Below are positions 1 through 64,000 of a DNA stretch of 64,000 nucleotides, one piece after another (the first letter of the stretch is position 1; each line of letters opens with the position of its first letter). The notes under the pieces are model-generated. The model saw nothing but the letters and a program-made list of their open reading frames with translations, was not told where the DNA came from and did no database searches. The translations under genes and the position numbers were made by a program. This stretch comes from Cellulomonas sp. PhB143 (GTDB lineage: Bacteria; Actinomycetota; Actinomycetes; Actinomycetales; Cellulomonadaceae): NCBI RefSeq assembly GCF_003752595.1, contig NZ_RKIJ01000012.1, positions 124,001-188,000 of the forward strand. Direction: 5' to 3'.

Positions 1-507
1 GTGCCGGCGCTGCTCGCCGTCGACCCGGCGCTCGCGCCGCCGTCGGCCCTCGCGCCCCTGCTCCGGCTCGGCGAGAAGCCCGGCTTCGTCGTGGTCGACA
101 TGACCGACGTCGACCGGTTCGCCCCGGTCCAGGGCCTCACCCTTCCGGGCAGCCCGGTCTACGCGGTCGACCTTCCCGACCGCGGGGACGAGATGGCGGG
201 CTGGTCGCCGGACGAGGCGCTGCCCGCGATCTCCGGCGCGGGGCGCACGCCGCTCACGCTCGCGGAAGGGATCCACTGGGCGCTGCAGGCGCCCGCGGTC
301 GTCGAGCGCAACCACTGCTACATGACGATCGGCTCGCGCGTGCGCAGGCCGGACGGCCGGCTCGACGCCCGGACACCGGCCCTGTGGATCTCCAACGGCA
401 CGGGCCGCGACGGTCGCGAGAACCGCGGCGCGCCGAAGGTCGGCTGGTGCTGGGCGGGCAACCGGCACACGTGGCTCGGGTTCGCCTCGGGGGCCGGTCG
501 GCGGTAG
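1..507 (+). CDS. DUF5701 family protein, 5' end cut by window
   Basis: The open frame runs from base 1 to a TAG at 505-507, giving 168 residues. The sequence resembles the C-terminal three quarters of DUF5701 proteins, an actinobacterial family of unknown function of about 200 residues. Recognisable parts are the LTLAEGIHWALQ segment and a terminal tract with APKVGWCWAGNRHTWLGFAS. The GTG at base 1 is probably internal, because family members have an N-terminal region that is absent here. It converges on the dehalogenase gene with only 4 bases between the stops. No function can be assigned. Confidence 0.7.
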   Translation: MPALLAVDPALAPPSALAPLLRLGEKPGFVVVDMTDVDRFAPVQGLTLPGSPVYAVDLPDRGDEMAGWSPDEALPAISGAGRTPLTLAEGIHWALQAPAVVERNHCYMTIGSRVRRPDGRLDARTPALWISNGTGRDGRENRGAPKVGWCWAGNRHTWLGFASGAGRR

Positions 508-511
508 CGGG

Positions 512-1173
512 TCAGCGCAAGCGTTCGGCGAGGTCGGTCACGGACGCGACCCGCAGGTCCGGGGGCGTGAAGCACCCGGGGTAGTGGCCGCCGCTGCGGT
601 CGATCCAGGCCGTGGCGAGACCGGCACGCGCTGCCCCGTCGATGTCCCAGGGATGGACGGCGACGAGCATCGCCTGCGCCGCGTCGACACCGCACGCCTC
701 GACCCCATAGGCGTACGCCTCGGGCGCGGGCTTCCAGCGCCTCGCGTCCTCCACCGACAGCAGGCGCTCGAAGTGCTCGCGGACGCCGGCCCGGCCCAGG
801 AGCGAGTCCGCGACGGAGTCGAGCCGTTGGTGAGCGTGGCCAGCCGGAGGCCGAGGCCGCTGAGCGCCCTGATCCCGTCCGGCACGTCGTCGTGCACGGG
901 GAGCCCGGCGAACCCGTCCATGATCCACGCGACCGCGTCGTCGACCCCGCGGTCCAGCGGCACGGGGGCCAGGACGGCCCGCAGCCCCTCCGCGGCGACG
1001 TGCGCGAACGTGTCCTCGGTGCCGGCCGCCGCGAGCGCGAAACCGTCGCGCAGCAGTCCGGCGAACCACGAGGTGGCGAGGTGGGCCGGAGCACCGACGT
1101 CCTCGAACCGTCGCGCCATGGGCGACATGTCCGAGAGCGTCTCGTTGACGTCGAAGATCAGCAGGTCAGGCAT
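512..1173 (-). pseudogene. haloacid dehalogenase type II (HAD superfamily), frameshifted
   Basis: Reading leftwards from ATG 1173, the product starts PDLLIFDVNETLSDM, with the nucleophile Asp of HAD motif I. It continues through a cap domain to LATLTNGS (motif II). Around 818-826 the frame is lost; the family sequence resumes one frame over as SVADSLLGRAGVREHF, then WKPAPEAY (motif III Lys) and HPWDIDGAARAGL (motif IV), ending at TGA 512-514. Joined, the two halves make a full-length protein of about 220 residues. Type II dehalogenases hydrolyse 2-haloalkanoates, and many homologues are general HAD hydrolases. A single missing base explains the break; it may be a true mutation or a sequencing error. 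Confidence 0.75.
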
Positions 1174-1282
1174 GACCGCCACGGTAGTTCGGGGGACGCC
1201 GCACGCACCCTCGGCGCTCGACCACGGCGGCCCGCGTGTCCGAGGCCGGCGGTACCTTCCGAGCTGTCGGGAGGAGGTCGTG

Positions 1283-1499
1283 GTGGACACGGGAAACTGG
1301 ATCGCGCTCGGATTCCGGTCCCTCGCGCAGAGGCCGACCGGCGCGCGGAGCGGTGGCGGCGGACGCAGTGGGCCGCGGACCGGAGGAGGCGCGACTCATC
1401 GCCGCACTCTCCGCCGCGAGTCTGGTCGACCTCGTGCCGTCGGAGCACCATGGAACCCGAGAGACCCGATCGACACCCGAGGGAGGCGAGGAACGATGA
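1283..1499 (+). pseudogene. possible small frameshifted gene upstream of 1496
   Basis: A strong ribosome site (GGAGGAG, 1270-1276) precedes GTG codons at 1280 and 1283. The first frame gives a short stretch containing NWIALGFRSLAQ. Around 1335-1345 plausible coding character, with high third-position GC, moves to another frame. That frame reads AVAADAVGRGPEEARLIAAL and ends at TGA 1497-1499, overlapping the next gene's ATG as ATGA. The good ribosome site and the overlap suggest a real two-gene unit disrupted by one base. I recognise no family, so the call is tentative. Confidence 0.25.
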
Positions 1500-1693
1500 G
1501 CGCGACGACTCCCGAGACACGCTTTCTCCGGCAGGTGACCGGCACCGACATCATCGCCGCCCGCCTCAAGGTGCGCGCCGATGCGACGCTCGGGCAGGAC
1601 ACGCCCGCCTGGGTGGACGAGGTCGCGGCGATGACGCTCGACGACGGCACGACCTTCGACCCCGAGGTCGAGCGCCGGGCAGCCCGCTGCTGA
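1496..1693 (+). CDS. small hypothetical protein (65 aa)
   Basis: The ATG at 1496 is preceded by GGGAGGCGAGGA (1481-1492), a good ribosome site, and overlaps the TGA of the preceding open frame. The product is short and acidic, with no signal peptide or membrane segment. It contains FLRQVTGTDIIAARLKVRAD and LDDGTTFDPEVERR. I do not recognise a family. Codon use is typical of the surrounding genes, so I believe it is expressed, probably coupled to the small upstream frame. Confidence 0.45.
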   Translation: MSATTPETRFLRQVTGTDIIAARLKVRADATLGQDTPAWVDEVAAMTLDDGTTFDPEVERRAARC

Positions 1694-1711
1694 CGACTGC
1701 TTCCGGTCAGG

Positions 1712-2605
1712 TCAGCTGTCCCGGTCGACCGCGTCGACCAGCCCGCGCACGAGCCGCGCGAACTCCTCCGCCCGCTCGATCTGCGGCATGTGCCCCGTCT
1801 GCGCGAACACATGGGTCTGCGCCCACGGGAACGCGCGCCGGGCCTCCGCCAGGCCGGACACGGGCAGGATCAGGTCCCGTTCGCCCCAGACCACGAGCGT
1901 CGGCAGCTCGAGCCGCGCCACCCGCCCGAGCAGCTCGCGCCGCCACGGCCCCCGCACGCCGAACGCCGTCCCGAGCTCCCCGGCCGCCTCCGCGAACACC
2001 CGCAGCCGCTCCGGCCGCACGGCCACGGCCGCCGCGTGCGCGAGGCGCTCGTCGGTCACCAGCGCCGGGTCCACGAACAGCGACCGCTCGGTCCGGCGCA
2101 GCGTCTGCGCGTCCGAGCGAGAGAGCAGCCACCGCCCCACGCCCGGGACCGCCACCGCGCGCAGCGCCGGCGTCACGCCGCGGCTGAACCCCGCCGGGTC
2201 CGCCAGCACCAGGCTCGCGGCCCGCCCCGGGGCGTCCGCCGCCGCCCGCATGACCACGGCACCGCCGAGCGAGTTGCCCACCAGGTGCGCGGGCCGCTCC
2301 TCCCCGAGCGCGTCGAGCGCGCCCCAGAGCGCCGCGGCCGACGACCCCAGCGAGACCGGCCCGTCGGGCGCCTGCGAGAACCCGAACCCCGGCAGGTCGA
2401 GGCTGATCACCCGGTGCCCGTCCGCGAGCAGCGCGTGCTGGGCGTCCCAGTCCGCGAGGCTGCGCCCGATCCCGTGCACCAGCACGACCGGCGACCCGCT
2501 CGCGTCGCCCGTCTCGCGAACGCGTACCTCGCGTGCGTGCACGACGACGGTCCGCTCCCCCGCGGCGACCGGGCGGTCCTGGAGTCCTCGATCGTCGAGG
2601 TGCAT
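1712..2605 (-). CDS. alpha/beta-fold hydrolase
   Basis: This 297-residue protein has the standard layout of the alpha/beta hydrolase fold. LVHGIGRSLADW (about 43-53) gives the oxyanion-hole HG. VGNSLGG (about 109-115) is the nucleophile elbow with Ser112. VVWGERDLILP carries the likely acid Asp, and QTGHMPQIE carries the catalytic His near the C-terminus. No signal peptide is visible, so it is probably cytoplasmic. The substrate is not predictable; sequences of this type include C-C bond hydrolases, esterases and haloperoxidase-like enzymes. The long G/C hairpin and tandem repeats lie immediately upstream of its start. Confidence 0.85.
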   Translation of the reverse strand: MHLDDRGLQDRPVAAGERTVVVHAREVRVRETGDASGSPVVLVHGIGRSLADWDAQHALLADGHRVISLDLPGFGFSQAPDGPVSLGSSAAALWGALDALGEERPAHLVGNSLGGAVVMRAAADAPGRAASLVLADPAGFSRGVTPALRAVAVPGVGRWLLSRSDAQTLRRTERSLFVDPALVTDERLAHAAAVAVRPERLRVFAEAAGELGTAFGVRGPWRRELLGRVARLELPTLVVWGERDLILPVSGLAEARRAFPWAQTHVFAQTGHMPQIERAEEFARLVRGLVDAVDRDS

Positions 2606-2719
2606 GCGACGCTCCGTCCGTCCGGGAGTCTGTGGTCGGCGTCACCTGGGCCGCCGGTTCGTGCCCGCCCGGGACGGTACGCCGGTCGCCGGCAACACGC
2701 CAGGACGGGTGCGCCGCGT

Positions 2720-2881
<162 letters not shown>

Positions 2882-2884
<3 letters not shown>

Positions 2885-2953
2885 GGTGGGCGGGCTCCGC
2901 GGGGTGGGCGGGCTCGGCGGGGTGGGCGGGCTCCGCGGGGTGGGCGGGCTCGG
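2882..2953. repeat. four 18-bp tandem repeats, G-rich
   Basis: Four head-to-tail copies of the unit CGGGGTGGGCGGGCTCSG lie at 2882-2899, 2900-2917, 2918-2935 and 2936-2953, with the penultimate base alternating C, G, C, G. Each copy contains several GGG or GGGG runs, so a G-quadruplex on the plus strand is possible. The block abuts the homopolymer hairpin and ends 11 bases before the whiB stop codon. It is non-coding as far as I can see. Confidence 0.85.
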
Positions 2954-2964
2954 CGGAGCGGACG

Positions 2965-3264
2965 TCAGGCCGCCGACGCCCGGCGCAGCCGCCGCGCCAC
3001 CGCCCGGCGCTCCGCCACGGTCCGCCCGCCCCAGACCCCGCCCTCGCGCGTGTGCGCGAGGCCGAACCGGTCGCACTCCTCGAGCGCCGGGCAGCCCTGG
3101 CAGCGCGCCGCCGCCACCGCCTGCTCGGCCGGGTCCTCCGAGATCCAGATCACCGAGCTCCGCACGGGCGCGGCCCGGCAGGGGATGCGCGCCCCGCCGC
3201 CCTCCAGGCGGTCCAGCGTCCGCATCAGCGCGGCGTGGTCGTGCTCGAGCTCGTCGTCGGTCAT
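2965..3264 (-). CDS. WhiB-family iron-sulfur regulator
   Basis: The 99-residue product shows the four-cysteine pattern of WhiB-like proteins: Cys29, then CQGC (Cys55, Cys58) and Cys64, expected to hold a [4Fe-4S] cluster. The family GVWGG turn is at 76-80, followed by an Arg-rich tail, RTVAERRAVARRLRR. WhiB proteins act with sigma factors in actinobacterial transcription and redox sensing. The start chosen is ATG 3264, which has GCGAGGAGG at the right distance. Which WhiB subclass this is cannot be settled by eye. A 14-bp palindrome lies 65 bases upstream. Confidence 0.93.
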   Translation of the reverse strand: MTDDELEHDHAALMRTLDRLEGGGARIPCRAAPVRSSVIWISEDPAEQAVAAARCQGCPALEECDRFGLAHTREGGVWGGRTVAERRAVARRLRRASAA

Positions 3265-3328
3265 CGCGGCCTCCTCGCGTCGGGGCTCGACCTGGGTTCG
3301 GAGCCGACCCCCCGGCCGGATGCATGCT

Positions 3329-3342
3329 GTGACGATCGTCAC
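3329..3342. promoter_or_regulatory. 14-bp perfect palindrome GTGACGATCGTCAC
   Basis: GTGACGA-TCGTCAC is a perfect palindrome in the divergent gap between whiB (start 3264, leftward) and the dienelactone hydrolase gene (start 3475, rightward). Its size and position suit a dimeric regulator's operator. No regulator can be named. Confidence 0.4.
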
Positions 3343-3474
3343 GACATCGCCCCGGCGCCCGACACCGCCCCGCCGACGTCCCGTGCTGTCGCCGCGGCCC
3401 GCGCCGGGCTACGGTGACCCGAGGCGAGACCGCACCCGCGCGCGCCGTCCGCAGGACCACCCGAGGAGCGACCC

Positions 3475-4053
3475 GTGACCACCGTCGTGCTGTTCCACCA
3501 CGCGCAGGGCCTCACCGACGGCGTCAAGGCCTTCGCCGAGCGCCTGCGCGGCGCCGGGCACACCGTGACCACCCCGGACCTGTACGACGGCGAGACGTTC
3601 GAGGACCTCGAGGAGGGCATCGACCACGCCGGCCGCATCGGGTTCGCGACGATCGCCGACCGCGGGCGCGCGGCCGCGGACGACCTGCCCGACGACGTCG
3701 TCTACGCCGGCTTCTCGCTCGGCGCGATGCCCGCGCAGATCCTCGCGCAGACGACGCCCGGCGCGAAGGGCGCGATCCTCCTCTCGGGCTGCATCACGCC
3801 GTCGGAGCTCGGTTCCGAGTGGCCCGTCGACCTGCCGGTGCAGATCCACGGCGCCGAGGAGGACGAGCTGTTCGTCGACGCGGGCGACCTCGACGCCGCC
3901 CGCGCGATCGTCGACGCCGTCCCGGTCGCCGAGCTCTACCTCTACCCGGGCTCGGGCCACCTGTTCGCCGACGACAGCCTGCCGGAGTACGACGAGGAGT
4001 CGGCCGTGCTCCTCGAGGAGCGCGTGCTGCGGTTCCTGGACGACGTGGCCTGA
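3475..4053 (+). CDS. dienelactone hydrolase family protein
   Basis: This 192-residue alpha/beta hydrolase has the short, lid-less form of the dienelactone hydrolase family. VLFHHAQGLTDG is near the N-terminus. GFSLGAMPAQ places a Ser (about residue 81) where classical dienelactone hydrolases have Cys. IHGAEEDELF and GSGHLFAD carry the likely Asp and His. It is probably cytoplasmic. The Ser variant argues for a general esterase rather than a true dienelactone hydrolase. The AI-2E transporter gene follows 7 bases after its stop, suggesting co-transcription. Confidence 0.85.
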   Translation: MTTVVLFHHAQGLTDGVKAFAERLRGAGHTVTTPDLYDGETFEDLEEGIDHAGRIGFATIADRGRAAADDLPDDVVYAGFSLGAMPAQILAQTTPGAKGAILLSGCITPSELGSEWPVDLPVQIHGAEEDELFVDAGDLDAARAIVDAVPVAELYLYPGSGHLFADDSLPEYDEESAVLLEERVLRFLDDVA

Positions 4054-4060
4054 TCCCCCG

Positions 4061-5131
4061 ATGACCTCATCACCGGGGGCGGGCCCGGCGCCGTCGACCA
4101 GGCCCCTGCAGCGGGCGGGCCGCGCGGCGTGGGCGCTCGTCGGGATCGCCGCCGCGACGGTCGTCGGGTACGTCGCGCTCGCCGCGGTGTCCGGGCTCGT
4201 GGTGCCGCTCGTCGTCGCGGCCGTCCTCGGCATCCTCCTGCACCCCGCGGTCGACGCGATGGAGCGCCACCGGGTGCCGCGCGGTGCCGGGGCGCTCGTC
4301 GTCCTCGTGGGCATCGCCGCCGTCCTCGCGCTCGCGGTCTGGCTCACGGTCGCCGGCATCGCCGACCAGGGCGCCGAGATCGCCGACCGCCTCACCACCG
4401 GGCTGGACCAGCTCGAGTCGCAGGTCACGGGGCTCGACCTCGGCACGGTCGACGTCGGCGGCACGGTGACCAGCATGATCGGCGGGATCGCGGGCTGGTT
4501 CGGCAGCGCGTTCTCGAGCGCGACGGCGTTCCTCGTCGGGACCTTCGTGGCGGCGTTCTTCCTCTACTTCGTGCTCGTCGACTGGGCGGGCCTGCGCCGG
4601 TGGGTGGCGGGAAAGGTCGGCGTCGCCTCCACACCCGGCGAGGTCGTGGTCGACGAGGCGGCGACGACGCTGAGCCGGTACTTCGGGGCGATCACCACGT
4701 CCAGCGCGCTGACCGCGGTGCTCATCGGCGTCGCCGCGGCGGTCCTCGACGTCCCGCTCGTCGTGGCGATCGCTCTCGTCACGTTCGTGACGTCCTACAT
4801 CCCCTACCTCGGCGCGATCTTCTCCGGCGCCTTCGCCGTGCTCATCGCCCTCGGCTCGCAGGGCACGGCCGACGCGGTGATCCTGCTCGCCGTCATCCTC
4901 GTCGTGCAGAACGTCGTCCAGACGCTCGTGCTCACGAAGCTCACCTCGGACCGGCTGCGGCTGCACCCCATCGTCAACCTGGGCTCGACGATCGTCGGCG
5001 CGGCGGTCGCCGGGCTGCTCGGCGCGATGCTCTCCGCGCCGGTCACCGTGATCCTGCTCGACGTGGTGCGGCACGGCCGGGGCGACACGACGGCGTCGGA
5101 CGACGTCGTGCCGGAGACGAAGGCCTCGTAG
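4061..5131 (+). CDS. AI-2E family transporter
   Basis: The 356-residue integral membrane protein matches the AI-2E/TqsA/PerM family. A pair of N-terminal membrane helices (about 23-60) is followed by a third. A soluble amphipathic region (about 105-155, with DQGAEIADRLTTGLDQLES) then leads to the C-terminal membrane bundle, with TSYIPYLGAIFSG and NVVQTLVLTKLTSDRLRLHPIV as family-typical segments. Members export small molecules or sodium; autoinducer-2 export is shown for only a few. It directly follows the hydrolase gene. Confidence 0.9.
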   Translation: MTSSPGAGPAPSTRPLQRAGRAAWALVGIAAATVVGYVALAAVSGLVVPLVVAAVLGILLHPAVDAMERHRVPRGAGALVVLVGIAAVLALAVWLTVAGIADQGAEIADRLTTGLDQLESQVTGLDLGTVDVGGTVTSMIGGIAGWFGSAFSSATAFLVGTFVAAFFLYFVLVDWAGLRRWVAGKVGVASTPGEVVVDEAATTLSRYFGAITTSSALTAVLIGVAAAVLDVPLVVAIALVTFVTSYIPYLGAIFSGAFAVLIALGSQGTADAVILLAVILVVQNVVQTLVLTKLTSDRLRLHPIVNLGSTIVGAAVAGLLGAMLSAPVTVILLDVVRHGRGDTTASDDVVPETKAS

Positions 5132-5140
5132 CGACCGTGC

Positions 5141-5791
5141 TCAGTGCCCCGTGTACCGCCCCGGCCGGTGGTTCAGCGCGAGGACCAGGTTGAGCAGCAC
5201 CGCGCCGCACGCCGAGAGCAGCACCGTCGAGGGCGGCACGACCGCGAACGCCGCGAGCACCACGCAGGCGTCCAGGACCATCTGCACGTACCCCGCGCGC
5301 CACCCGACCGTGTCCTGCAGCACGAGCGCGAGGATCCCGAACCCCCCGACGCTCGAGCGGTGCCGGAAGAGGATGAGCAGCCCGATGCCGGCGAGCACGT
5401 TCCCCGCGAGCACCCCGTAGACGGCATCGACGTGCGTCGCGCCGAACATCGCCGGGTGCAGCGCGCTGAGCGCCGAGACGATCACGATCGACAGGCCCGT
5501 GCGGATCGTGAAGTCCCAGCCCTTCTTCCAGATCGCGAGCACGAAGAAAGGCAGGTTCACGACGACGAAGAGCACCCCGAAAGGGACGTCCACCGCGTAC
5601 CCGAGCAGCAGCGCCAGGCCTGCGGTCCCGCCGGTGACGGCGCCGACCGACCCGAGCAGGTACAGCCCGAGCGAGACGACGAACGTGCCCGTGAGGATCC
5701 CCAGCACGTCCTCGGGGAGCGAGTGGCGGACGCCGTCGGGCGGCGAGGGGGCCGGTCGCGGAGCGGGGGTCTCGGGGCGCGGGTCGGTCAT
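5141..5791 (-). CDS. YitT/YczE-type membrane protein
   Basis: A 216-residue protein with a short Pro-rich cytoplasmic N-terminus and about five or six membrane helices. GSVGAVTGGTAGLALLLGYA and a central VNLPFFVLAIWKKGWDFTIRT are typical of the YitT family, whose function is unknown. The usual C-terminal soluble domain is absent, as in short family members. It converges on the AI-2E gene with 9 bases between stops. Confidence 0.8.
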   Translation of the reverse strand: MTDPRPETPAPRPAPSPPDGVRHSLPEDVLGILTGTFVVSLGLYLLGSVGAVTGGTAGLALLLGYAVDVPFGVLFVVVNLPFFVLAIWKKGWDFTIRTGLSIVIVSALSALHPAMFGATHVDAVYGVLAGNVLAGIGLLILFRHRSSVGGFGILALVLQDTVGWRAGYVQMVLDACVVLAAFAVVPPSTVLLSACGAVLLNLVLALNHRPGRYTGH

Positions 5792-6065
5792 CGGGCTTCC
5801 CTCCGGGGTGGTGACGGGAACGGTGCGCCGCCCGGGGGTGGTGGACGACGGCGGTCATCCTCACACGCGCGTGCTACCAGCACGTTTCGCGCGGGGCCGG
5901 GCCGGGCGCCCTACGCTGACCGGAACCACCGTCGAGCAGACCCACCCCTGACGAGAGCAGCGCGGCCCGACCTGTCGAGATCGGCCGACGCCGTTCGTCG
6001 TCCCCATGAGCGGCCGACCGGCCGCCACCCAGGCGCCGGCCCGACCGGCCCGACCGAGGAGCGAC

Positions 6066-6509
6066 ATGACCAGGTACCTGCTCGCCGTGAACTTCCAGCC
6101 CGGCGTGATCGACACCCCGATGGACCGGTGGGAGCCCGCGGAGGTCCAGGCCCACCTCGACCACTACACCGCGCTGAACGACGAGCTCCGGGCCTCCGGC
6201 GAGCTCGTCGGGGGAGAGATCCTCGCGGGGCCGGACGTGGCGAAGATCGTGACGAGCGACGGCGGCGCGCCGATGGTCACGGCCGGCCCGTTCGCGGAGA
6301 TCGCGGAGTGGGTCGCCGGCTACCAGATCGTCGAGGTCCCGTCCGAGGCGCGGGCCCTCGAGATCGCCGCGCGCGTCTCGGCCGTGCCAGGGCCCGGGGG
6401 CGTGCCCCTGCAGCAGCCGGTCGTCGTGCGGGAGATCGTCGAGGACAGCCCGTCGGACCCCGAGACGATGGGCAGCTATCTCGAGCAGGTGCGCGGCGCG
6501 CAGGCCTGA
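6066..6509 (+). CDS. YCII/DGPF domain protein
   Basis: The product (147 aa from ATG 6066) has the YCII-related fold. It starts TRYLLAVNFQPG, has the central LVGGEILAGPDVAKIV, and VTAGPFAEIAEWVAGYQIVEVPSEARALEIAARV is the conserved core. In actinobacteria such proteins often accompany ECF sigma factors, but no sigma gene is next to it here. GAGGAGCGAC just before ATG 6066 decides the start over the in-frame ATG at 6006. The catalytic role of the family is mostly unknown. Confidence 0.85.
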   Translation: MTRYLLAVNFQPGVIDTPMDRWEPAEVQAHLDHYTALNDELRASGELVGGEILAGPDVAKIVTSDGGAPMVTAGPFAEIAEWVAGYQIVEVPSEARALEIAARVSAVPGPGGVPLQQPVVVREIVEDSPSDPETMGSYLEQVRGAQA

Positions 6510-6550
6510 CCGTCCGGGCGAGATGGCCCCCGCCGCCCGGACCGAGGATG

Positions 6551-8149
6551 ATGGCGCACGTGACTTCCCCCAGCACGTCCCCCTCGGGCGCCACCGAGAC
6601 CACCCGCCACCTGCGCGCAGCGATGTTCGTCGACTTCGACAACGTCTACATCGGCCTGCGCCGCCTCGACCCCGCCGCCGCGGAGGCCTTCGCGAGCGAC
6701 CCCGGCCACTGGCTGTCGGAGCTCGAGACCGGCAGCGACGCGGACGGCGACTTCACGCGGCGGTTCCTCGTGCGCTCCTGCTACCTCAACCCGTCGGTGT
6801 TCTCGCAGTTCCGGCCCAACTTCACGCGCGCCGGCTTCCAGGTCGTCGACTGCCCGTCGCTGACCCAGCAGGGCAAGTCGAGCGCCGACATCAACCTCGT
6901 GCTCGACGCCGTCGACGCCCTCGCGGCCCAGACCCGCTACGAGGAGATCGTCATCGTCTCCGCCGACGCCGATTTCACGCCCCTCGCCCAGCGCTGCCGG
7001 GCCGACGACCGCCGCGTCACGATCATCACCGCGAGCCCCGCCGCCAGCGCCTACCGCGCCGTCGCGGACACGGTCATCACGGCCGACGACCTCGCCGAGC
7101 TCGTCACCGGCGCCTCCACGGACGGCGACGACGAGCACCACGCCCCCGCGCCCGCCCCCGCGCAGGCACCGTCCCGCTCGCGCGGTGGCCGGGGCCGCCG
7201 GTCGGGGACGACGACGTCGGCCGGCACCTCCGCCGCGGGTGCCACCGGCGCGTCCGCGGGCACAGCCGCCGCCGAGACCGGCGACGTCCTCGACGCCACG
7301 GAGACCCTCGAGGCCACGGAGGCCGCCGAGGCGAGCGGGACCGCCGGGGCCACCACGACGCCGTCGGGCACCGCGAGCAAGCCCAAGACGTCCCGGGCCA
7401 GCGGCTCCCGCAGCCGCAAGGCGTCGGGGACCGGCCCGCTCGAGCCGTCCGAGATCGTGGTGCCCGAGCGCGCCGCCCCGCCGAAGGCGACCGCTCCCCC
7501 GGCCGCGCCCCTGAGCCCCGTGGCGCGCCGCGCCGTCCTCAAGCGGGTGCTGTCCGCGGACCGCCCGCTCACGCTCGGCTCCGTCGCGCAGGCGGCGCAG
7601 AAGGCCGACCCGTCGGTGGCGGACGACAGCTGGGGCGGCACCGGCGGCTTCGCGGCGTGGCTGGCGCAGGAGGTGCCCGAGGTCGGGGCGTCCTCGCGGC
7701 CGCCGGGCCACGTGTGGGACGCCAAGCGCTTCGGCGAGGCCGACCTGCCCGGCGCGGCCGTCGCCGACACGGACCCGAGCGCCCTGCAGCGCCAGGTCAT
7801 CAACGTCACCGACGTCCCGGGCCTCAGCGCGGAGAACTACCGCGCCCTGCTGACCACGCTGGCCGACGACGTCGCCGCGCACCCCTTCGAGCGCGCCGCC
7901 ACCTCGCGCCGCGTGCGCAACGCCTGCCAGGACGCGGGCGTGCCGGTCGGACGCTCGACGGTCAACTTCGTCATCTCCGGGATCCTCTACGGCGGCACCG
8001 AGCTGGGCGACAGCCCGAGCGCCGCCGACCTCGCCGCCGCGTTCGCGGACAACGTCGTGGGCCTGTGCCGCGGCGCCCGCATGGAGCTCACGCCGGGCGA
8101 CGTCGCGGCGCTGCGCGCCTGGGTGGGCGGCGGGCTGATCGAGGACTGA
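6551..8149 (+). CDS. NYN-domain RNase-like protein with LOTUS/OST-HTH C-terminus
   Basis: The N-terminal NYN/LabA-type PIN domain spans about residues 22-185. Its acidic positions are Asp28 and Asp30 in MFVDFDNVY, Asp113 in SSADINLVLDA, and Asp139/Asp141 in VSADADFTPLAQ. A low-complexity Ala/Thr/Ser linker (about 190-310) follows, then a LOTUS/OST-HTH-like module around LSPVARRAVLKRVLSADRPLTLGS, and a C-terminal helical segment ending GGGLIED. NYN domains cleave RNA and LOTUS domains bind RNA, so an RNA-processing role is likely. The start is uncertain between ATG 6548, ATG 6551 and ATG 6623; the last lies just before the NYN core. Confidence 0.85.
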   Translation: MAHVTSPSTSPSGATETTRHLRAAMFVDFDNVYIGLRRLDPAAAEAFASDPGHWLSELETGSDADGDFTRRFLVRSCYLNPSVFSQFRPNFTRAGFQVVDCPSLTQQGKSSADINLVLDAVDALAAQTRYEEIVIVSADADFTPLAQRCRADDRRVTIITASPAASAYRAVADTVITADDLAELVTGASTDGDDEHHAPAPAPAQAPSRSRGGRGRRSGTTTSAGTSAAGATGASAGTAAAETGDVLDATETLEATEAAEASGTAGATTTPSGTASKPKTSRASGSRSRKASGTGPLEPSEIVVPERAAPPKATAPPAAPLSPVARRAVLKRVLSADRPLTLGSVAQAAQKADPSVADDSWGGTGGFAAWLAQEVPEVGASSRPPGHVWDAKRFGEADLPGAAVADTDPSALQRQVINVTDVPGLSAENYRALLTTLADDVAAHPFERAATSRRVRNACQDAGVPVGRSTVNFVISGILYGGTELGDSPSAADLAAAFADNVVGLCRGARMELTPGDVAALRAWVGGGLIED

Positions 8150-8189
8150 GCCGCGGCCGGCCCGGGCGTGCCCGCGCCGGCGGCACCGC

Positions 8190-9797
8190 TCAGCCGAGCC
8201 GCGAGACGCTGCGCCCGTCGACCGCGAGGAGGCTGCCCGCCACGGCCACCAGGTTCCGGTCCGGCGGCTCGGTGACGGTCCACCGCTCGGCGCCGTCCGC
8301 CAGGTCGTACGCGTCGACCCGGACCCCGGAGGGACCGGTCACCTCCCCGGAGTCCACGTCCACCGGTGCGCCGTCGCCGGCGCCGCCGTCGAGCGGACGC
8401 CCCATGAGCGTGGTGGTGACGATCGCGGAGCTCCCGTCGGTGAACGCCTGGTAGCCGTCGACCGGTTCCTGGAGCTCGCGCGTCCAGCGGGTCTCGCCGG
8501 TCGCGAGGTCGACCGCCACGAGGCGCAGCGCCGCGGCGACGACGGCGACGTCGGCGGTCTGCACCAGCACCGCGTCCGCGGCGACGGGCGACCTCCAGCG
8601 CGCGCGGTGGTCCGGGCCGTAGCCGGTGAGCCGGCCGTCGCCCAGCACGAGGCGGGTCTCGGCCCCCGTCCCGTCCGACGCCAGGGGCACCAGCAGGGTG
8701 CCGGGAACCTCCCACAGCACCCGGGCACCACCGTCGAGCACCTCCTGCGCCGTGACGACGCCGCTGGTGACGTTGGTCGCCTCCCGCAGGAACGTCCCGT
8801 CCCCGAGCGGCTGGACGCTGTCGTCGACGGCCGGGTCGTCGAGCCGCACGCCGTCCGGCGTGAGCTGGGCGTCGACGCCGCAGCCGGAGACCTGGACGAC
8901 GCCGCCCGAGACCCACAGGTCTGTCACCGCGACGTCGCCGACGGGGTCGTCGTCGGTCCAGACGACGCAGCGCCACGGGTCGTCCGGCTCGGCGTACCGG
9001 AGGGTCCGCGACCAGCGCTCGGCGCCGGTGGCGGCGTCGGTCACCGTGACCCGGACGTCGCGCCCCGGCGGCAGCTCGCTCGGCTCCGCCCCGTCCAGGT
9101 CGTACGCGAACCCCTCCCCGCCCTCCGGCGGGTCGCCGACCCGGACCGCGGTGACCAGCGCTCCCCCGGCGATCGGCAGGAGCGGGCGGTCGCCCGTGAC
9201 GTCCTCCTCCCGGTGCCCGACGACGGTGCCGTCCTCGCCCACCAGCGTCACCGTCGCGGTGTCCCCGTCGAGCCCGACGCACGTCATCGGCCAGCCGCTG
9301 CCCGCGGCGTCACCCGCGTCCCCGCCGGGACCGATCCCGTCGTCGCAGGTGGCGGACCCGCCGACCGGGACGCGCCAGCGCACCGCGCCCGTCGCGGCGT
9401 CGACCGCCTCGATGCCGGAGTCCTCGCTCCCGTCCGTGCCCGCACCGGTGAGCACGACCGTGCCGTCCCGGTGCACCACGCCGGCGTCGCCGGACACGGG
9501 GAGGGACCACGTCCGGCCCGGCGCGTCGTCCAGCGGCCGGAGCCCGCCCGCCGCGGAGACCAGCCGCGCCTCGTCGCGGTGCGCCGCGACGACGGAGACC
9601 GTCCCGAGCGCGACCGCCACGACCACCGCGCCCCCGACGGCCGCGAGCAGGGCACGCCGGTGGCGGGGGCGCGGACCGGGCGCGGCACCCTCGCCGGGCA
9701 GGTCGCCGCCGCTCCCGCCGCCGCCGCCGTCGTCGGGCAGGTCGCTCAGGTCGAGCACGACCGTGCCCCCGCCGGACCCGCCGCGCCGGGGGCTCAC
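8190..9797 (-). CDS. membrane-anchored PQQ-like beta-propeller protein (paralogue 1)
   Basis: This 535-residue protein has a Gly/Asp-rich cytoplasmic head (about 1-45), one membrane helix (LLAAVGGAVVVAVALGTVSV) and a long extracytoplasmic part. That part holds repeated PQQ-propeller blades recognisable as DAATGAVRW, DAATGAERWSRTL, DLATGETRWTRELQ and DLADGAERWTV. A conserved VSGCGVDAQLTPDGVRLDDP segment and paired cysteines suggest a disulfide. GTG 9797 overlaps the stop of the upstream paralogue (GTGA, 9794-9797), so the two are translationally coupled. No enzymatic residues are evident; a scaffold or sensor role at the cell surface is an inference. Confidence 0.8.
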   Translation of the reverse strand: MSPRRGGSGGGTVVLDLSDLPDDGGGGGSGGDLPGEGAAPGPRPRHRRALLAAVGGAVVVAVALGTVSVVAAHRDEARLVSAAGGLRPLDDAPGRTWSLPVSGDAGVVHRDGTVVLTGAGTDGSEDSGIEAVDAATGAVRWRVPVGGSATCDDGIGPGGDAGDAAGSGWPMTCVGLDGDTATVTLVGEDGTVVGHREEDVTGDRPLLPIAGGALVTAVRVGDPPEGGEGFAYDLDGAEPSELPPGRDVRVTVTDAATGAERWSRTLRYAEPDDPWRCVVWTDDDPVGDVAVTDLWVSGGVVQVSGCGVDAQLTPDGVRLDDPAVDDSVQPLGDGTFLREATNVTSGVVTAQEVLDGGARVLWEVPGTLLVPLASDGTGAETRLVLGDGRLTGYGPDHRARWRSPVAADAVLVQTADVAVVAAALRLVAVDLATGETRWTRELQEPVDGYQAFTDGSSAIVTTTLMGRPLDGGAGDGAPVDVDSGEVTGPSGVRVDAYDLADGAERWTVTEPPDRNLVAVAGSLLAVDGRSVSRLG

Positions 9798-11389
9798 CCG
9801 AGCCCCCGCAGGTAGCGCGGCTCGATCGAGAGCAGGTGCCCGTCGACCGCCTCGAGGTCGGCGCCGGAGGGCGCCGTCGTGGTCCAGCGCACCGATCCGT
9901 CGGCCAGGTCGTAGGCGGTCACGCGGGTCCCGACGGGACCGGTCGCGTCGCTGGTGGAGCGGTCGAGCGTGCCGTCCGTGACCGGTTCGCCGTCCTCGTC
10001 GACGCGCCCCTCGATCGCCGACGTGACGATGGCCGAGGCCCCGTCCGTGAACGCCTCGCTGCCCGCGGGGTCCGCCTCGGGCGCCGTCCGCCAGCGTTCC
10101 TGCCCGGTCGCGAGGTCGAGCCCGACGAGCATCCCGAGCCGCGCCACCACGACCAGGCCCGACGCCTGGACGAGCACCTTGTCCACGTGCGTCCGCTCCG
10201 ACCAGCGCCGGGTGTGGTCGGCGTCGTAGGCGGACAGGGCGGCGCCGTCCTCCACCACCCACGTCCCCTGCCCGGGCCCGTCGGTCCCGTCGGTCGCCGC
10301 CGGGACCATGGCCTGGCCCGGCACCTCCCAGCGGACCTCGCCCGCGGCGTCGAGCACCTCCTGGCTGATCGGCCGGTCCCCCGCGTCGTCCCGCAGCGTC
10401 CGCAGGATCGTCCCGTCGGCCAGGGCCTCGACGCGGTCGGGCGTCGCGGGGTCGTCGAGGCGAGTGCCGTCCTGCGAGAACGCCGCGTCGACCCCGCAGC
10501 CGGAGACCTGGACGACGCCGCCGACCGCCTGGAGCTGCGTGACGGACACGTCGCCCACCGGGGTCTCCCCGCTCCAGTCCGCACACGGCCAGGCGTCCTG
10601 CGGCTCGACGTACGGGACGGTCCGCTCCCACCGCGGCTCGCCGGTGGCGGCGTCCGTCGCGCGGACGAGCACGTCGCGCCCGGCGGGCAGGGTGCTCGGG
10701 TGGGTGCTGCCCTCGTAGTCGAACTCGAAGCCGTCGCCGCCGGCGGGCGGCTTGCCGACGCGCTCGGCCGACACCACGCCGCCGTCGGCCAGCGCGGCGA
10801 GCGGGAGGTCCGCCGGGAACGTCACGTCGCGCCGCCCGACGACGGTGCCGCCCTCGTCCACGAGCGTCACGCGCGTGTCGTCCCCGTCGCGCGAGACGCA
10901 CGTCAGGGGCCAGCCGCCGGGCCGCGGGTCGCGGCCCGCCGACCCGCCGCACCAGGTGGGGCCGCCGGTCTCGAGGTGCCAGCGCTCGGCGCCGGTCGCG
11001 GGGTCGAGGGCGGTGAGGCTGCCGCCGGTGAGCACCAGGGTCGACCCCCGGTCCACGAGCCCCTCCCCGTTCCAGTGGTCGACCGACCACGTCTCGGCCG
11101 GGGCGTCCGGCAGCGGCAGGAGCCCTCCGGGGGCCGCGACCAGGCGTGCCTCGGACCGGTCGTCCCCGACCACCGCCACCACGACGAGGCCCGCGGCAAC
11201 GATCGCGCCCGCGGCGACGACCACGACGAGCGCGCGCCGACGCCGTCGGCCGCCGCGGGACGGGGCCGTCCCGGGCGCGGGCGCGGCCACGACCGCGGGG
11301 GCGTCGTCCGCCAGGCCGCCGAGGTCGAACGAGACGGGCTCGCCCCGCGCGCCCGCCACGTCGCGGGAGGCACGTCGTCGGGGGCTCAC
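9794..11389 (-). CDS. membrane-anchored PQQ-like beta-propeller protein (paralogue 2)
   Basis: The 531-residue paralogue has the same plan as the downstream gene. A short cytoplasmic N-terminus with FDLGGLADDAPAVV precedes a membrane helix (about 52-75). The exterior propeller has blades such as DPATGAERWHLETG, DAATGEPRWERTV, DLATGQERWRTAP and DLADGSVRWTT. The VSGCGVDAAFSQDGTRLDDP element is shared nearly word for word with the other two copies. It is the first gene of the coupled pair. The N-terminal motif (FDLGGLADD here, LDLSDLPDD in copy 1) before the membrane helix may be a docking site. Confidence 0.8.
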   Translation of the reverse strand: MSPRRRASRDVAGARGEPVSFDLGGLADDAPAVVAAPAPGTAPSRGGRRRRRALVVVVAAGAIVAAGLVVVAVVGDDRSEARLVAAPGGLLPLPDAPAETWSVDHWNGEGLVDRGSTLVLTGGSLTALDPATGAERWHLETGGPTWCGGSAGRDPRPGGWPLTCVSRDGDDTRVTLVDEGGTVVGRRDVTFPADLPLAALADGGVVSAERVGKPPAGGDGFEFDYEGSTHPSTLPAGRDVLVRATDAATGEPRWERTVPYVEPQDAWPCADWSGETPVGDVSVTQLQAVGGVVQVSGCGVDAAFSQDGTRLDDPATPDRVEALADGTILRTLRDDAGDRPISQEVLDAAGEVRWEVPGQAMVPAATDGTDGPGQGTWVVEDGAALSAYDADHTRRWSERTHVDKVLVQASGLVVVARLGMLVGLDLATGQERWRTAPEADPAGSEAFTDGASAIVTSAIEGRVDEDGEPVTDGTLDRSTSDATGPVGTRVTAYDLADGSVRWTTTAPSGADLEAVDGHLLSIEPRYLRGLG

Positions 11390-11445
11390 GGCGCGAACCT
11401 ACCCACGGGCCGGGCCGGCGTCGAGAGGTGCCGGGTGAAGTCCGC

Positions 11446-12009
11446 CTACCCGACCGCGCCGACCGGACGCCACGCGTCGGGCGGGTCCTCGCCGACGCGC
11501 CCGTCGACCGCCTCGCGGAGCAGGTCCGCGTGCCCGGTGTGCCGGCCGTACTCCTCCACCAGGTCGCACACGAGGCGACGCAGGCTGACCGGCTCCCCGC
11601 CGGGCCCGGTGACGTGCGCGGGCCCGTCGAGACCGCTGTCGCCCGACGCCGCGGCGAGGCGCGCCCGCGACCTGGCCACCGCGCCGTCCCAGAGCGCGTA
11701 GAGGTCCGACGGCGCGTCGCCGGCGGCCGAGACGAACTCGTCGTCCGGCGCGCCGGCGCCCTCCCACGGGGCGCCGAGGGGCTCCCCGGCCATCTTCACC
11801 GCGGAGCAGTGGTCCTCGATGAGCGCGAGGTGCTTGAGGAGCCCGCCCAGGGTCAGCGCGGACGCACCGACCCGCGCGCGCAGGCCCGCGGCGTCGAGCC
11901 CGTCGGCCTTCCACCGGAAGGTCGCCCGCAGCCGGTCGAGCGCCGCGACGATCTGCGCGTCGGCCGGCCCGGAGAACGGCGGCTCCCACGGAGCCGTGTC
12001 GTCGGTCAT
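11446..12009 (-). CDS. DinB/DUF664 family protein
   Basis: A 187-residue four-helix-bundle protein of the DUF664 branch of the DinB superfamily. Hallmarks are LGGLLKHLALIEDHC, with a potential metal-binding His, and EEYGRHTGHADLLREAVDG near the C-terminus, with further metal-ligand His residues. Family members are often thiol (mycothiol) dependent transferases or hydrolases, but the substrate here is unknown. ATG 12009 was chosen because the sequence upstream of it is not conserved-looking. It sits between propeller paralogues 2 and 3. Confidence 0.85.
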   Translation of the reverse strand: MTDDTAPWEPPFSGPADAQIVAALDRLRATFRWKADGLDAAGLRARVGASALTLGGLLKHLALIEDHCSAVKMAGEPLGAPWEGAGAPDDEFVSAAGDAPSDLYALWDGAVARSRARLAAASGDSGLDGPAHVTGPGGEPVSLRRLVCDLVEEYGRHTGHADLLREAVDGRVGEDPPDAWRPVGAVG

Positions 12010-12060
12010 CGTGGAGCCTCTCGCCGTCACCGTCGCGTGTGCGCACCCAGCGTGCGCCCG

Positions 12061-13623
12061 TCAGCCGAGCCTCGCCACGCCGTCGTCCGTGACCCGCAGC
12101 AGCGACCCGTCCACGGCGACGACCGACTCGCGGATCCGCGAGCTGCCGACCCGCCACGCGCGGTCGCCGTCGCCCAGGTCGTACGCGGTCACGCGGGACC
12201 GTTCCCCCTCGAGGTTCCCCGCCGACGTCGTCCACAGCACCGCCCGGTCGCCGTCGGTGAAGGCGCTCTCGACCTGCCAGCCGTCGTCGACCTCGTGCTC
12301 CCAGCGGCGCTCGCCGGTCGCGAGGTCGACGGCGGTGACGTCGCCACCCTCGAGCAGCACGGCGGTGTCGACCGTCTGCACGAGGACGCGGTCCGCGTCC
12401 TGCAGGTCGCGCCACCGCTCGGCCCCGTCCGTGCCGAACGCCGCCAGCCCGTCTTGGGTGCGCACCAGCCGCGTCCGGGCGCTCGAGCCGTCCGAGGCGC
12501 CCGGCACGAGCAGCGAGCCGGGCGCGCGCCACACCTGCTCGCCGGAGCCGTCGAGGACGACGTCGCCACCGGCCCCGGTCCCGCCGCGGCCCCGGACAGG
12601 ACCCGACCCGGTCCCGTCGCCGGGCGCCGTCCGCAGGTACGTGCCGTCCTCGAGGGGGACGACGGCGTCGGGCGACCCGGGCACGTCCAGCCGCACGCCC
12701 GCGCTCGTGAGGTCGGCCCCGACCCCGCAGCCGTCGACGTGGACCAGGCCGCCGACCGTGCTCACCTCCAGCCGGTCGACGTCCACGACGGCCGTGTCGT
12801 CGCTGAACCCGACGCACTCCCAGATGTTCGCCGGAGCGAGGAACGCCAGCCTCGTACGCCAGCGCTCCTCGCCCGTGACCGCGTCCTGCGCGACGACGTC
12901 GGCGCCCCGCCCGCCGGGGACCTCGACCTGCTCGTCCGCCGTCCACCCGTAGGGCAGGAGCGCCCGGGCGTCGACGGGCTCGCCCGTGCGGCGCGCGACC
13001 AGCACCGTGCCGTCGGCGCCCGGCTCGACGGAGCCGCCGCCGACCGTCAGGTCGCGCCGCGCGACCTCCTCGCCGTCGCGGTCGAGGACGACGACGGTGC
13101 GCTCGCCCCCGGCGCCCGCCACGCACACGAGCGGGTCGGTGCCCGGCGTCGCGGGGGCCCGCCCGTCGACCTGCCCGCAGTCCGCGCCGTCGCCGACGCG
13201 CGCGCTCCAGCGCTCCTCGCCCGTGGCGACGTCCCGGGCGACGGCCGTCCCCTCGTGCAGCGTGACCAGCGCGCCCCACCGCTCGACGACGCCGTCGAGG
13301 GCGACGTCCACGGTCCACGTCGGAGCGGGTTCCGCGGGCAGCGGGGCCAGCGCCGCGGTGGCCTGCCCGAGACGACCCTCGTCACGCCCGGCGTCGACGA
13401 TCCCGCCCACGAGCAGCACGGCGCCGACCAGCCCGACGAGCCCGACCGGGACACCCAGCCGCCAGGCGTGCCACGTGCGGTCGGCGGCTCGGTCGGCATC
13501 AGTGGCTGCACCGGGAACCGACGACGGCTCCCGCGGCCCGGCGCGCTCCGGCGCCTCGTCGGCGACGACGAGCTCGAACACGACCGGGTGCCCGGCGGCC
13601 GCCCGGCGGCGGCGGTGAGCCAT
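12061..13623 (-). CDS. membrane-anchored PQQ-like beta-propeller protein (paralogue 3)
   Basis: A 520-residue protein with an N-terminal Arg-rich cytoplasmic head and the motif VFELVVADEA. One membrane helix, GVPVGLVGLVGAVLLVGGIV, sits at about 76-95. An extracytoplasmic propeller follows, with blades including DVATGEERWSARV, DAVTGEERWRTRL, DLATGERRWEHEV and DLGDGDRAWRV. It keeps the shared VDGCGVGADLTSAGVRLDVP element but is more diverged from copies 1 and 2 than they are from each other. A DinB gene separates it from them. No catalytic residues are evident. Confidence 0.8.
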   Translation of the reverse strand: MAHRRRRAAAGHPVVFELVVADEAPERAGPREPSSVPGAATDADRAADRTWHAWRLGVPVGLVGLVGAVLLVGGIVDAGRDEGRLGQATAALAPLPAEPAPTWTVDVALDGVVERWGALVTLHEGTAVARDVATGEERWSARVGDGADCGQVDGRAPATPGTDPLVCVAGAGGERTVVVLDRDGEEVARRDLTVGGGSVEPGADGTVLVARRTGEPVDARALLPYGWTADEQVEVPGGRGADVVAQDAVTGEERWRTRLAFLAPANIWECVGFSDDTAVVDVDRLEVSTVGGLVHVDGCGVGADLTSAGVRLDVPGSPDAVVPLEDGTYLRTAPGDGTGSGPVRGRGGTGAGGDVVLDGSGEQVWRAPGSLLVPGASDGSSARTRLVRTQDGLAAFGTDGAERWRDLQDADRVLVQTVDTAVLLEGGDVTAVDLATGERRWEHEVDDGWQVESAFTDGDRAVLWTTSAGNLEGERSRVTAYDLGDGDRAWRVGSSRIRESVVAVDGSLLRVTDDGVARLG

Positions 13624-13682
13624 CCTTCGAGCCTAGGCCGCCGGCGCACCACCGGCAGCGTCCGGCCGACATCTCACCCGCC

Positions 13683-13743
13683 GGGCAGAGCGGTTCAGCG
13701 GGCAGAGCGGTTCAGCGGGCAGAGCGGTTCAGCGGGCAGAGCG
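13683..13743. repeat. 17-bp tandem repeat spanning a stop codon
   Basis: Three copies of GGGCAGAGCGGTTCAGC lie at 13683-13699, 13700-13716 and 13717-13733, followed by the partial copy GGGCAGAGCG at 13734-13743. On the minus strand each full unit contains the last codons and TGA of the neighbouring DinB gene. The array therefore looks like a reiterated gene end. Seventeen is not a multiple of three, so loss of the in-gene stop would shift the frame into further copies. Confidence 0.85.
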
Positions 13744-14241
13744 CTCCAGCACCCCGCGCGCGTACGCCGCCTGGCCCGCGTGCTGCAGGCAGTCGCCCGC
13801 GACGCTCACGAGCCGCACCCCGAGCGTGACCGGCGGGTCCCAGTCCTCGTCGACGACGCGGTCCAGGTCGGCGTCGCTCAGGGACGACAGGGCGTCGGTG
13901 CTCTCGTCCTGCACCGCGTCGAGGTAGCCCTTGAGCAGCTCCGCGCTGACGCGCACCTGCCCGACCTCCTCGGGCGACTGGCCGTAGCCCATCGCGTCGT
14001 CGTCGAACGGCAGGTCGAACTTCTCCGCCCACCCCTGGGAGGTCCAGACCTGCTCGCGCCCGACGGCGTCGGCCACCTGCACGTCCTGGCCGCGGGCCGC
14101 GTGCCACGCCAGCCAGGCGATCGTGTTGGCCTCGGGGTCGATGCGGGCCGTCAGGGCGTCCTCGTCGAGGCCGTCGACGGCATGCGTCACGGTCGGTCCG
14201 ATCCGTCCGAACAGGTCCTTCAGCACGGCCACGCCGTTCAT
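13729..14241 (-). CDS. DinB/DUF664 family protein
   Basis: A 170-residue DinB-fold protein. The N-terminus MNGVAVLKDLFGRIGPTVTH leads to EANTIAWLAWHAARGQDVQV, with a putative metal His in the WHAAR segment. DCLQHAGQAAYARGVLE supplies a second His and is followed by the terminal residues RSAR. The three His typical of DinB metal sites are therefore probably present. The stop codon lies inside a 17-bp tandem repeat. Its substrate is unknown; a mycothiol-linked detoxification role is only the family expectation. Confidence 0.85.
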   Translation of the reverse strand: MNGVAVLKDLFGRIGPTVTHAVDGLDEDALTARIDPEANTIAWLAWHAARGQDVQVADAVGREQVWTSQGWAEKFDLPFDDDAMGYGQSPEEVGQVRVSAELLKGYLDAVQDESTDALSSLSDADLDRVVDEDWDPPVTLGVRLVSVAGDCLQHAGQAAYARGVLERSAR

Positions 14242-14361
14242 CGCGTCCTCCGTCTCGTCGGTGCGGGACGCCCCGGCGGCGCCCCGACACCTTCACGGTC
14301 GACGCTGCGCCGGGCGCTCGCACCTCGGGCCGGCCGCCCCCGCCCGCGAGTTCGACCCTGC

Positions 14362-14398
14362 CGCGCGAGTTCGACCCCGGCGGCATCGAACTCGCGCG
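14362..14398. terminator. 13-bp perfect dyad with 11-nt loop, possible terminator or interspersed repeat
   Basis: CGCGCGAGTTCGA (14362-14374) pairs perfectly with 14386-14398. Further partial copies of the same word (CGAGTTCGA near 14347 and TCGAACTCG near 14404) flank it. It lies in the gap between the GH3 stop (14485) and the DinB start (14241), downstream of GH3. No T-tract is present, as is common for GC-rich terminators. The flanking copies suggest a REP-like element as an alternative. Confidence 0.5.
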
Positions 14399-14484
14399 TA
14401 CGCATCGAACTCGGCGAGTTCAGCGAAGCAGTCGCGCGGCAGGCGGCAAGCGGCAGCCGTCATGCGGCAGCCCGCCGGCGTCCG

Positions 14485-16743
14485 TCAGGCCGAGACCGTG
14501 AACCCCGCGCGCAGCAGCACCTCGTCACGCGACGACGGCCCCACGAGCAGCTCGAACGCCCCCGGCTCGACGACGCGGCGCCCGGCGGCGTCGACCAGGG
14601 TGCAGTCCGCGACCGGCACCTCGATCTCGACGACCTCGCTCGCGCCCGGCGCGAGCTCGACCTGGCGGAACGTCTTGAGCTCCTTCTCCGCCCAGGTGAC
14701 GGAGGTGACGACGTCGTGCACGTAGACCTGCACGGTCTCGAGCGCCGGCCGCGACCCGGTGTTGCGCACGGTGACCCGCGCCCGCACGCTCTCCCCGGCC
14801 CCCGTGCCGCCCGCCGAGACCTGCGGCGTGAGCACCTCGAGGTCTGCGTACTCGACGGTGGTGTAGCTCAGGCCCTCGCCGAACGCGAACGGCGTGCGCT
14901 GCGTCAGGTCGGCGTACCGCGTGCCGTGCTGGCCCGGGAGCTGGTTGTAGAACACCGGCAGCTGGCCCACGTGCTCGGCGAACGAGATCGGCAGGCGCCC
15001 GGACGGCTCGATCAGCCCGAGCGCGAGCTCGGCGACCGCCCGCCCGCCCCGCATGCCCGGGTTCGCGGCCCACACGATCGCCGCCGCCCCGCGCGCCGAC
15101 GCCGGCAGCACCAGCGGCTTCGACGCGATCACCACGACGACCATCGGGGTCCCGGTCGCCGCGAGCGCGTCGAGCAGCGCGACCTGGCCGCCGACGAGGT
15201 CGAGGGTCGCCGTCGAGCGCCCCTCGCCCACGAGCTCGATCCGGTCGCCGACGACGGCGACCACGTAGTCCGCCCCCTCGGCGGCGGCGACCGCCTCGGC
15301 GATCATCGCGTCGTCGGGCTCCGCGGGGACGACGACCTGCGGGCGCGGCTGGCCGTCCGGGAAGAACGCGCCCTCGGGGTCGGGGCCGACCGTGAGGATG
15401 TCGGCGCCGCGCGCGTGCGTGACGGTCCAGCCGTCCGGCGCCTGGTCGCGGAACCCGTCGAGCACCGTCTCGGACATCTCGCGCGGGTGCCCGTCGAGGA
15501 TCCAGCGCGCCTGGCCGGACGAGCCGGCCCAGTCGCCCTGCTGGGTGTCGGCGTCGTCGGCGTTGGGCCCGACGACGGCGACCGTCCGGGTAGCCCCCGC
15601 GAAAGGCAGGGTGCCGTCGTTGCGGAGCAGGACGAGCGAGCGGCGGGCTACCTCGAGGTTGAGCCCGGCGTGCTCCGCGGAGCCGACGACCGCGGCCTGG
15701 CGCTCGGCGTCGGGGTGGCGCGGGTCCTCGAAGAGCCCGAGCTCGAACTTCAGCGTGAGGATGCGACCCACGGCCGGGTCGAGGTCCGCCTCCGCGATCA
15801 GGCCCTGCCCGACGGCGTCGAGCGCGCCCTGGAAGAACTGCGGCGTCGTCATCACGAGGTCGTTGCCGGCCCGCACGGCCGCGGCGGCGGCGTGCGCGTG
15901 GTCGGGCTGGATCTTCTGCTCCCAGACCATGCGCCCGACGTTGTCCCAGTCGGTGATGAGCGTGCCGGTGTAGCCCCACTCCCCGCGCAGGACGTCGCTG
16001 AGCAGCCAGTCGTTGACGGTCACGGGGACGCCGTCCATCGACTGGTAGCCGAGCATGAAGGTGCGGCAGCCCTCGCGGGCGACCCGCTCGAACGGCGGCA
16101 GGAACCACGAGCGGAGCTTGCGCCGGGAGATGTCGGCCTCGCTCGCGTCGCGCCCGCCCTGCGTCTCGGAGTAGCCGGCGAAGTGCTTCGCGGTCGCGAG
16201 GATCGCGGTCGGGTCGTCGAGCCCCTCGCCCTGGTAGCCGCGGACCATCGCGGAGGACAGCTCGCCGATGAGGAACGGGTCCTCGCCGAACGTCTCGCTC
16301 ACGCGGCCCCAGCGCAGGTCGCGGGCGATGCAGAGCACGGGCGAGAAGGTCCAGTGCGTGCCGGTGGAGGCGACCTCGACGGCCGTGGCGCGCGCGACGC
16401 GCTCGAGCAGGTCGGCGCTCCAGGTGGCGCCCATGCCGAGCTGCGTCGGGTAGATCGTGGCGCCCGCGAAGAAGGAGTGTCCGTGGATGCAGTCCTCGCC
16501 GACGAGCAGCGGGACCTGCAGGCGGGTCTGGGCGACGTAGGCGTGCGCCCGGGCCATCCGGTCCGGCGGGGTGTGCAGGATCGAGCCCACGTGCTTGCGC
16601 AGGACCATGTCCTCGAGGTCCTCCTCGGCGCAGAGCTGCATCATCTGGCCGATCTTCTCCTCGAGGGTCATCCGGCCGACGAGGTCGGCGACGCGCTCCG
16701 CGACGGGCAGCGTGGGGTCGAGGTAGGGGTGTGCGGTGCTCAT
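14485..16743 (-). CDS. glycoside hydrolase family 3 beta-glucosidase-type enzyme
   Basis: The 752-residue protein has a GH3 N-terminal TIM-barrel domain. RDLRWGRVSETFGEDP is at about 141-156, KHFAGYSETQGGRDAS at 186-200, and TLITDWDNVG carries the probable nucleophile Asp265. The C-terminal alpha/beta sandwich follows, with VVGPNADD and GEGRSTATLDL, and then a fibronectin-III-like domain (VTVRNTGSRPALETVQVYV). No signal peptide is visible from ATG 16743, so it is probably intracellular and acts on imported beta-linked oligosaccharides, most likely beta-glucosides or xylosides. Two LacI-type operator candidates lie just upstream. Confidence 0.93.
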   Translation of the reverse strand: MSTAHPYLDPTLPVAERVADLVGRMTLEEKIGQMMQLCAEEDLEDMVLRKHVGSILHTPPDRMARAHAYVAQTRLQVPLLVGEDCIHGHSFFAGATIYPTQLGMGATWSADLLERVARATAVEVASTGTHWTFSPVLCIARDLRWGRVSETFGEDPFLIGELSSAMVRGYQGEGLDDPTAILATAKHFAGYSETQGGRDASEADISRRKLRSWFLPPFERVAREGCRTFMLGYQSMDGVPVTVNDWLLSDVLRGEWGYTGTLITDWDNVGRMVWEQKIQPDHAHAAAAAVRAGNDLVMTTPQFFQGALDAVGQGLIAEADLDPAVGRILTLKFELGLFEDPRHPDAERQAAVVGSAEHAGLNLEVARRSLVLLRNDGTLPFAGATRTVAVVGPNADDADTQQGDWAGSSGQARWILDGHPREMSETVLDGFRDQAPDGWTVTHARGADILTVGPDPEGAFFPDGQPRPQVVVPAEPDDAMIAEAVAAAEGADYVVAVVGDRIELVGEGRSTATLDLVGGQVALLDALAATGTPMVVVVIASKPLVLPASARGAAAIVWAANPGMRGGRAVAELALGLIEPSGRLPISFAEHVGQLPVFYNQLPGQHGTRYADLTQRTPFAFGEGLSYTTVEYADLEVLTPQVSAGGTGAGESVRARVTVRNTGSRPALETVQVYVHDVVTSVTWAEKELKTFRQVELAPGASEVVEIEVPVADCTLVDAAGRRVVEPGAFELLVGPSSRDEVLLRAGFTVSA

Positions 16744-16786
16744 GGTGTTCTTTCGGGACGACGGCGCGGGCGCGGGAGGCGCGGGC

Positions 16787-16797
16787 CGAATCGTTTC
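16787..16797. promoter_or_regulatory. LacI-type operator candidate, proximal copy
   Basis: CGAATCGTTTC, 44 bases before the GH3 start, is the exact reverse complement of GAAACGATTCG at 16844-16854. The word resembles the GAAACG-type half-sites used by LacI/GalR-family repressors of sugar genes in actinobacteria. No LacI gene is in the window. Confidence 0.5.
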
Positions 16798-16842
16798 ACC
16801 TACGCTCCGGCGCCCCACGATAGCCGCCGGGGCCCGGTGCAC

Positions 16843-16854
16843 CGAAACGATTCG
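16843..16854. promoter_or_regulatory. LacI-type operator candidate, distal copy
   Basis: CGAAACGATTCG is a near-palindrome 100 bases upstream of the GH3 start and forms an inverted pair with the proximal copy. Two spaced operators would allow looping repression of the GH3 promoter. Confidence 0.5.
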
Positions 16855-16870
16855 CGCCCGCGCCGCCCGC

Positions 16871-17476
16871 TCAGGCTCCGCCCCGGCCCTGCCGGCGTAC
16901 CGCGAGGACCACCACGGCGGCGCCGAGGACGACGACGACGCCGAGGATGCTCAGCAGCACCACCGGGGCGCCCGACGACGCGGCGTCCGCGGCGGAGTCC
17001 ACCGACGCGCCCCCGGCACCCGCCGAGGCCGAGGACCCGGCCGCCTCCGGCGCGCGCGACGGCCCCCCGGACGCGGCGGGCGCGGCGACCGAGGTGTCCT
17101 TCGACGCGGTGAACGAGAACTCTCCGTCGATGGGGTGCCCGTCGGCGGAGACCACGCGCCACTGCACGGTGTAGTCGCCCGCCGGCAGCGTGCCGCCGAC
17201 GTCCTGGCTGACGACGTTGTCCACGACCTGCGCGTCGCCGACGCTGACGTCGGTCCCGTCGGGGGTGAAGACGTCGATCTGCGTGCCGACCGCGAGCGCC
17301 GGCTGGTCGAACGTCAGGGACACCGTGCCGGGCGCGGCGTCCACCGTCGACCCGTCGTCGGGGTCCGTGCTCACGAGGACGTCGTGCGCCTGCGCCGCGC
17401 TCGCCCCGGCCGTCGCGAGCAGCCCCGCGAGGCCGAGCGCGAGGGCGCCGTCGCGCAGGCGCCGGGCCCGGCTCAC
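16871..17476 (-). CDS. copC: CopC-domain protein with C-terminal membrane anchor
   Basis: A signal peptide ends at AAQA before HDVLVSTDPDDGSTVDAAP, so the mature N-terminal His31 can serve as a Cu(II) ligand, as in CopC. The domain continues with VSLTFDQPALAVGTQIDVF and ends with WRVVSADGHPIDGEFSFTA, supplying a second His. An Ala/Ser-rich stalk and a C-terminal helix (VVLLSILGVVVVLGAAVVVLA) anchor it outside the membrane. GTG 17476 overlaps the ycnI stop (GTGA). The fused YcnJ/CopD permease domain seen in some relatives is absent. Confidence 0.88.
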   Translation of the reverse strand: MSRARRLRDGALALGLAGLLATAGASAAQAHDVLVSTDPDDGSTVDAAPGTVSLTFDQPALAVGTQIDVFTPDGTDVSVGDAQVVDNVVSQDVGGTLPAGDYTVQWRVVSADGHPIDGEFSFTASKDTSVAAPAASGGPSRAPEAAGSSASAGAGGASVDSAADAASSGAPVVLLSILGVVVVLGAAVVVLAVRRQGRGGA

Positions 17477-18222
17477 GCCTGGCCCTTCCCTGCCCGACGA
17501 CGCCCGGAGAGCACGGCGACGACCAGCGCCGCCAGGCCCAGCAGCAGCCCGGCACCGCCGAGCACGCGCGCCGCGGTGTCGGGCGAGGACTCGTCGGACG
17601 AGGCAGCGGTGCCCGACGACGCCGCGGCGGCGGTCGCCCCGTCGCCGGCGCCGGCCGCGTCGTCGCCCTCGGCCGCCGTGGTCGTCAGCTCGGGGGCGGG
17701 GTGCTCGGGCTCCTCGCCGCCGGCAGGCGTCGGCTCGTCCCAGTCGACGACGCTGCCGTCGGTGTACGTCTGGTGCGCCGGGAGCAGGACGTCCGTGCCG
17801 GCGTCGGGCAGCGGGCCGACCGAGACCTCGAACTCCTGGAACTGGCCGTCGGCGACCTCCGATCCCTTGTCCGCGGTCCACGTGACCTCGGACGGGGCCT
17901 CGGTGAGCTTCGTGCCGTAGAACTCCACGGGCTCGTCGAGCTTCGCCTTCTCGACCTTGGCGGTCCAGCCGGGCACCGGCTTGGTCGAGACCGACAGGAA
18001 CGGGGTGTCCGTCGGCAGGTCGACCGTGACCTTCGAGGTCTCGGCGGTCGCCGACTCGTTGGGCACGCGGAACGTGAGGACGGAGAACCCGCCCGCCGCC
18101 GTCTCGTCGGGCGTCACGCGCACGTGCGCGGAGGCGCCCGCCGCGGGGAACAGGGCGAGGGCGAGGCCCGCCGCCGTCGCGACGACGGCCGAGCGGGTGG
18201 TGGTCCTGGTGGTTCTGGGCAT
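17473..18222 (-). CDS. ycnI: YcnI family copper-binding protein (DUF1775)
   Basis: A signal peptide (1-32, ending ASA) is followed by mature HVRVTPDETAAGGFSVLTFRVPNESATAETSKVTVDLP, the DUF1775/YcnI domain with its conserved N-terminal His. Downstream Trp positions are W in PVPGWTAKVE and W in VTWTADKGS. A long acidic Ala/Ser linker leads to a C-terminal membrane helix and an Arg-rich tail. YcnI of Bacillus subtilis binds Cu(II) through its N-terminal His. The gene is coupled to copC and probably co-transcribed with the upstream Met/His-rich membrane protein gene. Confidence 0.9.
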   Translation of the reverse strand: MPRTTRTTTRSAVVATAAGLALALFPAAGASAHVRVTPDETAAGGFSVLTFRVPNESATAETSKVTVDLPTDTPFLSVSTKPVPGWTAKVEKAKLDEPVEFYGTKLTEAPSEVTWTADKGSEVADGQFQEFEVSVGPLPDAGTDVLLPAHQTYTDGSVVDWDEPTPAGGEEPEHPAPELTTTAAEGDDAAGAGDGATAAAASSGTAASSDESSPDTAARVLGGAGLLLGLAALVVAVLSGRRRAGKGQA

Positions 18223-18304
18223 GGCGAGGCTCCTGATGATGGTGCGGCGTGGCCGCAGGGTCGGTCGAGGTTCGGAGCGCGCCGACCGACGGATGCCCGC
18301 AGGC

Positions 18305-18973
18305 TCAGCAGGTGGACGCGCGCAGGGCCGTCGGCGGCCCCCGCGGCGACACGACGGCCCGCCATGCGTCCCGCGCGGCGCGGCGGGCGACGGACGGCTG
18401 CGTCAGGCGCGCGGCCGGCACCGTGGTCGGGGCCGGGAGGGCGCGGAACAGCGGGCGCAGCAGCTCCACGAGCCACCACAGCGCGCGGTCGGCGCGGGCG
18501 ATCAGGAATGCCGTGACCAGGGTCGAGGCGACGTGCGCCAGGAGCATCAGGCGCGGGTCCGGTGCCGCGGCGAGCGCGCCGCCCGCGGCGCACCCCGTGC
18601 CGGCGGCGTGCGCGGCGTGGGCGGCGGGGGCGGCCATGCCCGCCATCCCCGGCATCGCGGCAGCCTCGGCCGAGCGCGCGAGCGCAGCCGTGGCCCCGGA
18701 GGCCATGCAGCCCATGGACCCCGTCGCGCCGAGCACGGCGTGCACCACGAGCTGCCCGGCGCCGAGCAGCGCGACCGCGGTGATCCCGCCGACCCGCCGG
18801 CCGACGACCCGCGCCGTCACCGCGAGCGTGCCCGCGACGAGCGCGAGCGTCACCAGCGCGGGCGGGAGCGTGCCGCCGCCCGAGACGTGCGCCGCCTCCC
18901 CGAGCGCCACGGTCACCGCCGCGACGAGCAGCGCGCGCACGAGGCGCAGCGGACCTGCGGACGGGGAGGGCAC
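18305..18973 (-). CDS. membrane protein with Met/His-rich loop, copper-cluster partner
   Basis: A 222-residue protein with about five hydrophobic segments. The exposed stretch MPGMAGMAAPAAHAAHAAG is rich in Met and His and is followed by a Cys, a composition typical of copper handling. It also has MGCMASG. The C-terminal part is basic and probably cytoplasmic. It is the first gene of the minus-strand set that continues with ycnI (82-base gap) and copC. I recognise no named family. The inferred role is membrane copper relay or storage beside YcnI and CopC. Confidence 0.65.
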   Translation of the reverse strand: MPSPSAGPLRLVRALLVAAVTVALGEAAHVSGGGTLPPALVTLALVAGTLAVTARVVGRRVGGITAVALLGAGQLVVHAVLGATGSMGCMASGATAALARSAEAAAMPGMAGMAAPAAHAAHAAGTGCAAGGALAAAPDPRLMLLAHVASTLVTAFLIARADRALWWLVELLRPLFRALPAPTTVPAARLTQPSVARRAARDAWRAVVSPRGPPTALRASTC

Positions 18974-19045
18974 GGCGCCAGGATAGTCGTCGGCGCGCCG
19001 TGCCCAGGGGGGACGGGACGCCGTCGGGCCCCTAGCGTGGGTGGG

Positions 19046-19834
19046 GTGGACGCCCTCACCGTGAACCTGTGGATCTTCGCCGCCGTGACCGCCGCGTGCT
19101 GGCTGGCGTCGGTGGTCACGCGGGAGTACTCGTGGGTGGACCGCCTGTGGTCGATCGTCCCCGTCGCGTACCTGTGGGTGTTCGCCGCGGACGCCGACGA
19201 CGCCCGGGTCACCCTGATGGCCGTGCTGGTCACGGTCTGGGGCGCGCGGCTGACCTTCAACTTCGCGCGCCGCGGCGGGTACGCGCCCGGCGGGGAGGAC
19301 TACCGCTGGGGGATCCTGCGCGAGCGCCTGCCCGGCTGGCGCTTCCAGGTGTTCAACCTGGTCTTCATCGCGGCGTACCAGAACGCCCTCCTGCTGCTCA
19401 TCACCCTCCCCGCCTGGACGGCGTCTCAGCACCCGGGCCCGCTGGGACCGGCCGACGTCGTCGCGACGCTCGCCTTCCTCGTCCTGCTCGCCGGGGAGAG
19501 CGTCGCCGACCAGCAGCGGTGGGACTTCCACCGGGCGAAGGCGGCGGGGCGCGCCGACGGCGTCCTGCGCACCGGGCTGTACCGGTACAGCCGCCACCCC
19601 AACTACTTCTGCGAGGTCGGCCAGTGGTGGGTCGTCTTCGCCTTCGGGGCGCTCGCCGCCGGCACGGCGTGGCTGGCGACGGTCGCGGGGGCGGTGCTGC
19701 TCACCCTGCTGTTCGTCGGGTCGACGGTGTTCACGGAGAGCATCTCGGCCGGCCGGAACCCCGGGTTCGAGGACTACCGCCGCAGCACCTCGATGCTCGT
19801 GCCGTGGCCGCCGCGGGCCGCGACGCGCGGCTGA
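19046..19834 (+). CDS. DUF1295 / steroid 5-alpha-reductase-like membrane protein
   Basis: A 262-residue multi-pass membrane protein. The family signature includes YSWVDRLWSIVPVAYLW near the N-terminus, GGYAPGGEDYRWG in a loop, and DGVLRTGLYRYSRHPNYFCEVGQWW toward the C-terminus. The last resembles the NADPH-binding end of isoprenylcysteine methyltransferases and steroid reductases. The true substrate of bacterial DUF1295 proteins is unknown. It diverges from the copper cluster across a 72-base gap. Confidence 0.88.
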   Translation: MDALTVNLWIFAAVTAACWLASVVTREYSWVDRLWSIVPVAYLWVFAADADDARVTLMAVLVTVWGARLTFNFARRGGYAPGGEDYRWGILRERLPGWRFQVFNLVFIAAYQNALLLLITLPAWTASQHPGPLGPADVVATLAFLVLLAGESVADQQRWDFHRAKAAGRADGVLRTGLYRYSRHPNYFCEVGQWWVVFAFGALAAGTAWLATVAGAVLLTLLFVGSTVFTESISAGRNPGFEDYRRSTSMLVPWPPRAATRG

Positions 19835-19840
19835 GGACGG

Positions 19841-20455
19841 TCAGCGCCGGCGCAGCACCACGACGAGGTCGGTGACCGTGGCCGTCGCGCCGTCCGGACC
19901 GCTCGCGACGCGCTGCGGCGCGTCGAGGAGCACGGTCTCCCACCCGTCGCCGAGGTCGAGGCCCGCGCGGGTCTCCTCGGGCGTCGGGAAGGTCGCGTCC
20001 GGGTCCCACGACCACGGCGCCGCAGAACCGTGGTCCACGACGAGCAGCAGGCCCCCGGTCGCGAGCAGCGCGGCGGCGCCCCGGACCATCGGCGCCCGGG
20101 GCACGTCCAGCGGCGTCTGGAAGTAGCTCGCCGTCACCAGGTCGAACGGGCCCTCGGGCCGGCTGACGGACAGGTCGTGGCGCTCGGTGGAGACGTGGTC
20201 GGCGAGCCCCGCCGCCTGAGCCGCCGCCGCGACGCGGTCGAGGGCGGTCGCCGAGACGTCCACGGCCGTGACCGCCCAGCCCCGCCCGGCGAGCCAGAGG
20301 GCGTCGGCCCCGTGGCCGCAGCCGAGGTCCAGGGCGCGCCCCGGCGCGGGCGCCAGCGCGCCCACGAGCTCGACCAGGCGGGCGTTCGGGCGGGCGCCCC
20401 ACCCCTCGCTCAGCCGCCGATAGTGGTTCTCCCAGAAGTCCTCGCTGCTCTCCAT
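19841..20455 (-). CDS. class I SAM-dependent methyltransferase
   Basis: The 204-residue protein has glycine-rich motif I, ALDLGCGHGADALWLAGRG, followed by VTAVDVSATALDRV with the acidic residue that contacts the SAM ribose. FDLVTASYFQTPLDVPRA and LLLVVDHGSAAPW are later strands. The N-terminus WENHYRRLSEGWGARPN is common to small-molecule methyltransferases of the TehB/thiopurine type. ATG 20455 is assigned although GGAGGG lies immediately beside it; an upstream start is possible. It converges tightly with the DUF1295 gene. Confidence 0.85.
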   Translation of the reverse strand: MESSEDFWENHYRRLSEGWGARPNARLVELVGALAPAPGRALDLGCGHGADALWLAGRGWAVTAVDVSATALDRVAAAAQAAGLADHVSTERHDLSVSRPEGPFDLVTASYFQTPLDVPRAPMVRGAAALLATGGLLLVVDHGSAAPWSWDPDATFPTPEETRAGLDLGDGWETVLLDAPQRVASGPDGATATVTDLVVVLRRR

Positions 20456-20562
20456 CCCTCCAGCGTGGGCGCCGACGGGCCCCCGGCGCAAGGAACCTTG
20501 CCCGTCGAGCAAGGTTTCGCCGCCGCCGGGCCGGTGTGGGTGGCGCCCGCCACACTGGCGCC

Positions 20563-21195
20563 ATGACCGACTCCCGGATGACCGACGCTCCGATGACCGA
20601 CGCTCCGATGACCGACGCCAAGAAGCAGATGCTGCACGGATACCTCCGCACGCCCCGCGAGGCGCTGCTGTGGAAGCTCGACGGCCTCGACGAGCGCGAG
20701 GCCCGGTGGCCGCGCACGCCGACGGGCACCTCCCTGCTCGGGCTCGTCAAGCACTGTGCGGCGATCGAGATCGGCTACTTCGGGGACGTGTTCGCCCGCC
20801 CGTGGCCCGATCCGGCGGAGCTCACCTGGGAGGCCGACGACGACGCGAACGCCGACATGTTCGCGAACGAGGACGAGTCGGTCGCGAGCATCGTCGACCT
20901 CTACCGCCGGGCGTGCGCGTTCGCGGACACCACGATCGCGGAGCTCGACCTCGACGCCACCGGTCGCGTGCCGTGGTGGCCGGCCGAGCGCGCGACGGTG
21001 ACCCTGGAGCAGGTGATCGTGCACGTCGCCGTCGACTCCGCGCGCCACGCCGGGCACGCCGACATCCTGCGCGAGGGCATCGACGGCGCCGTCGGGCTGC
21101 GCGTGGCGAACACGAACATCCCGGACCTGGCGGCGGACGGCTGGTCCGCGCACGTCGCGCGGCTGGAGCGGATCGCCGAGGACGCGGGGCGCTAG
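20563..21195 (+). CDS. DinB/DUF664 family protein with N-terminal MTDxx repeats
   Basis: The core is a DUF664 protein. TSLLGLVKHCAAIEIGYFGD gives the first conserved His, and VDSARHAGHADILREGIDG is the C-terminal family signature with further metal His residues. The N-terminus is four copies of a five-residue unit (MTDSR, MTDAP, MTDAP, MTDAK) encoded by a 15-base tandem repeat, each copy offering an ATG. The true start is therefore ambiguous among four sites. Its TAG overlaps the TAG of the convergent FGE gene in a shared CTAG at 21192-21195. Confidence 0.87.
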   Translation: MTDSRMTDAPMTDAPMTDAKKQMLHGYLRTPREALLWKLDGLDEREARWPRTPTGTSLLGLVKHCAAIEIGYFGDVFARPWPDPAELTWEADDDANADMFANEDESVASIVDLYRRACAFADTTIAELDLDATGRVPWWPAERATVTLEQVIVHVAVDSARHAGHADILREGIDGAVGLRVANTNIPDLAADGWSAHVARLERIAEDAGR

Positions 21196-22232
21196 GAACG
21201 CACGCCCGGAGCCGGCGCGGGGGGACGGGCACTGACGGTACGGAAGCCCGTGTTGCCGGTCGAGGAGTCCGGGGTGTTCGACGACCGGGCGGCGTTGCGG
21301 TACCGGTTGCAGTACGAGTCGTGGCACAGGTACGAGCCGCCGCGCATGACGCGCTGGTCGCCGTTCACCGGGCCGCGCGGGTCGTGGCGCGGCGAGGCCG
21401 CGTAGTAGTCGGGAGCCCAGCGGTCCGCGCACCACTCCCACACGTTGCCGACCGTCTGCCAGAGCCCGTAGCCGTTCGGGGCGTAGCTGCGCACCGGGGC
21501 GGTCGTCAGCCACCCGTCCTCGACGGTGTTCTCGGCCGGGAAGCTGCCCTGGAAGATGTTGCAGGCCCAGGGGTCGGTGGGCAGGTCGTCGCCCCACGGG
21601 TAGCGCGCCCCGTCGAGGCCGCCCCGCGACGCGCACTCCCACTCGGCCTCGGTCGGCAGCCGGCGGCCCGCCCACGCGCAGTACGCCTGCGCGTCGTTCC
21701 AGCTCACGTGCACCACCGGGTGGTCCTCGAGGCCCTCGACGCCGGAGCCCGGCCCCCCGGGCGCGCGCCACGACGCCCCGCGGACCCCGTACCACCAGGG
21801 CGTCTGCGCCGGCGCGCCGAGGACGTCACCCTCCTCGCCCGTGAACGCGAGATGGAACACCGCGGAGTAGCCGAAGCCCTCCGCCTCGGTGCGGAACCCC
21901 GTGGCCGCGACGAACCGCGCGAAGTCGGCGTTCGTCACGCTCGTCGCGTCGATCGAGAAGGCGTCGAGCGCGACCTCGTGCACCGGCCCCTCGCCGTCGG
22001 GCCACCGGCCGTCGCCGTGCGCGTCGCCCATCCGGAAGGTCTGCGCCGGGACCGGCACCTGCTCGACGGCGTGGCCCGGGGCGCCGGCCGCGCCCGCAGC
22101 CGTGCCCGCGCGCGCTCCGGGACCGTCGGCGCCGCGGACGGCCGGCGTCCGCCCGGGCGCGACGTCCTGCACCCGCGCCGGCGCGCAGCACGATGCGTGT
22201 CCGGCCCGCTCGGTCCCGGTCTCCGCGTCCAC
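21192..22232 (-). CDS. formylglycine-generating enzyme (sulfatase-modifying factor)
   Basis: This 346-residue protein converts the active-site Cys of type I sulfatases to C-alpha-formylglycine. The FGE-sulfatase fold is clear: FRMGDAHGDGRWPDGEGPVHEV, VTNADFARFVAATGFRTEAEG, VSWNDAQAYCAWAGRRLPTEAEWE, TVGNVWEWCADRW, and RGGSYLCHDSYCNRYRNAAR. The last segment carries the copper-binding pair Cys303 and Cys308, equivalent to the human CxxxxC pair, so the enzyme looks active. The N-terminal 65 residues are a Cys-Cys and Ala/Gly-rich extension without a signal peptide. GTG 22232 is chosen because lysE ends 30 bases upstream. The two sulfatases at 36.5-39.5 kb are its obvious clients. Confidence 0.95.
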   Translation of the reverse strand: MDAETGTERAGHASCCAPARVQDVAPGRTPAVRGADGPGARAGTAAGAAGAPGHAVEQVPVPAQTFRMGDAHGDGRWPDGEGPVHEVALDAFSIDATSVTNADFARFVAATGFRTEAEGFGYSAVFHLAFTGEEGDVLGAPAQTPWWYGVRGASWRAPGGPGSGVEGLEDHPVVHVSWNDAQAYCAWAGRRLPTEAEWECASRGGLDGARYPWGDDLPTDPWACNIFQGSFPAENTVEDGWLTTAPVRSYAPNGYGLWQTVGNVWEWCADRWAPDYYAASPRHDPRGPVNGDQRVMRGGSYLCHDSYCNRYRNAARSSNTPDSSTGNTGFRTVSARPPAPAPGVRS

Positions 22233-22261
22233 GTCGGCCAGGGTACGACCCCGGGCGTCGC

Positions 22262-22972
22262 TCAGCCGCGCAGACCGAGCAGCAGCGTCACCGCGAGCAG
22301 CCCCATGATCACGGCGATCGCGGCGTCGAGCACCCGCCAGGCGGCCGGCCGCGCGAACACCGGCCGCAGGGCTGCGGCGCCGAAGCCGAGCACCGAGAAC
22401 CACAGCACGCTGCCCAGCGCGGCGCCCGCCGCGAACCACCAGCGCCCGTCGCCGTGCGTCGCGGACACGGACCCGAGCAGGACGACGGTGTCGAGGTAGA
22501 CGTGGGGGTTGAGCCAGGTCAGGGCGAGGGTCGTGGTCGCGACCGCGGCGGCGGGCACGGCGGCACCGTCGGTGCTCGCCTCCAGCGAACCGGGACGCAC
22601 GGCCCGGCGCGCCGAGAGCACCCCGTAGGTGAGCAGCACCCCGGCGCCCAGCACCGTCACCACGACCAGCACCGTCTCGTGGGCGGCGACCACGGCGCCG
22701 GCGCCCGCGGCGCCCACCGCGATGAGCACGAGGTCGGACGCCGCGCAGATCGCCACCACCATCCCGACATGCTCCCCGCGCAGGCCCTGGCGCAGCACGT
22801 ACGCGTTCTGCGCGCCGATCGCGACGATCAGCCCGAGCCCGAAGCCGAGCCCGGCGAGCACCGTGAGGAACGGCGCGGTGGACGACGACGTCCCGGCGGC
22901 GGCGAGGAACGGCGCGGTGGACGACGACGTCCCGGCGGCGGCGAGGAACGACGGCTCGAGGACGGTGGGCAC
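22262..22972 (-). CDS. LysE/ArgO family amino acid exporter
   Basis: A 236-residue membrane protein with about six helices. Family signatures are LGLIVAIGAQNAYVLRQGLRGEH near the N-terminus and TTTLALTWLNPHVYLDTVVLLG in the middle; the Asn-Pro-His in the latter is typical of lysine/arginine exporters. The first 35 residues include a perfect duplication of FLAAAGTSSSTAP, encoded by a 39-bp repeat, which is absent from ordinary LysE proteins. The start may therefore lie downstream of the GTG at 22972. A LysG-type regulator is not adjacent. Confidence 0.87.
   Translation of the reverse strand: MPTVLEPSFLAAAGTSSSTAPFLAAAGTSSSTAPFLTVLAGLGFGLGLIVAIGAQNAYVLRQGLRGEHVGMVVAICAASDLVLIAVGAAGAGAVVAAHETVLVVVTVLGAGVLLTYGVLSARRAVRPGSLEASTDGAAVPAAAVATTTLALTWLNPHVYLDTVVLLGSVSATHGDGRWWFAAGAALGSVLWFSVLGFGAAALRPVFARPAAWRVLDAAIAVIMGLLAVTLLLGLRG
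22865..22950. repeat. 39-bp tandem duplication inside the lysE N-terminus
   Basis: Two perfect 39-base units at 22865-22903 and 22904-22942 start GAGGAACGGCGCGG and are followed by a partial third copy of 8 bases. The unit length keeps the frame, duplicating 13 residues near the start of the exporter. Confidence 0.9.
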
Positions 22973-23009
22973 GCGACGACGGTAGGTGACCCGGACGGCG
23001 GGCGCTGCG

Positions 23010-23690
23010 TCAGGGCTGACGCCGGTGCACCGCCCACGCCGCCGCGTCGTCCAGCCCGCCGGGCCCCACGCGCGCGAGCACGAGCCGGTCGTGCAGCCGG
23101 TCGCGGCGGCCGGCCCACAGCTCGACCTCGTCGCACGCGACGCGCCAGCCGCCCCACCCGTCCGGGACCGGGACGTCGTCGGGCGAACCGGTGTCCGGGA
23201 AGCGCGCGGCGGCGCCGGCGTAGGCCGCCTCGAGCTCGGCGCGCCCGCGCACGGGCCGCGACTGGTGCGACGCCCAGGCGCTGATCCGCGAGCCCCACGG
23301 CCGCGCGACGAAGTAGTCGGCGACCTCGTCGCGGCCCAGGGCCGTCGCCGTCCCGCGGAAGCGCACGGATCGGTACATCGACGGCCAGGTCAGCGACGCC
23401 GCGACGCCGCCCGTCGCGGAGATCTCCACGCTCTTCGCCGAGCCGAGGTCCGTGACGAACCCGGGGCCGCGTCCGTCGAGGAAGCGCAGCAGGACGGTGC
23501 GGACGTTCGGCCGCCCGGCGCGGTCGACCGTGGCCACCGACAGCGCGCGCGGCTCGGGCACGTCGCCGCGCTCCGCCTGGCGGGCCTCCGCCTCGGCGAG
23601 CCAGCGGGCCACCTGCTCGAGCGGGGTGGCGGCGAGGGCGCTCTCGTCGAGCCCGTCCCCGGAGTAGTCCGTGTGCACGACGCCGCTCAT
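23010..23690 (-). CDS. pdxH: pyridoxamine 5'-phosphate oxidase
   Basis: The 226-residue protein oxidises pyridoxamine or pyridoxine 5'-phosphate to pyridoxal 5'-phosphate using FMN. ALSVATVDRAGRPNVRTVLLRFLDGRGPGFVTDLGSAKS gives the FMN-binding split barrel. SLTWPSMYRSVRFRGTATAL and RPWGSRISAWASHQSRPV match the substrate region. The C-terminal VELWAGRRDRLHDRLV is the family end motif, with Arg and His for substrate binding. The length is standard. It could instead be a divergent PNPOx-like flavin enzyme, but the C-terminal signature favours PdxH. Confidence 0.88.
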   Translation of the reverse strand: MSGVVHTDYSGDGLDESALAATPLEQVARWLAEAEARQAERGDVPEPRALSVATVDRAGRPNVRTVLLRFLDGRGPGFVTDLGSAKSVEISATGGVAASLTWPSMYRSVRFRGTATALGRDEVADYFVARPWGSRISAWASHQSRPVRGRAELEAAYAGAAARFPDTGSPDDVPVPDGWGGWRVACDEVELWAGRRDRLHDRLVLARVGPGGLDDAAAWAVHRRQP

Positions 23691-23712
23691 CCGGCCAGGG
23701 TAGTGCGGCGCG

Positions 23713-24144
23713 TCACCCGAGGACGGACGTCAGCAGGATGCTCGTCTCGCTGTTGACCACGCCCTCCGTGCGGCGGATCGTCGCCAGCAGCCGGTCGAAG
23801 CTCGCGAGGGAGTCGGTGCGCAGCTCGACGACCAGGTCCCACCCGCCGTTGGTCGTGTGCATCGACTGGATCCCGGGCACCCCGCGCAGGGTGCGGATGA
23901 CGTCGTCGGTGTCCCGGCCGCGCACCTCGACGAACGCGATCGCGCGCAGGGTGTCCGGCTCCTGTCCCTCGCGCACGCGCACGGAGAAGCCGGCGATGAC
24001 GCCGCTCGCGACCATCCGGTCCATGCGGGCGTTGACCGTCGCGCGCGTCACGCCCAGCCGGCGCGCGAGGCTCGCGACCGGCTCGCGCGCGTCGGCGCGC
24101 AGCGCGGCGAGCAGGCGGCGGTCGAGGTCGTCCAGGTCGGCCAT
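23713..24144 (-). CDS. Lrp/AsnC family transcriptional regulator
   Basis: The 143-residue protein has an N-terminal helix-turn-helix, LDRRLLAALRADAREPVASLARRLGVTRATVNARMDRM, and a C-terminal ligand-binding RAM domain, AFVEVRGRDTDDVIRTLRGVPGIQSMHTTNGGWDLVVEL. It is divergent from the ornithine cyclodeaminase/ctlX pair with a gap of about 140 bases. This is the usual arrangement for an Lrp protein that senses an amino acid and controls its neighbours. Arginine, ornithine or citrulline is the likely effector, by inference from context. GTG 24150 is an alternative start. Confidence 0.93.
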   Translation of the reverse strand: MADLDDLDRRLLAALRADAREPVASLARRLGVTRATVNARMDRMVASGVIAGFSVRVREGQEPDTLRAIAFVEVRGRDTDDVIRTLRGVPGIQSMHTTNGGWDLVVELRTDSLASFDRLLATIRRTEGVVNSETSILLTSVLG

Positions 24145-24282
24145 GCGCACACCGTACGCCGAGGCACCACCGTGTGCGCACTGCTTCCGCTGCGGTAGTA
24201 CTTTCTGCGCATTGTCCGTGCATATCGCCCAGGCCTAGCCTCGAGCCACGGCGGTTCCGGTGCGAGCGCGGAGGTGGGCGAC

Positions 24283-25311
24283 ATGGTGGCTTTTCTCGAT
24301 GTGACAGGCATGGCGCGGTGGGTCTCCGAGACCGGGGTCGAGCACGTCCTGGCCGACCTGGTGGCGCGCCTGCGCGCCGACTTCCGCCGCTGGCCCGAGT
24401 TCGACAAGCGACCGCGCGTGGCCAGCCACAGCGCCGTCGGTGTCATCGAGCTCATGCCGACGGCCGACCGCAGCACCTACGGGTTCAAGTACGTCAACGG
24501 CCACCCGGACAACCCGGCGCGCGGGCTGCAGACCGTCACCGCCTTCGGGGTGCTCGCGGACGTCGCCTCCGGCTACCCGCGGTTCCTCGCCGAGATGACG
24601 CTGCTGACCGCCCTGCGCACCGCCGCGACGTCGGCCCTCGCGGCGACGGCGCTCGCCCGGCGCGACTGCACGACGATGGCGATGGTCGGCGCGGGCTCCC
24701 AGGCGGAGTTCCAGGCGCTCGCGTTCCGCGCGACGCTCGGCATCTCCACCCTGCGCGTGTGGGACACCGACCCGCGGGCCATGGCGAAGCTCCGGGCGAA
24801 CCTCGCGCCGCTCGGGTTCGACGTCGCCGTGTGCGCGAGCGGCGCCGAGGCCGTCGAGGGGGCGGACGTCGTGACGACCTGCACCGCGGACAAGACGAAC
24901 GCCGCCGTGCTCACCGACGCGATGGTGCGCCCGGGCGTGCACCTCAACGCGATCGGCGGCGACTGCCCGGGCAAGACCGAGCTCGAGGCCACGATCCTCG
25001 ACCGCGCCCGCGTGTTCGTCGAGCACGAGCCGCAGACCCGCATCGAGGGCGAGATCCAGCAACGACCCGCCGACTTCCCGGTCACCGAGCTGTGGACGGT
25101 CCTGACCGGAGCCGCACCGGGGCGCACCTCGGAGGGCGACATCACGCTCTTCGACTCCGTGGGCTTCGCGATCGCCGACTTCTCCGCGCTGTGCCACGCC
25201 TACGAGGCGACCCGCGGCACGGGGTACGTCTCCGAGATCGACCTCGTGGCGGAGCCCGCGGACCCGAAGGACCTCTTCTCGCTCCTCGCGCCGGCGATGG
25301 TCACGGTGTGA
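24283..25311 (+). CDS. ornithine cyclodeaminase family protein
   Basis: The 342-residue protein belongs to the ornithine cyclodeaminase/mu-crystallin family, which deaminates ornithine to proline with NAD or acts as an imine reductase. YGFKYVNGHPDNPARGLQTVT gives the substrate-binding Lys/Asn segment. MAMVGAGSQAEFQALAF is the Rossmann nucleotide motif, and NAIGGDCPGKTEL with the C-terminal DSVGFAIADFSAL are family landmarks. ATG 24283 follows GGAGGTG at a proper distance, preferred over GTG 24274. It is translationally coupled to ctlX by GTGA (25308-25311). The length suits the arginine-catabolic type. Confidence 0.92.
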   Translation: MVAFLDVTGMARWVSETGVEHVLADLVARLRADFRRWPEFDKRPRVASHSAVGVIELMPTADRSTYGFKYVNGHPDNPARGLQTVTAFGVLADVASGYPRFLAEMTLLTALRTAATSALAATALARRDCTTMAMVGAGSQAEFQALAFRATLGISTLRVWDTDPRAMAKLRANLAPLGFDVAVCASGAEAVEGADVVTTCTADKTNAAVLTDAMVRPGVHLNAIGGDCPGKTELEATILDRARVFVEHEPQTRIEGEIQQRPADFPVTELWTVLTGAAPGRTSEGDITLFDSVGFAIADFSALCHAYEATRGTGYVSEIDLVAEPADPKDLFSLLAPAMVTV

Positions 25312-26363
25312 GGACGCCGCCCTCGGCCCAGGCGCCGTCCGCCGTCGTCCTGGTCCGACCGCACCGGTTCTCCCCGAACCCGGCCACGACGACGGACAAC
25401 GCCTTCCAGTCGACCGACCCGACGCGCGACGCCGCCGCCCTCGCCGCCGACGCGTACGCGGAGGCGACCGGGGTCGCCGACGCGCTGCGCGCGACCGGCG
25501 TGCGCGTGCACGTCTTCGAGGACACCGACGACCACCGGCCCGACGCCGTGTTCCCCAACAACTGGTTCTCCACGCACGCGGGCGGGCGGGTCGCGCTGTA
25601 CCCGATGTACTCCCCCAGCCGGCGCACGGAGCGGCGGGCCGACGTCGTCGACCTGCTCGCCCGGACCTACCGCGTCCAGGAGGTCGTGGACTACTCCCCC
25701 CTCGAGCACGACGACGTCTTCCTCGAGGGCACGGGCGCGATGGTCCTCGACCACCTCGACCGCGTCGCGTACACGGCGCGCTCGCACCGGGCCAACCCCG
25801 ACGCGCTCTTCCGCTTCTGCTCGCAGTTCGGGTACGAGCCGCTCGTCGTGGACGCGGCCGACGGCGACGGGACGCCGATCTACCACACGAACGTGCTGAT
25901 GTGCATCGCCACGGACGTCGCCCTCGTGGGCCTCGACCTGATCACCGCGCCCGCGCAGCGGCGCCTCGTGGCCGAGCGGCTGCGCGCGTCCGGGCGGCGC
26001 GTCGTCGCCCTCGACGAGCGGCAGGTGCGCGAGTTCGCCGGGAACGCCATCGAGGTGCGCGGGCGGCGCGGGCGCGTGCTCGTCATGTCGACGCGGGCCG
26101 CCGCGAGCCTCACCGCGCCGCAGCGCCGGGCGATCGAGCGCACGACGCCGATCCTCGCCCTGGACATCCCGACGATCGAGCTCGCGGGCGGGTCGGTGCG
26201 CTGCATGGTCGCGGGGATCCACCTGTCGCCGCGCGACGTGCGGCCGGCGCGCGCCTCGCGCGAGCGGGTCTCAGGGGCGCGGACCGGCGTCCTGGAGACC
26301 GGTCACGGCACGGTCGACCCACTCCGCCATCAGCCCGCGCTCGGCGCCGGTCAGCCCGGGTAG
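25308..26363 (+). CDS. ctlX: citrulline/arginine hydrolase of the amidinotransferase superfamily (CtlX-like)
   Basis: The product has the guanidino-modifying fold. VFPNNWFSTH (about 82-90) and HDDVFLEGTGAMVLDH (134-149) carry acidic residues. IYHTNVLMCIA gives catalytic His193, and ELAGGSVRCMVAGIHL gives nucleophile Cys299. CtlX-type enzymes hydrolyse citrulline to ornithine, carbon dioxide and ammonia, which would feed the cyclodeaminase encoded just upstream. The start is GTG 25308, overlapping the cyclodeaminase stop. About 45 residues follow the usual family end (IHLSPRD) and run 93 bases into the 3' end of the convergent TetR gene. The tail may reflect loss of the original stop. Confidence 0.88.
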   Translation: MRTPPSAQAPSAVVLVRPHRFSPNPATTTDNAFQSTDPTRDAAALAADAYAEATGVADALRATGVRVHVFEDTDDHRPDAVFPNNWFSTHAGGRVALYPMYSPSRRTERRADVVDLLARTYRVQEVVDYSPLEHDDVFLEGTGAMVLDHLDRVAYTARSHRANPDALFRFCSQFGYEPLVVDAADGDGTPIYHTNVLMCIATDVALVGLDLITAPAQRRLVAERLRASGRRVVALDERQVREFAGNAIEVRGRRGRVLVMSTRAAASLTAPQRRAIERTTPILALDIPTIELAGGSVRCMVAGIHLSPRDVRPARASRERVSGARTGVLETGHGTVDPLRHQPALGAGQPG

Positions 26364-27026
26364 CCGGGGCACGACGGCCCCGAGGGCGACCGCGGCGGAG
26401 GTGACCGCGTCGCCGTCGTGCTCCCCAGGCGCCTGCGGCACGTCGACGAGGACCGCCCGGGCCACGGCGTCGAACATCGCGTCGGCGAGCGCGAGGTCGC
26501 GGTCCCCGGGCGGCTGCCCGAGCAGCGTGAGGACGACGCCGGACCCCGCGGCGTGGATCATCTCGAGGGCACGGCGCTCGCCCACGCGCAGCATCCCGGC
26601 GGCGGCGAGCCGGCGCACCCGCGCGCGCAGCACGTCGATGCCGGCCTCGGTCGCCGGCGACGGGCGGGCGCGTCCCGGGGCGTTGAGGAGCACGTAGAGC
26701 TCCGGGTTGGCGAGCCCGAAGTCCTGGTTGACCTGCCACGCCTCGCGCAGGTCCGCGAGCAGGTCCTGGGGCGCGCCGCCCGTCGCGGCGACGCTCGCGG
26801 CCTTCGCGGCGACGTGCGTCGCCATGACGTGCTCGGCGACGGCGTCGAGCAGTCCGTCCTTGTCACCGAACAGCCGGTAGATCGTGGGCGCCTGGACCCG
26901 CGCGGCCTGTGCCACGCCGCGGGTCGTGACGGCGGCTGCGCCGTGCTCGCGCAGGAGCCGCGCCGCGGCCTCCACGATCTGGGCACGCACGCCGGCCCGC
27001 GTCCCGGTGACGTCCGCATCGCTCAT
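26271..27026 (-). CDS. TetR family transcriptional regulator
   Basis: A 251-residue regulator whose N-terminal helix-turn-helix reads AARLLREHGAAAVTTRGVAQAARVQAPTIYRLFGDKDGLLDAV. The C-terminal ligand domain contains LREAWQVNQDFGLANPELYVLL. It diverges from the NmrA/SDR gene, and two strong dyads in the unusually AT-rich 83-base gap are its likely operators. It probably represses that oxidoreductase. Its 3' end overlaps the antisense end of ctlX. Confidence 0.93.
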   Translation of the reverse strand: MSDADVTGTRAGVRAQIVEAAARLLREHGAAAVTTRGVAQAARVQAPTIYRLFGDKDGLLDAVAEHVMATHVAAKAASVAATGGAPQDLLADLREAWQVNQDFGLANPELYVLLNAPGRARPSPATEAGIDVLRARVRRLAAAGMLRVGERRALEMIHAAGSGVVLTLLGQPPGDRDLALADAMFDAVARAVLVDVPQAPGEHDGDAVTSAAVALGAVVPRLPGLTGAERGLMAEWVDRAVTGLQDAGPRP

Positions 27027-27048
27027 GGATCAACGATAGCAGCGACTT

Positions 27049-27074
27049 GTTATCAAGCGCATATCGCTGATAAC
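27049..27074. promoter_or_regulatory. operator candidate 1, GTTATCA-N12-TGATAAC
   Basis: GTTATCA (27049-27055) and TGATAAC (27068-27074) are perfect inverted arms, with GCG/CGC also paired inside. The site is in the divergent tetR/NmrA gap, fitting a TetR dimer site that overlaps both promoters. Confidence 0.6.
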
Positions 27075-27075
27075 G

Positions 27076-27095
27076 TATCGATGATTTCATCGATA
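27076..27095. promoter_or_regulatory. operator candidate 2, TATCGATGA-TT-TCATCGATA
   Basis: A perfect 9+9 inverted repeat with a 2-base centre lies directly after candidate 1 and ends 14 bases before the SDR start codon. Its AT content is striking for this genome. It overlaps the region where the ribosome site (CAGGAG, 27098-27103) begins. Confidence 0.6.
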
Positions 27096-27109
27096 GTCAG
27101 GAGTGCCCC

Positions 27110-27976
27110 ATGATCGTCGTCACCGGTGCCACCGGGAACCTCGGATCCCAGATCGTCGACCAGCTGCTCGCGCGGCTCCCGGCCGCCGAGATCGGCGTCA
27201 GCGTCCGCGACGCGGACAAGGCCGCCGGACTCGCCGTCCGCGGCGTGCGCGTCCGCACGGGCGACTTCACCGACCCCGCCACTCTCGAGCACGCCTTCGC
27301 GGGGGCCGACCAGGTGCTCGTCGTCTCCGCGAGCATGACCGGGGACGCGGCCGTGGCCGCGAACCGCGCCGCCGTCGACGCGGCCCGCGCCGCGGGGGCA
27401 GGTCGCGTGCTCTACACGAGCCACCAGGCCGCGTCGCCGGACTCGCTGTTCGACCCCCAGCCCGTCCACGCCGCGACCGAGGAGCACCTGCGCGGGGCCG
27501 GCGTGCCCTTCACGTCGCTGCGCAACGGGTTCTACGCGAGCACGCTCGGCTACTACGTCGGCGACGCGCTCGAGTCCGGCACCCTCGCGCTGCCGGCCGA
27601 CGGCCCCGTCTCCTGGACCGCGCACGCCGACCTCGCCGAGGCCGCCGTCACCGCGCTCACCACCGAGGGGACGCTGGACGGCATCACCCCGCCGCTGACC
27701 GCCACCGAGACGCTCGACCTCGCGGACGTCGCCCGCGAGCTGTCCGACCTCACCGGGCGGACGATCACCCGCGTCGTCCTCCCCGACGACGAGTGGACGG
27801 CCGCGGCGGTCGCGAAGGGCATGCCGCAGAGGGCGGCCGAGTTCACGCTCGGGTTGTTCCGGGCGTCGCGACGCGGGGAGTTCGACGTCGTCGACCCCAC
27901 GCTGACCGACCTGCTGGGCCGCCCGACGGCGACGGTGCGCAGCGCGCTGGAGGGGATGGTTGCCGCACGGGGCTGA
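27110..27976 (+). CDS. NmrA/SDR-type NAD(P)-binding oxidoreductase
   Basis: The 288-residue protein starts with the dinucleotide motif IVVTGATGNLGSQIVDQLL (GxxGxxG). It continues GVRVRTGDFTDPATLEHAFAGADQVLVVSA and LYTSHQAASPDSLF, with HAATEEHLRGAGVPFTSLRNGFYAS later. This is the QOR2/NmrA-like atypical SDR layout, used by quinone oxidoreductases and redox sensors. It is controlled, by inference, by the divergent TetR gene. Confidence 0.9.
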   Translation: MIVVTGATGNLGSQIVDQLLARLPAAEIGVSVRDADKAAGLAVRGVRVRTGDFTDPATLEHAFAGADQVLVVSASMTGDAAVAANRAAVDAARAAGAGRVLYTSHQAASPDSLFDPQPVHAATEEHLRGAGVPFTSLRNGFYASTLGYYVGDALESGTLALPADGPVSWTAHADLAEAAVTALTTEGTLDGITPPLTATETLDLADVARELSDLTGRTITRVVLPDDEWTAAAVAKGMPQRAAEFTLGLFRASRRGEFDVVDPTLTDLLGRPTATVRSALEGMVAARG

Positions 27977-28069
27977 CCGCACGGTCCGCCCCCGGGTGCG
28001 CACCGGCTCGCGGGGCAGTACAACAGGACCGGGCCCTGGGGCGGGCGGACCGACGCGTCAGGAGCCCTC

Positions 28070-29755
28070 ATGACTGGTCAGCGGTCGGCGGTGCGGCAAC
28101 GGCCTCGAGCGCGCCGCGGGCTCGTCGCCGCGCTGGCCGTGGCGCTGGCCGGCACCGTGTCGGTCGGCTCGATCGGGATCCTCGGACCGCTCGGCGCGGT
28201 CGCGGCGACGGACACCGACTACGCCTCGTGGACCTTCACCGGCACCAACCACAGCTACGCGGGCACCGTCGACCTGGCGACCGGGTTCCCGGCCGTCACC
28301 CTGGCCAGCGACTCGCGGACACCCCCGAGCCCGCCGGTCGTCTCCGGCTCCACGGTGTGGCTCCCGCTGGGCACCCCGTTCGCGGGCACGTTCGGCCCGA
28401 GCCGGGACCAGCCGTACCTGAGCCTGCGCCCGTACGCGGACAACCCGACGTCGCCCTCGACGACCACCTACACGTTCGCGACCCCGACCCCCGTCGGGAC
28501 GTGGGGCGTCAACCTCGGCGACGTCGACGCGGAGCGGCTGGTCGTCAGCGCGCTCGGCGCCGACGGGCTCCCGGTCGCCGCCGCCGACCTCGGTTTCGGG
28601 CCGCCGTACAGCTACTGCGCCGCCTCGCCCCGCTCGTCGAGCTGCTCCGGGCAGGCCGCGCCCTACGCGACGCCCACGGTCGTGCCCGCGGCGACGTCGG
28701 TCACCGTCGAGGACCCGCTGTGCCCCACCATCGACGCGACCCGGTGCGACACCCAGGGCGCCGCGGCGTTCTTCGTCCCCACGGTGCCGCTGACGTCGCT
28801 GACCATCACGTCGACGCAGAAGCAAGGGCTCCCCGCGTACCAGACCTGGTTCGCCACGCTGCGCGGCACGATCACCGGCGCCGTGGCGCCGGCCTGCCCG
28901 CTCGAGGACCCGCCGTCGGTCGAGCTGCTCTCCGCCGACGGGGCCGTCGTCGCCACGGCGGCCGTAGGCGACGACGGCTCCTACGCCTTCGGCCCCCTCG
29001 CGCGCGGCGTCGGCTACACGGTGCGGGTGGACCCGGGCACGCTGCCCGCGGGCGCCGCGAGCACGCCCCGGGACCTCGGCGTGCTGGACCTGGCGGAGGT
29101 CACCGCCCCGGACCTCGACGTGACGGTGCCCCGGGCCGTCCGGGGCACGGCCACGGGCCCCGGCGCGGGCGGCGCGGCCGTCGTCCTCACACCGGCGGCC
29201 GGCGCCGCGGTCCGCACCACGGCCGCCGACGACGGCGCGTACGCGTTCGACGACGTCGCGCCCGGCGAGTACGTCGTCACGCTCGAGCCGGCCGCCGGCT
29301 CCGACGCGACGGTCGAGCCGGCGCAGGCGAGCGTCACCGTCGGCTGCGACGACGTCGTCGTCCCGGCCTTCACGCTGACGGAACCGGACCCGGAGCCCAC
29401 GCCGACGCCCACCCCGACGGAACCCACGCCGACGCCGACGCCCACCGAGCCCACGCCGACGGAACCCACGCCGGCGCCCACGCCCACGGCGTCCGCGACC
29501 GCGGAGCCGACGCCGAGCACCGAGCCGACCGAGACGCCGACCACCGTCGCGACCGCCACCGCGCTCCCCGCCGCGACGGCGTCGTTCGCGGCGGCCGCCG
29601 ACGGCCCGAACCTCGCCGCCGACGGCGTGACGGGCCCCGCCGACACCGGCGGGCTCGCCGCCACGGGCTCGGCGGCGACGGTCCCGGCCGCGGTCGCGTC
29701 GGCCGCGCTCCTCCTGCTGGGGATCACGCTCCTGCTGGCCCGACGCCGCTCCTGA
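28070..29755 (+). CDS. secreted Cna-B/carboxypeptidase-repeat protein with LAATG sorting signal
   Basis: A signal peptide (1-45, ending AVAA) precedes a beta-rich domain starting YASWTFTGTNHSYAG, with several Cys, running to about residue 265. Two carboxypeptidase-regulatory/Cna-B-like domains follow (about 280-345 and 346-440; note DDGSYAFGPLARGVGYTV and DDGAYAFDDVAPGEYVVTL). A Pro/Thr/Glu wall-spanning repeat of EPTPTPTPT units leads to LAATGS, a membrane helix and RRRS. LAxTG is the motif used by class E sortases of high-GC actinobacteria, so the protein is probably covalently cell-wall linked. The ligand or partner is unknown. Confidence 0.85.
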   Translation: MTGQRSAVRQRPRARRGLVAALAVALAGTVSVGSIGILGPLGAVAATDTDYASWTFTGTNHSYAGTVDLATGFPAVTLASDSRTPPSPPVVSGSTVWLPLGTPFAGTFGPSRDQPYLSLRPYADNPTSPSTTTYTFATPTPVGTWGVNLGDVDAERLVVSALGADGLPVAAADLGFGPPYSYCAASPRSSSCSGQAAPYATPTVVPAATSVTVEDPLCPTIDATRCDTQGAAAFFVPTVPLTSLTITSTQKQGLPAYQTWFATLRGTITGAVAPACPLEDPPSVELLSADGAVVATAAVGDDGSYAFGPLARGVGYTVRVDPGTLPAGAASTPRDLGVLDLAEVTAPDLDVTVPRAVRGTATGPGAGGAAVVLTPAAGAAVRTTAADDGAYAFDDVAPGEYVVTLEPAAGSDATVEPAQASVTVGCDDVVVPAFTLTEPDPEPTPTPTPTEPTPTPTPTEPTPTEPTPAPTPTASATAEPTPSTEPTETPTTVATATALPAATASFAAAADGPNLAADGVTGPADTGGLAATGSAATVPAAVASAALLLLGITLLLARRRS

Positions 29756-29759
29756 GGTG

Positions 29760-29784
29760 CGCGCGGCGACCCGTCAGCCGCGCG
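29760..29784. terminator. weak hairpin between convergent genes
   Basis: CGCGCGGC (29760-29767) pairs with GCCGCGCG (29777-29784) around a 9-base loop between the surface-protein stop and the convergent TetR stop, which lies inside the loop and right arm. It could end both transcripts. No T-run is present. Confidence 0.35.
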
Positions 29785-30385
29785 GCGCCCGCACCGCGTC
29801 GACGATGAGGTCGAGCAGCCGCGCCGTCCGCGCGGCGCTCTCCGCGCCGCGCCCCGCCGCGCTGCCCCCTGCCCCGTCGCCGCCCACGGCGACAAAGACG
29901 CCGAGCACCATCGTGATCACGTCGCCGGGGTCGACGTCGTCGCGCAGGACGCCGGCGCTCGCCCCCGCCGCGAGGATCGCGCCGACCGCGCTCGTCATGC
30001 GGGCGCGCGTGGCGGACGTCGTGATCCGGCCCGACGCCCACCCGGCGCGGAGGGTGTCGATCATCCCGCGCTTGGCGGCGGCGAACCCGGCGTACCGGCG
30101 CATCCACGCGCGCATCGCCTCCTCGGGGTCGAGCTCCTCGAGAAGCTGGGCGGCGTCCGCGACGAGGTCGTCGAGCTCGGCGGCGTAGACGGCCTCGACG
30201 AGCGCCTCGCGCGTCGGGAAGTGCCGGTAGAGGGTCCCGATACCGACGCCCGCCTCCCGGGCGATCCCCTCGAGCGGGACGGAGTCGTCGGCGCGGGCGA
30301 AGGCGGCGCGGGCGACGGCGAGCAGCCGGTCCCGGTTGCGCTGCGCGTCGGCCCGCAGCGGGCGGACGGAACTGGGCGTTCCCAT
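29774..30385 (-). CDS. TetR family transcriptional regulator
   Basis: The 203-residue regulator has the helix-turn-helix AVARAAFARADDSVPLEGIAREAGVGIGTLYRHFPTREALVEAVY. The ligand domain includes LDDLVADAAQLLEELDPEEAMRAWMRRYAGF, typical of the TetR subgroup that controls oxidoreductases. It is divergent from the aldo/keto reductase gene, and the dyads in the 88-base gap are its likely operator sites. Confidence 0.93.
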   Translation of the reverse strand: MGTPSSVRPLRADAQRNRDRLLAVARAAFARADDSVPLEGIAREAGVGIGTLYRHFPTREALVEAVYAAELDDLVADAAQLLEELDPEEAMRAWMRRYAGFAAAKRGMIDTLRAGWASGRITTSATRARMTSAVGAILAAGASAGVLRDDVDPGDVITMVLGVFVAVGGDGAGGSAAGRGAESAARTARLLDLIVDAVRAPRG

Positions 30386-30419
30386 AGCGGAGGACCCTCC
30401 GGTAGTGCTATCGTGATTG

Positions 30420-30439
30420 AAGCGGAGTAACCTCCGCTT
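30420..30439. promoter_or_regulatory. operator candidate AAGCGGAG-N4-CTCCGCTT
   Basis: A perfect 8+8 inverted repeat with a TAAC centre lies in the divergent tetR/aldo-keto reductase gap. A related shorter dyad, CGGAGG-AC-CCTCCG at 30388-30401, overlaps the tetR ribosome site, so autoregulation is plausible. Confidence 0.65.
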
Positions 30440-30473
30440 TTCTCTATCGTCTCACACGGACCGAGGTTCGACG

Positions 30474-31403
30474 ATGTCCACCACCACCACGTCCAGCAGC
30501 TCGAACGCCCCCCGCCCGGGCGGCTCCGCGCCCCTCGGCGACCACGCCGTCGCCCGCGTCGGCTACGGCGCCATGCAGCTCGAGCGCCTCCGCGGCGACC
30601 GCGACGCGGCCGTCAGCCTCCTGCGGCGCGCGGTCGAGCTCGGCATCGACCACGTCGACACCGCCCAGTTCTACGGCGACGGGCTCTCCAACGGGCTCCT
30701 GCGCGAGGCGCTGCGCCCCGAGGACGGCGTCACGATCGTCTCGAAGATCGGCGCCGACCCGCACTCCGGCGGTCCCGCCCCCATGCGTCCCGCCCAGAAG
30801 CCGGCGGAGCTGCGCGCGAGCGTCGAGGACAACCTGCGCAGCCTCGGGGTCGACCAGATCCCGGTGGTGAACCTGCGCCGCATGGAGGGTCGCGTCAGCA
30901 TCCCCGTGCCCGACGACCAGATCGTCGACCTCGACGACCAGCTCGCCGCCATGACCGCGATGCGCGACGAGGGCCTCGTCGGCGCGTTCGGCCTCAGCAG
31001 CGTCACGCTCGAGACCCTGCGCCGCGCCCTCCCGGCCGGCGTCGCGTGCGTGCAGAACCCCTACAGCCTGGTCGCCCGCGACGACGAGGAGCTGCTCGAG
31101 CTCTGCGAGGCCGAGGGCATCGCCTGGGTCCCGTTCTTCCCGCTCGGCAGCGCCTTCCCCGGGATGCCGAAGGTCGTCGACGTCCCGGAGGTCCGCACCG
31201 CCGCGCAGGCGCTCGGCGTCACGCCGTCGCAGGTCGGCCTCGCCTGGCTCCTGCACCGCTCCCCGCGCACCCTGCTCATCCCGGGCACGACGTCCGTCGG
31301 CCACCTCGAGGAGAACGTCGCCGCCGGCGACATCGTCCTCGACGCCTCCACGCTCGCAGCACTCGACGCCAGCGTCCCCCCGGCCGCCGGCTCGATCGCC
31401 TGA
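30474..31403 (+). CDS. aldo/keto reductase (YdbC-like)
   Basis: The 309-residue NADPH-dependent reductase has the (beta/alpha)8 aldo/keto reductase signatures. GIDHVDTAQFYGDG carries catalytic Asp and Tyr, and TIVSKIG carries Lys. Where most members have a catalytic His after strand 4, this protein reads IPVVNLRRMEG, so Asn replaces His, as I recall for the YdbC subgroup. GAFGLSSV, NPYSLVARDDEELL and LIPGTTSVGHLEENV follow. It is divergent from and probably repressed by TetR, and is followed by the DUF2316 gene 28 bases later. Confidence 0.92.
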   Translation: MSTTTTSSSSNAPRPGGSAPLGDHAVARVGYGAMQLERLRGDRDAAVSLLRRAVELGIDHVDTAQFYGDGLSNGLLREALRPEDGVTIVSKIGADPHSGGPAPMRPAQKPAELRASVEDNLRSLGVDQIPVVNLRRMEGRVSIPVPDDQIVDLDDQLAAMTAMRDEGLVGAFGLSSVTLETLRRALPAGVACVQNPYSLVARDDEELLELCEAEGIAWVPFFPLGSAFPGMPKVVDVPEVRTAAQALGVTPSQVGLAWLLHRSPRTLLIPGTTSVGHLEENVAAGDIVLDASTLAALDASVPPAAGSIA

Positions 31404-31430
31404 CCCACCGCACATCCCCGAAGGAAGAGC

Positions 31431-31745
31431 ATGTCACTCACCACCCAAGAGCTCGCCCGGACCCGCAGCGAGCTGCGCGCGAACTTCGAGCTCACCGGCC
31501 TGACGGCGGCCGAGGTCGCCGCCGACCTCGGGTACACGCCCGAGCGTCTCGACGCCACCCTGGGCACGACGGGGCCCTCGGACCCCGTCGACGTCTGGGA
31601 GCTGCGCGACTACCTCGAGCAGACCGTCCGCGACGCCGGCCGCACCCCCGTCCCGTTCAGCACGCTCACCCGCGGCAACAAGCTGCGCGCCCGCATGTGG
31701 TTCCCGCTGCGCAGGGCCCCGCGGCACGTCTTCGCGGCGGCGTGA
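31431..31745 (+). CDS. DUF2316 family protein
   Basis: A 104-residue protein with the DUF2316 pattern. The N-terminal SLTTQELARTRSELRANFELTGLTAAEVAADLGYTPERLDATL resembles a helix-turn-helix. DVWELRDYLEQTVRDAG and PFSTLTRGNKLRARMWFPL complete the domain. The family is unstudied but often sits beside TetR-controlled oxidoreductases, as here. GAAGGAAGAGC precedes ATG 31431. It is probably co-transcribed with the aldo/keto reductase. Confidence 0.85.
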   Translation: MSLTTQELARTRSELRANFELTGLTAAEVAADLGYTPERLDATLGTTGPSDPVDVWELRDYLEQTVRDAGRTPVPFSTLTRGNKLRARMWFPLRRAPRHVFAAA

Positions 31746-31759
31746 GCGACACGACCCGG

Positions 31760-31776
31760 CGTTCAGCACCTGAACG
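31760..31776. terminator. short hairpin CGTTCAG-CAC-CTGAACG
   Basis: A perfect 7+7 stem with a 3-base loop lies 15 bases after the DUF2316 stop, in the gap before the symporter leader. It could be a weak terminator or an operator. Confidence 0.35.
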
Positions 31777-31810
31777 CTCGGTTCGCGAGTTCCGTACGAG
31801 GGTCTAACGT

Positions 31811-31863
31811 CGTGCGGCGGAGGGGCGAGGTCGCCCCCAGCAAGCAAATGCCTCCGCCGCACG
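31811..31863 (+). promoter_or_regulatory. structured leader hairpin before the symporter gene
   Basis: CGTGCGGCGGAGG (31811-31823) pairs perfectly with 31851-31863 across a 27-base loop. The loop holds a second, partly competing dyad, GGGGCGA-GG-TCGCCCC (31822-31837). The 3' arm ends immediately before AAAGGA, the ribosome site of the symporter GTG at 31876. The two stems share bases 31822-31823 and cannot both be complete. This arrangement suggests RNA-level control, though it matches no riboswitch class I know. Confidence 0.5.
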
Positions 31864-31875
31864 AAAGGACTCTCC

Positions 31876-33582
31876 GTGATCCTGCATGGAGCCGACGACG
31901 TCCTCAAGCTGGACGCCAGTGCCGTCGACTACGGGCTCGTCGCCCTCTACTTCGTCTTCGTCCTCGGGATCGGGCTCCTCGCCCGGCGCCAGGTCTCGAC
32001 GAGCCTCGACTTCTTCCTGTCGGGGCGGTCGCTGCCCGCCTGGGTGACGGGGCTGGCGTTCATCTCCGCCAACCTCGGCGCCGTCGAGATCATGGGCATG
32101 TCGGCCAACGGCGCCCAGATCGGCATGGCGACCATGCACTACTACTGGATCGGCGCCGTCCCCGCGATGCTGTTCCTCGGCGTCGTGATGATGCCGTTCT
32201 ACTACGGGTCGAAGGTCCGGTCCGTCCCCGAGTTCATGCGACGGCGGTTCGGTACGGGTGCGCACCTGACCAACGCGATCAGCTTCGCCGTCGCCCAGCT
32301 CCTCATCGCGGGCGTGAACCTCTACCTGCTCGCCACGATCGTCAATGCCCTGCTCGGCTGGCCGCTGTGGGTCTCGCTGATCGCGGCGGGCGCCGTCGTC
32401 CTCACCTACACCGCCCTGGGCGGCCTGTCCGCGGCGATCTACAACGAGGTCCTGCAGTTCTTCGTCATCGTCGCGGCGCTGACGCCCCTGACGATCGCCG
32501 GCCTGCACCGCGTCGGCGGCATCGGTGGGCTCGTCGACCAGGTCGAGGCCGGTCCCGCCGGCGACACGATGCTCTCGTCGTGGCCCGGCGAGGCGCTCAC
32601 CGGGTTCGACTCGCCGGTGTGGTCCGTGATCGGCATCGTGATGGGCCTCGGGTTCGTCCTGTCCTTCGGGTACTGGACCACGAACTTCGTCGAGGTCCAG
32701 CGCGCGATGGCGTCCAACTCGATGTCCGCAGCCCGCAGCGCCCCGATCATCGGCTCGTTCCCGAAGATGTTCATCCCGTTCATCATCGTGATCCCCGGCA
32801 TCATCGCGAGCGTCCTCGTCCCGCAGATCACCCAGCTCAAGGAAGGGCAGGGCGACGGGTCGGTCACCTACAACGACGCGATCCTCCTGCTCATCCGCGA
32901 CCTGCTGCCCAACGGCATGCTCGGCATCGCGATCGCCGGCCTGCTCGCGTCGTTCATGGCCGGCATGGCCGCGAACATCTCCGCGTTCAACACCGTGTTC
33001 AGCTACGACATCTGGCAGCAGTACGTCCGCAAGGACAAGCCGGACAACTACTACACGTCCGTCGGCCGCGTCGCGACCGTCGTGGCGACGGTCGTGGCCA
33101 TCTTCACCGCGCTCCTCGCCTCCGGGTACTCCAACCTCATGGACTACCTGCAGACGCTCTTCGGGTTCTTCAACGCCCCGCTGTTCGCCACGTTCATCCT
33201 CGGCATGTTCTGGAAGCGGATGACGTCGACGGCCGGCTGGGCGGGCCTCGCGAGCGGCACCATCGGCGCGGTCCTCGTGGCCGTGCTGAGCGAGGACGCG
33301 CTCGGCCCGCTGAGCATCGGCGCCATCCCGCTCTCCGGGCAGGGGGCGAGCTTCGTCGCCGCGGGCGCCGCGTTCGTCGTCGACATCGTGGTGAGCGTGC
33401 TCGTCACGTTCGCGACCCAACCCAAGCCGGAGAAGGAGCTGCGCGGTCTCGTGTACTCCCTGACGCCGCGCGAGGACCGCGTCGACCCGGACGAGCACCT
33501 GCTGCCCTGGTACCGGCGCCCGACCCGGCTCGCCGGGATCTCGCTCGTGCTCGTCGTCGCCCTGAACATCATCTTCCACTGA
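31876..33582 (+). CDS. sodium:solute symporter (SSS family)
   Basis: The 568-residue protein has about 14 membrane helices. SSS signatures include STSLDFFLSGRSLPAWVTGLAFISANLGAVEIMGMSANGAQ near helix 1, VLTYTALGGLSAAIYNEVLQFF in the middle, and FGYWTTNFVEVQRAMASNSMSAARSAPIIGS. The helix pattern and ALGGLSAAIYNEVLQ resemble glucose or inositol-type SGLT proteins more than proline PutP, but the substrate is uncertain. GTG 31876 has AAAGGA upstream. It is followed after 12 bases by a small membrane protein gene. Confidence 0.93.
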   Translation: MILHGADDVLKLDASAVDYGLVALYFVFVLGIGLLARRQVSTSLDFFLSGRSLPAWVTGLAFISANLGAVEIMGMSANGAQIGMATMHYYWIGAVPAMLFLGVVMMPFYYGSKVRSVPEFMRRRFGTGAHLTNAISFAVAQLLIAGVNLYLLATIVNALLGWPLWVSLIAAGAVVLTYTALGGLSAAIYNEVLQFFVIVAALTPLTIAGLHRVGGIGGLVDQVEAGPAGDTMLSSWPGEALTGFDSPVWSVIGIVMGLGFVLSFGYWTTNFVEVQRAMASNSMSAARSAPIIGSFPKMFIPFIIVIPGIIASVLVPQITQLKEGQGDGSVTYNDAILLLIRDLLPNGMLGIAIAGLLASFMAGMAANISAFNTVFSYDIWQQYVRKDKPDNYYTSVGRVATVVATVVAIFTALLASGYSNLMDYLQTLFGFFNAPLFATFILGMFWKRMTSTAGWAGLASGTIGAVLVAVLSEDALGPLSIGAIPLSGQGASFVAAGAAFVVDIVVSVLVTFATQPKPEKELRGLVYSLTPREDRVDPDEHLLPWYRRPTRLAGISLVLVVALNIIFH

Positions 33583-33594
33583 TCGGAGGCCACC

Positions 33595-33906
33595 ATGTCG
33601 TCTGACGAGAAGTCCCCGTCCGAGAGCATCAGGCAGAGCGCCGACGCGCAGGACGCCCGCGCGGTCCGCGCCTTCGACATCCGCACGATCGTGGGCGTCC
33701 TGCTCGGGATCTACGGCGTCGTCATCTTCATCATGGGTCTGACGGCGTCCGACGCCGACCTCGAGATGGACGCCGGGTTCAACCTGAACCTGTGGACCGG
33801 GGTGGCGCTGATCGTCGTCTCCGCCGGGTTCCTGATCTGGGTGCGGCTGCGGCCGCTGGTCGTCCCGCGGCCCGGCGCCGACGCCGACGAGGCGCACCTG
33901 GAGTAG
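33595..33906 (+). CDS. small two-helix membrane protein, symporter partner
   Basis: The 103-residue protein has a charged N-terminus (1-28), a first helix TIVGVLLGIYGVVIFIMGLTA, a short acidic loop SDADLEMDAGFNLN, and a second helix LWTGVALIVVSAGFLIWV. GGAGG precedes ATG 33595, and the gene starts 12 bases after the symporter stop, so the two are surely co-transcribed. I know no assigned function. By position it is likely an accessory subunit of the symporter, like small proteins seen beside other SSS transporters. Confidence 0.75.
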   Translation: MSSDEKSPSESIRQSADAQDARAVRAFDIRTIVGVLLGIYGVVIFIMGLTASDADLEMDAGFNLNLWTGVALIVVSAGFLIWVRLRPLVVPRPGADADEAHLE

Positions 33907-33949
33907 CGCGCCGGCGACGCGCGACCTGCGGCACGGTCCGCAGGCGAGA

Positions 33950-33990
33950 CAGCCGGCCGGCGCGCCCCTCGGGGGCGTGCCGGCCGGCTG
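33950..33990. terminator. strong bidirectional hairpin terminator
   Basis: CAGCCGGCCGGC (33950-33961) pairs perfectly with 33979-33990, and an inner CGCCCC/GGGGCG extends the stem. It lies between the symporter operon (rightward) and the YhgE gene (leftward), as expected for a shared terminator. Confidence 0.7.
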
Positions 33991-34012
33991 CGTCGTCTCA
34001 GGGGATCGGCGC

Positions 34013-35836
34013 TCAGGCCAGCTCCACCACGGGCCGCAGCTCGGCGAGCGTGATCCGCTGCCGGCGCCGCGCCACCCAGGCGCTCAGGGCGAGGCACGCG
34101 GCGCCCACGCCGAGCAGCACCGCCAGGTCGGTCCACAGCCACGGCCCGAGCGGACCGCCGGCGACCGTCCGCCGGACGGCGTCGTTCGTGTAGCTCATCG
34201 GCAGCCACGGGTGCAGGGCCTGGAAGAACGAGCCGAACGTCTGGATCGGGTACGCGCCCTCCCCCGCGGCGACCTGCAGCACGAGGACGACGACGCCGAG
34301 GAACTCCCCGACGAGCCCGAACGCCGCCTTGAGCACCTGCAGCAGCGCGACGAAGCTCAGCCCCGAGGCGACGAGGATGCCGAGCAGCCCGGCTCCCGCG
34401 TCGGCCCGCAGCCCCACCGCGAGCAGCGCCGCGAACAGGAGCAGGGCCTGCGCGACGACGATCGCCGCCCCCGCGAGGAACGGCGCGCACGCCGCCCGCC
34501 ACGGCGAGCCCCGGTAGAGCTGCGTGCGCCGGTCGAGCGGCGCGAGGACGAGGAAGACGAACACCGCGCCCACGAAGAGGCCGAGCCCGGCGAAGTAGGA
34601 CGCGAACCCGTCGCCGAAGTGCCCGATGGGGTTCTCGGCGGTGCGCTCGACCGACACCGGCTGCGACAGCGCCCGGGTGAACGCTGCGCGGTCCGCGTCG
34701 GTGACGGGCGGGTCGAGGCTCGCGAGCTGGTCGAGCGAGGCCGCGAGCTGCGCGGCGCCGGGCGCGAGCTGGTCGGAGAGCGCCGTGTGCAGGTCGGCCG
34801 CGCCGTCGGCGACCTGCCCCGCACCGTCGGCCAGGTCGCCGGCGGCGGCGTCCGCCGCGTCGGCGTCGGAGACCGCCTTCGCGGCGGCGTCGGCGAGGTC
34901 GCCCGCGGCGCCCACCAGGTCGTCCGCGTCCGAGGCGGCCTGGTCCGCGGCCGGGACCGCGGTCTGGCGGACCGTGTCGGCCACCTGGCCGACGGCCTGC
35001 GCGAGGTCGTCCTGGCCCGCGTCGGCGAGCTGGTCCTGGATCGCCGTCAGGTCCGCCACCGTCTTCGCCGCCGAGTCGTCGACCGTGCCCGCGCCGTCGG
35101 CGATCTTCTGCGCGGTGTCCTCGAGCCCGGCGACGGCGTCGGGCAGACCCTGCACGCCGTCGTCGACCTCGGCGAGCGCGTCGGCGACCTGCTGCACGCC
35201 CGCGGCGACCGCCGAGGCACCGTCGGCGAGGTCGCCGGCGGCGTCGGACGCGTCCTGGGTCCCGTCGGCGAGGTCGTCCGCACCCGCGGAGAGGGACCCG
35301 GCGTCGTCCTTCGCGCTGCCGGCCGCGTCGTAGACGACGTCGAGGTACCCGGCCTGGACCTGGCTGGAGGCGGCCCCCTGGACCGAGGTGACGGCGTCCT
35401 TCGCGAGCACGCCGACGAGGTAGTTCGCCGCGTCGTCCGTCGTCACGCGCAGCTCGGCGCGCACCGGCTCCGACGTCGCGAACGACGCCATCTGCGCGGA
35501 GAAGCCCCGCGGGATCGTCAGGACGACGTAGTACGTCTTGTCCTGCAGGCCCGCCTGCGCCGCCGCCGCGTCCGTCGTCGTCCAGACCAGGTCGCCGTCG
35601 TCGAGCACCTGGTCGACGAGCTCGTCGCCCGCGGCGACCTTCTCCGTGCCGACGGTCACCGGCTCGTCGAGGTTCACCAGCGCCGCGGGGATCCGCTCCG
35701 AGCGGGCATACGGGTCCCAGTAGGCCCAGACGAGGACGGCGCCGTAGATCGCGGGGACCAGCAGGACCCCCACGAGCACGACGACGGCGAAGCGCTCGCG
35801 CCAGAACCTCGCCAGGAGCAGGCCGGCGGTCGTCAC
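34013..35836 (-). CDS. YhgE/Pip-type ABC-2-like membrane protein
   Basis: The 607-residue protein starts with one membrane helix (VVVLVGVLLVPAIYGAVLVWAYWDPY, the YhgE/Pip N-terminal signature). A large external region follows (about 45-385) with TYYVVLTIPRGFS and long Ala/Asp/Gly heptad-like repeats such as SAGADDLADGTQDAS, probably coiled coil. Five C-terminal helices come last. The family includes phage-infection protein and the ESX/type VII-associated YueB. The upstream gene encodes a degenerate ABC-ATPase-like partner, overlapping as GTGA. An export or envelope function is inferred. Confidence 0.88.
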   Translation of the reverse strand: MTTAGLLLARFWRERFAVVVLVGVLLVPAIYGAVLVWAYWDPYARSERIPAALVNLDEPVTVGTEKVAAGDELVDQVLDDGDLVWTTTDAAAAQAGLQDKTYYVVLTIPRGFSAQMASFATSEPVRAELRVTTDDAANYLVGVLAKDAVTSVQGAASSQVQAGYLDVVYDAAGSAKDDAGSLSAGADDLADGTQDASDAAGDLADGASAVAAGVQQVADALAEVDDGVQGLPDAVAGLEDTAQKIADGAGTVDDSAAKTVADLTAIQDQLADAGQDDLAQAVGQVADTVRQTAVPAADQAASDADDLVGAAGDLADAAAKAVSDADAADAAAGDLADGAGQVADGAADLHTALSDQLAPGAAQLAASLDQLASLDPPVTDADRAAFTRALSQPVSVERTAENPIGHFGDGFASYFAGLGLFVGAVFVFLVLAPLDRRTQLYRGSPWRAACAPFLAGAAIVVAQALLLFAALLAVGLRADAGAGLLGILVASGLSFVALLQVLKAAFGLVGEFLGVVVLVLQVAAGEGAYPIQTFGSFFQALHPWLPMSYTNDAVRRTVAGGPLGPWLWTDLAVLLGVGAACLALSAWVARRRQRITLAELRPVVELA

Positions 35837-36456
35837 GCGACCGCCTCGCTCGCGTGCCGCCCGTGCAGGTGGCCGACGGGGCTCCCACGGTCCGGCGGCG
35901 TCCCGGTCGTCACGACCACGACGGCGGTCCCCGCCTCGCGCGCGGCGCCGACGACGGCGTGGAAGGCGGCGACGTCGTCGTCCCGCCCGGCGGGCAGGAC
36001 CGAGACGAGCACCGGCGGGCGCGGCGCGGCCGCGACCAGGACGCCGAGCGTCGCCTTCGCCACGGGTCGCAGCCGCTCGGCGGGCGTGCGGGCCACGCCC
36101 GCGAGGCCTGCGTCCACGAGCGCCCGGGCGGCCTCGTCCCGCGTGGTGCGCACGCCGAGGATCCGCCGGCCGTCGCGCAGCACCTCCTCGACCCGCGCCA
36201 GGTCCTCGTACAGGCGCAGGCCCGGGAGCCAGCCGAGCCCCGGCGAGCCGTCGAGCGTCAGCGTGCCCGCGGCGGGCGCCAGCCGACCGGCCAGCGTCAG
36301 GGCCAGCAGGTCGCGCGTCTCGGTGTCGGCGACCGGGACCGAGACGAGCGCGCCCGGTGCGAGCGTGAGCGCGAACGGCCCGACGTCGGCGTCGCCCACG
36401 AGGACGAGGCCGTCGGCCACCAGCACGGGAACGGGCGCGGCCGTCTCCTCGGTCAT
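35833..36456 (-). CDS. degenerate ABC-ATPase-like protein, YhgE partner
   Basis: The 207-residue protein keeps the outline of an ABC ATPase: PFALTLAPGALVSV, LLALTLAGRLAPAAGTLTLDGSPGLG, then LVDAGLAGVARTPAERLRPVAKATLGVLVAAAPRPPVLVSVLPAG. The catalytic parts are missing. The Walker A position reads SVPVADTETRDLLA instead of GxxGxGKST. The signature LSGGQ is replaced by LRPVAKA, and Walker B lacks the acidic pair. It is therefore unlikely to hydrolyse ATP. Its stop overlaps the YhgE start, so the products are made together. A regulatory or scaffolding partner is the inferred role. Confidence 0.6.
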   Translation of the reverse strand: MTEETAAPVPVLVADGLVLVGDADVGPFALTLAPGALVSVPVADTETRDLLALTLAGRLAPAAGTLTLDGSPGLGWLPGLRLYEDLARVEEVLRDGRRILGVRTTRDEAARALVDAGLAGVARTPAERLRPVAKATLGVLVAAAPRPPVLVSVLPAGRDDDVAAFHAVVGAAREAGTAVVVVTTGTPPDRGSPVGHLHGRHASEAVA

Positions 36457-36511
36457 GGCCTGATCCTGCCCGCACCGGGACGCTGCTGCGCGGCGGCGCG
36501 CAGGTTCCCCG

Positions 36512-37966
36512 TCAGACGCCCGCCGGCCGTGCCTGGCTCGGGTGCGGCCGGTCACCCACGCGCGCCTGCTCGCGCCACATCGCGCGCTCCAGCTCCGCCC
36601 GCACGTCCGCGTAGGCCGGGTCGTCGGAGACGTCGACGAGCTCGCGCGGGTCCTCGACCAGGTCGTACAGCTCCCACTCCGGCGGGTGTACGTGGGGGCT
36701 CGTGCCGGGGATGCCGAGCCCGTCGTTGTAGTAGTAGACGAGCTTGTGCGTCGCGGTCCGGTAGCCGTAGTGCGCGGGCGCGTGGTGGTCGACGTCGTCG
36801 TGCTCCCAGTAGCGGTAGTACATCCCCTCGGGCTCCGGGCCGTCGGGCCCGTGCCCGTCCCCGGGCCCGACGAGCCGCGGCCAGAAGCTGCGCCCCTGCA
36901 TCCGCGGGTGCGCCTCGACGCCGGCCGCCTCGAGCACCGTCCGCGCGACGTCGACGTTCGTGACGATGTCGCCGAGCACCGAGCCCGCCGGGACCCGCCC
37001 CGGGCAGCTGACGAGGAACGGCATGCGGATCGACTCCTCGAACATGAGCCGCTTGTCGAACCAGCCGTGGTCGCCGAGGAAGAAGCCCTGGTCGGAGGCG
37101 TACATCAGCAGGGTCTCGTCCGTGAGCCCGCGGTCGGCGAGCCAGCCCGCGATGCGCCCCACGCCGTCGTCCACGGACTCGACGCACGCGAGGTAGTCCT
37201 CCATGAACCGCCGGTACCTCCACGCCGCCTGCTCGGGCGCGCTCAGCCCGTCCGGCACGGGCCGCTTGAGGTCCGTGGCCGTCAGGTGCTCGGCGATGCT
37301 CATCTCCGCGCGCCGCACCGAGTCGCTGCGGCCCGCGTGGTCGTCGAAGAACGTCTCCGGGACGGGCAGGTCGGGCAGGGCGCGGACCTCGCGGCGCGGG
37401 TCCGGGACCCACGGCCGGTGCGGGGCCTTGTGCCACACCAGCACGCACCACGGGCCGCCGCCGTCGGCATCCACCGAGTCGAGCCACGCGAGCGCGAGGT
37501 CCGTGATGACCTCGGTGGCATAGCCGGTCTCGGTGCGCAGGCCCGCCGCCGACCGGAAGGTCGGGTCGAGGTACTCGCCCTGGTCGATCAGCACGTCCCA
37601 GTGGTCGAACCCCTCCGGGTCGTGCCCCGGCCCGTCGCCCATGTGCCACTTGCCGACGATCGCGGTCCGGTACCCCGCGGCACGCAGCTGTGAGACGAAC
37701 GTCGGCTGGCTCGCGTCGATGGGCGTCAGCAGCGTGGACACGCCGTTGACGTGGCTGTACGTGCCGGTGAGCAGCGACGCGCGGCTCGGCGCGCACAGCG
37801 AGTTGGTGGCGAAGCACCGGTCGAGCCGCGCCCCCGAGGCGGCGAGCGCGTCGAGGTGCGGCGTCCGCGCGACCGGCGACCCGTAGGCGCCGATCGCGTG
37901 GCTCGCGTGGTCGTCCGTGAGGACGAGCACGACGTTCGGCCGCCCGGCCGTGCCCGACGACGTCAC
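36512..37966 (-). CDS. type I sulfatase (arylsulfatase-like), last gene of the ROK operon
   Basis: A 484-residue alkaline-phosphatase-superfamily sulfatase without a visible signal peptide. Metal ligands include Asp18/Asp19 in VLTDDHASH. The modification motif CAPSRASLLTG puts Cys58 as the residue FGE converts to formylglycine. GKWHMGD, WHKAPHRPW and MYASDQGFFLGDHGWFDKRLMFEES carry the usual substrate and metal residues (Lys/His, Asp, His, Lys). The C-terminal WELYDLVEDPRELVDVSDDP is the standard sulfatase end. The GTG start overlaps the preceding sulfatase stop. The specificity is unknown; heparin/iduronate-type sulfatases look closest by eye. Confidence 0.92.
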   Translation of the reverse strand: MTSSGTAGRPNVVLVLTDDHASHAIGAYGSPVARTPHLDALAASGARLDRCFATNSLCAPSRASLLTGTYSHVNGVSTLLTPIDASQPTFVSQLRAAGYRTAIVGKWHMGDGPGHDPEGFDHWDVLIDQGEYLDPTFRSAAGLRTETGYATEVITDLALAWLDSVDADGGGPWCVLVWHKAPHRPWVPDPRREVRALPDLPVPETFFDDHAGRSDSVRRAEMSIAEHLTATDLKRPVPDGLSAPEQAAWRYRRFMEDYLACVESVDDGVGRIAGWLADRGLTDETLLMYASDQGFFLGDHGWFDKRLMFEESIRMPFLVSCPGRVPAGSVLGDIVTNVDVARTVLEAAGVEAHPRMQGRSFWPRLVGPGDGHGPDGPEPEGMYYRYWEHDDVDHHAPAHYGYRTATHKLVYYYNDGLGIPGTSPHVHPPEWELYDLVEDPRELVDVSDDPAYADVRAELERAMWREQARVGDRPHPSQARPAGV

Positions 37967-39519
37967 GCGCGACCGCCTCCCCCGCCCCGGGCCGCGGGCT
38001 CGCCGTGCGGGGAGGCCTCGTCCGCGCGGTACGTCGACTCGTCGAGACCGCTCATGGTCGGGTCGTAGGAGACCTCCCCGACGTCGTACATCGACGTCAT
38101 CCAGTGGAAGAACTTGTCCCCCCGGTCCCGCAGGCGCCGGTACAGCCGCCCCAGCATGTCCGAGCGGACCGGTGCCATCTCGGGGTGCCCGTAGACGTTC
38201 ATCAGCTCGTCGGGGTCGGTGAGCAGGTCGTAGAGCTCGTTGGTCGAGTCGGGGTTGACCACGAGCTTGTAGCGCGCGTCGCGGAGCATGCGCTGCGGGT
38301 AGGGGAAGTGGTGCCCGTGGAACTCGCAGACGATCTCCTGGTCCCACGGCACGTCCTCCCCCGAGACGAGCGGCACCAGGCTGCGCGAGTCGCAGGCGCC
38401 CGAGCGGTCCTCGACGCCCGCGAGCTCGAGGATCGTCGCCGTGCAGTCCATGAGGCTGACGAACTCGGTGCGCACCTGCCCGGCCGGGCCGCCGGGGATC
38501 CGCACGATCCCCGGCGTCCGGTAGATGTCCTCGTACATCGCCGGTCCCTTGTCGTGCAGCCGGTGCGAGCCCGTGAACTCCCCGTGGTCGCACGTGAAGA
38601 ACGTGGCCGTCTCGTCCGTCAGGCCGAGCCGGTCCATCGCCGCGAGCACCCGGGCGACCTGCTCGTCGATCAGCGTCACGTAGCCCCGGTAGACCGCGAT
38701 GAGCTTGCGCGTCACCTCGATCGGCATGGTGTCGAACGTCCAGTGGTCGCTGTAGTTCTTCTGCACCGGGGGCTTGCCCTGGAACGTCTCGGCGATCGAG
38801 CGCGGCAGCTCCACGGTCTCGGGGTCGACGAGGTCGAAGTAGGCGTCCGGCACCACGTACGGCAGGTGCGGACCGAAGAAGTTCAGCGCGAGGTAGAACG
38901 GCGTGCCGTCCGCCTCGCGCTGCGCCGCGTACCGCTCGAGCATCTCGATCGCGCGCGTGGCGAGGTAGTGCTCGAACGTCGCCTCGACCGGCTGGTGCAG
39001 GCGCGCCGCCAGCAGGTTTCCCGGCCCCCCGTTCGGCAGCGTGCCGCGGACCCGGTCGCTGATGGCGTACGGCGGCAGGTCCCGCTCCGCGAGGTAGGCG
39101 AGGTAGTCCTCGTGGTCGACGGGGTTGTGCCACCCGGGCAGGTGGACGCCGTCGAACCCGAAGTCGGCCGGCTCGCGCTCGGTGCCCGTGTGCCACTTGC
39201 CGACGAGCCCGCAGCTGTACCCGGCCTCGCGCAGCGCCTGGGAGAACGTGAACTGGTCCTGCGGGAGGTCCTCGATGTAGCCGACGTTGCGCTCGTTGTT
39301 GGCGAGCAGCTTGTGCCGGAACGGCGCCTGCCCGGTGAGCAGGCTCGCCCGGGCGGGCGTGCAGATGGCCGACGGCGTGTACCACCGGTCGAACCGGGTG
39401 CCCGACGCCGCGAGGGAGTCGATCGCCGGGGTGCTCGCCCGGTCGTTGCCGTAGGCGCCGAGGGTGTCGGCCCGGTGCTGGTCGGTCATGAGGAACAGGA
39501 TGTTGGGGCGGGACGTCAC
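37963..39519 (-). CDS. type I sulfatase, second copy
   Basis: The 518-residue sulfatase has Asp12 in FLMTDQHRADTLGAYGN and the modification motif CTPARASLLTG with Cys53; the Pro-to-Ala variant of the usual CxPSR (CTPAR) is still an accepted FGE substrate. GKWHTGTEREPADFGFDG, FFGPHLPYVVP, FFTCDHGEFTGSHRLHDKGPAMYEDIYR and CEFHGHHFPYPQRMLRDARYKLV carry the other active-site positions. It differs clearly from the neighbouring sulfatase, so the two probably remove sulfates at different positions. Both ends overlap neighbours as GTGA. No export signal is seen, suggesting an intracellular enzyme acting on imported substrate. Confidence 0.92.
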   Translation of the reverse strand: MTSRPNILFLMTDQHRADTLGAYGNDRASTPAIDSLAASGTRFDRWYTPSAICTPARASLLTGQAPFRHKLLANNERNVGYIEDLPQDQFTFSQALREAGYSCGLVGKWHTGTEREPADFGFDGVHLPGWHNPVDHEDYLAYLAERDLPPYAISDRVRGTLPNGGPGNLLAARLHQPVEATFEHYLATRAIEMLERYAAQREADGTPFYLALNFFGPHLPYVVPDAYFDLVDPETVELPRSIAETFQGKPPVQKNYSDHWTFDTMPIEVTRKLIAVYRGYVTLIDEQVARVLAAMDRLGLTDETATFFTCDHGEFTGSHRLHDKGPAMYEDIYRTPGIVRIPGGPAGQVRTEFVSLMDCTATILELAGVEDRSGACDSRSLVPLVSGEDVPWDQEIVCEFHGHHFPYPQRMLRDARYKLVVNPDSTNELYDLLTDPDELMNVYGHPEMAPVRSDMLGRLYRRLRDRGDKFFHWMTSMYDVGEVSYDPTMSGLDESTYRADEASPHGEPAARGGGGGRA

Positions 39520-40529
39520 TTCCCGGCCTCCGTGTACAGGTCGCCGGTGTAGAAGGTCGTCGGGTCCTTCTTCTCGGTGATCTTGCCGGCCTCCACGAAG
39601 TAGTCGTTCATCCCGTCGAGCCAGGTGCCGACCGTGCCGTCCTCGGTCAGGGAGTCCAGCTCCTGCGAGCTCATCGTCTTCGAGTTCGCCGCGTCCGCCT
39701 CGACGTCGGCCTCGTCCGCCTTGAGCATCTTCGCGGTGAGGGCGACCGTCTCCTCCGGGTGCTCGGCCCGGTAGTCCGTGGCCTCCTTGAGCGCCGCGAC
39801 GACGGCCTCGACCGTGTCCGGGTCGTCCTTGACGGTGTCGTTGCCGGCGACGAACGCCGTCGGGAACGAGACCGTGTCCGCGAAGTCCTCGTTCTTCGCG
39901 AGCTCGACGAGGTCGGGGACCTGCTTCTTGATGTTGCCCAGCATCGGGTACCAGAGGCCGGCGGCGTCGATCTGCCCGGAGCCGAACGCCGAGACGATCG
40001 TCGCGGGGTCCATGGGCACGAAGTCGACGTCGTCCTTCGTCAGGCCCACGGACTGCAGCGCGAGCGTGAGGATCATGTCGCCCGAGGTGCCCTCGGGGGC
40101 GGCGACCTTCTTGCCCTTGAGGTCGGCGAGCGAGGTGATGCCGGGCTGGGCGAAGACGCGGTCGGCGTTGCCGAGGGTGTTGATCGCGACGACCTGGGCC
40201 TTGCCGGAGGCCGGCAGCCACATCGCGCCGGGGCCGATGTAGCCGAAGTCGAGGTCGCCGGCGCCGAGCGCCTGGATCTGCGTCGGGCCGTCGGTGAACA
40301 CCGAGGTGTCCGCCGAGATCCCGTTCTCCTTCCAGTAGCCCTGGTCCTCGGCGACGGCGAGCAGGCTCGCGCCGTTGAAGTCGCCGATGTAGCCGAACTT
40401 CACGTCGGTGGTCGAGCCGCCGTCGGCGCCGTCGGACCCGGCGTCGTCGCCGCCGCTGCAGGCGGTGGCGAGGAGCCCGACGGAGGCGACGAGGGCGACG
40501 AGGCGGGCGGCGTTCCTGGTGCTGGACAT
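39516..40529 (-). CDS. ABC transporter substrate-binding lipoprotein (TauA/SsuA/NMT1 type)
   Basis: A lipoprotein signal with lipobox LLATAC (Cys near residue 24) precedes a 337-residue binding protein. VKFGYIGDFNGASLLAVAEDQGYWKENGI, FGYIGPGAMWL, ITSLADLKGKKVAAPEGTSGDMILTLAL and IDAAGLWYP are typical of the aliphatic-sulfonate, taurine and nitrate uptake family. In this operon the cargo is inferred to be a sulfate ester or sulfonated compound that the two sulfatases process. Its stop overlaps the start of the downstream sulfatase. Confidence 0.92.
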   Translation of the reverse strand: MSSTRNAARLVALVASVGLLATACSGGDDAGSDGADGGSTTDVKFGYIGDFNGASLLAVAEDQGYWKENGISADTSVFTDGPTQIQALGAGDLDFGYIGPGAMWLPASGKAQVVAINTLGNADRVFAQPGITSLADLKGKKVAAPEGTSGDMILTLALQSVGLTKDDVDFVPMDPATIVSAFGSGQIDAAGLWYPMLGNIKKQVPDLVELAKNEDFADTVSFPTAFVAGNDTVKDDPDTVEAVVAALKEATDYRAEHPEETVALTAKMLKADEADVEADAANSKTMSSQELDSLTEDGTVGTWLDGMNDYFVEAGKITEKKDPTTFYTGDLYTEAGK

Positions 40530-40545
40530 GTGGTGCTCCTGGGGG

Positions 40546-41376
40546 TCAGGCCGTCGTCGTCGACGGCTGGGCGAGCGAGGTGGACTGGTGGTAGACGGCG
40601 TGCCACACGCGGTTGCGCAGCTCGCCGAACTCCGGGCTGAGGCGCACGTCCTCGGTCCGGGGATAGGGCAGGTCGACGTCGACGACCTCCTGGATGCGGC
40701 CCGGGCGGGCGGCCATCACGACGACGCGGTTGGCGAGGAACACGGCCTCGTCGACGTCGTGCGTGATGAACACGACCGTGCGCCGGTCCTGGCTCCAGGT
40801 CTCGAGCAGCTGCTCCTGCAGGCGCACCCGGGTCAGCGCGTCGAGCGCGCCGAACGGCTCGTCCATGAGCAGGATCGAGGGGTCGACGGCGTAGGCGCGG
40901 GCGATCGCGCAGCGCTGCTTCATGCCGCCCGAGAGCGTCTTGGGCAGCGCGTCGGCGAACTGCTCGAGCCCGACGAGCCGGATGAAGTGGTCCGCCCGCT
41001 CGGCCCGCTCGCGCGCCGGCACCCCGGCGGTGCGCAGCCCGAACTCGACGTTCTTGCGCACCGTCAGCCACGGGAACAGCGCGTACTGCTGGAAGATCAC
41101 GCCGCGCTCGGGCCCCGGGCCGTCGACCTCGACGCCGTCCACGGTCGCGCGGCCGCCCGAGGGCTCCTCGAGCCCGGCGAGCACGTTCAGCAGCGTGCTC
41201 TTGCCGCAGCCGGAGGGGCCGACGACGGTGACGAACTCGTTCTCCGCGATGTCCAGGGACACGCGGTCGAGGGCGACGAACTCGCCGTCCTTGACGGGGA
41301 ACACCTTGCTCACCGCGTCGACGGAGATCTTCGGCGGGGCGCCCTCCGTGCTCGCGGTCGGCCGGTCCGGGGTCAT
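40546..41376 (-). CDS. ABC transporter ATPase (SsuB/TauB type)
   Basis: The 276-residue protein has all ABC motifs. Walker A is GPSGCGKST, the Q-loop [12 protein letters not shown], the signature LSGGMKQR, Walker [13 protein letters not shown], and the H-loop FITHDVDEA. It belongs to the nitrate/sulfonate/taurine branch, matching the permease and binding protein next to it. ATG 41376 overlaps the permease stop (ATGA). A 16-base gap separates it from the binding-protein gene, the only non-overlapping junction in the operon. Confidence 0.95.
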
Positions 41377-42176
41377 CGTCGTTCCTGCCACGAGGTCAGC
41401 TTCCGTTCTGCGAAGAGGAGGATCCGGTCCATCACGAGGCCGAGGATCCCGATGGTGATCAGGCCGACGAAGATCGTCGGGAGGTCGTAGTAGACCTGCG
41501 CGTTCTGCATGCGGAACCCCAGGCCCTGCTGGGCGGCGATCAGCTCGGCGGCGACGAGGGTCGCCCAGGACGAGCCGAGCCCGACCCGCATCCCGACGAG
41601 GATGAAGGGGGTCGAGGCGGGCACGACGACGCGCAGGAAGATGGTCCGGTCCCCCGCGCCGAGCACCCGGGCAGCGTTGATCAGGGTCCTGTCGACGTCG
41701 ACGACGCCCTGGAACGCCGAGATGACGCACACGAGGAACGCGGCGAGCGCGATGACGAAGATCTTCGGCGTCTCGCCGATGCCCATGAGCACGATGGCGA
41801 GCGGGATGATCGCGAGCGGAGGGATCGTGCGGAAGAACTGGATGTACGGCTCCGCGAGCCCGCGCACCGTCGAGTACCAGCCCATGAGGAACCCGACCGG
41901 GATCGCGAGCGCGGTGCCGATCGCGAACCCGGCGATCACGCGGGTGAGGCTCGCGAGGATGTCGCCCTCGAGGGTCCCGTCGGCGAGGAGCTCCCAGCCG
42001 CGCTCGGCGACCGCGGGCGGCGACGGGATGTTCTCGACCGTCGCGGACAGCAGCCACCACACGCCGATGCCGAAGAGCACCGAGACGATGTTCAGGACCA
42101 GCATCCGCCGGCCGCCCCCGGCGCCCTGGCGCCCGGACGCGGCCCGGCGGCGCGGGAGCACCGCGACGCCGGTCAC
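41373..42176 (-). CDS. ABC transporter permease (SsuC/TauC type)
   Basis: A 267-residue permease with about six helices. [38 protein letters not shown] is the family N-terminal block. The cytoplasmic coupling loop [45 protein letters not shown] is the EAA-type motif. [27 protein letters not shown] ends the domain. The start is GTG 42176, overlapping the ROK stop; the ROK gene is thus directly coupled to the transporter it presumably controls. Confidence 0.95.
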
Positions 42177-43438
42177 GCCCCCACCACCCAGGCCGACGTC
42201 GTCGCTGTCTGTCTCATGTGCAGCTCCTTCGCGTGCTGCCGCCCCGGGCCGGGACCGGCGAGATCGGTGTCGCCCGCGATCAGCGGGCTCTGGTGGTAGA
42301 GCACCTCGAGGGCGCCGAGCGCGCCGTCGTCGTCGTCGAGGACGGCGGCCCGCACGAGCACCGGCCGCCCGCACGAGGGCGCGAGGTCGGCGTCGATCTC
42401 CTCGCGGACGTGGTCGACGAACCGCGGCAGCTCGCGCGCGACCCGCCCGCCCACGACCACCTGGGCGGGGTCGAGGAGCTGGACCGCAGCGAGCAGGGTC
42501 GTGGCGACGTGGCCCGCGGCCGTGCGCACGATGCGCCCCGCCACGGGGTCCCCGGCGTCCGCGGCGCGGCCGAGGGCCGCCAGGTCGTCGACGACGAGGC
42601 CCGCGGCGCGCGCGGCGGCGAGGACGGCGGGCGCGGTCGCGACGGTCTCGAGGCACCCGCGGCGCCCGCACCGGCAGACCGCGCCGTCCGGGACGACGGT
42701 GACGTGCCCGAGCTCGCCGGCGGCGCCGCCCGAGCCGGGCACGAGCCTGCCGCCGACGACGACTCCCCCGCCGATGCCCTCGGAGAGCCGGACGTAGACG
42801 AGGTCCTTCGCCCTGCCGCGGCCCTCGACGGAGGCCTCGGCCAGCGCCGCGAACCGGGTGTTGTTGCCGACGATCACGGTGACCCCGCCGTACGCCTGCG
42901 AGATCCGGCGGTGCACGTGGCCGCGCACGTCCTGGCGCTCCTGGGCGCCCGGCCAGCGCGCGTTGCCCGGGCCGACGACGCCGACCGCGACGCTCTGCAG
43001 CGCGGCGAACCCCAGCCCCTGGTCCCGGCCGAGCTCGGCGACGAGCGCGACGACCCGGTCGAGCCGCTCGTCCCAGGTGGACGTCTCCGGATAGTCGAGG
43101 CCGGCGTCGCCGATGATCTCGTGCGCCGCGTCGGCGACGACGACGTGCGCCCGGCGGTGGCCGAGGTCGATCCCGACGTACTGGGCCGACCCCGGGTCGA
43201 GCGAGAGGCGCTCGGCGGGCCGCCCGCTCCCCCGGCGCGAGCCCGCGTCGGTCGCGGAGACGATGATCGCGCCCCGGGCGATCAGGTCGCCGACGATCTC
43301 CGAGAGGCTGCTGCGCGAGAGGCGCACGCGCTCGGCGAGCTCCGCCCGCGTGCACGCGCCGTGGGCCCGCAGCACCTTGAGCACGCGCGCCTGGTGCTGC
43401 TGGCGGACGGGCCCGTACACGTCGTCGTGCGGTGTCAT
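42173..43438 (-). CDS. ROK-family transcriptional regulator
   Basis: The 421-residue protein joins an N-terminal winged helix ([39 protein letters not shown], about 19-57) to a ROK sugar-kinase-like domain. [16 protein letters not shown] is the phosphate-1 region. [23 protein letters not shown] and the zinc motif [10 protein letters not shown] follow. The zinc motif and helix-turn-helix mark it as a regulator of the NagC/XylR/Mlc type that senses a sugar. It is the first gene of the operon and so is likely autoregulated. Two candidate operators lie in the 87-base gap upstream. ATG 43438 is preferred over GTG 43444. Confidence 0.93.
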
Positions 43439-43465
43439 GCGCACGATCCTGGGATGCCCGAATTA

Positions 43466-43487
43466 TTCCGTCAACAACCCGACAGAA
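43466..43487. promoter_or_regulatory. ROK operator candidate TTCCGTCA-N6-CGACAGAA
   Basis: This site, 28 bases before the ROK start codon, is an imperfect version (two mismatches in the right arm) of the perfect dyad TTCCGTCA-N6-TGACGGAA found upstream of the GH43 gene at 47205-47226. The shared left arm and spacing suggest binding by the same regulator. Confidence 0.6.
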
Positions 43488-43489
43488 CT

Positions 43490-43511
43490 ATCTTCCGGAC
43501 GTCCGGAAGAT
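43490..43511. promoter_or_regulatory. 22-bp perfect palindrome upstream of the ROK operon
   Basis: The core TCTTCCGGAC-GTCCGGAAGA (43491-43510) is flanked by a matching A/T pair, making 22 bases of perfect palindrome centred at 43500/43501. It lies 52 bases before the ROK start and 15 bases after the stop of the next gene. It may be a second operator or a rho-independent terminator without a loop. Confidence 0.6.
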
Positions 43512-43525
43512 TTCCTCCGGCGGCG

Positions 43526-43978
43526 CTACCGGCTGAGCCGTCCGAGGGACGCGCCGTAGACGAGGTGGGCGGTGAGCATCGTGGCGGCCCGGCGGCGGTC
43601 GTCCCGGTGCGCGGGCGGCAGGATGCCCAGCGCCGGGACCCACCCCTCGTAGCCGGCGGCCCAGAGGGCGATCCCGTACCCGGCACCGGTCAGGGCGTCG
43701 CGGCGGGACCGCGGCACGAGGGCCTGGTAGGCGAGGCCCGCGCCGACGCCGTACGCGACGTGGGAGAGCATCGTCGCCGCGTGCCCCGGGGTGCGGTCCC
43801 CGTGCGGGAGCAGATGGTCGGTGATCAGGCGCGGGGGCTGGCGCTCGAGCAGCCCGGCGGCCTGCGCCGCGAGCAGCCACGCGGTCATCGCGCCGGTCGC
43901 GGCGGCGCCGGCCGCGACCCGCTGCAGCTGCCGCTGAGCCGTCCGTCGTGCCGCCGCGCGTGCTCCGTGTCGTCGCAT
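43526..43978 (-). CDS. hypothetical membrane protein
   Basis: A 150-residue protein with an Arg-rich N-terminus and about three or four hydrophobic segments (VAAGAAATGAMTAWLLAAQAAGL, HAATMLSHVAYGVGAGLAYQAL, DALTGAGYGIALWAAGYEGW, AATMLTAHLVYGASLG). Repeated Ala-Thr-Met-Leu-x-His/Ala-His motifs suggest internal duplication. It resembles small actinobacterial membrane proteins of unknown function of the DUF1440/YagU kind. It lies between the glyoxalase gene and the ROK operator region. Nothing more can be said. Confidence 0.55.
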   Translation of the reverse strand: MRRHGARAAARRTAQRQLQRVAAGAAATGAMTAWLLAAQAAGLLERQPPRLITDHLLPHGDRTPGHAATMLSHVAYGVGAGLAYQALVPRSRRDALTGAGYGIALWAAGYEGWVPALGILPPAHRDDRRRAATMLTAHLVYGASLGRLSR

Positions 43979-44022
43979 CGGCTCATCGTCCGGCACCCGC
44001 TCGTCACTGGCCCGCCGGGCCG

Positions 44023-44355
44023 TCAGGACCCGGTGAGGACCACGCGGTTGCCGTCGGGGTCGCTGAGCTGCAGGATGCGTGCCCCGCCGCCCGGCTGGGG
44101 ACCGTCGTGCTCGATGCCGGCGTCGGCGGCCCGGGCGGCAGCGGCGTCGAGGTCGGTCTCGTCGAGCACCACCGTCGACCGCCCGGCGCGGTCGGGCTCG
44201 GACCACACCTGCAGGCCGAAGCTGTCGCCGAGGTGCCACTCGACCAGGCCGGGCATGGGGCGGGCGTCGGGGCCGCGCTCGAACAGCGCCGTGTACCAGC
44301 GCTCGGCACGGTCGAGATCGGTGACGGTGCAGTGGGCGAGCATGCGGTGGATCAT
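44023..44355 (-). CDS. VOC/glyoxalase family protein
   Basis: A single 110-residue vicinal-oxygen-chelate domain. HRMLAHCTVTDLDRAERWYTALFERGPD is the first beta-alpha-beta unit and GGGARILQLSDPDGNRVVLTG the second. Members include glyoxalase I, fosfomycin-resistance and bleomycin-binding proteins; the pattern here is closest to uncharacterised small VOC proteins. Metal ligands are not obvious beyond His near the N-terminus. It is probably an independent gene between GH43 and the small membrane protein. Confidence 0.85.
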   Translation of the reverse strand: MIHRMLAHCTVTDLDRAERWYTALFERGPDARPMPGLVEWHLGDSFGLQVWSEPDRAGRSTVVLDETDLDAAAARAADAGIEHDGPQPGGGARILQLSDPDGNRVVLTGS

Positions 44356-44446
44356 GGCGGGCTCCTTCGCCGGTGGTGATGTGCCACCACCTCAGCACGC
44401 CCGGGGCCGGGCGGCACGCTCGCCGCCCGGCCCCGGACGCTCACGC

Positions 44447-47065
44447 TCAGGTGCAGCTGACCGCGTCGTACGCCGCGACCACCGGCTGCGGCTCCCCGCC
44501 CTGGCGCGTCACCGTCACCGTGGCCTCGCCCGCCGGCACCGTGCCCTTGCGCACCGCGAACGACTGGTACGCGCTGCGCCCGGGCGCCACCTGCGCGACG
44601 GGCTTGGACCCGAACGGCGTCGCGATCGCGACCCCCGCCGGCGCGTCGCCCGTGTTCAGCGCCCGCACCGCGAGCACCGCGCTCGACCCCACGCACCGCG
44701 CCTGGGCGGTCACCTCCACCTGCGGGTCCGGCACCGGGTCGGCGACCGCGTAGGTGTGCACGTAGTCGAACCTCGCGGTCGCGCCCGCCGTGTTCATCGA
44801 GACCAGGCCGATCTGCACGGGCTGGCCGTCGGGCCACGTCCAGGTGCCGCCCCACGTCCACGTCGACCCGTCCGTGCTCGTGGCCATGCGGGCCTCGTGC
44901 TCCCCGTTCTCGACGTCGTGGTGGTACTTCAGGCGCATCCACATCGTGTCCGCCGGGGCCGGGCCGAACATCGGCCCGGAGAAGACGGCCGTCGCGGGGA
45001 CCGTCGTCGGGCGGGGTGCCTCCTTGGTGAACTCCGTGACCTGCGCGGACCTGTTGATCCGGCTCAGCGGGAGCACGGAGTGCACCAGCTTCACGAAGCT
45101 GTCGTCGTTCGCGTACAGCAGCAGGCCCGCCTGACGGTTGGCGCTCTGCGCGGGCAGGTCGAGCTTCGTCTCGACGACGAAGTCGCCCTCCGGCGCGTCG
45201 CGCAGCAGCACCGAGGCGCTGTTGTCGGTGCGGTAGAGCTCGGCCCCCTGCGTCGGCCACGACAGCCGCCCGCCCGTGAGGGTCGCCTGGGACGCACCGC
45301 CGCGCACCCAGCGCCACGCGGGGTCACCCGTCTCGGGACGGCCCGAGCCGTCGAAGTCGTCCGAGTATGCGGGCAGCAGCTCACCCACCCGGGGGTCCGG
45401 GACGCGCTCGGTCACCGGCGTGGACAGCGCGGCCGCGCCGAGGTTGTCCACGTCCGCCGCGCCCGTCGACGACGCGACGACGGCCGCGCCGTCGACCGCC
45501 CCGGCGGACGACGTCGTCACGGTCGCCAGCGGCTCCCCCGCCGCGTCCTCGGCGAGCGAGGCCGTGACCTCGCCGCCGCGGACCTCGACGCTCAGCGTCG
45601 CCCACGTCGCCGAGAAGCCCGCGGGCAGCGGCGCCCTGGCGGCACCGCCGGAGCCCTGTACGACGAGCTCGCCGGTGGCGGCGTCGAGAGACGCGGTGAC
45701 GTCGGCGCCCGTGCCGGAGCCGTCGAGCCCGATGCTCACGCTGCCGGCGTCGGCCAGCCGAACGTCGCCCTGCACCCGCACGTCGCCGTCCACGGTGGCC
45801 CGGCTGCGCACGGTGCCGCCGTCGAGCGCGACGTACCCGCCGGCGTCGGCCTCCGTGGCGGGCGAGGCGTCCGTGGCGTCCCAGCCGGTGAGGTCGTCGA
45901 AGGTCGAGCCCACGTCCCAGGTCGTGACCGGGGCCTGCTGCGGCCCGGCGGACGCCCCGGCGCCCGCGTTCACCACGGGCCAGCCGTCGATCCAGTCGAG
46001 CCGGTCGATCATCAGCGGCCGCTTCGAGAGGTTGCCGGGCGCGCCGGGGACGAGGCCGAAGTTCGGGTCCTTCTCGTCGATGGCGTGGTAGACCATCCAG
46101 TCCTGGCCGGCGAGGTCCGTCTGGACGGCGTTGTGGCCGGGCCCGACGAAGCCGTTGCCGTTCCCCGCGAGCACGATCCCGCCCTTGCTGGAGGAGGCCA
46201 TGAGGTCGACCCCGTCCGGGTCGACGAACGGGCCGAGCGGGCTGGTGGAGCGGCCCGCCTTGACGGTGTAGCCGCTGAACTCGCCGTCGCAGCAGCCCGC
46301 GTCGGAGTACAGCAGGTAGTAGTGGTCGCCGTGGCGGACGACGAACGAGCCCTCCGCGCGGCGGCCCGCCGCGATCTGGGTCACGGGGCCGGTGAGCGCC
46401 GTCGCGTCCGCGGTCATCGCGGAGACGCACAGCACGTCGTAGCTGCCCCAGTACAGGTAGCGCGTGCCGTCGTCGTCGGTGAACATCGCCTGGTCGATGG
46501 TCCCGGACGGACAGCCGCCGTCGGAGCCGTGCGCGACCACCGCGCCCCGGTCCGTCCACGGGCCTGTCGGCGTCGGCGCCGTCGACAGCCCGATCCCGCC
46601 GTTCGAGAGCCCGTACGTCAGGTGGTAGCTGCCGTCCACGTAACGGATGTCCGGCGCCCAGATCCGCGAGTCGCCGGGCCACCACCCGGGCCGGGCGCCC
46701 TGCGGGAACACGTCGCCGGCGTACTGCCAGTGCGCCATGTCGTCCGAGACGAGGACGGGCACGATGCGCTCGCCGGCCTCGCCCGCGCTGTCGAAGACGG
46801 GGTTCTGGGTGCCGTAGGCGTAGTAGCGCCCGTCCTTGCCGCGGATCATCGACGGGTCCGGGAAGGTGTCGACGACGCCCGCGCTCACCGGGTTCTCGTA
46901 CGTCCCGGCCGGCGCGTCGGCAGCAGCGACGGCCGCGGTGACGGCCGGCGTGACTGCCGGCGCTGACGGGAGCGGAGCCCCCTCGGCGATCCCGACGGCC
47001 GGGACGGCGAGCGCCCCCGCCGCGAGCACGGCCGCGGCCGCCTGAACCACTCGTCTTCTTCGCAT
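44447..47065 (-). CDS. secreted glycoside hydrolase family 43 protein
   Basis: The 872-residue protein starts with a signal peptide ending near residue 30 and a GH43 five-bladed propeller (about 54-390). Asp70 in DTFPDPSMIR is the likely base, Asp191 in TIDQAMFTDDDG the pKa modulator and Glu238 in AEGSFVV the acid. GH43 enzymes cleave arabinose, xylose or galactose linkages. Beta-sandwich regions follow (about 400-840), with a concanavalin-like or CBM66-type domain WRWVRGGASQATLTGGRLSWPT and a DUF1349-like end. A final segment with VRALNTGDAPAGVAIATPFG resembles an Ig-like domain. ATG 47065 follows GAAGGAGAAG. Confidence 0.88.
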   Translation of the reverse strand: MRRRRVVQAAAAVLAAGALAVPAVGIAEGAPLPSAPAVTPAVTAAVAAADAPAGTYENPVSAGVVDTFPDPSMIRGKDGRYYAYGTQNPVFDSAGEAGERIVPVLVSDDMAHWQYAGDVFPQGARPGWWPGDSRIWAPDIRYVDGSYHLTYGLSNGGIGLSTAPTPTGPWTDRGAVVAHGSDGGCPSGTIDQAMFTDDDGTRYLYWGSYDVLCVSAMTADATALTGPVTQIAAGRRAEGSFVVRHGDHYYLLYSDAGCCDGEFSGYTVKAGRSTSPLGPFVDPDGVDLMASSSKGGIVLAGNGNGFVGPGHNAVQTDLAGQDWMVYHAIDEKDPNFGLVPGAPGNLSKRPLMIDRLDWIDGWPVVNAGAGASAGPQQAPVTTWDVGSTFDDLTGWDATDASPATEADAGGYVALDGGTVRSRATVDGDVRVQGDVRLADAGSVSIGLDGSGTGADVTASLDAATGELVVQGSGGAARAPLPAGFSATWATLSVEVRGGEVTASLAEDAAGEPLATVTTSSAGAVDGAAVVASSTGAADVDNLGAAALSTPVTERVPDPRVGELLPAYSDDFDGSGRPETGDPAWRWVRGGASQATLTGGRLSWPTQGAELYRTDNSASVLLRDAPEGDFVVETKLDLPAQSANRQAGLLLYANDDSFVKLVHSVLPLSRINRSAQVTEFTKEAPRPTTVPATAVFSGPMFGPAPADTMWMRLKYHHDVENGEHEARMATSTDGSTWTWGGTWTWPDGQPVQIGLVSMNTAGATARFDYVHTYAVADPVPDPQVEVTAQARCVGSSAVLAVRALNTGDAPAGVAIATPFGSKPVAQVAPGRSAYQSFAVRKGTVPAGEATVTVTRQGGEPQPVVAAYDAVSCT

Positions 47066-47204
47066 CGGTGCTTCTCCTTCGAAGCGTGCCCTGCCGGGGC
47101 CGTCGGTGGCCGTCGGCAGGAAGCGGTGCCTGGTCGTGCGCAGCATGTCGGCCTGACAGCGCTGTCCAGGGCCTGGTGATCCTGACCGTAGGGGAGGCCG
47201 ATTT

Positions 47205-47226
47205 TTCCGTCAATGATCTGACGGAA
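47205..47226. promoter_or_regulatory. ROK operator candidate TTCCGTCA-N6-TGACGGAA
   Basis: A perfect 8+8 inverted repeat lies in the 390-base gap between the GH43 gene and the aldo/keto reductase gene, 140 bases upstream of the GH43 start. It is the best copy of the motif also seen before the ROK gene, so the ROK protein probably controls GH43 too. Confidence 0.65.
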
Positions 47227-47297
47227 CACGGCCGACGCTGCTGGAGGCCCTGATCTCCACACCGCAGACCTCGCTCGAGCGCCCTCTCGCACCGCTC

Positions 47298-47355
47298 TGA
47301 TGCATGTCTGTCTTGCCGAGCCCCTGATGCATGTCCTGCCGGACGCTTGATGCAC
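47298..47355. repeat. three spaced TGATGCAT/C direct repeats
   Basis: TGATGCATG at 47298-47306 and 47325-47333 and TGATGCAC at 47348-47355 are followed by similar bases (GTCTGTCTTGCCG, TCCTGCCGG, TTTGTGCCGG). They are spaced 27 and 23 bases apart, in the divergent gap upstream of GH43 and the aldo/keto reductase. The remainder of the 390-base gap holds only the ROK operator candidate and an otherwise featureless GC-rich stretch. Confidence 0.5.
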
Positions 47356-47455
47356 TTTGTGCCGGCCCGGGTCCGCGGAGCGCCCCCGCCCGACGCCTCC
47401 CGCGCCGCGGTGGCAGGATCGACGCGGTACGCCGACACCCCGCGAGAGGACCCCC

Positions 47456-48385
47456 GTGAAGACCTTCACCCTGCCCGGAACCGAGATCACCGCCCCGAAC
47501 GTCGTGCTCGGCCTCATGCGCATCGCCGACAAGTCCGACGACGAGGTCCGTGAGCTCGCCCGGACCGCGCGGGACGCGGGGATCGACTTCGTCGACCACG
47601 CGGACATCTACGGCGGCTCGATGCACGCCTGCGAGCGCCGCTGGGCCGAGGCGATGCAGCTGTCCAGCGCCGAGCGCGAGACGTGGACGATCCAGACGAA
47701 GTGCGGGATCGTCCCGCCCGACGGCTTCGACTTCTCCTACGAGCACATCGTCGAGTCCGTCGAGGGCTCGCTCGAGGCGCTGCGCACCGAGTACCTCGAC
47801 CTGCTGCTGCTGCACCGCCCCGACGCGCTCGTCGAGCCCGAGGAGGTCGCCCGCGCGTTCGACGCGCTCGAGGCCTCCGGCAAGGTCCGCTCCTTCGGCG
47901 TCTCGAACCACACCCCCGGCCAGATCGACCTGCTGAAGAAGTTCGTCGAGCAGCCGCTCGTCGCCAACCAGCTGCAGCTGTCGATCACGCACTCGCCGAT
48001 CGTCGCGCAGGGCGTCTCCGCGAACATGCTCGGCGAGGACCAGTCGATCGACCGCGACCGCGGCATCCTCGACTACTGCCGCCTGAACGACATCACCGTC
48101 CAGGCGTGGTCGCCGTTCCAGGCAGGCTTCTTCGACGGCGTGTTCCTCGGGTCCGACAAGCACCCCGAGCTCAACGCCGTGATCGACCGGCTCGCCGCGA
48201 AGTACGACGTCCCCTCGATGGCGATCGCGACCGCGTGGATCACCCGTCACCCGGCGCGGATGCAGGTCGTCCTCGGGACGACGACGCCGGAGCGCGTGAC
48301 GGCCGCCGCGCAGGGCTCCGAGGTCCCCCTGACGCGCGCCGAGTGGTACGAGCTGTTCCGCGCCGGCGGGCACATCGTGCCCTGA
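47456..48385 (+). CDS. aldo/keto reductase (YdhF-like)
   Basis: The 309-residue enzyme carries the complete AKR tetrad. GIDFVDHADIYGG carries Asp and Tyr, TIQTKCGI carries Lys, and YLDLLLLHRPD carries His. VRSFGVSNHTPGQIDLLKKFVEQPLVANQLQLSITH and QVVLGTTTPERV match the YdhF/oxidoreductase subgroup. Note DHADIYGGSMHACERRWAEAM, a YdhF feature. The start chosen is GTG 47456 after GAGAGGAC. It is divergent from the GH43 gene and shares the repeat-containing promoter region, so a role in the same sugar pathway is possible but unproven. Confidence 0.92.
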   Translation: MKTFTLPGTEITAPNVVLGLMRIADKSDDEVRELARTARDAGIDFVDHADIYGGSMHACERRWAEAMQLSSAERETWTIQTKCGIVPPDGFDFSYEHIVESVEGSLEALRTEYLDLLLLHRPDALVEPEEVARAFDALEASGKVRSFGVSNHTPGQIDLLKKFVEQPLVANQLQLSITHSPIVAQGVSANMLGEDQSIDRDRGILDYCRLNDITVQAWSPFQAGFFDGVFLGSDKHPELNAVIDRLAAKYDVPSMAIATAWITRHPARMQVVLGTTTPERVTAAAQGSEVPLTRAEWYELFRAGGHIVP

Positions 48386-48389
48386 CCGG

Positions 48390-49088
48390 TCACCCGCCCA
48401 GGCGCACGAGCGGGCTCTCGTCCAGGTGCGCGAGGAGGTCCGCGACGTCGTCGTACACCGCGACGGCGCCGGCCTCGCGCAGCTCGTCCACCCCGATGCC
48501 GCCGCTGCGCACGGCGACGCACGCCACCCCCGCGCGGCCCGCGGCCTCGACGTCCCACACCGTGTCGCCGACGAGCACCGCGCGCCCGGCCGGGACGTCC
48601 GCGGCCTCGAGGGCGACCTGCACCAGGTCCGGGGCGGGCTTCGCCGCGTCCACGTCGCCCGCCCCGGTCACGGCGTGCAGCTCCTGCTCGACGTCGAGCA
48701 CGTCCCGCAGCCGCTCGAGCTCGTCGGGCGCGGCGGACGTGGCGAGCACGGGCCGGATCCCGCGGGCGGCGAGGGTGCGCACGAGGTCCCGGGCACCGTC
48801 GACCGCCCGCAGCCGGCCCGCGGCGCCCGCGTAGTAGTGCGAGTGCGCGTCCTTGACCTGCTCGGCGACCGCGTCGGCGTCGTCCCCGAGCACGGCCTCG
48901 AGCAGCTCGGAGGAGCCCATGCCGATGGCGCGGTGCACGCGCCACGCGGCGACGTCGCGCCCGACGTCCTGCAGCGCGCGCGTCCACGCCTCCACGTGCA
49001 GGTAGTTGGAGTCGACGAGCGTGCCGTCGACGTCGAGGAGCACGGCGACGGGTGCGTCGGTGCCGGCGTTCTGCGAGTCGGTGTCCAT
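48390..49088 (-). CDS. HAD-IA family hydrolase (phosphoglycolate phosphatase-like)
   Basis: The 232-residue protein has motif I LLDVDGTLVDSNYLHVEAW (nucleophile Asp), motif II VLATSAAPDELERL, Lys in DAAKPAPDLVQVALE (motif III), and motif IV AVLVGDTVWDVEAAGRAGV. An alpha-helical cap lies between motifs I and II. Such enzymes dephosphorylate small phosphate esters; phosphoglycolate or beta-phosphoglucomutase-like specificity is undetermined. It converges with the aldo/keto reductase gene, 4 bases apart. Confidence 0.9.
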   Translation of the reverse strand: MDTDSQNAGTDAPVAVLLDVDGTLVDSNYLHVEAWTRALQDVGRDVAAWRVHRAIGMGSSELLEAVLGDDADAVAEQVKDAHSHYYAGAAGRLRAVDGARDLVRTLAARGIRPVLATSAAPDELERLRDVLDVEQELHAVTGAGDVDAAKPAPDLVQVALEAADVPAGRAVLVGDTVWDVEAAGRAGVACVAVRSGGIGVDELREAGAVAVYDDVADLLAHLDESPLVRLGG

Positions 49089-49188
49089 CCCCCCGTGGTA
49101 CCGGTCCGCGCCGCGACCGGCACGCCGGGACACGCTGCGGGCTAGCCCGCAGCGGCCCGCCGGATCGCCAGATGCAGCGATTTCCAAA

Positions 49189-49217
49189 AGATCCTAAAGT
49201 TGCATAGAGATCCAAAG
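49189..49217 (+). promoter_or_regulatory. AT-rich promoter region with repeated AGATCC-(T)-AAAG
   Basis: AGATCCTAAAG (49189-49199) and AGATCCAAAG (49208-49217) are near-identical direct repeats 19 bases apart in an AT-rich patch just before the AAA+ gene. They could be a regulator's paired sites. Confidence 0.4.
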
Positions 49218-49231
49218 ACCCGGAGGCCACC

Positions 49232-50356
49232 ATGCCCGCCCCCAGAAATCCGTTCAAACCGACAGCAGGCGCGACACCCCCGGTCCTGATCGGGCGCGAC
49301 GCCGACCTCGAGGAGTTCTCCGACTCTCTCCGGGACGGCCCGGGCGCGCCCGGGCGACTCGTCCGCGTGACGGGCGCTCGTGGTGTCGGCAAGACCGTCA
49401 TGCTGAACGAGCTTGCTGATGCGGCGCTGCGCGAAGGCTGGGTCACGGTCGCCGACACCGCCAGCACCGGCATGGCAGCACGGCTCGTGACGGCGATCTC
49501 CGATCATCGCGACCGGCTCGACCGCGTCCCGGAGCGCCACCGAAGCATCACGGCGATCGACCTGCCCGTCGGCGCCGGAGGCATCGCCTTCTCCGAGCGG
49601 CCTGCGGTCCAGTCCGACCTGCGTCGGGAAGCGGGACTGCTGCTCGACGTTCTCGCTCAGCACGAGACGGGGCTGCTCATCACGGTCGACGAGATGCATC
49701 ACGGTGCGCTCGACGAGCTCCGCGCACTCTCGATCGTGACCCAGCATCTCGTCCGCGAGGACCGCCAGATCGCCGTCGCCTTCGCCGGTCTCCCCTCGGC
49801 CGTGTCCGAGCTGCTCAACGACCGCGGCGTCACGTTCGTCCGCCGGGCGATGCCGATCATCCTCGCCGACGTCCCCGTCCCCGAGGTCGCGGCGGCGCTG
49901 CGGGCCACGATCGAGACGAATGGTCGAAGCATCACGGACGACGCGCTGCAGCTGGCGGCGAGGGCGACGAACGGCTATCCGTTCCTGGTCCAGCTCGTCG
50001 GCTATCACCTCTGGCGCAAGGCAGTCGCCGACCGGATCGACATGGCGAGCGCAGCCGCCGGTGTCGACGCAGCCCGCAGACGGCTCGGAGCGACCGTGCA
50101 CGAGACGGCGCTCGCGGACCTTTCTGCGGTCGACCGCACCTTCCTGCTCGCGATGGCTGTCGACGACGGCCCCTCCAAGGCATCCGACCTGGCCTCCAGG
50201 CTCGCTGAGACCTCGTCCTACGTCAGCACCTACCGGTCACGCCTGATCGGTGCAGGAATCATCGGGTCCGTCTCGCACGGGTACGTCGACTTCGCCATCC
50301 CCTATCTTCGCGAGTACCTGCGTGAGCACGGTGCCTCGGGGGCGTCACTCCCGTGA
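49232..50356 (+). CDS. solitary AAA+ ATPase with C-terminal winged helix (Orc1/Cdc6-like)
   Basis: A 374-residue protein with an AAA+ domain. Walker A GARGVGKT is at 48-55, Walker B LLITVDEMHH at 148-156, a sensor-like AVAFAGLPSAVSEL follows, and the lid is DALQLAARATNGYPFLVQLVGYHLW. A C-terminal winged helix has DLASRLAETSSYVSTYRSRLIGAGIIG. This is the archaeal Orc1/Cdc6-like or NTPase-plus-wHTH pattern seen in actinobacterial ATP-binding proteins of unknown role. Its codon use is less GC-biased than the neighbours and its upstream region is AT-rich, suggesting horizontal acquisition. No partner gene is adjacent. GGAGG before ATG 49232 supports the start. Confidence 0.75.
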   Translation: MPAPRNPFKPTAGATPPVLIGRDADLEEFSDSLRDGPGAPGRLVRVTGARGVGKTVMLNELADAALREGWVTVADTASTGMAARLVTAISDHRDRLDRVPERHRSITAIDLPVGAGGIAFSERPAVQSDLRREAGLLLDVLAQHETGLLITVDEMHHGALDELRALSIVTQHLVREDRQIAVAFAGLPSAVSELLNDRGVTFVRRAMPIILADVPVPEVAAALRATIETNGRSITDDALQLAARATNGYPFLVQLVGYHLWRKAVADRIDMASAAAGVDAARRRLGATVHETALADLSAVDRTFLLAMAVDDGPSKASDLASRLAETSSYVSTYRSRLIGAGIIGSVSHGYVDFAIPYLREYLREHGASGASLP

Positions 50357-50475
50357 GACCCACGCACCGGAATCTCGCGGACCCGGGACGCGTTATGTCA
50401 GACGTCAGCACGACACGCCCCGGCGCGGACCGCCGGACGGTCCCCGGGGCACCACCACCGGCGAGGAGGTCTGCC

Positions 50476-50910
50476 ATGGCACGCGCACCACGACGCGTCG
50501 AGCTCGAGAACGACCGCGGGGAGATCGTCCGCTACGTCCGCCACCAGCCCGGCGGCGGCCTGGTCTCGCCGCAGGCCAGCGTGCCCGACGACGCCACGGT
50601 CGCCACCGGCGCGTACGTCGAGGCGGGCGCGGCCGTGCGCCCGGGCGCCCGGGTCGGGCGCGGCAGCTGGGTCGACCACGGCGCCGTCGTCGGCGCTGCG
50701 GCGACGGTCGGCGAGTACGTCCACCTCGGGCCGGGCAGCGCCGTCGGCCCACGAGCACGGGTCGGCAACCACGCCCGGCTCGGGCCGGACGCCCACGTCG
50801 AGCCCGGGGCCGTGGTGGACGACGACGCGATCGTCCCCGCCGGGGCGACCGTGCGTCGGGCCCCCGCGGGCCGGGCGGCGCGACGGGCGGACCACCCGGC
50901 GGCGGCCTGA
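50476..50910 (+). CDS. left-handed beta-helix (hexapeptide) protein
   Basis: The 144-residue protein is a run of isoleucine-patch-type hexapeptides: ASVPDDATVATGAYVEAGAAVRPGARVGRGSWVDHGAVVGAAATVG, then EYVHLGPGSAVGPRARVGNHARLGPDAHVEPGAVVDDDAIV. Such repeats fold as left-handed beta-helices in acyltransferases and gamma-carbonic anhydrases. The N-terminus RVELENDRGEIVRYVRHQPGGG is not typical of either. I do not see the conserved carbonic anhydrase His trio or an acetyl-CoA loop. AGGAGGTCTGCC before ATG 50476 fixes the start over ATG 50395. Confidence 0.65.
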   Translation: MARAPRRVELENDRGEIVRYVRHQPGGGLVSPQASVPDDATVATGAYVEAGAAVRPGARVGRGSWVDHGAVVGAAATVGEYVHLGPGSAVGPRARVGNHARLGPDAHVEPGAVVDDDAIVPAGATVRRAPAGRAARRADHPAAA

Positions 50911-50942
50911 CCGCCCGACCGCGCGTCGCTAGGGTGGCGGAC

Positions 50943-52331
50943 GTGCCTCTCGACCCACGGACGTCCGCCGCCCTCGACCACCTGCTCGCCGTCGCCCAGC
51001 GGGACGGGCGCCTCCCGTCGGTCGCGGCCGGCGTCGTGCGGGGGGGCGCGCTCTCGTGGAGCGGTGCCCTCGGCACGCTCGACGGGCGGGGCGGCGGTGG
51101 GAGCGCAGGCGCTGACACCCAGTACCGCATGGGCTCCATCACCAAGACCTTCGTGGCCGTCGCCGTCCTGCGCCTGCGCGACGCCGGCCGCCTCGATCTG
51201 TCGGACCGCCTCGAGGACCACGTCCCCGGCTCGCGCCTCGGTGCGGCGTCGATCGAGCAGCTCCTCTCCCACGCCGCCGGCGTGCAGGCCGAGACCCCGG
51301 GCCCCTGGTGGGAGCGCACGCCCGGCGGCGACTGGGACGCGCTGGCCGCGACGCCGGTCGAGCAGCGCTTCCGCGGCGGGCGGCGGTTCCACTACTCCAA
51401 CGTCGGGTTCGCGGCCCTCGGCCGCGTCCTGGAGTCGCACCACGGGCGGTCGTGGTCCGAGGTCGTCCGCGAGGACCTGCTGCTCCCCCTCGAGATGGGA
51501 CGGACGACGACGCGGCCCGCCGGACGCGCGGCGCAGGGCCTCGCGGTGCACCCGTTCGCGGACGTGCTGCTCCCCGAGCCGGAGCACGACGCGGGAGCGA
51601 TGGCCCCCGCCGGCCAGCTGTGGACGACGGTGCGCGACCTCGCGCGCTGGGCGACCTTCCTCGGCGGCGACACCGCCGGGCTGCTCGACGCAGACACGCT
51701 GGCCGAGATGTGCGAGCCGCACCACGTCGTCGACGAGCCGGGCGCGCCGTGGACGGGGGCGCACGGGCTCGGCTGGCAGGTGTGGAACGTCGACGGCGTC
51801 CGGTACGCGGGGCACGGCGGGTCCATGCCGGGGTTCCTCGCAGGCCTGCGGGTGCGGCTCGACGCGGGCGGTCCCGACGACGGCGGGGCGCGCGGCGACG
51901 GCGCCGTCGTCCTGACGAACACGACCACGAGCCCGGCCGTGGGGCCCCTGCGCTCGGACCTGCTCGACCGGCTGGCCGAGCTCGAGCCGGCACCCGTCGA
52001 GGCGTGGACCGCGTCCGTGGGCGGGCACGGGGAGCTGCTCGACCTGGTCGGCACCTGGCACTGGGGACCGTCGACGACGACGGCGCGGCTCGCGGGCGAG
52101 CACCTCGTGCTCGGCGAGCCCGGCAAGGGCCGGGGCTCACGCTTCGCGCGCGTGTCGGACGACGCGTTCGTCGGCCTCGACGGCTACCACACGGGCGAGC
52201 CGCTGCGCGTGGTGCGGCGCGCGGACGGGACCGTCTCGCACCTGGACCTCGCCTCGTTCCGGTTCACGCGCACGCCCTACGACCCCGGCGCGGACGTGCC
52301 GGGCGGCGTCGACGTGGCGGGCTGGGTCTGA
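50943..52331 (+). CDS. class C beta-lactamase-related serine hydrolase
   Basis: The 462-residue protein has the serine-hydrolase motifs SITK (Ser65, Lys68), YSN (Tyr151) and HGG (GHGGSMPGF). These belong to the class C beta-lactamase/D-aminopeptidase/esterase EstB group. A C-terminal beta domain (about 350-462) with LVGTWHWGPSTTTARLAGEHLVL resembles a lipocalin-like addition of many such hydrolases. No signal peptide is clear, so an intracellular esterase or peptidase is as likely as a penicillin-binding role. GTG 50934 is an alternative start. Confidence 0.88.
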   Translation: MPLDPRTSAALDHLLAVAQRDGRLPSVAAGVVRGGALSWSGALGTLDGRGGGGSAGADTQYRMGSITKTFVAVAVLRLRDAGRLDLSDRLEDHVPGSRLGAASIEQLLSHAAGVQAETPGPWWERTPGGDWDALAATPVEQRFRGGRRFHYSNVGFAALGRVLESHHGRSWSEVVREDLLLPLEMGRTTTRPAGRAAQGLAVHPFADVLLPEPEHDAGAMAPAGQLWTTVRDLARWATFLGGDTAGLLDADTLAEMCEPHHVVDEPGAPWTGAHGLGWQVWNVDGVRYAGHGGSMPGFLAGLRVRLDAGGPDDGGARGDGAVVLTNTTTSPAVGPLRSDLLDRLAELEPAPVEAWTASVGGHGELLDLVGTWHWGPSTTTARLAGEHLVLGEPGKGRGSRFARVSDDAFVGLDGYHTGEPLRVVRRADGTVSHLDLASFRFTRTPYDPGADVPGGVDVAGWV

Positions 52332-52335
52332 CGCC

Positions 52336-52764
52336 GTGCCCGCCCCCGTCCGCGCCGGACTGCCGGTGACCTCCGCCCTGACGATCCCGCGGGCCGAGCT
52401 CACCTGGTGCTTCTCGCGCGCCTCCGGCCCCGGCGGTCAGGGCGTGAACACGACCGACTCACGGGTCGAGCTGTCGTGGGACGTCGCCGGCTCGGCGGTG
52501 CTCGGGGCTGCGCAGCGCGAGCGGCTGACCGAGCGGCTCGGCCCGCGGCTCGTGGGCGGGGCGCTGACCGTGACGGCCGCCGAGCACCGCGAGCAGCGGC
52601 GCAACCGCTCCGCCGCCGCGGACCGGCTCGTCGCGATCGTCGCGGACGCCCTGGCGCCGCCGCCGAAGAAGCGCCGGCCCACGCGACCGACCCGGGGCTC
52701 GCAGGAGCGTCGCCTGACCGCGAAGAAGCAGCGCTCGATCACCAAGCAGCTGCGCCGCGGCTGA
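52336..52764 (+). CDS. arfB: alternative ribosome-rescue factor / peptidyl-tRNA hydrolase ArfB
   Basis: A 142-residue release-factor-like protein with the GGQ motif in SRASGPGGQGVNTTDSRVEL (Gly33-Gln35), which cuts the peptidyl-tRNA ester at the ribosome. The tail is Lys/Arg-rich (PPKKRRPTRPTRGSQERRLTAKKQRSITKQLRRG) and would occupy the empty mRNA channel of stalled ribosomes. It matches ArfB/YaeJ in length and layout. The GTG start lies 4 bases after the serine hydrolase stop. Confidence 0.93.
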   Translation: MPAPVRAGLPVTSALTIPRAELTWCFSRASGPGGQGVNTTDSRVELSWDVAGSAVLGAAQRERLTERLGPRLVGGALTVTAAEHREQRRNRSAAADRLVAIVADALAPPPKKRRPTRPTRGSQERRLTAKKQRSITKQLRRG

Positions 52765-52796
52765 GCCCGGCAAGTCCTGATCGGAAGCGGGCGCGC

Positions 52797-53180
52797 TCAG
52801 CCGCCCGACGGGCCGGGCGTCCGGGCCGCCGGGCCGGGGTCAAGGCCGACGCGCCCGTCCTCGTGGACGACGATCGTGTCCGCCGGGCACACCGGGCCGT
52901 CGACGACCACCGGGTCGCGGTCGGGGAAGGTGAGGGTGACGTCCCCGGCGGTGCAGCCGTGGTCGAGGATCGAGACCGCTCCCTGGGCGGTGACCTCGAC
53001 CTCGTCGTCCCCCGTCGAGACGGTCACGGCCTCGTCGCTGTCGTTGGTGATGTTCAGGTCGCCCGGATGGCCTGCGACGACCGCGCGGACGACGAGGGCG
53101 ACCACGAGCGCGAGGAGAGCCAGGACGAGGACGGCACCGACGGCTGCGGCGCCGAGGCCGATGCTGCGTCGGACGGTCAC
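52797..53180 (-). CDS. small membrane-anchored hypothetical protein
   Basis: A 127-residue protein with an N-terminal signal anchor (SIGLGAAAVGAVLVLALLALVVALVV, about 6-31). The extracytoplasmic domain reads GDLNITNDSDEAVTVSTGDDEVEVTAQGAVSILDHGCTAGDVTLTFPDRDPVVVDGPVCP, containing two Cys that could pair. The domain looks like a small beta sandwich. I recognise no family. GTG 53180 follows GGGAGGCGAC. Confidence 0.65.
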   Translation of the reverse strand: MTVRRSIGLGAAAVGAVLVLALLALVVALVVRAVVAGHPGDLNITNDSDEAVTVSTGDDEVEVTAQGAVSILDHGCTAGDVTLTFPDRDPVVVDGPVCPADTIVVHEDGRVGLDPGPAARTPGPSGG

Positions 53181-53314
53181 GTCGCCTCCCGGTTCCCAGG
53201 GTCGCCAGCTCTGCCGTCAACCTAGCGGCACCGCTCCCCGCGGGCGCCCGGCATGTGCACGATGTGCGCGAGACCTCCACGAGAGCTGCATGGCGCCGGC
53301 GCCGGCGCGGCGGA

Positions 53315-53857
53315 TCACCACGTGCGACGCGTCGTGGCCTTGGTGCCGGCCACGAGACTGCGGGCCGGGACGTCGTCGGCCACGACCGATCCTGCGGCGA
53401 TGACGGAGTCACGGCCGATGCTCACGCCCGGCAGGATCGTCGCGCCGGCGCCGATCCAGACGTTCTCGGCCACGTCGATCGGCCCGCCGGTCAGCCACAC
53501 CCGGCGGTCCTCGGTGTCCACCGGATGGCCGACGGTGATGAAGGTGACCTTCGGCGCGACCATGACGCGCTCGGCGAGCCGGATGCCCGCGTAGTCGAGG
53601 AACGTGCAGCCCTGGTTGACGAACACCCGCTCACCGAGCTCGAGGTTCAGGCCGTGGTCCGTGTAGAAGGGCGGGTAGATCGTCACGCGTGGGGGGAGCG
53701 GCCGGCCGAGGATCAGCTCGAAGAGCCGCGCCTTGCCCTCCTCGTCCTCGAACGGCAGCACGTTCAGCCGCGAGGTCAGCTCGGTGGCGCGCAGCACGCG
53801 CTCGGACATCGCGCGGAACTCGGGGCTGTGGATGCGCAGGAGGAGGTCGTCGGACAC
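53315..53857 (-). CDS. sugar/maltose O-acetyltransferase-type hexapeptide acyltransferase
   Basis: The 180-residue protein has the LbetaH acyltransferase layout of the LacA/Maa group. The N-terminal helical maltose-acetyltransferase domain ELILGRPLPPRVTIYPPFYTDHGLNLELGERVFVNQGCTFLDY leads to VTFITVGHPVDTEDRR, with the catalytic His. PIDVAENVWIGAGATILPGVSIGRDSVIAAGSVVADDVPA forms the coils that bind acetyl-CoA. It transfers an acetyl group to a sugar or antibiotic hydroxyl. GTG 53857 starts 8 bases after the DUF1269 gene stop. Confidence 0.92.
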   Translation of the reverse strand: MSDDLLLRIHSPEFRAMSERVLRATELTSRLNVLPFEDEEGKARLFELILGRPLPPRVTIYPPFYTDHGLNLELGERVFVNQGCTFLDYAGIRLAERVMVAPKVTFITVGHPVDTEDRRVWLTGGPIDVAENVWIGAGATILPGVSIGRDSVIAAGSVVADDVPARSLVAGTKATTRRTW

Positions 53858-53865
53858 CGCCCGGC

Positions 53866-54348
53866 TCAGCCGAACGTCTCGAGCAGCGTCGCGCGCTCCG
53901 CCGGCGTGAGGTTCGTGGCCACGAGCGTGCCCTGGAAGCCGTGGAAGCGTTCACCCACCCGGTCGAGGTCGCCGTTCTCCGTCACCGCGAACAGCGCCGA
54001 CGTGCCGGGCGTGATGCCCGCGCGGATGCGCTCGATCTGGTCGGCGTCGATCCCGACGCCCGCCGTGGCGCGGGTGATCCCCCCGACCGCGGCACCGACG
54101 GCCGCCCCGAGGAGCGGCACGAAGAACAGGACGCCGAACAGCAGCCCCCAGAACGCGCCCCACCCGGTGCCGCGCTTCTCGTCCTCGTGGCTGTGGTGGG
54201 TGCTGGGCTTGTCCGCGCCCGCGGGCCAGCTCACGGTCGCGTGGTCGACAACCGTCACGAGGTGCTCCGACCCCGTCTCCTTCAGGGTCGCGGCCGCGCG
54301 CGTCGCGCCCTCCGGGTCGTCGAACTTCCACACGGTGAACGTCGCCAT
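53866..54348 (-). CDS. DUF1269 family membrane-associated protein
   Basis: The 160-residue protein starts ATFTVWKFDDPEGATRAAATLKE and has a hydrophobic glycine-rich hairpin, GAFWGLLFGVLFFVPLLGAAVGAAVGG, in the middle. It ends GTSALFAVTENGDLDRVGERFHGFQGTLVATNLTPAE. This is the DUF1269 pattern; the family is of unknown function, often stress-associated. A poly-His stretch (STHHSHEDE) precedes the hydrophobic part. It is probably co-transcribed with the acetyltransferase. Confidence 0.88.
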   Translation of the reverse strand: MATFTVWKFDDPEGATRAAATLKETGSEHLVTVVDHATVSWPAGADKPSTHHSHEDEKRGTGWGAFWGLLFGVLFFVPLLGAAVGAAVGGITRATAGVGIDADQIERIRAGITPGTSALFAVTENGDLDRVGERFHGFQGTLVATNLTPAERATLLETFG

Positions 54349-54369
54349 GTCTCCTCCTCGGTGGGGTGG

Positions 54370-55788
54370 TCAGGACCGGGTCGAACCTAGCGCCCTGCCC
54401 CGGCCCGCGCCCGGGCGGGCGCCCGGGCGGGCCATGTCGCGCCCCGTCCCGGCGCGGCTGCCCGTCTCGGTGAGCGACTTGCCCGCCGTCTCCGGCGCCA
54501 GGACGAGCGAGACGACGCCCCCGACGAAGCACACCACCGCGAGGGCGATCAGCACGGGCGGCAGCCCGAAGGCGTCCAGGCAGACGGGGAGCAGGAACGT
54601 CCCCGCCGCCGCACCGACCCGCGAGGCGGCGGAGGCGAAGCCCATGCCAGAGGTCCTGACCGGGGTGGGGAACAGCTCGAGCGGGTACACGCCGGGCAGG
54701 ATGCTCATCACCCCGTAGAACAGCAGGTAGCCGAAGAAGCAGACCGCCGTGATCGCCACCGGGAGGTCGAGCATGTCGCCGAGCGCCACGATCGCGAGGA
54801 ACACGCCGGTGGCGAACATCGGGGTCAGCAGGATCGCCCGACGCCCGATCCGGTCGACGAGGAACCAGCCGACCGAGGCGCCGACCAGCGCGACGCACGT
54901 GCCGATCAGCGCGCCCACGACGGGGCTCTCGAGGCCCATGAGGTGCAGGACCTCGGACTGGAAGAACGTGAGCCCGAAGTAGGGCACGACGATGCAGATC
55001 CAGAACACGCACGCGAAGACCGTGCGCGACAGGTACTCCTTGTCGAACAGCAGCGTCCACCGGGTGCTGGTGTCCTGCTGCTCGTCCTTGAACTCGTCGC
55101 TCTCGGGGCGCTCGCCGACCTCGGCGAGGATCGCGCGCGCCTCGTCCGCGCGCCCCCGGGAGATCAGCCACCGCGGGGACTCCGGGAGCCCGTGCCTCAG
55201 CAGCAGGATGACGGCGGCGGGGACGGCCGCGCTCGCGAGCACGACGTGCCACGCCGTCGGCACCGACCGCAGGATCAGGAACCCGACGAGAAACGAGACG
55301 ACGTAGCCCACGTTCCAGAGGATCTCGAGCAGCCCGAGGTAGTGGCCGCGCTTGCGCGCCGGGGTGAACTCGCCGAGCAGGGGCGAGCCGATCGAGTAGT
55401 CGCCGCCGATCGCGGCACCGAGGAACAGGCCCAGGACCATGATGTGCCACGGTTCGGTCACGGCGAGCATCAGCAGCGCGCACGTCAGGAAGATCAGCAG
55501 GTCGGCGATGAACATCGGCTTGCGCCCGATGCGGTCCGTCAGGTAGCCGATCAACGGTCCGCCGATGATCGTCCCGACCAGCGTCGACGCGGAGATGAGG
55601 CCGAGCTGGGAGGCCGAGAGGTCGAGGTCGGCGACGAAGGTCCCGCTGGCGATGACCGCGGCGATCGCGGCGAACACGAAGCCGTCGAGGAACATGCCCC
55701 CGCCGGTCGCGGCGGTCAGCCGGCGCAGGAACGCTCTCGCCGACGACGTGAGAGGGGCGTCCTGCGGACGTCCCGGGCTGCTGGGCAC
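54370..55788 (-). CDS. MFS sugar porter-type transporter
   Basis: The 472-residue major-facilitator protein has about 12 helices. Sugar-porter signatures are GYLTDRIGRKPMFIADL (loop 2-3), PESPRWLISRGRADEARAIL before the central loop, and GWFLVDRIGRRAILLTP (loop 8-9). GVYPLELFPTPVRTSGMGFASAASRVG is also typical. Candidates are a sugar, inositol or aromatic-acid substrate. GTG 55788 is chosen because the upstream segment is Arg-rich and divergent from the peptidase gene. The 56-base gap to that gene contains both promoters. Confidence 0.93.
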   Translation of the reverse strand: MPSSPGRPQDAPLTSSARAFLRRLTAATGGGMFLDGFVFAAIAAVIASGTFVADLDLSASQLGLISASTLVGTIIGGPLIGYLTDRIGRKPMFIADLLIFLTCALLMLAVTEPWHIMVLGLFLGAAIGGDYSIGSPLLGEFTPARKRGHYLGLLEILWNVGYVVSFLVGFLILRSVPTAWHVVLASAAVPAAVILLLRHGLPESPRWLISRGRADEARAILAEVGERPESDEFKDEQQDTSTRWTLLFDKEYLSRTVFACVFWICIVVPYFGLTFFQSEVLHLMGLESPVVGALIGTCVALVGASVGWFLVDRIGRRAILLTPMFATGVFLAIVALGDMLDLPVAITAVCFFGYLLFYGVMSILPGVYPLELFPTPVRTSGMGFASAASRVGAAAGTFLLPVCLDAFGLPPVLIALAVVCFVGGVVSLVLAPETAGKSLTETGSRAGTGRDMARPGARPGAGRGRALGSTRS

Positions 55789-55844
55789 CCGGCCAACGTA
55801 CAGCGCTGTCCGGCGTCGTACCCGGGGACGGGTACCCTTCGCCG

Positions 55845-58115
55845 GTGACACAGCCCCGCACGCGAGCGACGACGCTCGCCGGCCTCCTCCTGCTCGCCGT
55901 CCTCACGCTCCTCGCCGTCCTCGCGGTCCGCCCGCCGGCGCCGGTGGCCGCCGACGCCCCGGCGGACGAGTTCAGCGCCGAGCGTGCCTTCGCGCACGTG
56001 CGCGAGATCGGCCAGGAGGTCCACCCGCACGGCTCCGCAGCGCTCACCGCGGTGCGCGACCACGTCGTGGCCACCCTCACCGGGCTGGGCCTCGACCCCG
56101 AGGTCACCGACTCCGTCGGCGAGGACGGCAGCCTCGGCGACCAGAGCCGCGTCGCCCGGGTGGAGAACGTCGTCGCGACCCTGCCCGGCACGCACCCGAC
56201 CGCCCCGGTCTTCCTCGTCGCGCACTACGACTCCGCCGAGGTCTCGCACGGCGCGAACGACGACGGCGCGGGCGTCTCCACGCTCCTGGAGACCGTGCGC
56301 GCGCTCACCACGGGCCCGGCCCTGCGCAACGACGTCGTCCTCGTCTTCACCGACGCGGAGGAGGCCTGCCTGTGCGGCGCCGAGGCGTTCGAGCACTCGG
56401 ACCCGCGCGCGTCGGACGGCGGGATCGTGCTCAACTTCGAGGCCCGCGGCTCCTCCGGCCCCGCCATCATGTTCGAGACCTCGCGGGGCAACGCCGCGCT
56501 CGTGTCCGAGTACGCGAAGGTGCCCTACCCCGTCGGCACGTCCATGGCCGTCGAGGTCTACCGGATCCTGCCGAACGACACGGACTTCTCCCCGTTCCTC
56601 GACGCCGACCGGTTCACCGGCCTGAACACCGCCTACATCGACGGGTCCGCGGTCTACCACGCACCGCAGGACCGCCCCGGGACCATGGACCTCGCCAGCC
56701 TGCAGCACGAGGGGTCCAACGCCCTCGCCCTGGTCCGCAGCCTCGGCGACGCCGACGCCGCGGCCCTCGCCACGCCGTCGTCCACCGACTCCACCTACTT
56801 CCCGCTGCCCGGCGACCTCCTCGCCCGCTACCCCGGCTGGCTCGTGTGGCCGCTCGCCGCGCTGGCCGTGCTCGGGGTCGCCGCGCTCGGCGCGGTCACG
56901 CTGCGCCGCGGGGGGACGACGCCGGGCCGCCTCGCCTGGGGCTTCGCGTCCGCGCTGGTGCCGATCCTCGGCTCGGCGGTCGCCGCCCAGCTGTTCTGGA
57001 TGCTGCTCGTCGCGGTCCGGCCCGGTTACGGCGAGATGCTCGACCCGTGGCGTCCCGGGTGGTTCCGGGTCGCGCTGCTGGGCGTCGTCGCCACCGTCGT
57101 CGCCGGCTGGTTCGTCGCGCTGCGCCGGCGCCTGGGCGCGCCCGCGCTCGCGGTCGGCGGGCTCGCCTGGCTCGCGCTCGTCGGCGTCGCGCTCGCGGCG
57201 TTCACCCCGGGCGGGGCGTACCTCGCGACGCTGCCGGCCCTCGCCGGGGCCGCCGCCGGGCTCGTCGCCGCGCGGGTGCGCGACGCCCGCGGGCGGGTCG
57301 CGGCCGTCACGGTCGGCGCCGGCGTCGCAGTCCTCGTCCTCGTGCCCGTCACCCTGCTCTTCTTCCCCGCGCTCGGCCTCGCGACGGGCGCGGCACCGGC
57401 CGTGTGCGCGGCGCTGCTGGGCGTCGCCGTGGTGCCCGTGCTCGCCCTCGTCCTGCCCGGCGCGCGCCGGGCGGGGGCGGCGCTCGTGGGCGCGTGCGCG
57501 GCCCTGGCCGTCGCGGCGACGGCGACGGGCCTCGTCGTCGACCGCTTCGACGATGCCCACCCGGAGCCGACCCAGCTCATGTACGCGCTGGACGCCGACA
57601 CGGGCCAGGCGCGGTGGATCTCCGCCGAGGGGAGCCCGAGCCCCTGGACGTCGCGCTACGTCACGGAGCAGACCGACGTCTCGGCCGAGTTCCCGATGGT
57701 CTCCGGCGACGTGTGGACCGGCCCCGCGACGGCGGCGGACCTGCCCGTCCCGAGCGCACGCGTGGTCTCCGACGAGACCGCAGCCGGAGAGCGCACCGTC
57801 ACCTTCCGGCTGCGCCCGGGCCGCGAGGTGCGGTACGTCGACGTGGTGGGCGGCGGCGTGGACACCGCCACGGTCGCGGGGCGCGAGGTCCCCGTCGAGG
57901 GCGGGCACCTCGACGCCCGGTTCTACGCGCCGCCGGCCGACGGCGTCGAGGTCGTGCTGACGACGCACGCCGCCGCGCCGCTCGACCTGCGGCTCTTCGG
58001 CGGTGGCGAGGGCCTCGAGGACCTGCCCGGGTTCGTCCCGCGCCCGGGCGGCGTCGGGGTCGCGGGCACGCACACCTCCGAGCTGGTGCTCGTGGGCACG
58101 TCGGTCACCCTCTGA
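55845..58115 (+). CDS. M28 family metallopeptidase with C-terminal multi-helix membrane domain
   Basis: The 756-residue protein has an N-terminal signal anchor (about 8-30) and an external M28 di-zinc peptidase domain. Ligands are His127 in VAHYDSAE, Asp139 in GANDDGAG, Glu172/Glu173 in FTDAEEACLCGAE, an acidic residue in LNFEARG, and a final His in VYHAPQDRPG. From about residue 325 the protein has roughly eight membrane helices. A final external beta domain with EVRYVDVVGGGVDTATVAGREVPVEGG follows. The architecture matches M28-type membrane aminopeptidases of the Pff1/Ycf type found in actinobacteria. The substrate is unknown. Confidence 0.9.
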   Translation: MTQPRTRATTLAGLLLLAVLTLLAVLAVRPPAPVAADAPADEFSAERAFAHVREIGQEVHPHGSAALTAVRDHVVATLTGLGLDPEVTDSVGEDGSLGDQSRVARVENVVATLPGTHPTAPVFLVAHYDSAEVSHGANDDGAGVSTLLETVRALTTGPALRNDVVLVFTDAEEACLCGAEAFEHSDPRASDGGIVLNFEARGSSGPAIMFETSRGNAALVSEYAKVPYPVGTSMAVEVYRILPNDTDFSPFLDADRFTGLNTAYIDGSAVYHAPQDRPGTMDLASLQHEGSNALALVRSLGDADAAALATPSSTDSTYFPLPGDLLARYPGWLVWPLAALAVLGVAALGAVTLRRGGTTPGRLAWGFASALVPILGSAVAAQLFWMLLVAVRPGYGEMLDPWRPGWFRVALLGVVATVVAGWFVALRRRLGAPALAVGGLAWLALVGVALAAFTPGGAYLATLPALAGAAAGLVAARVRDARGRVAAVTVGAGVAVLVLVPVTLLFFPALGLATGAAPAVCAALLGVAVVPVLALVLPGARRAGAALVGACAALAVAATATGLVVDRFDDAHPEPTQLMYALDADTGQARWISAEGSPSPWTSRYVTEQTDVSAEFPMVSGDVWTGPATAADLPVPSARVVSDETAAGERTVTFRLRPGREVRYVDVVGGGVDTATVAGREVPVEGGHLDARFYAPPADGVEVVLTTHAAAPLDLRLFGGGEGLEDLPGFVPRPGGVGVAGTHTSELVLVGTSVTL

Positions 58116-58136
58116 CGCCCGGCGCCCCCGGCGCGC

Positions 58137-59240
58137 TCAGCGCAGCCGCTCCCCCCCGACCCATACCCCGCGCACGTCCTGCGTCGCGGTGATGTCGCTC
58201 GTCGGGTCCCCGCCGACCAGCAGGAGGTCGGCGCGCAGGCCCTCGCGCACGGCCCCCCGGTCGGCGAGACCGAAGTGCTCGGCCGGCAGGCTCGTGGCCG
58301 CCCGGAGCGCCTCGACCGGCGTCATGCCGGCGTCGACGAGCAGCACGAGCTCCTGGTGCAGCGTGGAGCCCAGCGGGATCGAGAACGGTACGCCGGGCTG
58401 GTCGACGGAGTCCGTGCCGGCCAGGACCGGTACCCCGGCCTCGTGCATGGCGGCGACGGACGCCCGGGCGTTGTCGTAGCTCACCCCCGGCGCCGGTCGC
58501 ATCGACGTCAGGGTCTTCGAGACGCTGAGCGTCGGGATCGCGATCCGGGCGCCCTCGACCATGCGCGCGGCGACGTCGGCGTCCACGGCCGCCTCGGTGG
58601 GCACGTGCGTGAGGACGTCCACGCCAGCGTCGAGCGACATCGTGAACGCCCCGAGGTGGCTGGCGTGCGCCACGACCCGTCGGCCCGCCGCGTGCGCGGC
58701 CTGGACCACGGCGGCGACGACCTCCGGCTCCGGGCCGCCCTGGCCCGGGTCCTCGGTGACGACCTTGATCCAGTCCGAGCCCTCCCCGACGCGACGGGCG
58801 ACGCCTGCCGGGACGTCGGCCGGGTCGGTGACGACCGCGCCGTCGGGCATCCCGAAGTGGGAGTGCGGCCCGGCCGGCCCGATGAACGGCAAACCCGCGC
58901 TGATCATGCCCGCCGTGTGCTGCTCGGCGCGCATCGCCGCGGTGAGCTCCGCCGGCCAGGAGGCCATGTCGAACCCGGTGGTCACGCCGTGCTGCACGAG
59001 CGCGTCGAGGTCCTTGCGGCCGTTGACGTGCAGGTGCGCGTCGATCAGGCCCGGCAGGAGGGTGCCCCCCTCGCCGGCGACCTTCTCCGCGTCCTCGGGG
59101 ACGGCGCCGTCGGGCAGGTCTGCGGGCGAGCCGCCCGGCGTCACGGCCGCGATCACGCCGTCGCGCACGAGGACGGTGGCCGGCTCGGTGAGCCCGTCGC
59201 CGTCGAAGACGCGGACGTCGGTGAAGAGCGTGGTGGTCAT
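58137..59240 (-). CDS. amidohydrolase family protein (imidazolonepropionase-like)
   Basis: The 367-residue metal-dependent amidohydrolase has the HxH metal motif in GLIDAHLHVNG (His69, His71). Candidate metal Lys is in WIKVVTED, further His in VVAHASHLGA and VLTHVPTEAA, and catalytic Asp in VLAGTDSVDQPG. The C-terminal beta sandwich ends with GLRADLLLVGGDPT. Homologues hydrolyse cyclic amides, hydantoin-type rings or prolidase substrates. Its ATG overlaps the stop of the 56-residue gene upstream (ATGA), so it is the last of three coupled genes. Confidence 0.9.
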   Translation of the reverse strand: MTTTLFTDVRVFDGDGLTEPATVLVRDGVIAAVTPGGSPADLPDGAVPEDAEKVAGEGGTLLPGLIDAHLHVNGRKDLDALVQHGVTTGFDMASWPAELTAAMRAEQHTAGMISAGLPFIGPAGPHSHFGMPDGAVVTDPADVPAGVARRVGEGSDWIKVVTEDPGQGGPEPEVVAAVVQAAHAAGRRVVAHASHLGAFTMSLDAGVDVLTHVPTEAAVDADVAARMVEGARIAIPTLSVSKTLTSMRPAPGVSYDNARASVAAMHEAGVPVLAGTDSVDQPGVPFSIPLGSTLHQELVLLVDAGMTPVEALRAATSLPAEHFGLADRGAVREGLRADLLLVGGDPTSDITATQDVRGVWVGGERLR

Positions 59241-59407
59241 CGGGTGCTCCCTTCGTCGAGCCACTCCAGCGTGCGCGCGGAGTAGGCGTCGCGCTCCTCG
59301 GGACGGTCGTCGCCGAGCATGTCGGTGCTCACCGGGTAGCCCCGGCGGTCGAGGTGCCACGCCGTGATCTCGTCCATCGCGCCGGCCTGGCGCACGGCCG
59401 CGGTCAT
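59237..59407 (-). CDS. small hypothetical protein (56 aa) between two amidohydrolases
   Basis: The 56-residue product reads MTAAVRQAGAMDEITAWHL, then DRRGYPVSTDMLGDD, RPEERDAYSARTLEWLDEGST and a final Arg. Both ends overlap the neighbouring amidohydrolase genes by ATGA, strong evidence that it is translated. It is acidic at the C-terminus and contains no membrane helix. I recognise no family. It could be a subunit or activator of one of the two flanking enzymes. Confidence 0.65.
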   Translation of the reverse strand: MTAAVRQAGAMDEITAWHLDRRGYPVSTDMLGDDRPEERDAYSARTLEWLDEGSTR

Positions 59408-60354
59408 CGACCCAGCAGGCGCGTCGCGTTGCGCCCGGTCAGGTCGCGCCAGGTGTCGCCGTCCGACGGCGGCTCGGCCGCGTCGATCGAGCGCACCTGG
59501 GCGAGCGTCGCCTCGAGCGGGGTCCAGCAGTAGTCGCTGCCGTACACGAGGCGGTCGGTGCCGAACGCGGCCTCGAACGCGGGGACCGCGCGGGGGAACG
59601 GCGCACCGGCGATGTCGTACCAGATCCCGCCGAGCTGCTCGCGCACCGACGGGTCGTCGACGAAGTCCGGCAGAAGGATGGGTCGGAACGTGTCCATCCG
59701 GTCGACGAGCAAAGGCAGGACGCCGGCGGTGTGCGTCAGCACCCACCGGATGTTCGGGTAGCGCAGCAGGACCCGCGCGAACACGAGGTCGCTCGCGGCC
59801 CGGGCGGTGTCGAAGAGGAACTCCATGAGCGGGCGGGGCCGGCCGAGCGAGACGTCCTCGACCCCGGGGTGCGAGGTGGGGTGCACGAAGACGAGCGCGC
59901 CGCGGCGGTCGAGCTCTTCCCACAGCGGCTCGTTCGCCGGGTCCCCCAGATAGGAGCCGTGCGCGTTCGTCTCGATCGCGACGCCGTCGGAGCCGAGGAC
60001 GTCGAGCGCGTGCACGGCCTCGGCCAGCGCACCGTCGACGTCGGGCAGCGGCAGGGAGGCGAAGTGGCCGAACCGGTCGGGGCGCTCGCGGCGCAGGCCG
60101 GCACCGAACTCGTTGACCTCGCGCGCGAGGTCCCGCGCGGCGGCGTCGTCACCGAGGTGCACCCCGGGGGACGAGATCGACAGGTAGGCCTTGGCGATGC
60201 CGCCCCGCTCCATGAGCTCGAGCTGCTCCTCGAGCGACCACGTCGCCCACGCCGGCATGCCGTCGGGGTGCTCGATCCCGGCGGCGCGGGCCGCCGCGAC
60301 GTAGCGGTCGGTGACGAAGTGGGCGTGGACGTCGATCAACCCGGTGGGTATCAT
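59404..60354 (-). CDS. amidohydrolase 2 (ACMSD-like) family protein
   Basis: The 316-residue protein is of the amidohydrolase-related/ACMSD group. GLIDVHAHFVTDRYV carries the HxH metals (His10, His12). ALVFVHPTSHPGVEDV supplies another metal His, VLTHTAGVLPLLVDRMD the catalytic His, and RLVYGSDYCWTPLEAT the metal Asp. These enzymes decarboxylate or hydrolyse aromatic or lactone substrates. AAGGAACG precedes ATG 60354. It is the first gene of the amidohydrolase operon, which may form a short catabolic pathway. Confidence 0.92.
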   Translation of the reverse strand: MIPTGLIDVHAHFVTDRYVAAARAAGIEHPDGMPAWATWSLEEQLELMERGGIAKAYLSISSPGVHLGDDAAARDLAREVNEFGAGLRRERPDRFGHFASLPLPDVDGALAEAVHALDVLGSDGVAIETNAHGSYLGDPANEPLWEELDRRGALVFVHPTSHPGVEDVSLGRPRPLMEFLFDTARAASDLVFARVLLRYPNIRWVLTHTAGVLPLLVDRMDTFRPILLPDFVDDPSVREQLGGIWYDIAGAPFPRAVPAFEAAFGTDRLVYGSDYCWTPLEATLAQVRSIDAAEPPSDGDTWRDLTGRNATRLLGR

Positions 60355-60537
60355 CGTTCCTTCTTTCCTGGTCAGTCTCTCCAGGCTAGGAAGAACTGCC
60401 GCCGAGCGGCACCGCGTGTGCCGATCAGTGGAACACGGGTTCGAGGCACCGCCGACGGAAGGCGGCGCGCGGAATACCGTTCCACCGGATGCGTTCCCCC
60501 CGCGAGAGGCTTCATCACCCGCGACAGGAGAACCACC

Positions 60538-60948
60538 GTGCCGGACTTCAACCAGCAGATCATCGACGAGTTCCGGGCGAACGGGGGCAGCGTCGAGACA
60601 GCCGGGTTCGGCCGCGGTCTCGTGCTCGTGCACCACCGCGGCGCGCGCAGCGGCACGGAGCGCGTCAACCCGCTCGCCGCCGTCCGCACCTCGCCGGACA
60701 CCTGGCTGCTCGCGGCGTCGGCAGCCGGGAGCGACAAGAACCCGGACTGGTACCACAACCTCCTCGCGCACCCGGAGACGGTCATCGAGACGCCCGAGGA
60801 CGGCGCGGTGGACGTGCACGTGACCGAGCTCGAGGGCGACGCCCGCGACGCGGGCTGGGCGCGGTTCACCGCCATGTCCGAGGGGTTCAAGGGCTACGAG
60901 GCCAAGACCTCGCGCGTCATCCCGGTGCTCGAGCTCACGCGGCGCTGA
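60538..60948 (+). CDS. deazaflavin-dependent nitroreductase family protein (DDN/F420)
   Basis: The 136-residue protein has the DDN split-barrel pattern. FNQQIIDEFRANGGSVETAGFGRGLVLVHHRGARSGTERVNPLA is followed by WLLAASAAGSDKNPDWYHNLLAHPETVIE. RFTAMSEGFKGYEAKTSRVIPVLEL ends the domain. Members use F420 or related deazaflavins and reduce quinones or nitroimidazoles. GTG 60538 follows ACAGGAGAACC. It is divergent from the amidohydrolase operon. Confidence 0.9.
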   Translation: MPDFNQQIIDEFRANGGSVETAGFGRGLVLVHHRGARSGTERVNPLAAVRTSPDTWLLAASAAGSDKNPDWYHNLLAHPETVIETPEDGAVDVHVTELEGDARDAGWARFTAMSEGFKGYEAKTSRVIPVLELTRR

Positions 60949-60955
60949 CCCGGCG

Positions 60956-61714
60956 TCAGCGCAGCCGGCGCAGGAACTCCCGGGTCCGCTCGCGCTGCGG
61001 GTCGTCGAGCACCTGCTGCGGCGTGCCGCGCTCGTGGATGCGGCCGTCGTGCAGGAAGACCACCTCGTCGGCCACGTCGCGCGCGAACCCCATCTCGTGG
61101 GTCGCGACGAGCATCGTCGTCCCCTCGGAGCGCAGCGAGAGCAGCAGGTCGAGCACCTCACCGACGAGCGCCGGGTCGAGCGCCGACGTGACCTCGTCCA
61201 GGAGCAGGAGCTCGGGCCGCCCGACGAGCGCCCGCGCGATCGCGGCGCGCTGCTGCTCACCACCGGAGAGCTGGTCCGGGTAGGCGCGCGCCTTGTGCGC
61301 GAGGCCGACCCGCTCGAGCATCTGCCGCGCCTCCGCCTCCGCCTCGGCGCGCGGGCGCCCGTGCGCCACCCGCGGCGCGAGCGTGAGGTTGTCCAGCACC
61401 CGCAGGTGCGGGAACAGGTTGTACTGCTGGAAGACGAGCGCGAGCCGCGCGCGCACGGCGTCGGCGTCGACCCACGGGTCCGCGACGTCCTGCCCGTCGA
61501 GCAGCACCTGGCCGTCGTCGACGTCCTCGAGGAGGTCGACGACGCGCAGCAGCGTCGACTTGCCGGACCCCGACGCCCCGATCAGCACGACGCAGCGGTG
61601 CTCGGCGACGTCGAGGTCGATCCCGTCCAGCACCGCGCGCTGCTCGGCGCCCGTCCCGAAGGTCTTGCGCACCCCGCGCAGGGACAGCAGGGGCGCGCTC
61701 ACCCCGGCGCTCAC
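60956..61714 (-). CDS. polar amino acid ABC transporter ATPase
   Basis: The 252-residue ABC ATPase has Walker A GASGSGKST, Q-loop FQQYNLFPHLRVLDN, signature LSGGEQQR, Walker B LLLLDEVTSALDP and H-loop VATHEMGF. LFPHLRVLDNLTLAP and DEVTSALDPALVGEVLDLL are typical of the GlnQ/HisP polar amino acid branch. GTG 61714 overlaps the permease stop (GTGA); a second GTG at 61702 is also possible. The cargo is inferred from the binding protein. Confidence 0.93.
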   Translation of the reverse strand: MSAGVSAPLLSLRGVRKTFGTGAEQRAVLDGIDLDVAEHRCVVLIGASGSGKSTLLRVVDLLEDVDDGQVLLDGQDVADPWVDADAVRARLALVFQQYNLFPHLRVLDNLTLAPRVAHGRPRAEAEAEARQMLERVGLAHKARAYPDQLSGGEQQRAAIARALVGRPELLLLDEVTSALDPALVGEVLDLLLSLRSEGTTMLVATHEMGFARDVADEVVFLHDGRIHERGTPQQVLDDPQRERTREFLRRLR

Positions 61715-62640
61715 CGCAGCGCTCCCGCACCGGCGACGCCGCTCAGCTGCCCGCGCCAGCCCTGGCGGGCCGACCAGGCGTCCACCAGCCGGGTCAGCGG
61801 CACCGAGATCGCGACGAAGAGCAGGCCGGCGACGACGTAGGGCGTGAAGTTGTAGTCGCCCGTCGTCGCGATCTGCGCCGCGCGGATCGCGTCGACCGCA
61901 CCGAGGATCGAGATCAGCCCCGAGTCCTTCTGCAACGAGACGAGCATCCCGGCCACGGGCGCGGCCACGTGGCGCACCGCCTGCGGGAGGACGACGTGGC
62001 GCACCGCCTGGCCGCGGCTCAGCCCGAGCGAGCGGGCGGCGGCCACCTGCGACGGGTGCACCGACTCGATCCCGGCGCGGAAGATCTCCGCCAGGAACGC
62101 CGTGTACGTCAGGACGATCGCGAGCCCGCCGAGGACCGCCGCGCTGACGGGCAGCCACGGCAGCCGCAGCGCCGGCAGGCCGAACCCCACCAGGAGCAGC
62201 ACGAGCAGCAGCGGCACCCCGCGGAACACGTCCACGTAGGCGACCGCGAGCATCCGCAGGGGGAACAGCGCCGGGATCCGGGAGGTGCGCACCACCGCGA
62301 GCAGGAGCCCGACGACGAGCCCCACGGCGCTCGCCACGACCCACACCCGCAGGTTCAGCCACAGCCCCTGCGCGACCTCGGGCAGCACCTCGACCGCGCG
62401 CCCCGGGGAGAAGAACGCCTCGCGCGCCCGCTCCCAGCCCGGGGCGGTGGTCACGACGTAGACCACCGCGGCGAGGACGACGACGGTCGCCACCCCCGCG
62501 ACGAGCAGCGCCCGGCGCCGCTGGGCCCGGCGGAACGCCGTGCGGGCGGCGGCGCGCTCCGACGGGACCCACGCGCCGCCCTGCCGACCCGGCGGCGCGC
62601 CGCCCTGCCGACCCGGCGGCGCGCCGCCCTGCTCGCTCAC
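61711..62640 (-). CDS. polar amino acid ABC transporter permease
   Basis: The 309-residue permease has an extra, Gly/Pro/Gln-rich N-terminus (GGAPPGRQGGAPPGRQGGAW) followed by about five helices. The EAA-type loop is in AGIESVHPSQVAAARSLGLSRGQAVRHVVLPQAVRHVAAPVAGMLVSLQKDSGL. AEIFRAGIESV and LVDAWSARQGWR match the HisM/GlnP family. The binding-protein gene lies upstream in the same orientation, 16 bases away. Confidence 0.93.
   Translation of the reverse strand: MSEQGGAPPGRQGGAPPGRQGGAWVPSERAAARTAFRRAQRRRALLVAGVATVVVLAAVVYVVTTAPGWERAREAFFSPGRAVEVLPEVAQGLWLNLRVWVVASAVGLVVGLLLAVVRTSRIPALFPLRMLAVAYVDVFRGVPLLLVLLLVGFGLPALRLPWLPVSAAVLGGLAIVLTYTAFLAEIFRAGIESVHPSQVAAARSLGLSRGQAVRHVVLPQAVRHVAAPVAGMLVSLQKDSGLISILGAVDAIRAAQIATTGDYNFTPYVVAGLLFVAISVPLTRLVDAWSARQGWRGQLSGVAGAGALR
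62581..62628. repeat. 24-bp tandem repeat in the permease N-terminus
   Basis: Two perfect 24-base units (62581-62604 and 62605-62628, starting CTGCCGACCCGGCGG) duplicate eight residues, GGAPPGRQ, in the permease N-terminus. Part of a third copy (GGAW) follows on the coding strand. Confidence 0.85.
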
Positions 62641-62656
62641 CGCCCGGCCCGCCCGT

Positions 62657-63526
62657 TCAGGAGAGCTCGGGGACGTCGTCGGAGTGCAGCCACGTCGTGC
62701 GCAGGTCGTCGAGCGTGCCGTTCTCGTCGAGGGTGTCCACGGCCTGCGAGACGCACGCCGTCAGGTCCGAGTCCTTGTCGAGCACGAGGCCGAGCTGCTC
62801 CGGCTCGCCCACCCGCGGCAGCGTGCCGATCACGGCGGTGCCCGGGAAGTACACGGTCGAGGCGGCGACGCCCTGGTCGACGTCCATCACCATCGCGTCG
62901 ACCGTGCCGGAGCTGAGCGCCGTCATCCCGTCGCCCGCGGCGTTGAACGGCACCACGTCGACGTCGTCCCCCCACGCCGCCTTCGCCGCGTCGAGCGACG
63001 TCTGCGACGCCGTCACCCCGACCTTGGCGCCCTTGAGGTCGGCGAGCGTCGTCGCGTCGGCGTACGTCCCGTCGTCGGCCACGATGACGCCCTGCCGGGT
63101 GGTCAGGTAGGGGCTGGAGAAGTCGACGGCCTTCTTGCGGTCGTCGGTGATGGTGGTCTGGTAGGCCGCGAGGTCGAACGGTTTGATCGCGGGGCTGACG
63201 ATCTGCTCGAACGTCACCGACGTCCACCTCACGTCGTCCTTCGCGTACCCGAGCTCGTCCGCGACCGCGTAGACGAGGGCGGACTCGAAGCCCTTGCCGC
63301 TGCTCGGGTCGCCCACGTACCAGGGCTCGTAGGGGTCGCTCGCGCCGACGGTCAGGGTGCCGCCCGTCAGCGTCGGCAGGTCGCCCGGGGCGCAGCTCGC
63401 GCTCGCGGTGCCCGACGACGTGGCGGCGGCACCCGTGCCGTCGTCCGACGAGCATCCGGCCAGCAGGAGGGCGACGACCGCCGCGGCGGGCACGACGGCG
63501 GTGGACAGGAGACGGGAGGTGCGCAC
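62657..63526 (-). CDS. polar amino acid ABC transporter substrate-binding lipoprotein
   Basis: Lipobox LLLAGC (Cys about residue 25) precedes a family-3 solute-binding domain: TLTVGASDPYEPWYVGDPSSGKGFESALVYAVADELG, FEQIVSPAIKPFDLAAYQTTITDDRKKAVDFSSPYLTTRQGVIV, and ADLKGAKVGVTASQTSLDAAKAA. The cargo is probably a polar amino acid or a related compound. The gene is first of the three-gene transporter operon. Confidence 0.92.
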   Translation of the reverse strand: MRTSRLLSTAVVPAAAVVALLLAGCSSDDGTGAAATSSGTASASCAPGDLPTLTGGTLTVGASDPYEPWYVGDPSSGKGFESALVYAVADELGYAKDDVRWTSVTFEQIVSPAIKPFDLAAYQTTITDDRKKAVDFSSPYLTTRQGVIVADDGTYADATTLADLKGAKVGVTASQTSLDAAKAAWGDDVDVVPFNAAGDGMTALSSGTVDAMVMDVDQGVAASTVYFPGTAVIGTLPRVGEPEQLGLVLDKDSDLTACVSQAVDTLDENGTLDDLRTTWLHSDDVPELS

Positions 63527-63624
63527 GGCGGGGCCTTCCGGGGACGGAGCGGGACGACGCCGAGCCTAGCCGTGCGGGCGGCTGCTCGAACGCCCCGGCC
63601 CCTCGGCCGGCGTCGCGCAAGGTC

Positions 63625-64000
63625 TCACGCGAGGGGCAGGACCAGGCACGTCTCGTTCGCCGCCGGGTCGCCGCCGGGGACCGGCTGGGTCAGGTAGATC
63701 TCGGTGAGGTCCCCGCGCCGCGTCTCGGAGCGCGCGGCCGCCCAGCCGATCACGGTCTCCCAGGCGGCACCGAGGCCCTCGTACGGCCCGACGTACGTGG
63801 CCATCGCGGCGCGCCCGCCCGCGATCTCGATGACCTCCACGCCGTCGGCGAGGGGGCCCGGGGCCAGGCCCGACACGGGAAAGCCTCCCGCGAGCTCGAC
63901 GGTCTCGGCGGGCATGCGGGCGTGCCAGGACAGCGCAGGGCCGGCGATCTGCCCGTCGCTGCTGCCGACCGCCGCGGCCACGGCCCCGAACGCGGAGTCG
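63625..64000 (-). CDS. GyrI-like/effector-binding protein, 5' end beyond window
   Basis: The open frame continues beyond base 64000 on the minus strand. Within the window it encodes DSAFGAVAAAVGSSDGQIAGPALSWHARMPAETVELAGGFPVSG, AAMATYVGPYEGLGAAWETVIGWAAAR and LTEIYLTQPVPGGDPAANETCLVLPLA. This matches the GyrI-like small-molecule-binding (SOUL/Rob effector) domain. The GTG at 63981 may be an internal codon, since the N-terminal beta strand of the domain would lie upstream. Confidence 0.8.
   Translation of the reverse strand, partial: DSAFGAVAAAVGSSDGQIAGPALSWHARMPAETVELAGGFPVSGLAPGPLADGVEVIEIAGGRAAMATYVGPYEGLGAAWETVIGWAAARSETRRGDLTEIYLTQPVPGGDPAANETCLVLPLA

Follow-up and report, generated by a model that had tools for sequence, protein, structure and literature searches.

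The locus analysed here raises the question of why one inverted repeat should stand before two transcription units, one encoding a ROK-type regulator with importer and sulfatase genes behind it, and the other, 3.7 kb away and separated by two unrelated genes, encoding a glycoside hydrolase of family GH43. We examined a 64,000-nt stretch of Cellulomonas sp. PhB143 (contig NZ_RKIJ01000012.1, GCF_003752595.1), hereafter the window, together with the rest of the genome (3,207,383 bases, 17 contigs) and with related genomes. The features concerned are collected in Table 1.

Table 1. Features of the ROK and GH43 loci, in window coordinates.
Feature	Position	Strand	Remarks
Sulfatase B (sulfB)	36512..37966	-	CAPSR motif; signal peptide not visible
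Sulfatase A (sulfA)	37963..39519	-	CTPAR motif; signal peptide not visible
Solute-binding protein, SsuA family	39516..40529	-	238 bits vs cut-off 163.5
ABC ATPase	40546..41376	-	
ABC permease, SsuC/TauC-like	41373..42104	-	below every NCBIfam cut-off
ROK regulator	42173..43438	-	winged HTH and ROK domain; ExGH and CxCGxxGCxE motifs
Predicted ROK -10 box, CAGGAT	43446..43451	-	spacer 17; 7 nt before ATG; first base off TANNNT
Predicted ROK -35 box, TTGACG	43469..43474	-	in right arm of operator; consensus reading
Predicted ROK-promoter operator, TTCTGTCGGGTTGTTGACGGAA	43466..43487	-	conserved before orthologous ROK genes
Perfect 22-bp palindrome, ATCTTCCGGACGTCCGGAAGAT	43490..43511	.	adjoins ROK operator; one genome copy
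GH43	44447..47065	-	signal-like N-terminus (by eye); GH43_C2-type domain
Predicted GH43 -10 box, TACGGT	47185..47190	-	spacer 17; read by eye
Predicted GH43 -35 box, TTGACG	47208..47213	-	read by eye
Predicted GH43-promoter operator, TTCCGTCAGATCATTGACGGAA	47205..47226	-	motif scan, relatives
Aldo/keto reductase	47456..48385	+	divergent from GH43; beside GH43 and dyad in G060 too

The initial annotation had described a perfect dyad upstream of GH43 and a copy with two mismatches 28 bases before the ROK start. A motif scan confirms both, in position and in match; the ROK ATG begins at 43438, 28 below the edge of the site. These are the only window matches with up to three mismatches, against a chance expectation of 0.16 from dinucleotide shuffles, and none of 100 shuffles reached two. 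The genome scan proposed at the same time returned three places at this threshold in 3.2 Mb, two of them the window sites, and the reversed pattern gave none in the same genome. The third place (G000:C2:18278, TGCCGTCA-N6-TGACGGCA) lies where two convergent ORFs meet, as part of a longer hairpin. It is probably a terminator, and we rejected it as a regulon member on the ground of that setting. The perfect form, TTCCGTCA, is particular to the GH43 site of this genome and, nearly so, to that of one same-genus relative. What the orthologues share is an imperfect dyad that reads TTCYGYCRGGNNNTTGACGGAA along the coding strand of ROK and GH43, with the -35 box inside its promoter-proximal (right) arm.

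To place the promoters, we took as -10 box the best TANNNT-like hexamer at a spacer of 16-18. The start codon (ATG in 20 loci, GTG in G569 and in the second copy of G199) then falls 6-7 nt past the predicted -10 box in all 22 ROK loci compared, and a leaderless ROK mRNA is therefore predicted. The -10 box departs from TANNNT in four of these loci, including the window with its CAGGAT. This arrangement suggests that the ROK gene is leaderless and self-repressed.

The ROK protein itself belongs with the NagC/Mlc-type regulators, in that a ROK domain (155.8 bits) follows an N-terminal winged HTH (MarR-type, 32.1 bits), both over cut-off. In the 21 orthologous proteins compared, ExGH and the zinc-site motif CxCGxxGCxE are invariant, and the position that we take to be equivalent to the kinase catalytic Asp is always Asn. 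Intact sugar and zinc motifs together with this Asn fit a sugar-sensing non-kinase. At a threshold of E <= 1e-60, orthologues are present in 11 of 221 genomes of the same family (12 copies) and in 12 genomes of an order-wide set of 396, nine of which lie outside the family, in five others. The 22 loci from these six families include that of G196, where the ROK protein matches in two frames; Actinotalea L005, G101 and G112 represent one contig and were counted once, and loci L006-L009, which carry ROK relatives of 34-36% identity, were left out of the site analysis. Relatives outside the orthologue group are 29-39% identical among the matches listed.

Behind ROK, the window operon encodes in order a permease, an ATPase, an SsuA-family binding protein and two sulfatases with C-x-P-x-R motifs. 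Either sulfA or sulfB adjoins ROK or sits behind its transporter genes in 21/22 loci, the exception (G565) being cut by a contig end. The element TTCYGYCRGGNNNTTGACGGAA precedes ROK with at most two mismatches in 19 of the 22 loci, a count that is partly circular because the consensus was derived from the first of them; among the distinct loci fetched after the consensus had been fixed, the figure is 12/13. The three other sites have four (G024, G565) or five (G060) mismatches. G024 and G060 are the same-genus relatives, and the ROK sites of both are degenerate.

The window GH43, whose nearest solved relatives are arabinanases (about 80 bits), belongs to what we call type 1. Type-1 genes precede ROK in G068, G072, G076, G086, G216, G217 and G196, and also, at 36% identity, in G448 and G493; in G212 the gene is in pieces. 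At 57% identity or more, type 1 occurs in 7/11 genomes of the family with the ROK orthologue vs 2/210 others (Fisher 2.5e-9, uncorrected for kinship). The two exceptions, G196 and G212, both hold the operon, G212 without a detected ROK. All 11 close or syntenic type-1 genes have the dyad, with 0-3 mismatches, and none of 28 other GH43 homologues does at that threshold. These controls come from two tests. The first, on one strand over 430-530 nt, covered 22 of 30 loci, leaving out L092-L098 and L101 (partial protein match or no N-terminal part), and its 17 controls all have at least six mismatches. The second, on both strands over 620 nt, left out several homologues without loci and dropped L183, which has only 108 nt upstream; one of its 11 valid controls has four mismatches and ten have at least six (L180, for instance, seven). 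Conservation of the dyad before orthologous genes, which the initial annotation had set as the test of its proposal, is thus seen for ROK (19/22) and for GH43 (11/11), and because the dyad is kept before both, the claim that the ROK operon and GH43 form one regulon is well supported.

Could the common arm be nothing but a -35 box, with a second arm that arose by chance? TTGACG does lie at -35 spacing within the right arm. However, an alignment of 21 ROK sites shows conservation of both arms but not of the upstream flank; five positions of the left arm, which falls outside the promoter, do not vary among the 21, and the element is nearly unique in each genome. The arm conservation contradicts this explanation, which we rejected as scarcely credible. 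Alternatively, the dyad might be bound by some other regulator, such as a ROK paralogue, with the ROK gene just one target. The host has 11 ROK-type matches, and in G086 a related site with three mismatches stands before a ROK paralogue (G086:C21, 36% identical and not counted in the regulon), so this ROK may share the operator with others. But the element tracks the orthologue group: all 23 paralogue upstream regions tested (G086:C21 is outside this set) have at least six mismatches, and in G044, a genome of the same genus that lacks this ROK, no place has two or fewer. We consider binding by another regulator very unlikely.

A genuine regulon could also be conceived as a means of scavenging sulfur, in which an SsuR/CysR-like ROK would sense sulfate or O-acetylated amino acids and sulfatases would deliver sulfate, not sugar. 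The binding protein is indeed of the SsuA family, and ROK-type regulators of sulfur genes are known in Corynebacterium glutamicum, where cysR and ssuR are, according to the sections of PMC2580772 on these genes, leaderless as well. As described there, SsuR and CysR are activators that respond to sulfur effectors from inverted TGAAtnnAAt repeats upstream of the -35 box, and CysR matches ROK weakly; the window motif differs from that repeat and overlies the -35 box, the sugar and zinc motifs of our ROK are intact, and the genes predicted to be regulated with it encode glycosidases and sugar-type transporters. Lacking the TGAAtnnAAt inverted repeat upstream of -35, the window ROK was rejected as a member of the SsuR/CysR group. 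A role in sulfur scavenging seems unlikely to us, if less so than the two explanations above.

We favor, as a likely reading, that the dyads are operators of the ROK protein, and that it represses the importer/sulfatase operon and GH43 until a (sulfated) sugar arrives. At the level of sequence, this reading draws on an element that overlies the ROK -35 box, recurs before GH43 genes across many genomes and follows the ROK orthologue group. The overlap with the -35 box implies repression, an argument also made for NagR in the part of PMC9599254 that deals with operator placement. When inducer is lacking, ROK would cover the -35 boxes and keep GH43 off, along with the operon that encodes ROK itself, the SsuABC-like importer and the two sulfatases. 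Basal GH43 would set free a (sulfated) sugar outside the cell, which the ABC transporter would import; this sugar, or its desulfated form, would then occupy the sugar pocket of ROK and free the DNA, such that hydrolase, importer and cytoplasmic sulfatases would be induced jointly.

The flow from GH43 through import to desulfation is inferred from gene swaps and from gene content, the latter judged by inspection and by family matches, and is consistent with both. The GH43 has a signal-like N-terminus, the binding protein is of the SsuA family, the sulfatases show no visible signal peptide, and GH20 stands in for GH43 in a locus without sulfA. That locus, G569, is the sole complete one without sulfA; it has sulfB, and the site before its GH20 gene, a member of the family to which BbhII belongs, has three mismatches. 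The closest solved relative of sulfB is the N-acetylglucosamine-6-sulfatase 5g2v (351 bits), and that of sulfA is an exo-2S-iota-carrageenan sulfatase (159 bits), matches that do not fix the substrate. The likeness of sulfB to a GlcNAc-6-sulfatase is only a hint that GlcNAc-6S may be the ROK effector.

Elsewhere the same operator stands before other genes. Sugar-type MFS genes with a divergent site occur at the second copy of G199 and in G565 (one mismatch each) and in G292 (two); the stretches read around the second copy of G199 and in G292 hold no ABC genes of the operon kind. A second GH43 subfamily, which we call type 2, shows 60-71% mutual identity among three members compared and about 25% identity to the window enzyme; a search against solved structures gave no match. 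Type 2 is present in 8/11 ROK genomes vs 2/210 others in the family (Fisher 5.8e-11, again without correction for kinship). In three of 13 cases (G060, G405, G545) the dyad precedes the type-2 gene; in G068 and G072 type 2 is fused behind type 1, and in G199 it follows sulfB on the same strand. The other seven have no site with fewer than six mismatches on either strand within 620 nt. Neither type of GH43 was detected in G024 at the thresholds used.

The type-2 gene of G060 has a near-perfect dyad 583 kb from the ROK operon of that genome and adjoins an orthologue (89%) of the window aldo/keto reductase, a gene absent from G024 and G044 at E 1e-60. When the intergenic regions of the window and G060 are compared, the clearest conserved non-coding block consists of both arms of the dyad and of AAAAT, the spacer having changed, and the GH43 genes behind it are of different subfamilies. 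Of the 34 places that have two or fewer mismatches in 21 genomes, 31 lie at the promoters described above (a hand count, each place taken once). At up to three mismatches the true pattern gives 90 hits in these genomes, a figure that includes double-counted palindromes and a duplicate genome, vs 18 for the reversed pattern. Hits with up to two mismatches in G216, G217 and G292 fall inside long ORFs and were rejected as regulon members.

Loci that swap ABC for MFS transporters, one GH43 subfamily for the other, or GH43 for GH20 retain the operator, and from this a broader scheme can be drawn, which we put forward tentatively and as an open possibility more than as a favored one. A sulfonate-family (SsuABC-like) importer may have been recruited to take up sulfated monosaccharides that secreted GH43 or GH20 enzymes set free; desulfation would be cytoplasmic, a ROK sensing the sulfated or desulfated sugar would time the whole, and the system would be modular across the actinobacterial order.

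The closest precedent is AtsR2 of Bifidobacterium breve (PMC6045583, PMC9599254). In strain UCC2003, the AtsR2 sections of PMC6045583 describe a ROK repressor of a sulfated-sugar cluster, with GlcNAc-6S as effector and genes for a sugar transporter, a sulfatase and atsB at the locus. The two systems share a ROK gene beside sulfatase genes, as in 21/22 loci here; the window differs in its SsuABC-like importer, its GH43 and its two sulfatases, and no AtsB-type maturase was noticed in its operon. NagR of Bifidobacterium longum subsp. infantis is likewise a ROK repressor with palindromic operators, 10/11 of them over -10 or -35, and unites transporters and glycosidases in one regulon, but the passages on NagR in PMC9599254 tie it to GlcNAc/HMO catabolism and do not mention sulfatases. 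RokB of Streptomyces coelicolor, another actinobacterial ROK regulator, has an inverted repeat at novH (TTTGTTC-N11-GAACAAA), yet its half-site is different and its regulon is linked, in what PMC4856308 says of it, to amino-acid metabolism. Among open-access literature we found no title or abstract describing a ROK/sulfatase/GH43 regulon of this kind. If correct, our reading would define a testable regulon for sulfated-glycan use in Actinobacteria and name the genes to assay jointly. It would suggest a class of substrates for two GH43 subfamilies as well as for the SsuABC-like importer, and show an operator retained while the hydrolase behind it changes. The operator is short and conserved, which makes gel shifts and effector screens easy.

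Finally, two smaller observations concern promoter elements beside the main one. Type-2 GH43 genes in six genomes have in common an alternative promoter element that resembles TTCTGTCGCGTCTTGAGCG and is off the TTCYGYCRGGNNNTTGACGGAA consensus. A weaker dyad also lies 33 nt upstream of the ROK operator (z 5.2 over all offsets), scoring at least 8 of 10 in 6/22 loci. In the window we find instead the perfect palindrome of Table 1, which occurs just once in the entire genome.

Upstream of the predicted ROK operator, about 33 nt away, a weaker extra dyad is found at ROK promoters of related genomes (e.g., loci L041, L042, L043 and L045; z 5.2). The spacing between the two dyads is constant, at three turns, and the weaker one is perhaps an auxiliary operator, serving a ROK tetramer. 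The ROK promoter of the window carries a palindrome, which occurs only once in its own genome when scanned at up to 3 mismatches; it was not seen at the remaining ROK loci compared.

Palindrome at the ROK promoter of the window
Feature	Sequence	Position	Location
22-bp perfect palindrome	ATCTTCCGGACGTCCGGAAGAT	43490-43511	directly upstream of the ROK operator

ROK loci L122, L124 and L129 each contain a homologue of a protein, 542 aa long, that has an alpha-L-arabinofuranosidase C-terminal domain; this hints at an arabinose-type substrate. Downstream of the MFS gene that carries the divergent site, loci L117, L126 and L127 encode a D-arabinono-lactone-oxidase-like FAD enzyme, for which the released sugar is perhaps the substrate.

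Type-2 GH43 genes of one genus (L163-L166, L168, L169) share a different promoter element, resembling TTCTGTCGCGTCTTGAGCG and accompanied by the -10 sequence TTAGCGT. In L041 and L044 (genomes G068 and G072), a single ORF, of 1276 and 1184 codons respectively, joins type-1 and type-2 GH43. In L191 (G196), ROK, GH43 and sulfB (sulfatase B of the ROK operon) each match in two separate stretches, and these genes are therefore broken or misassembled.
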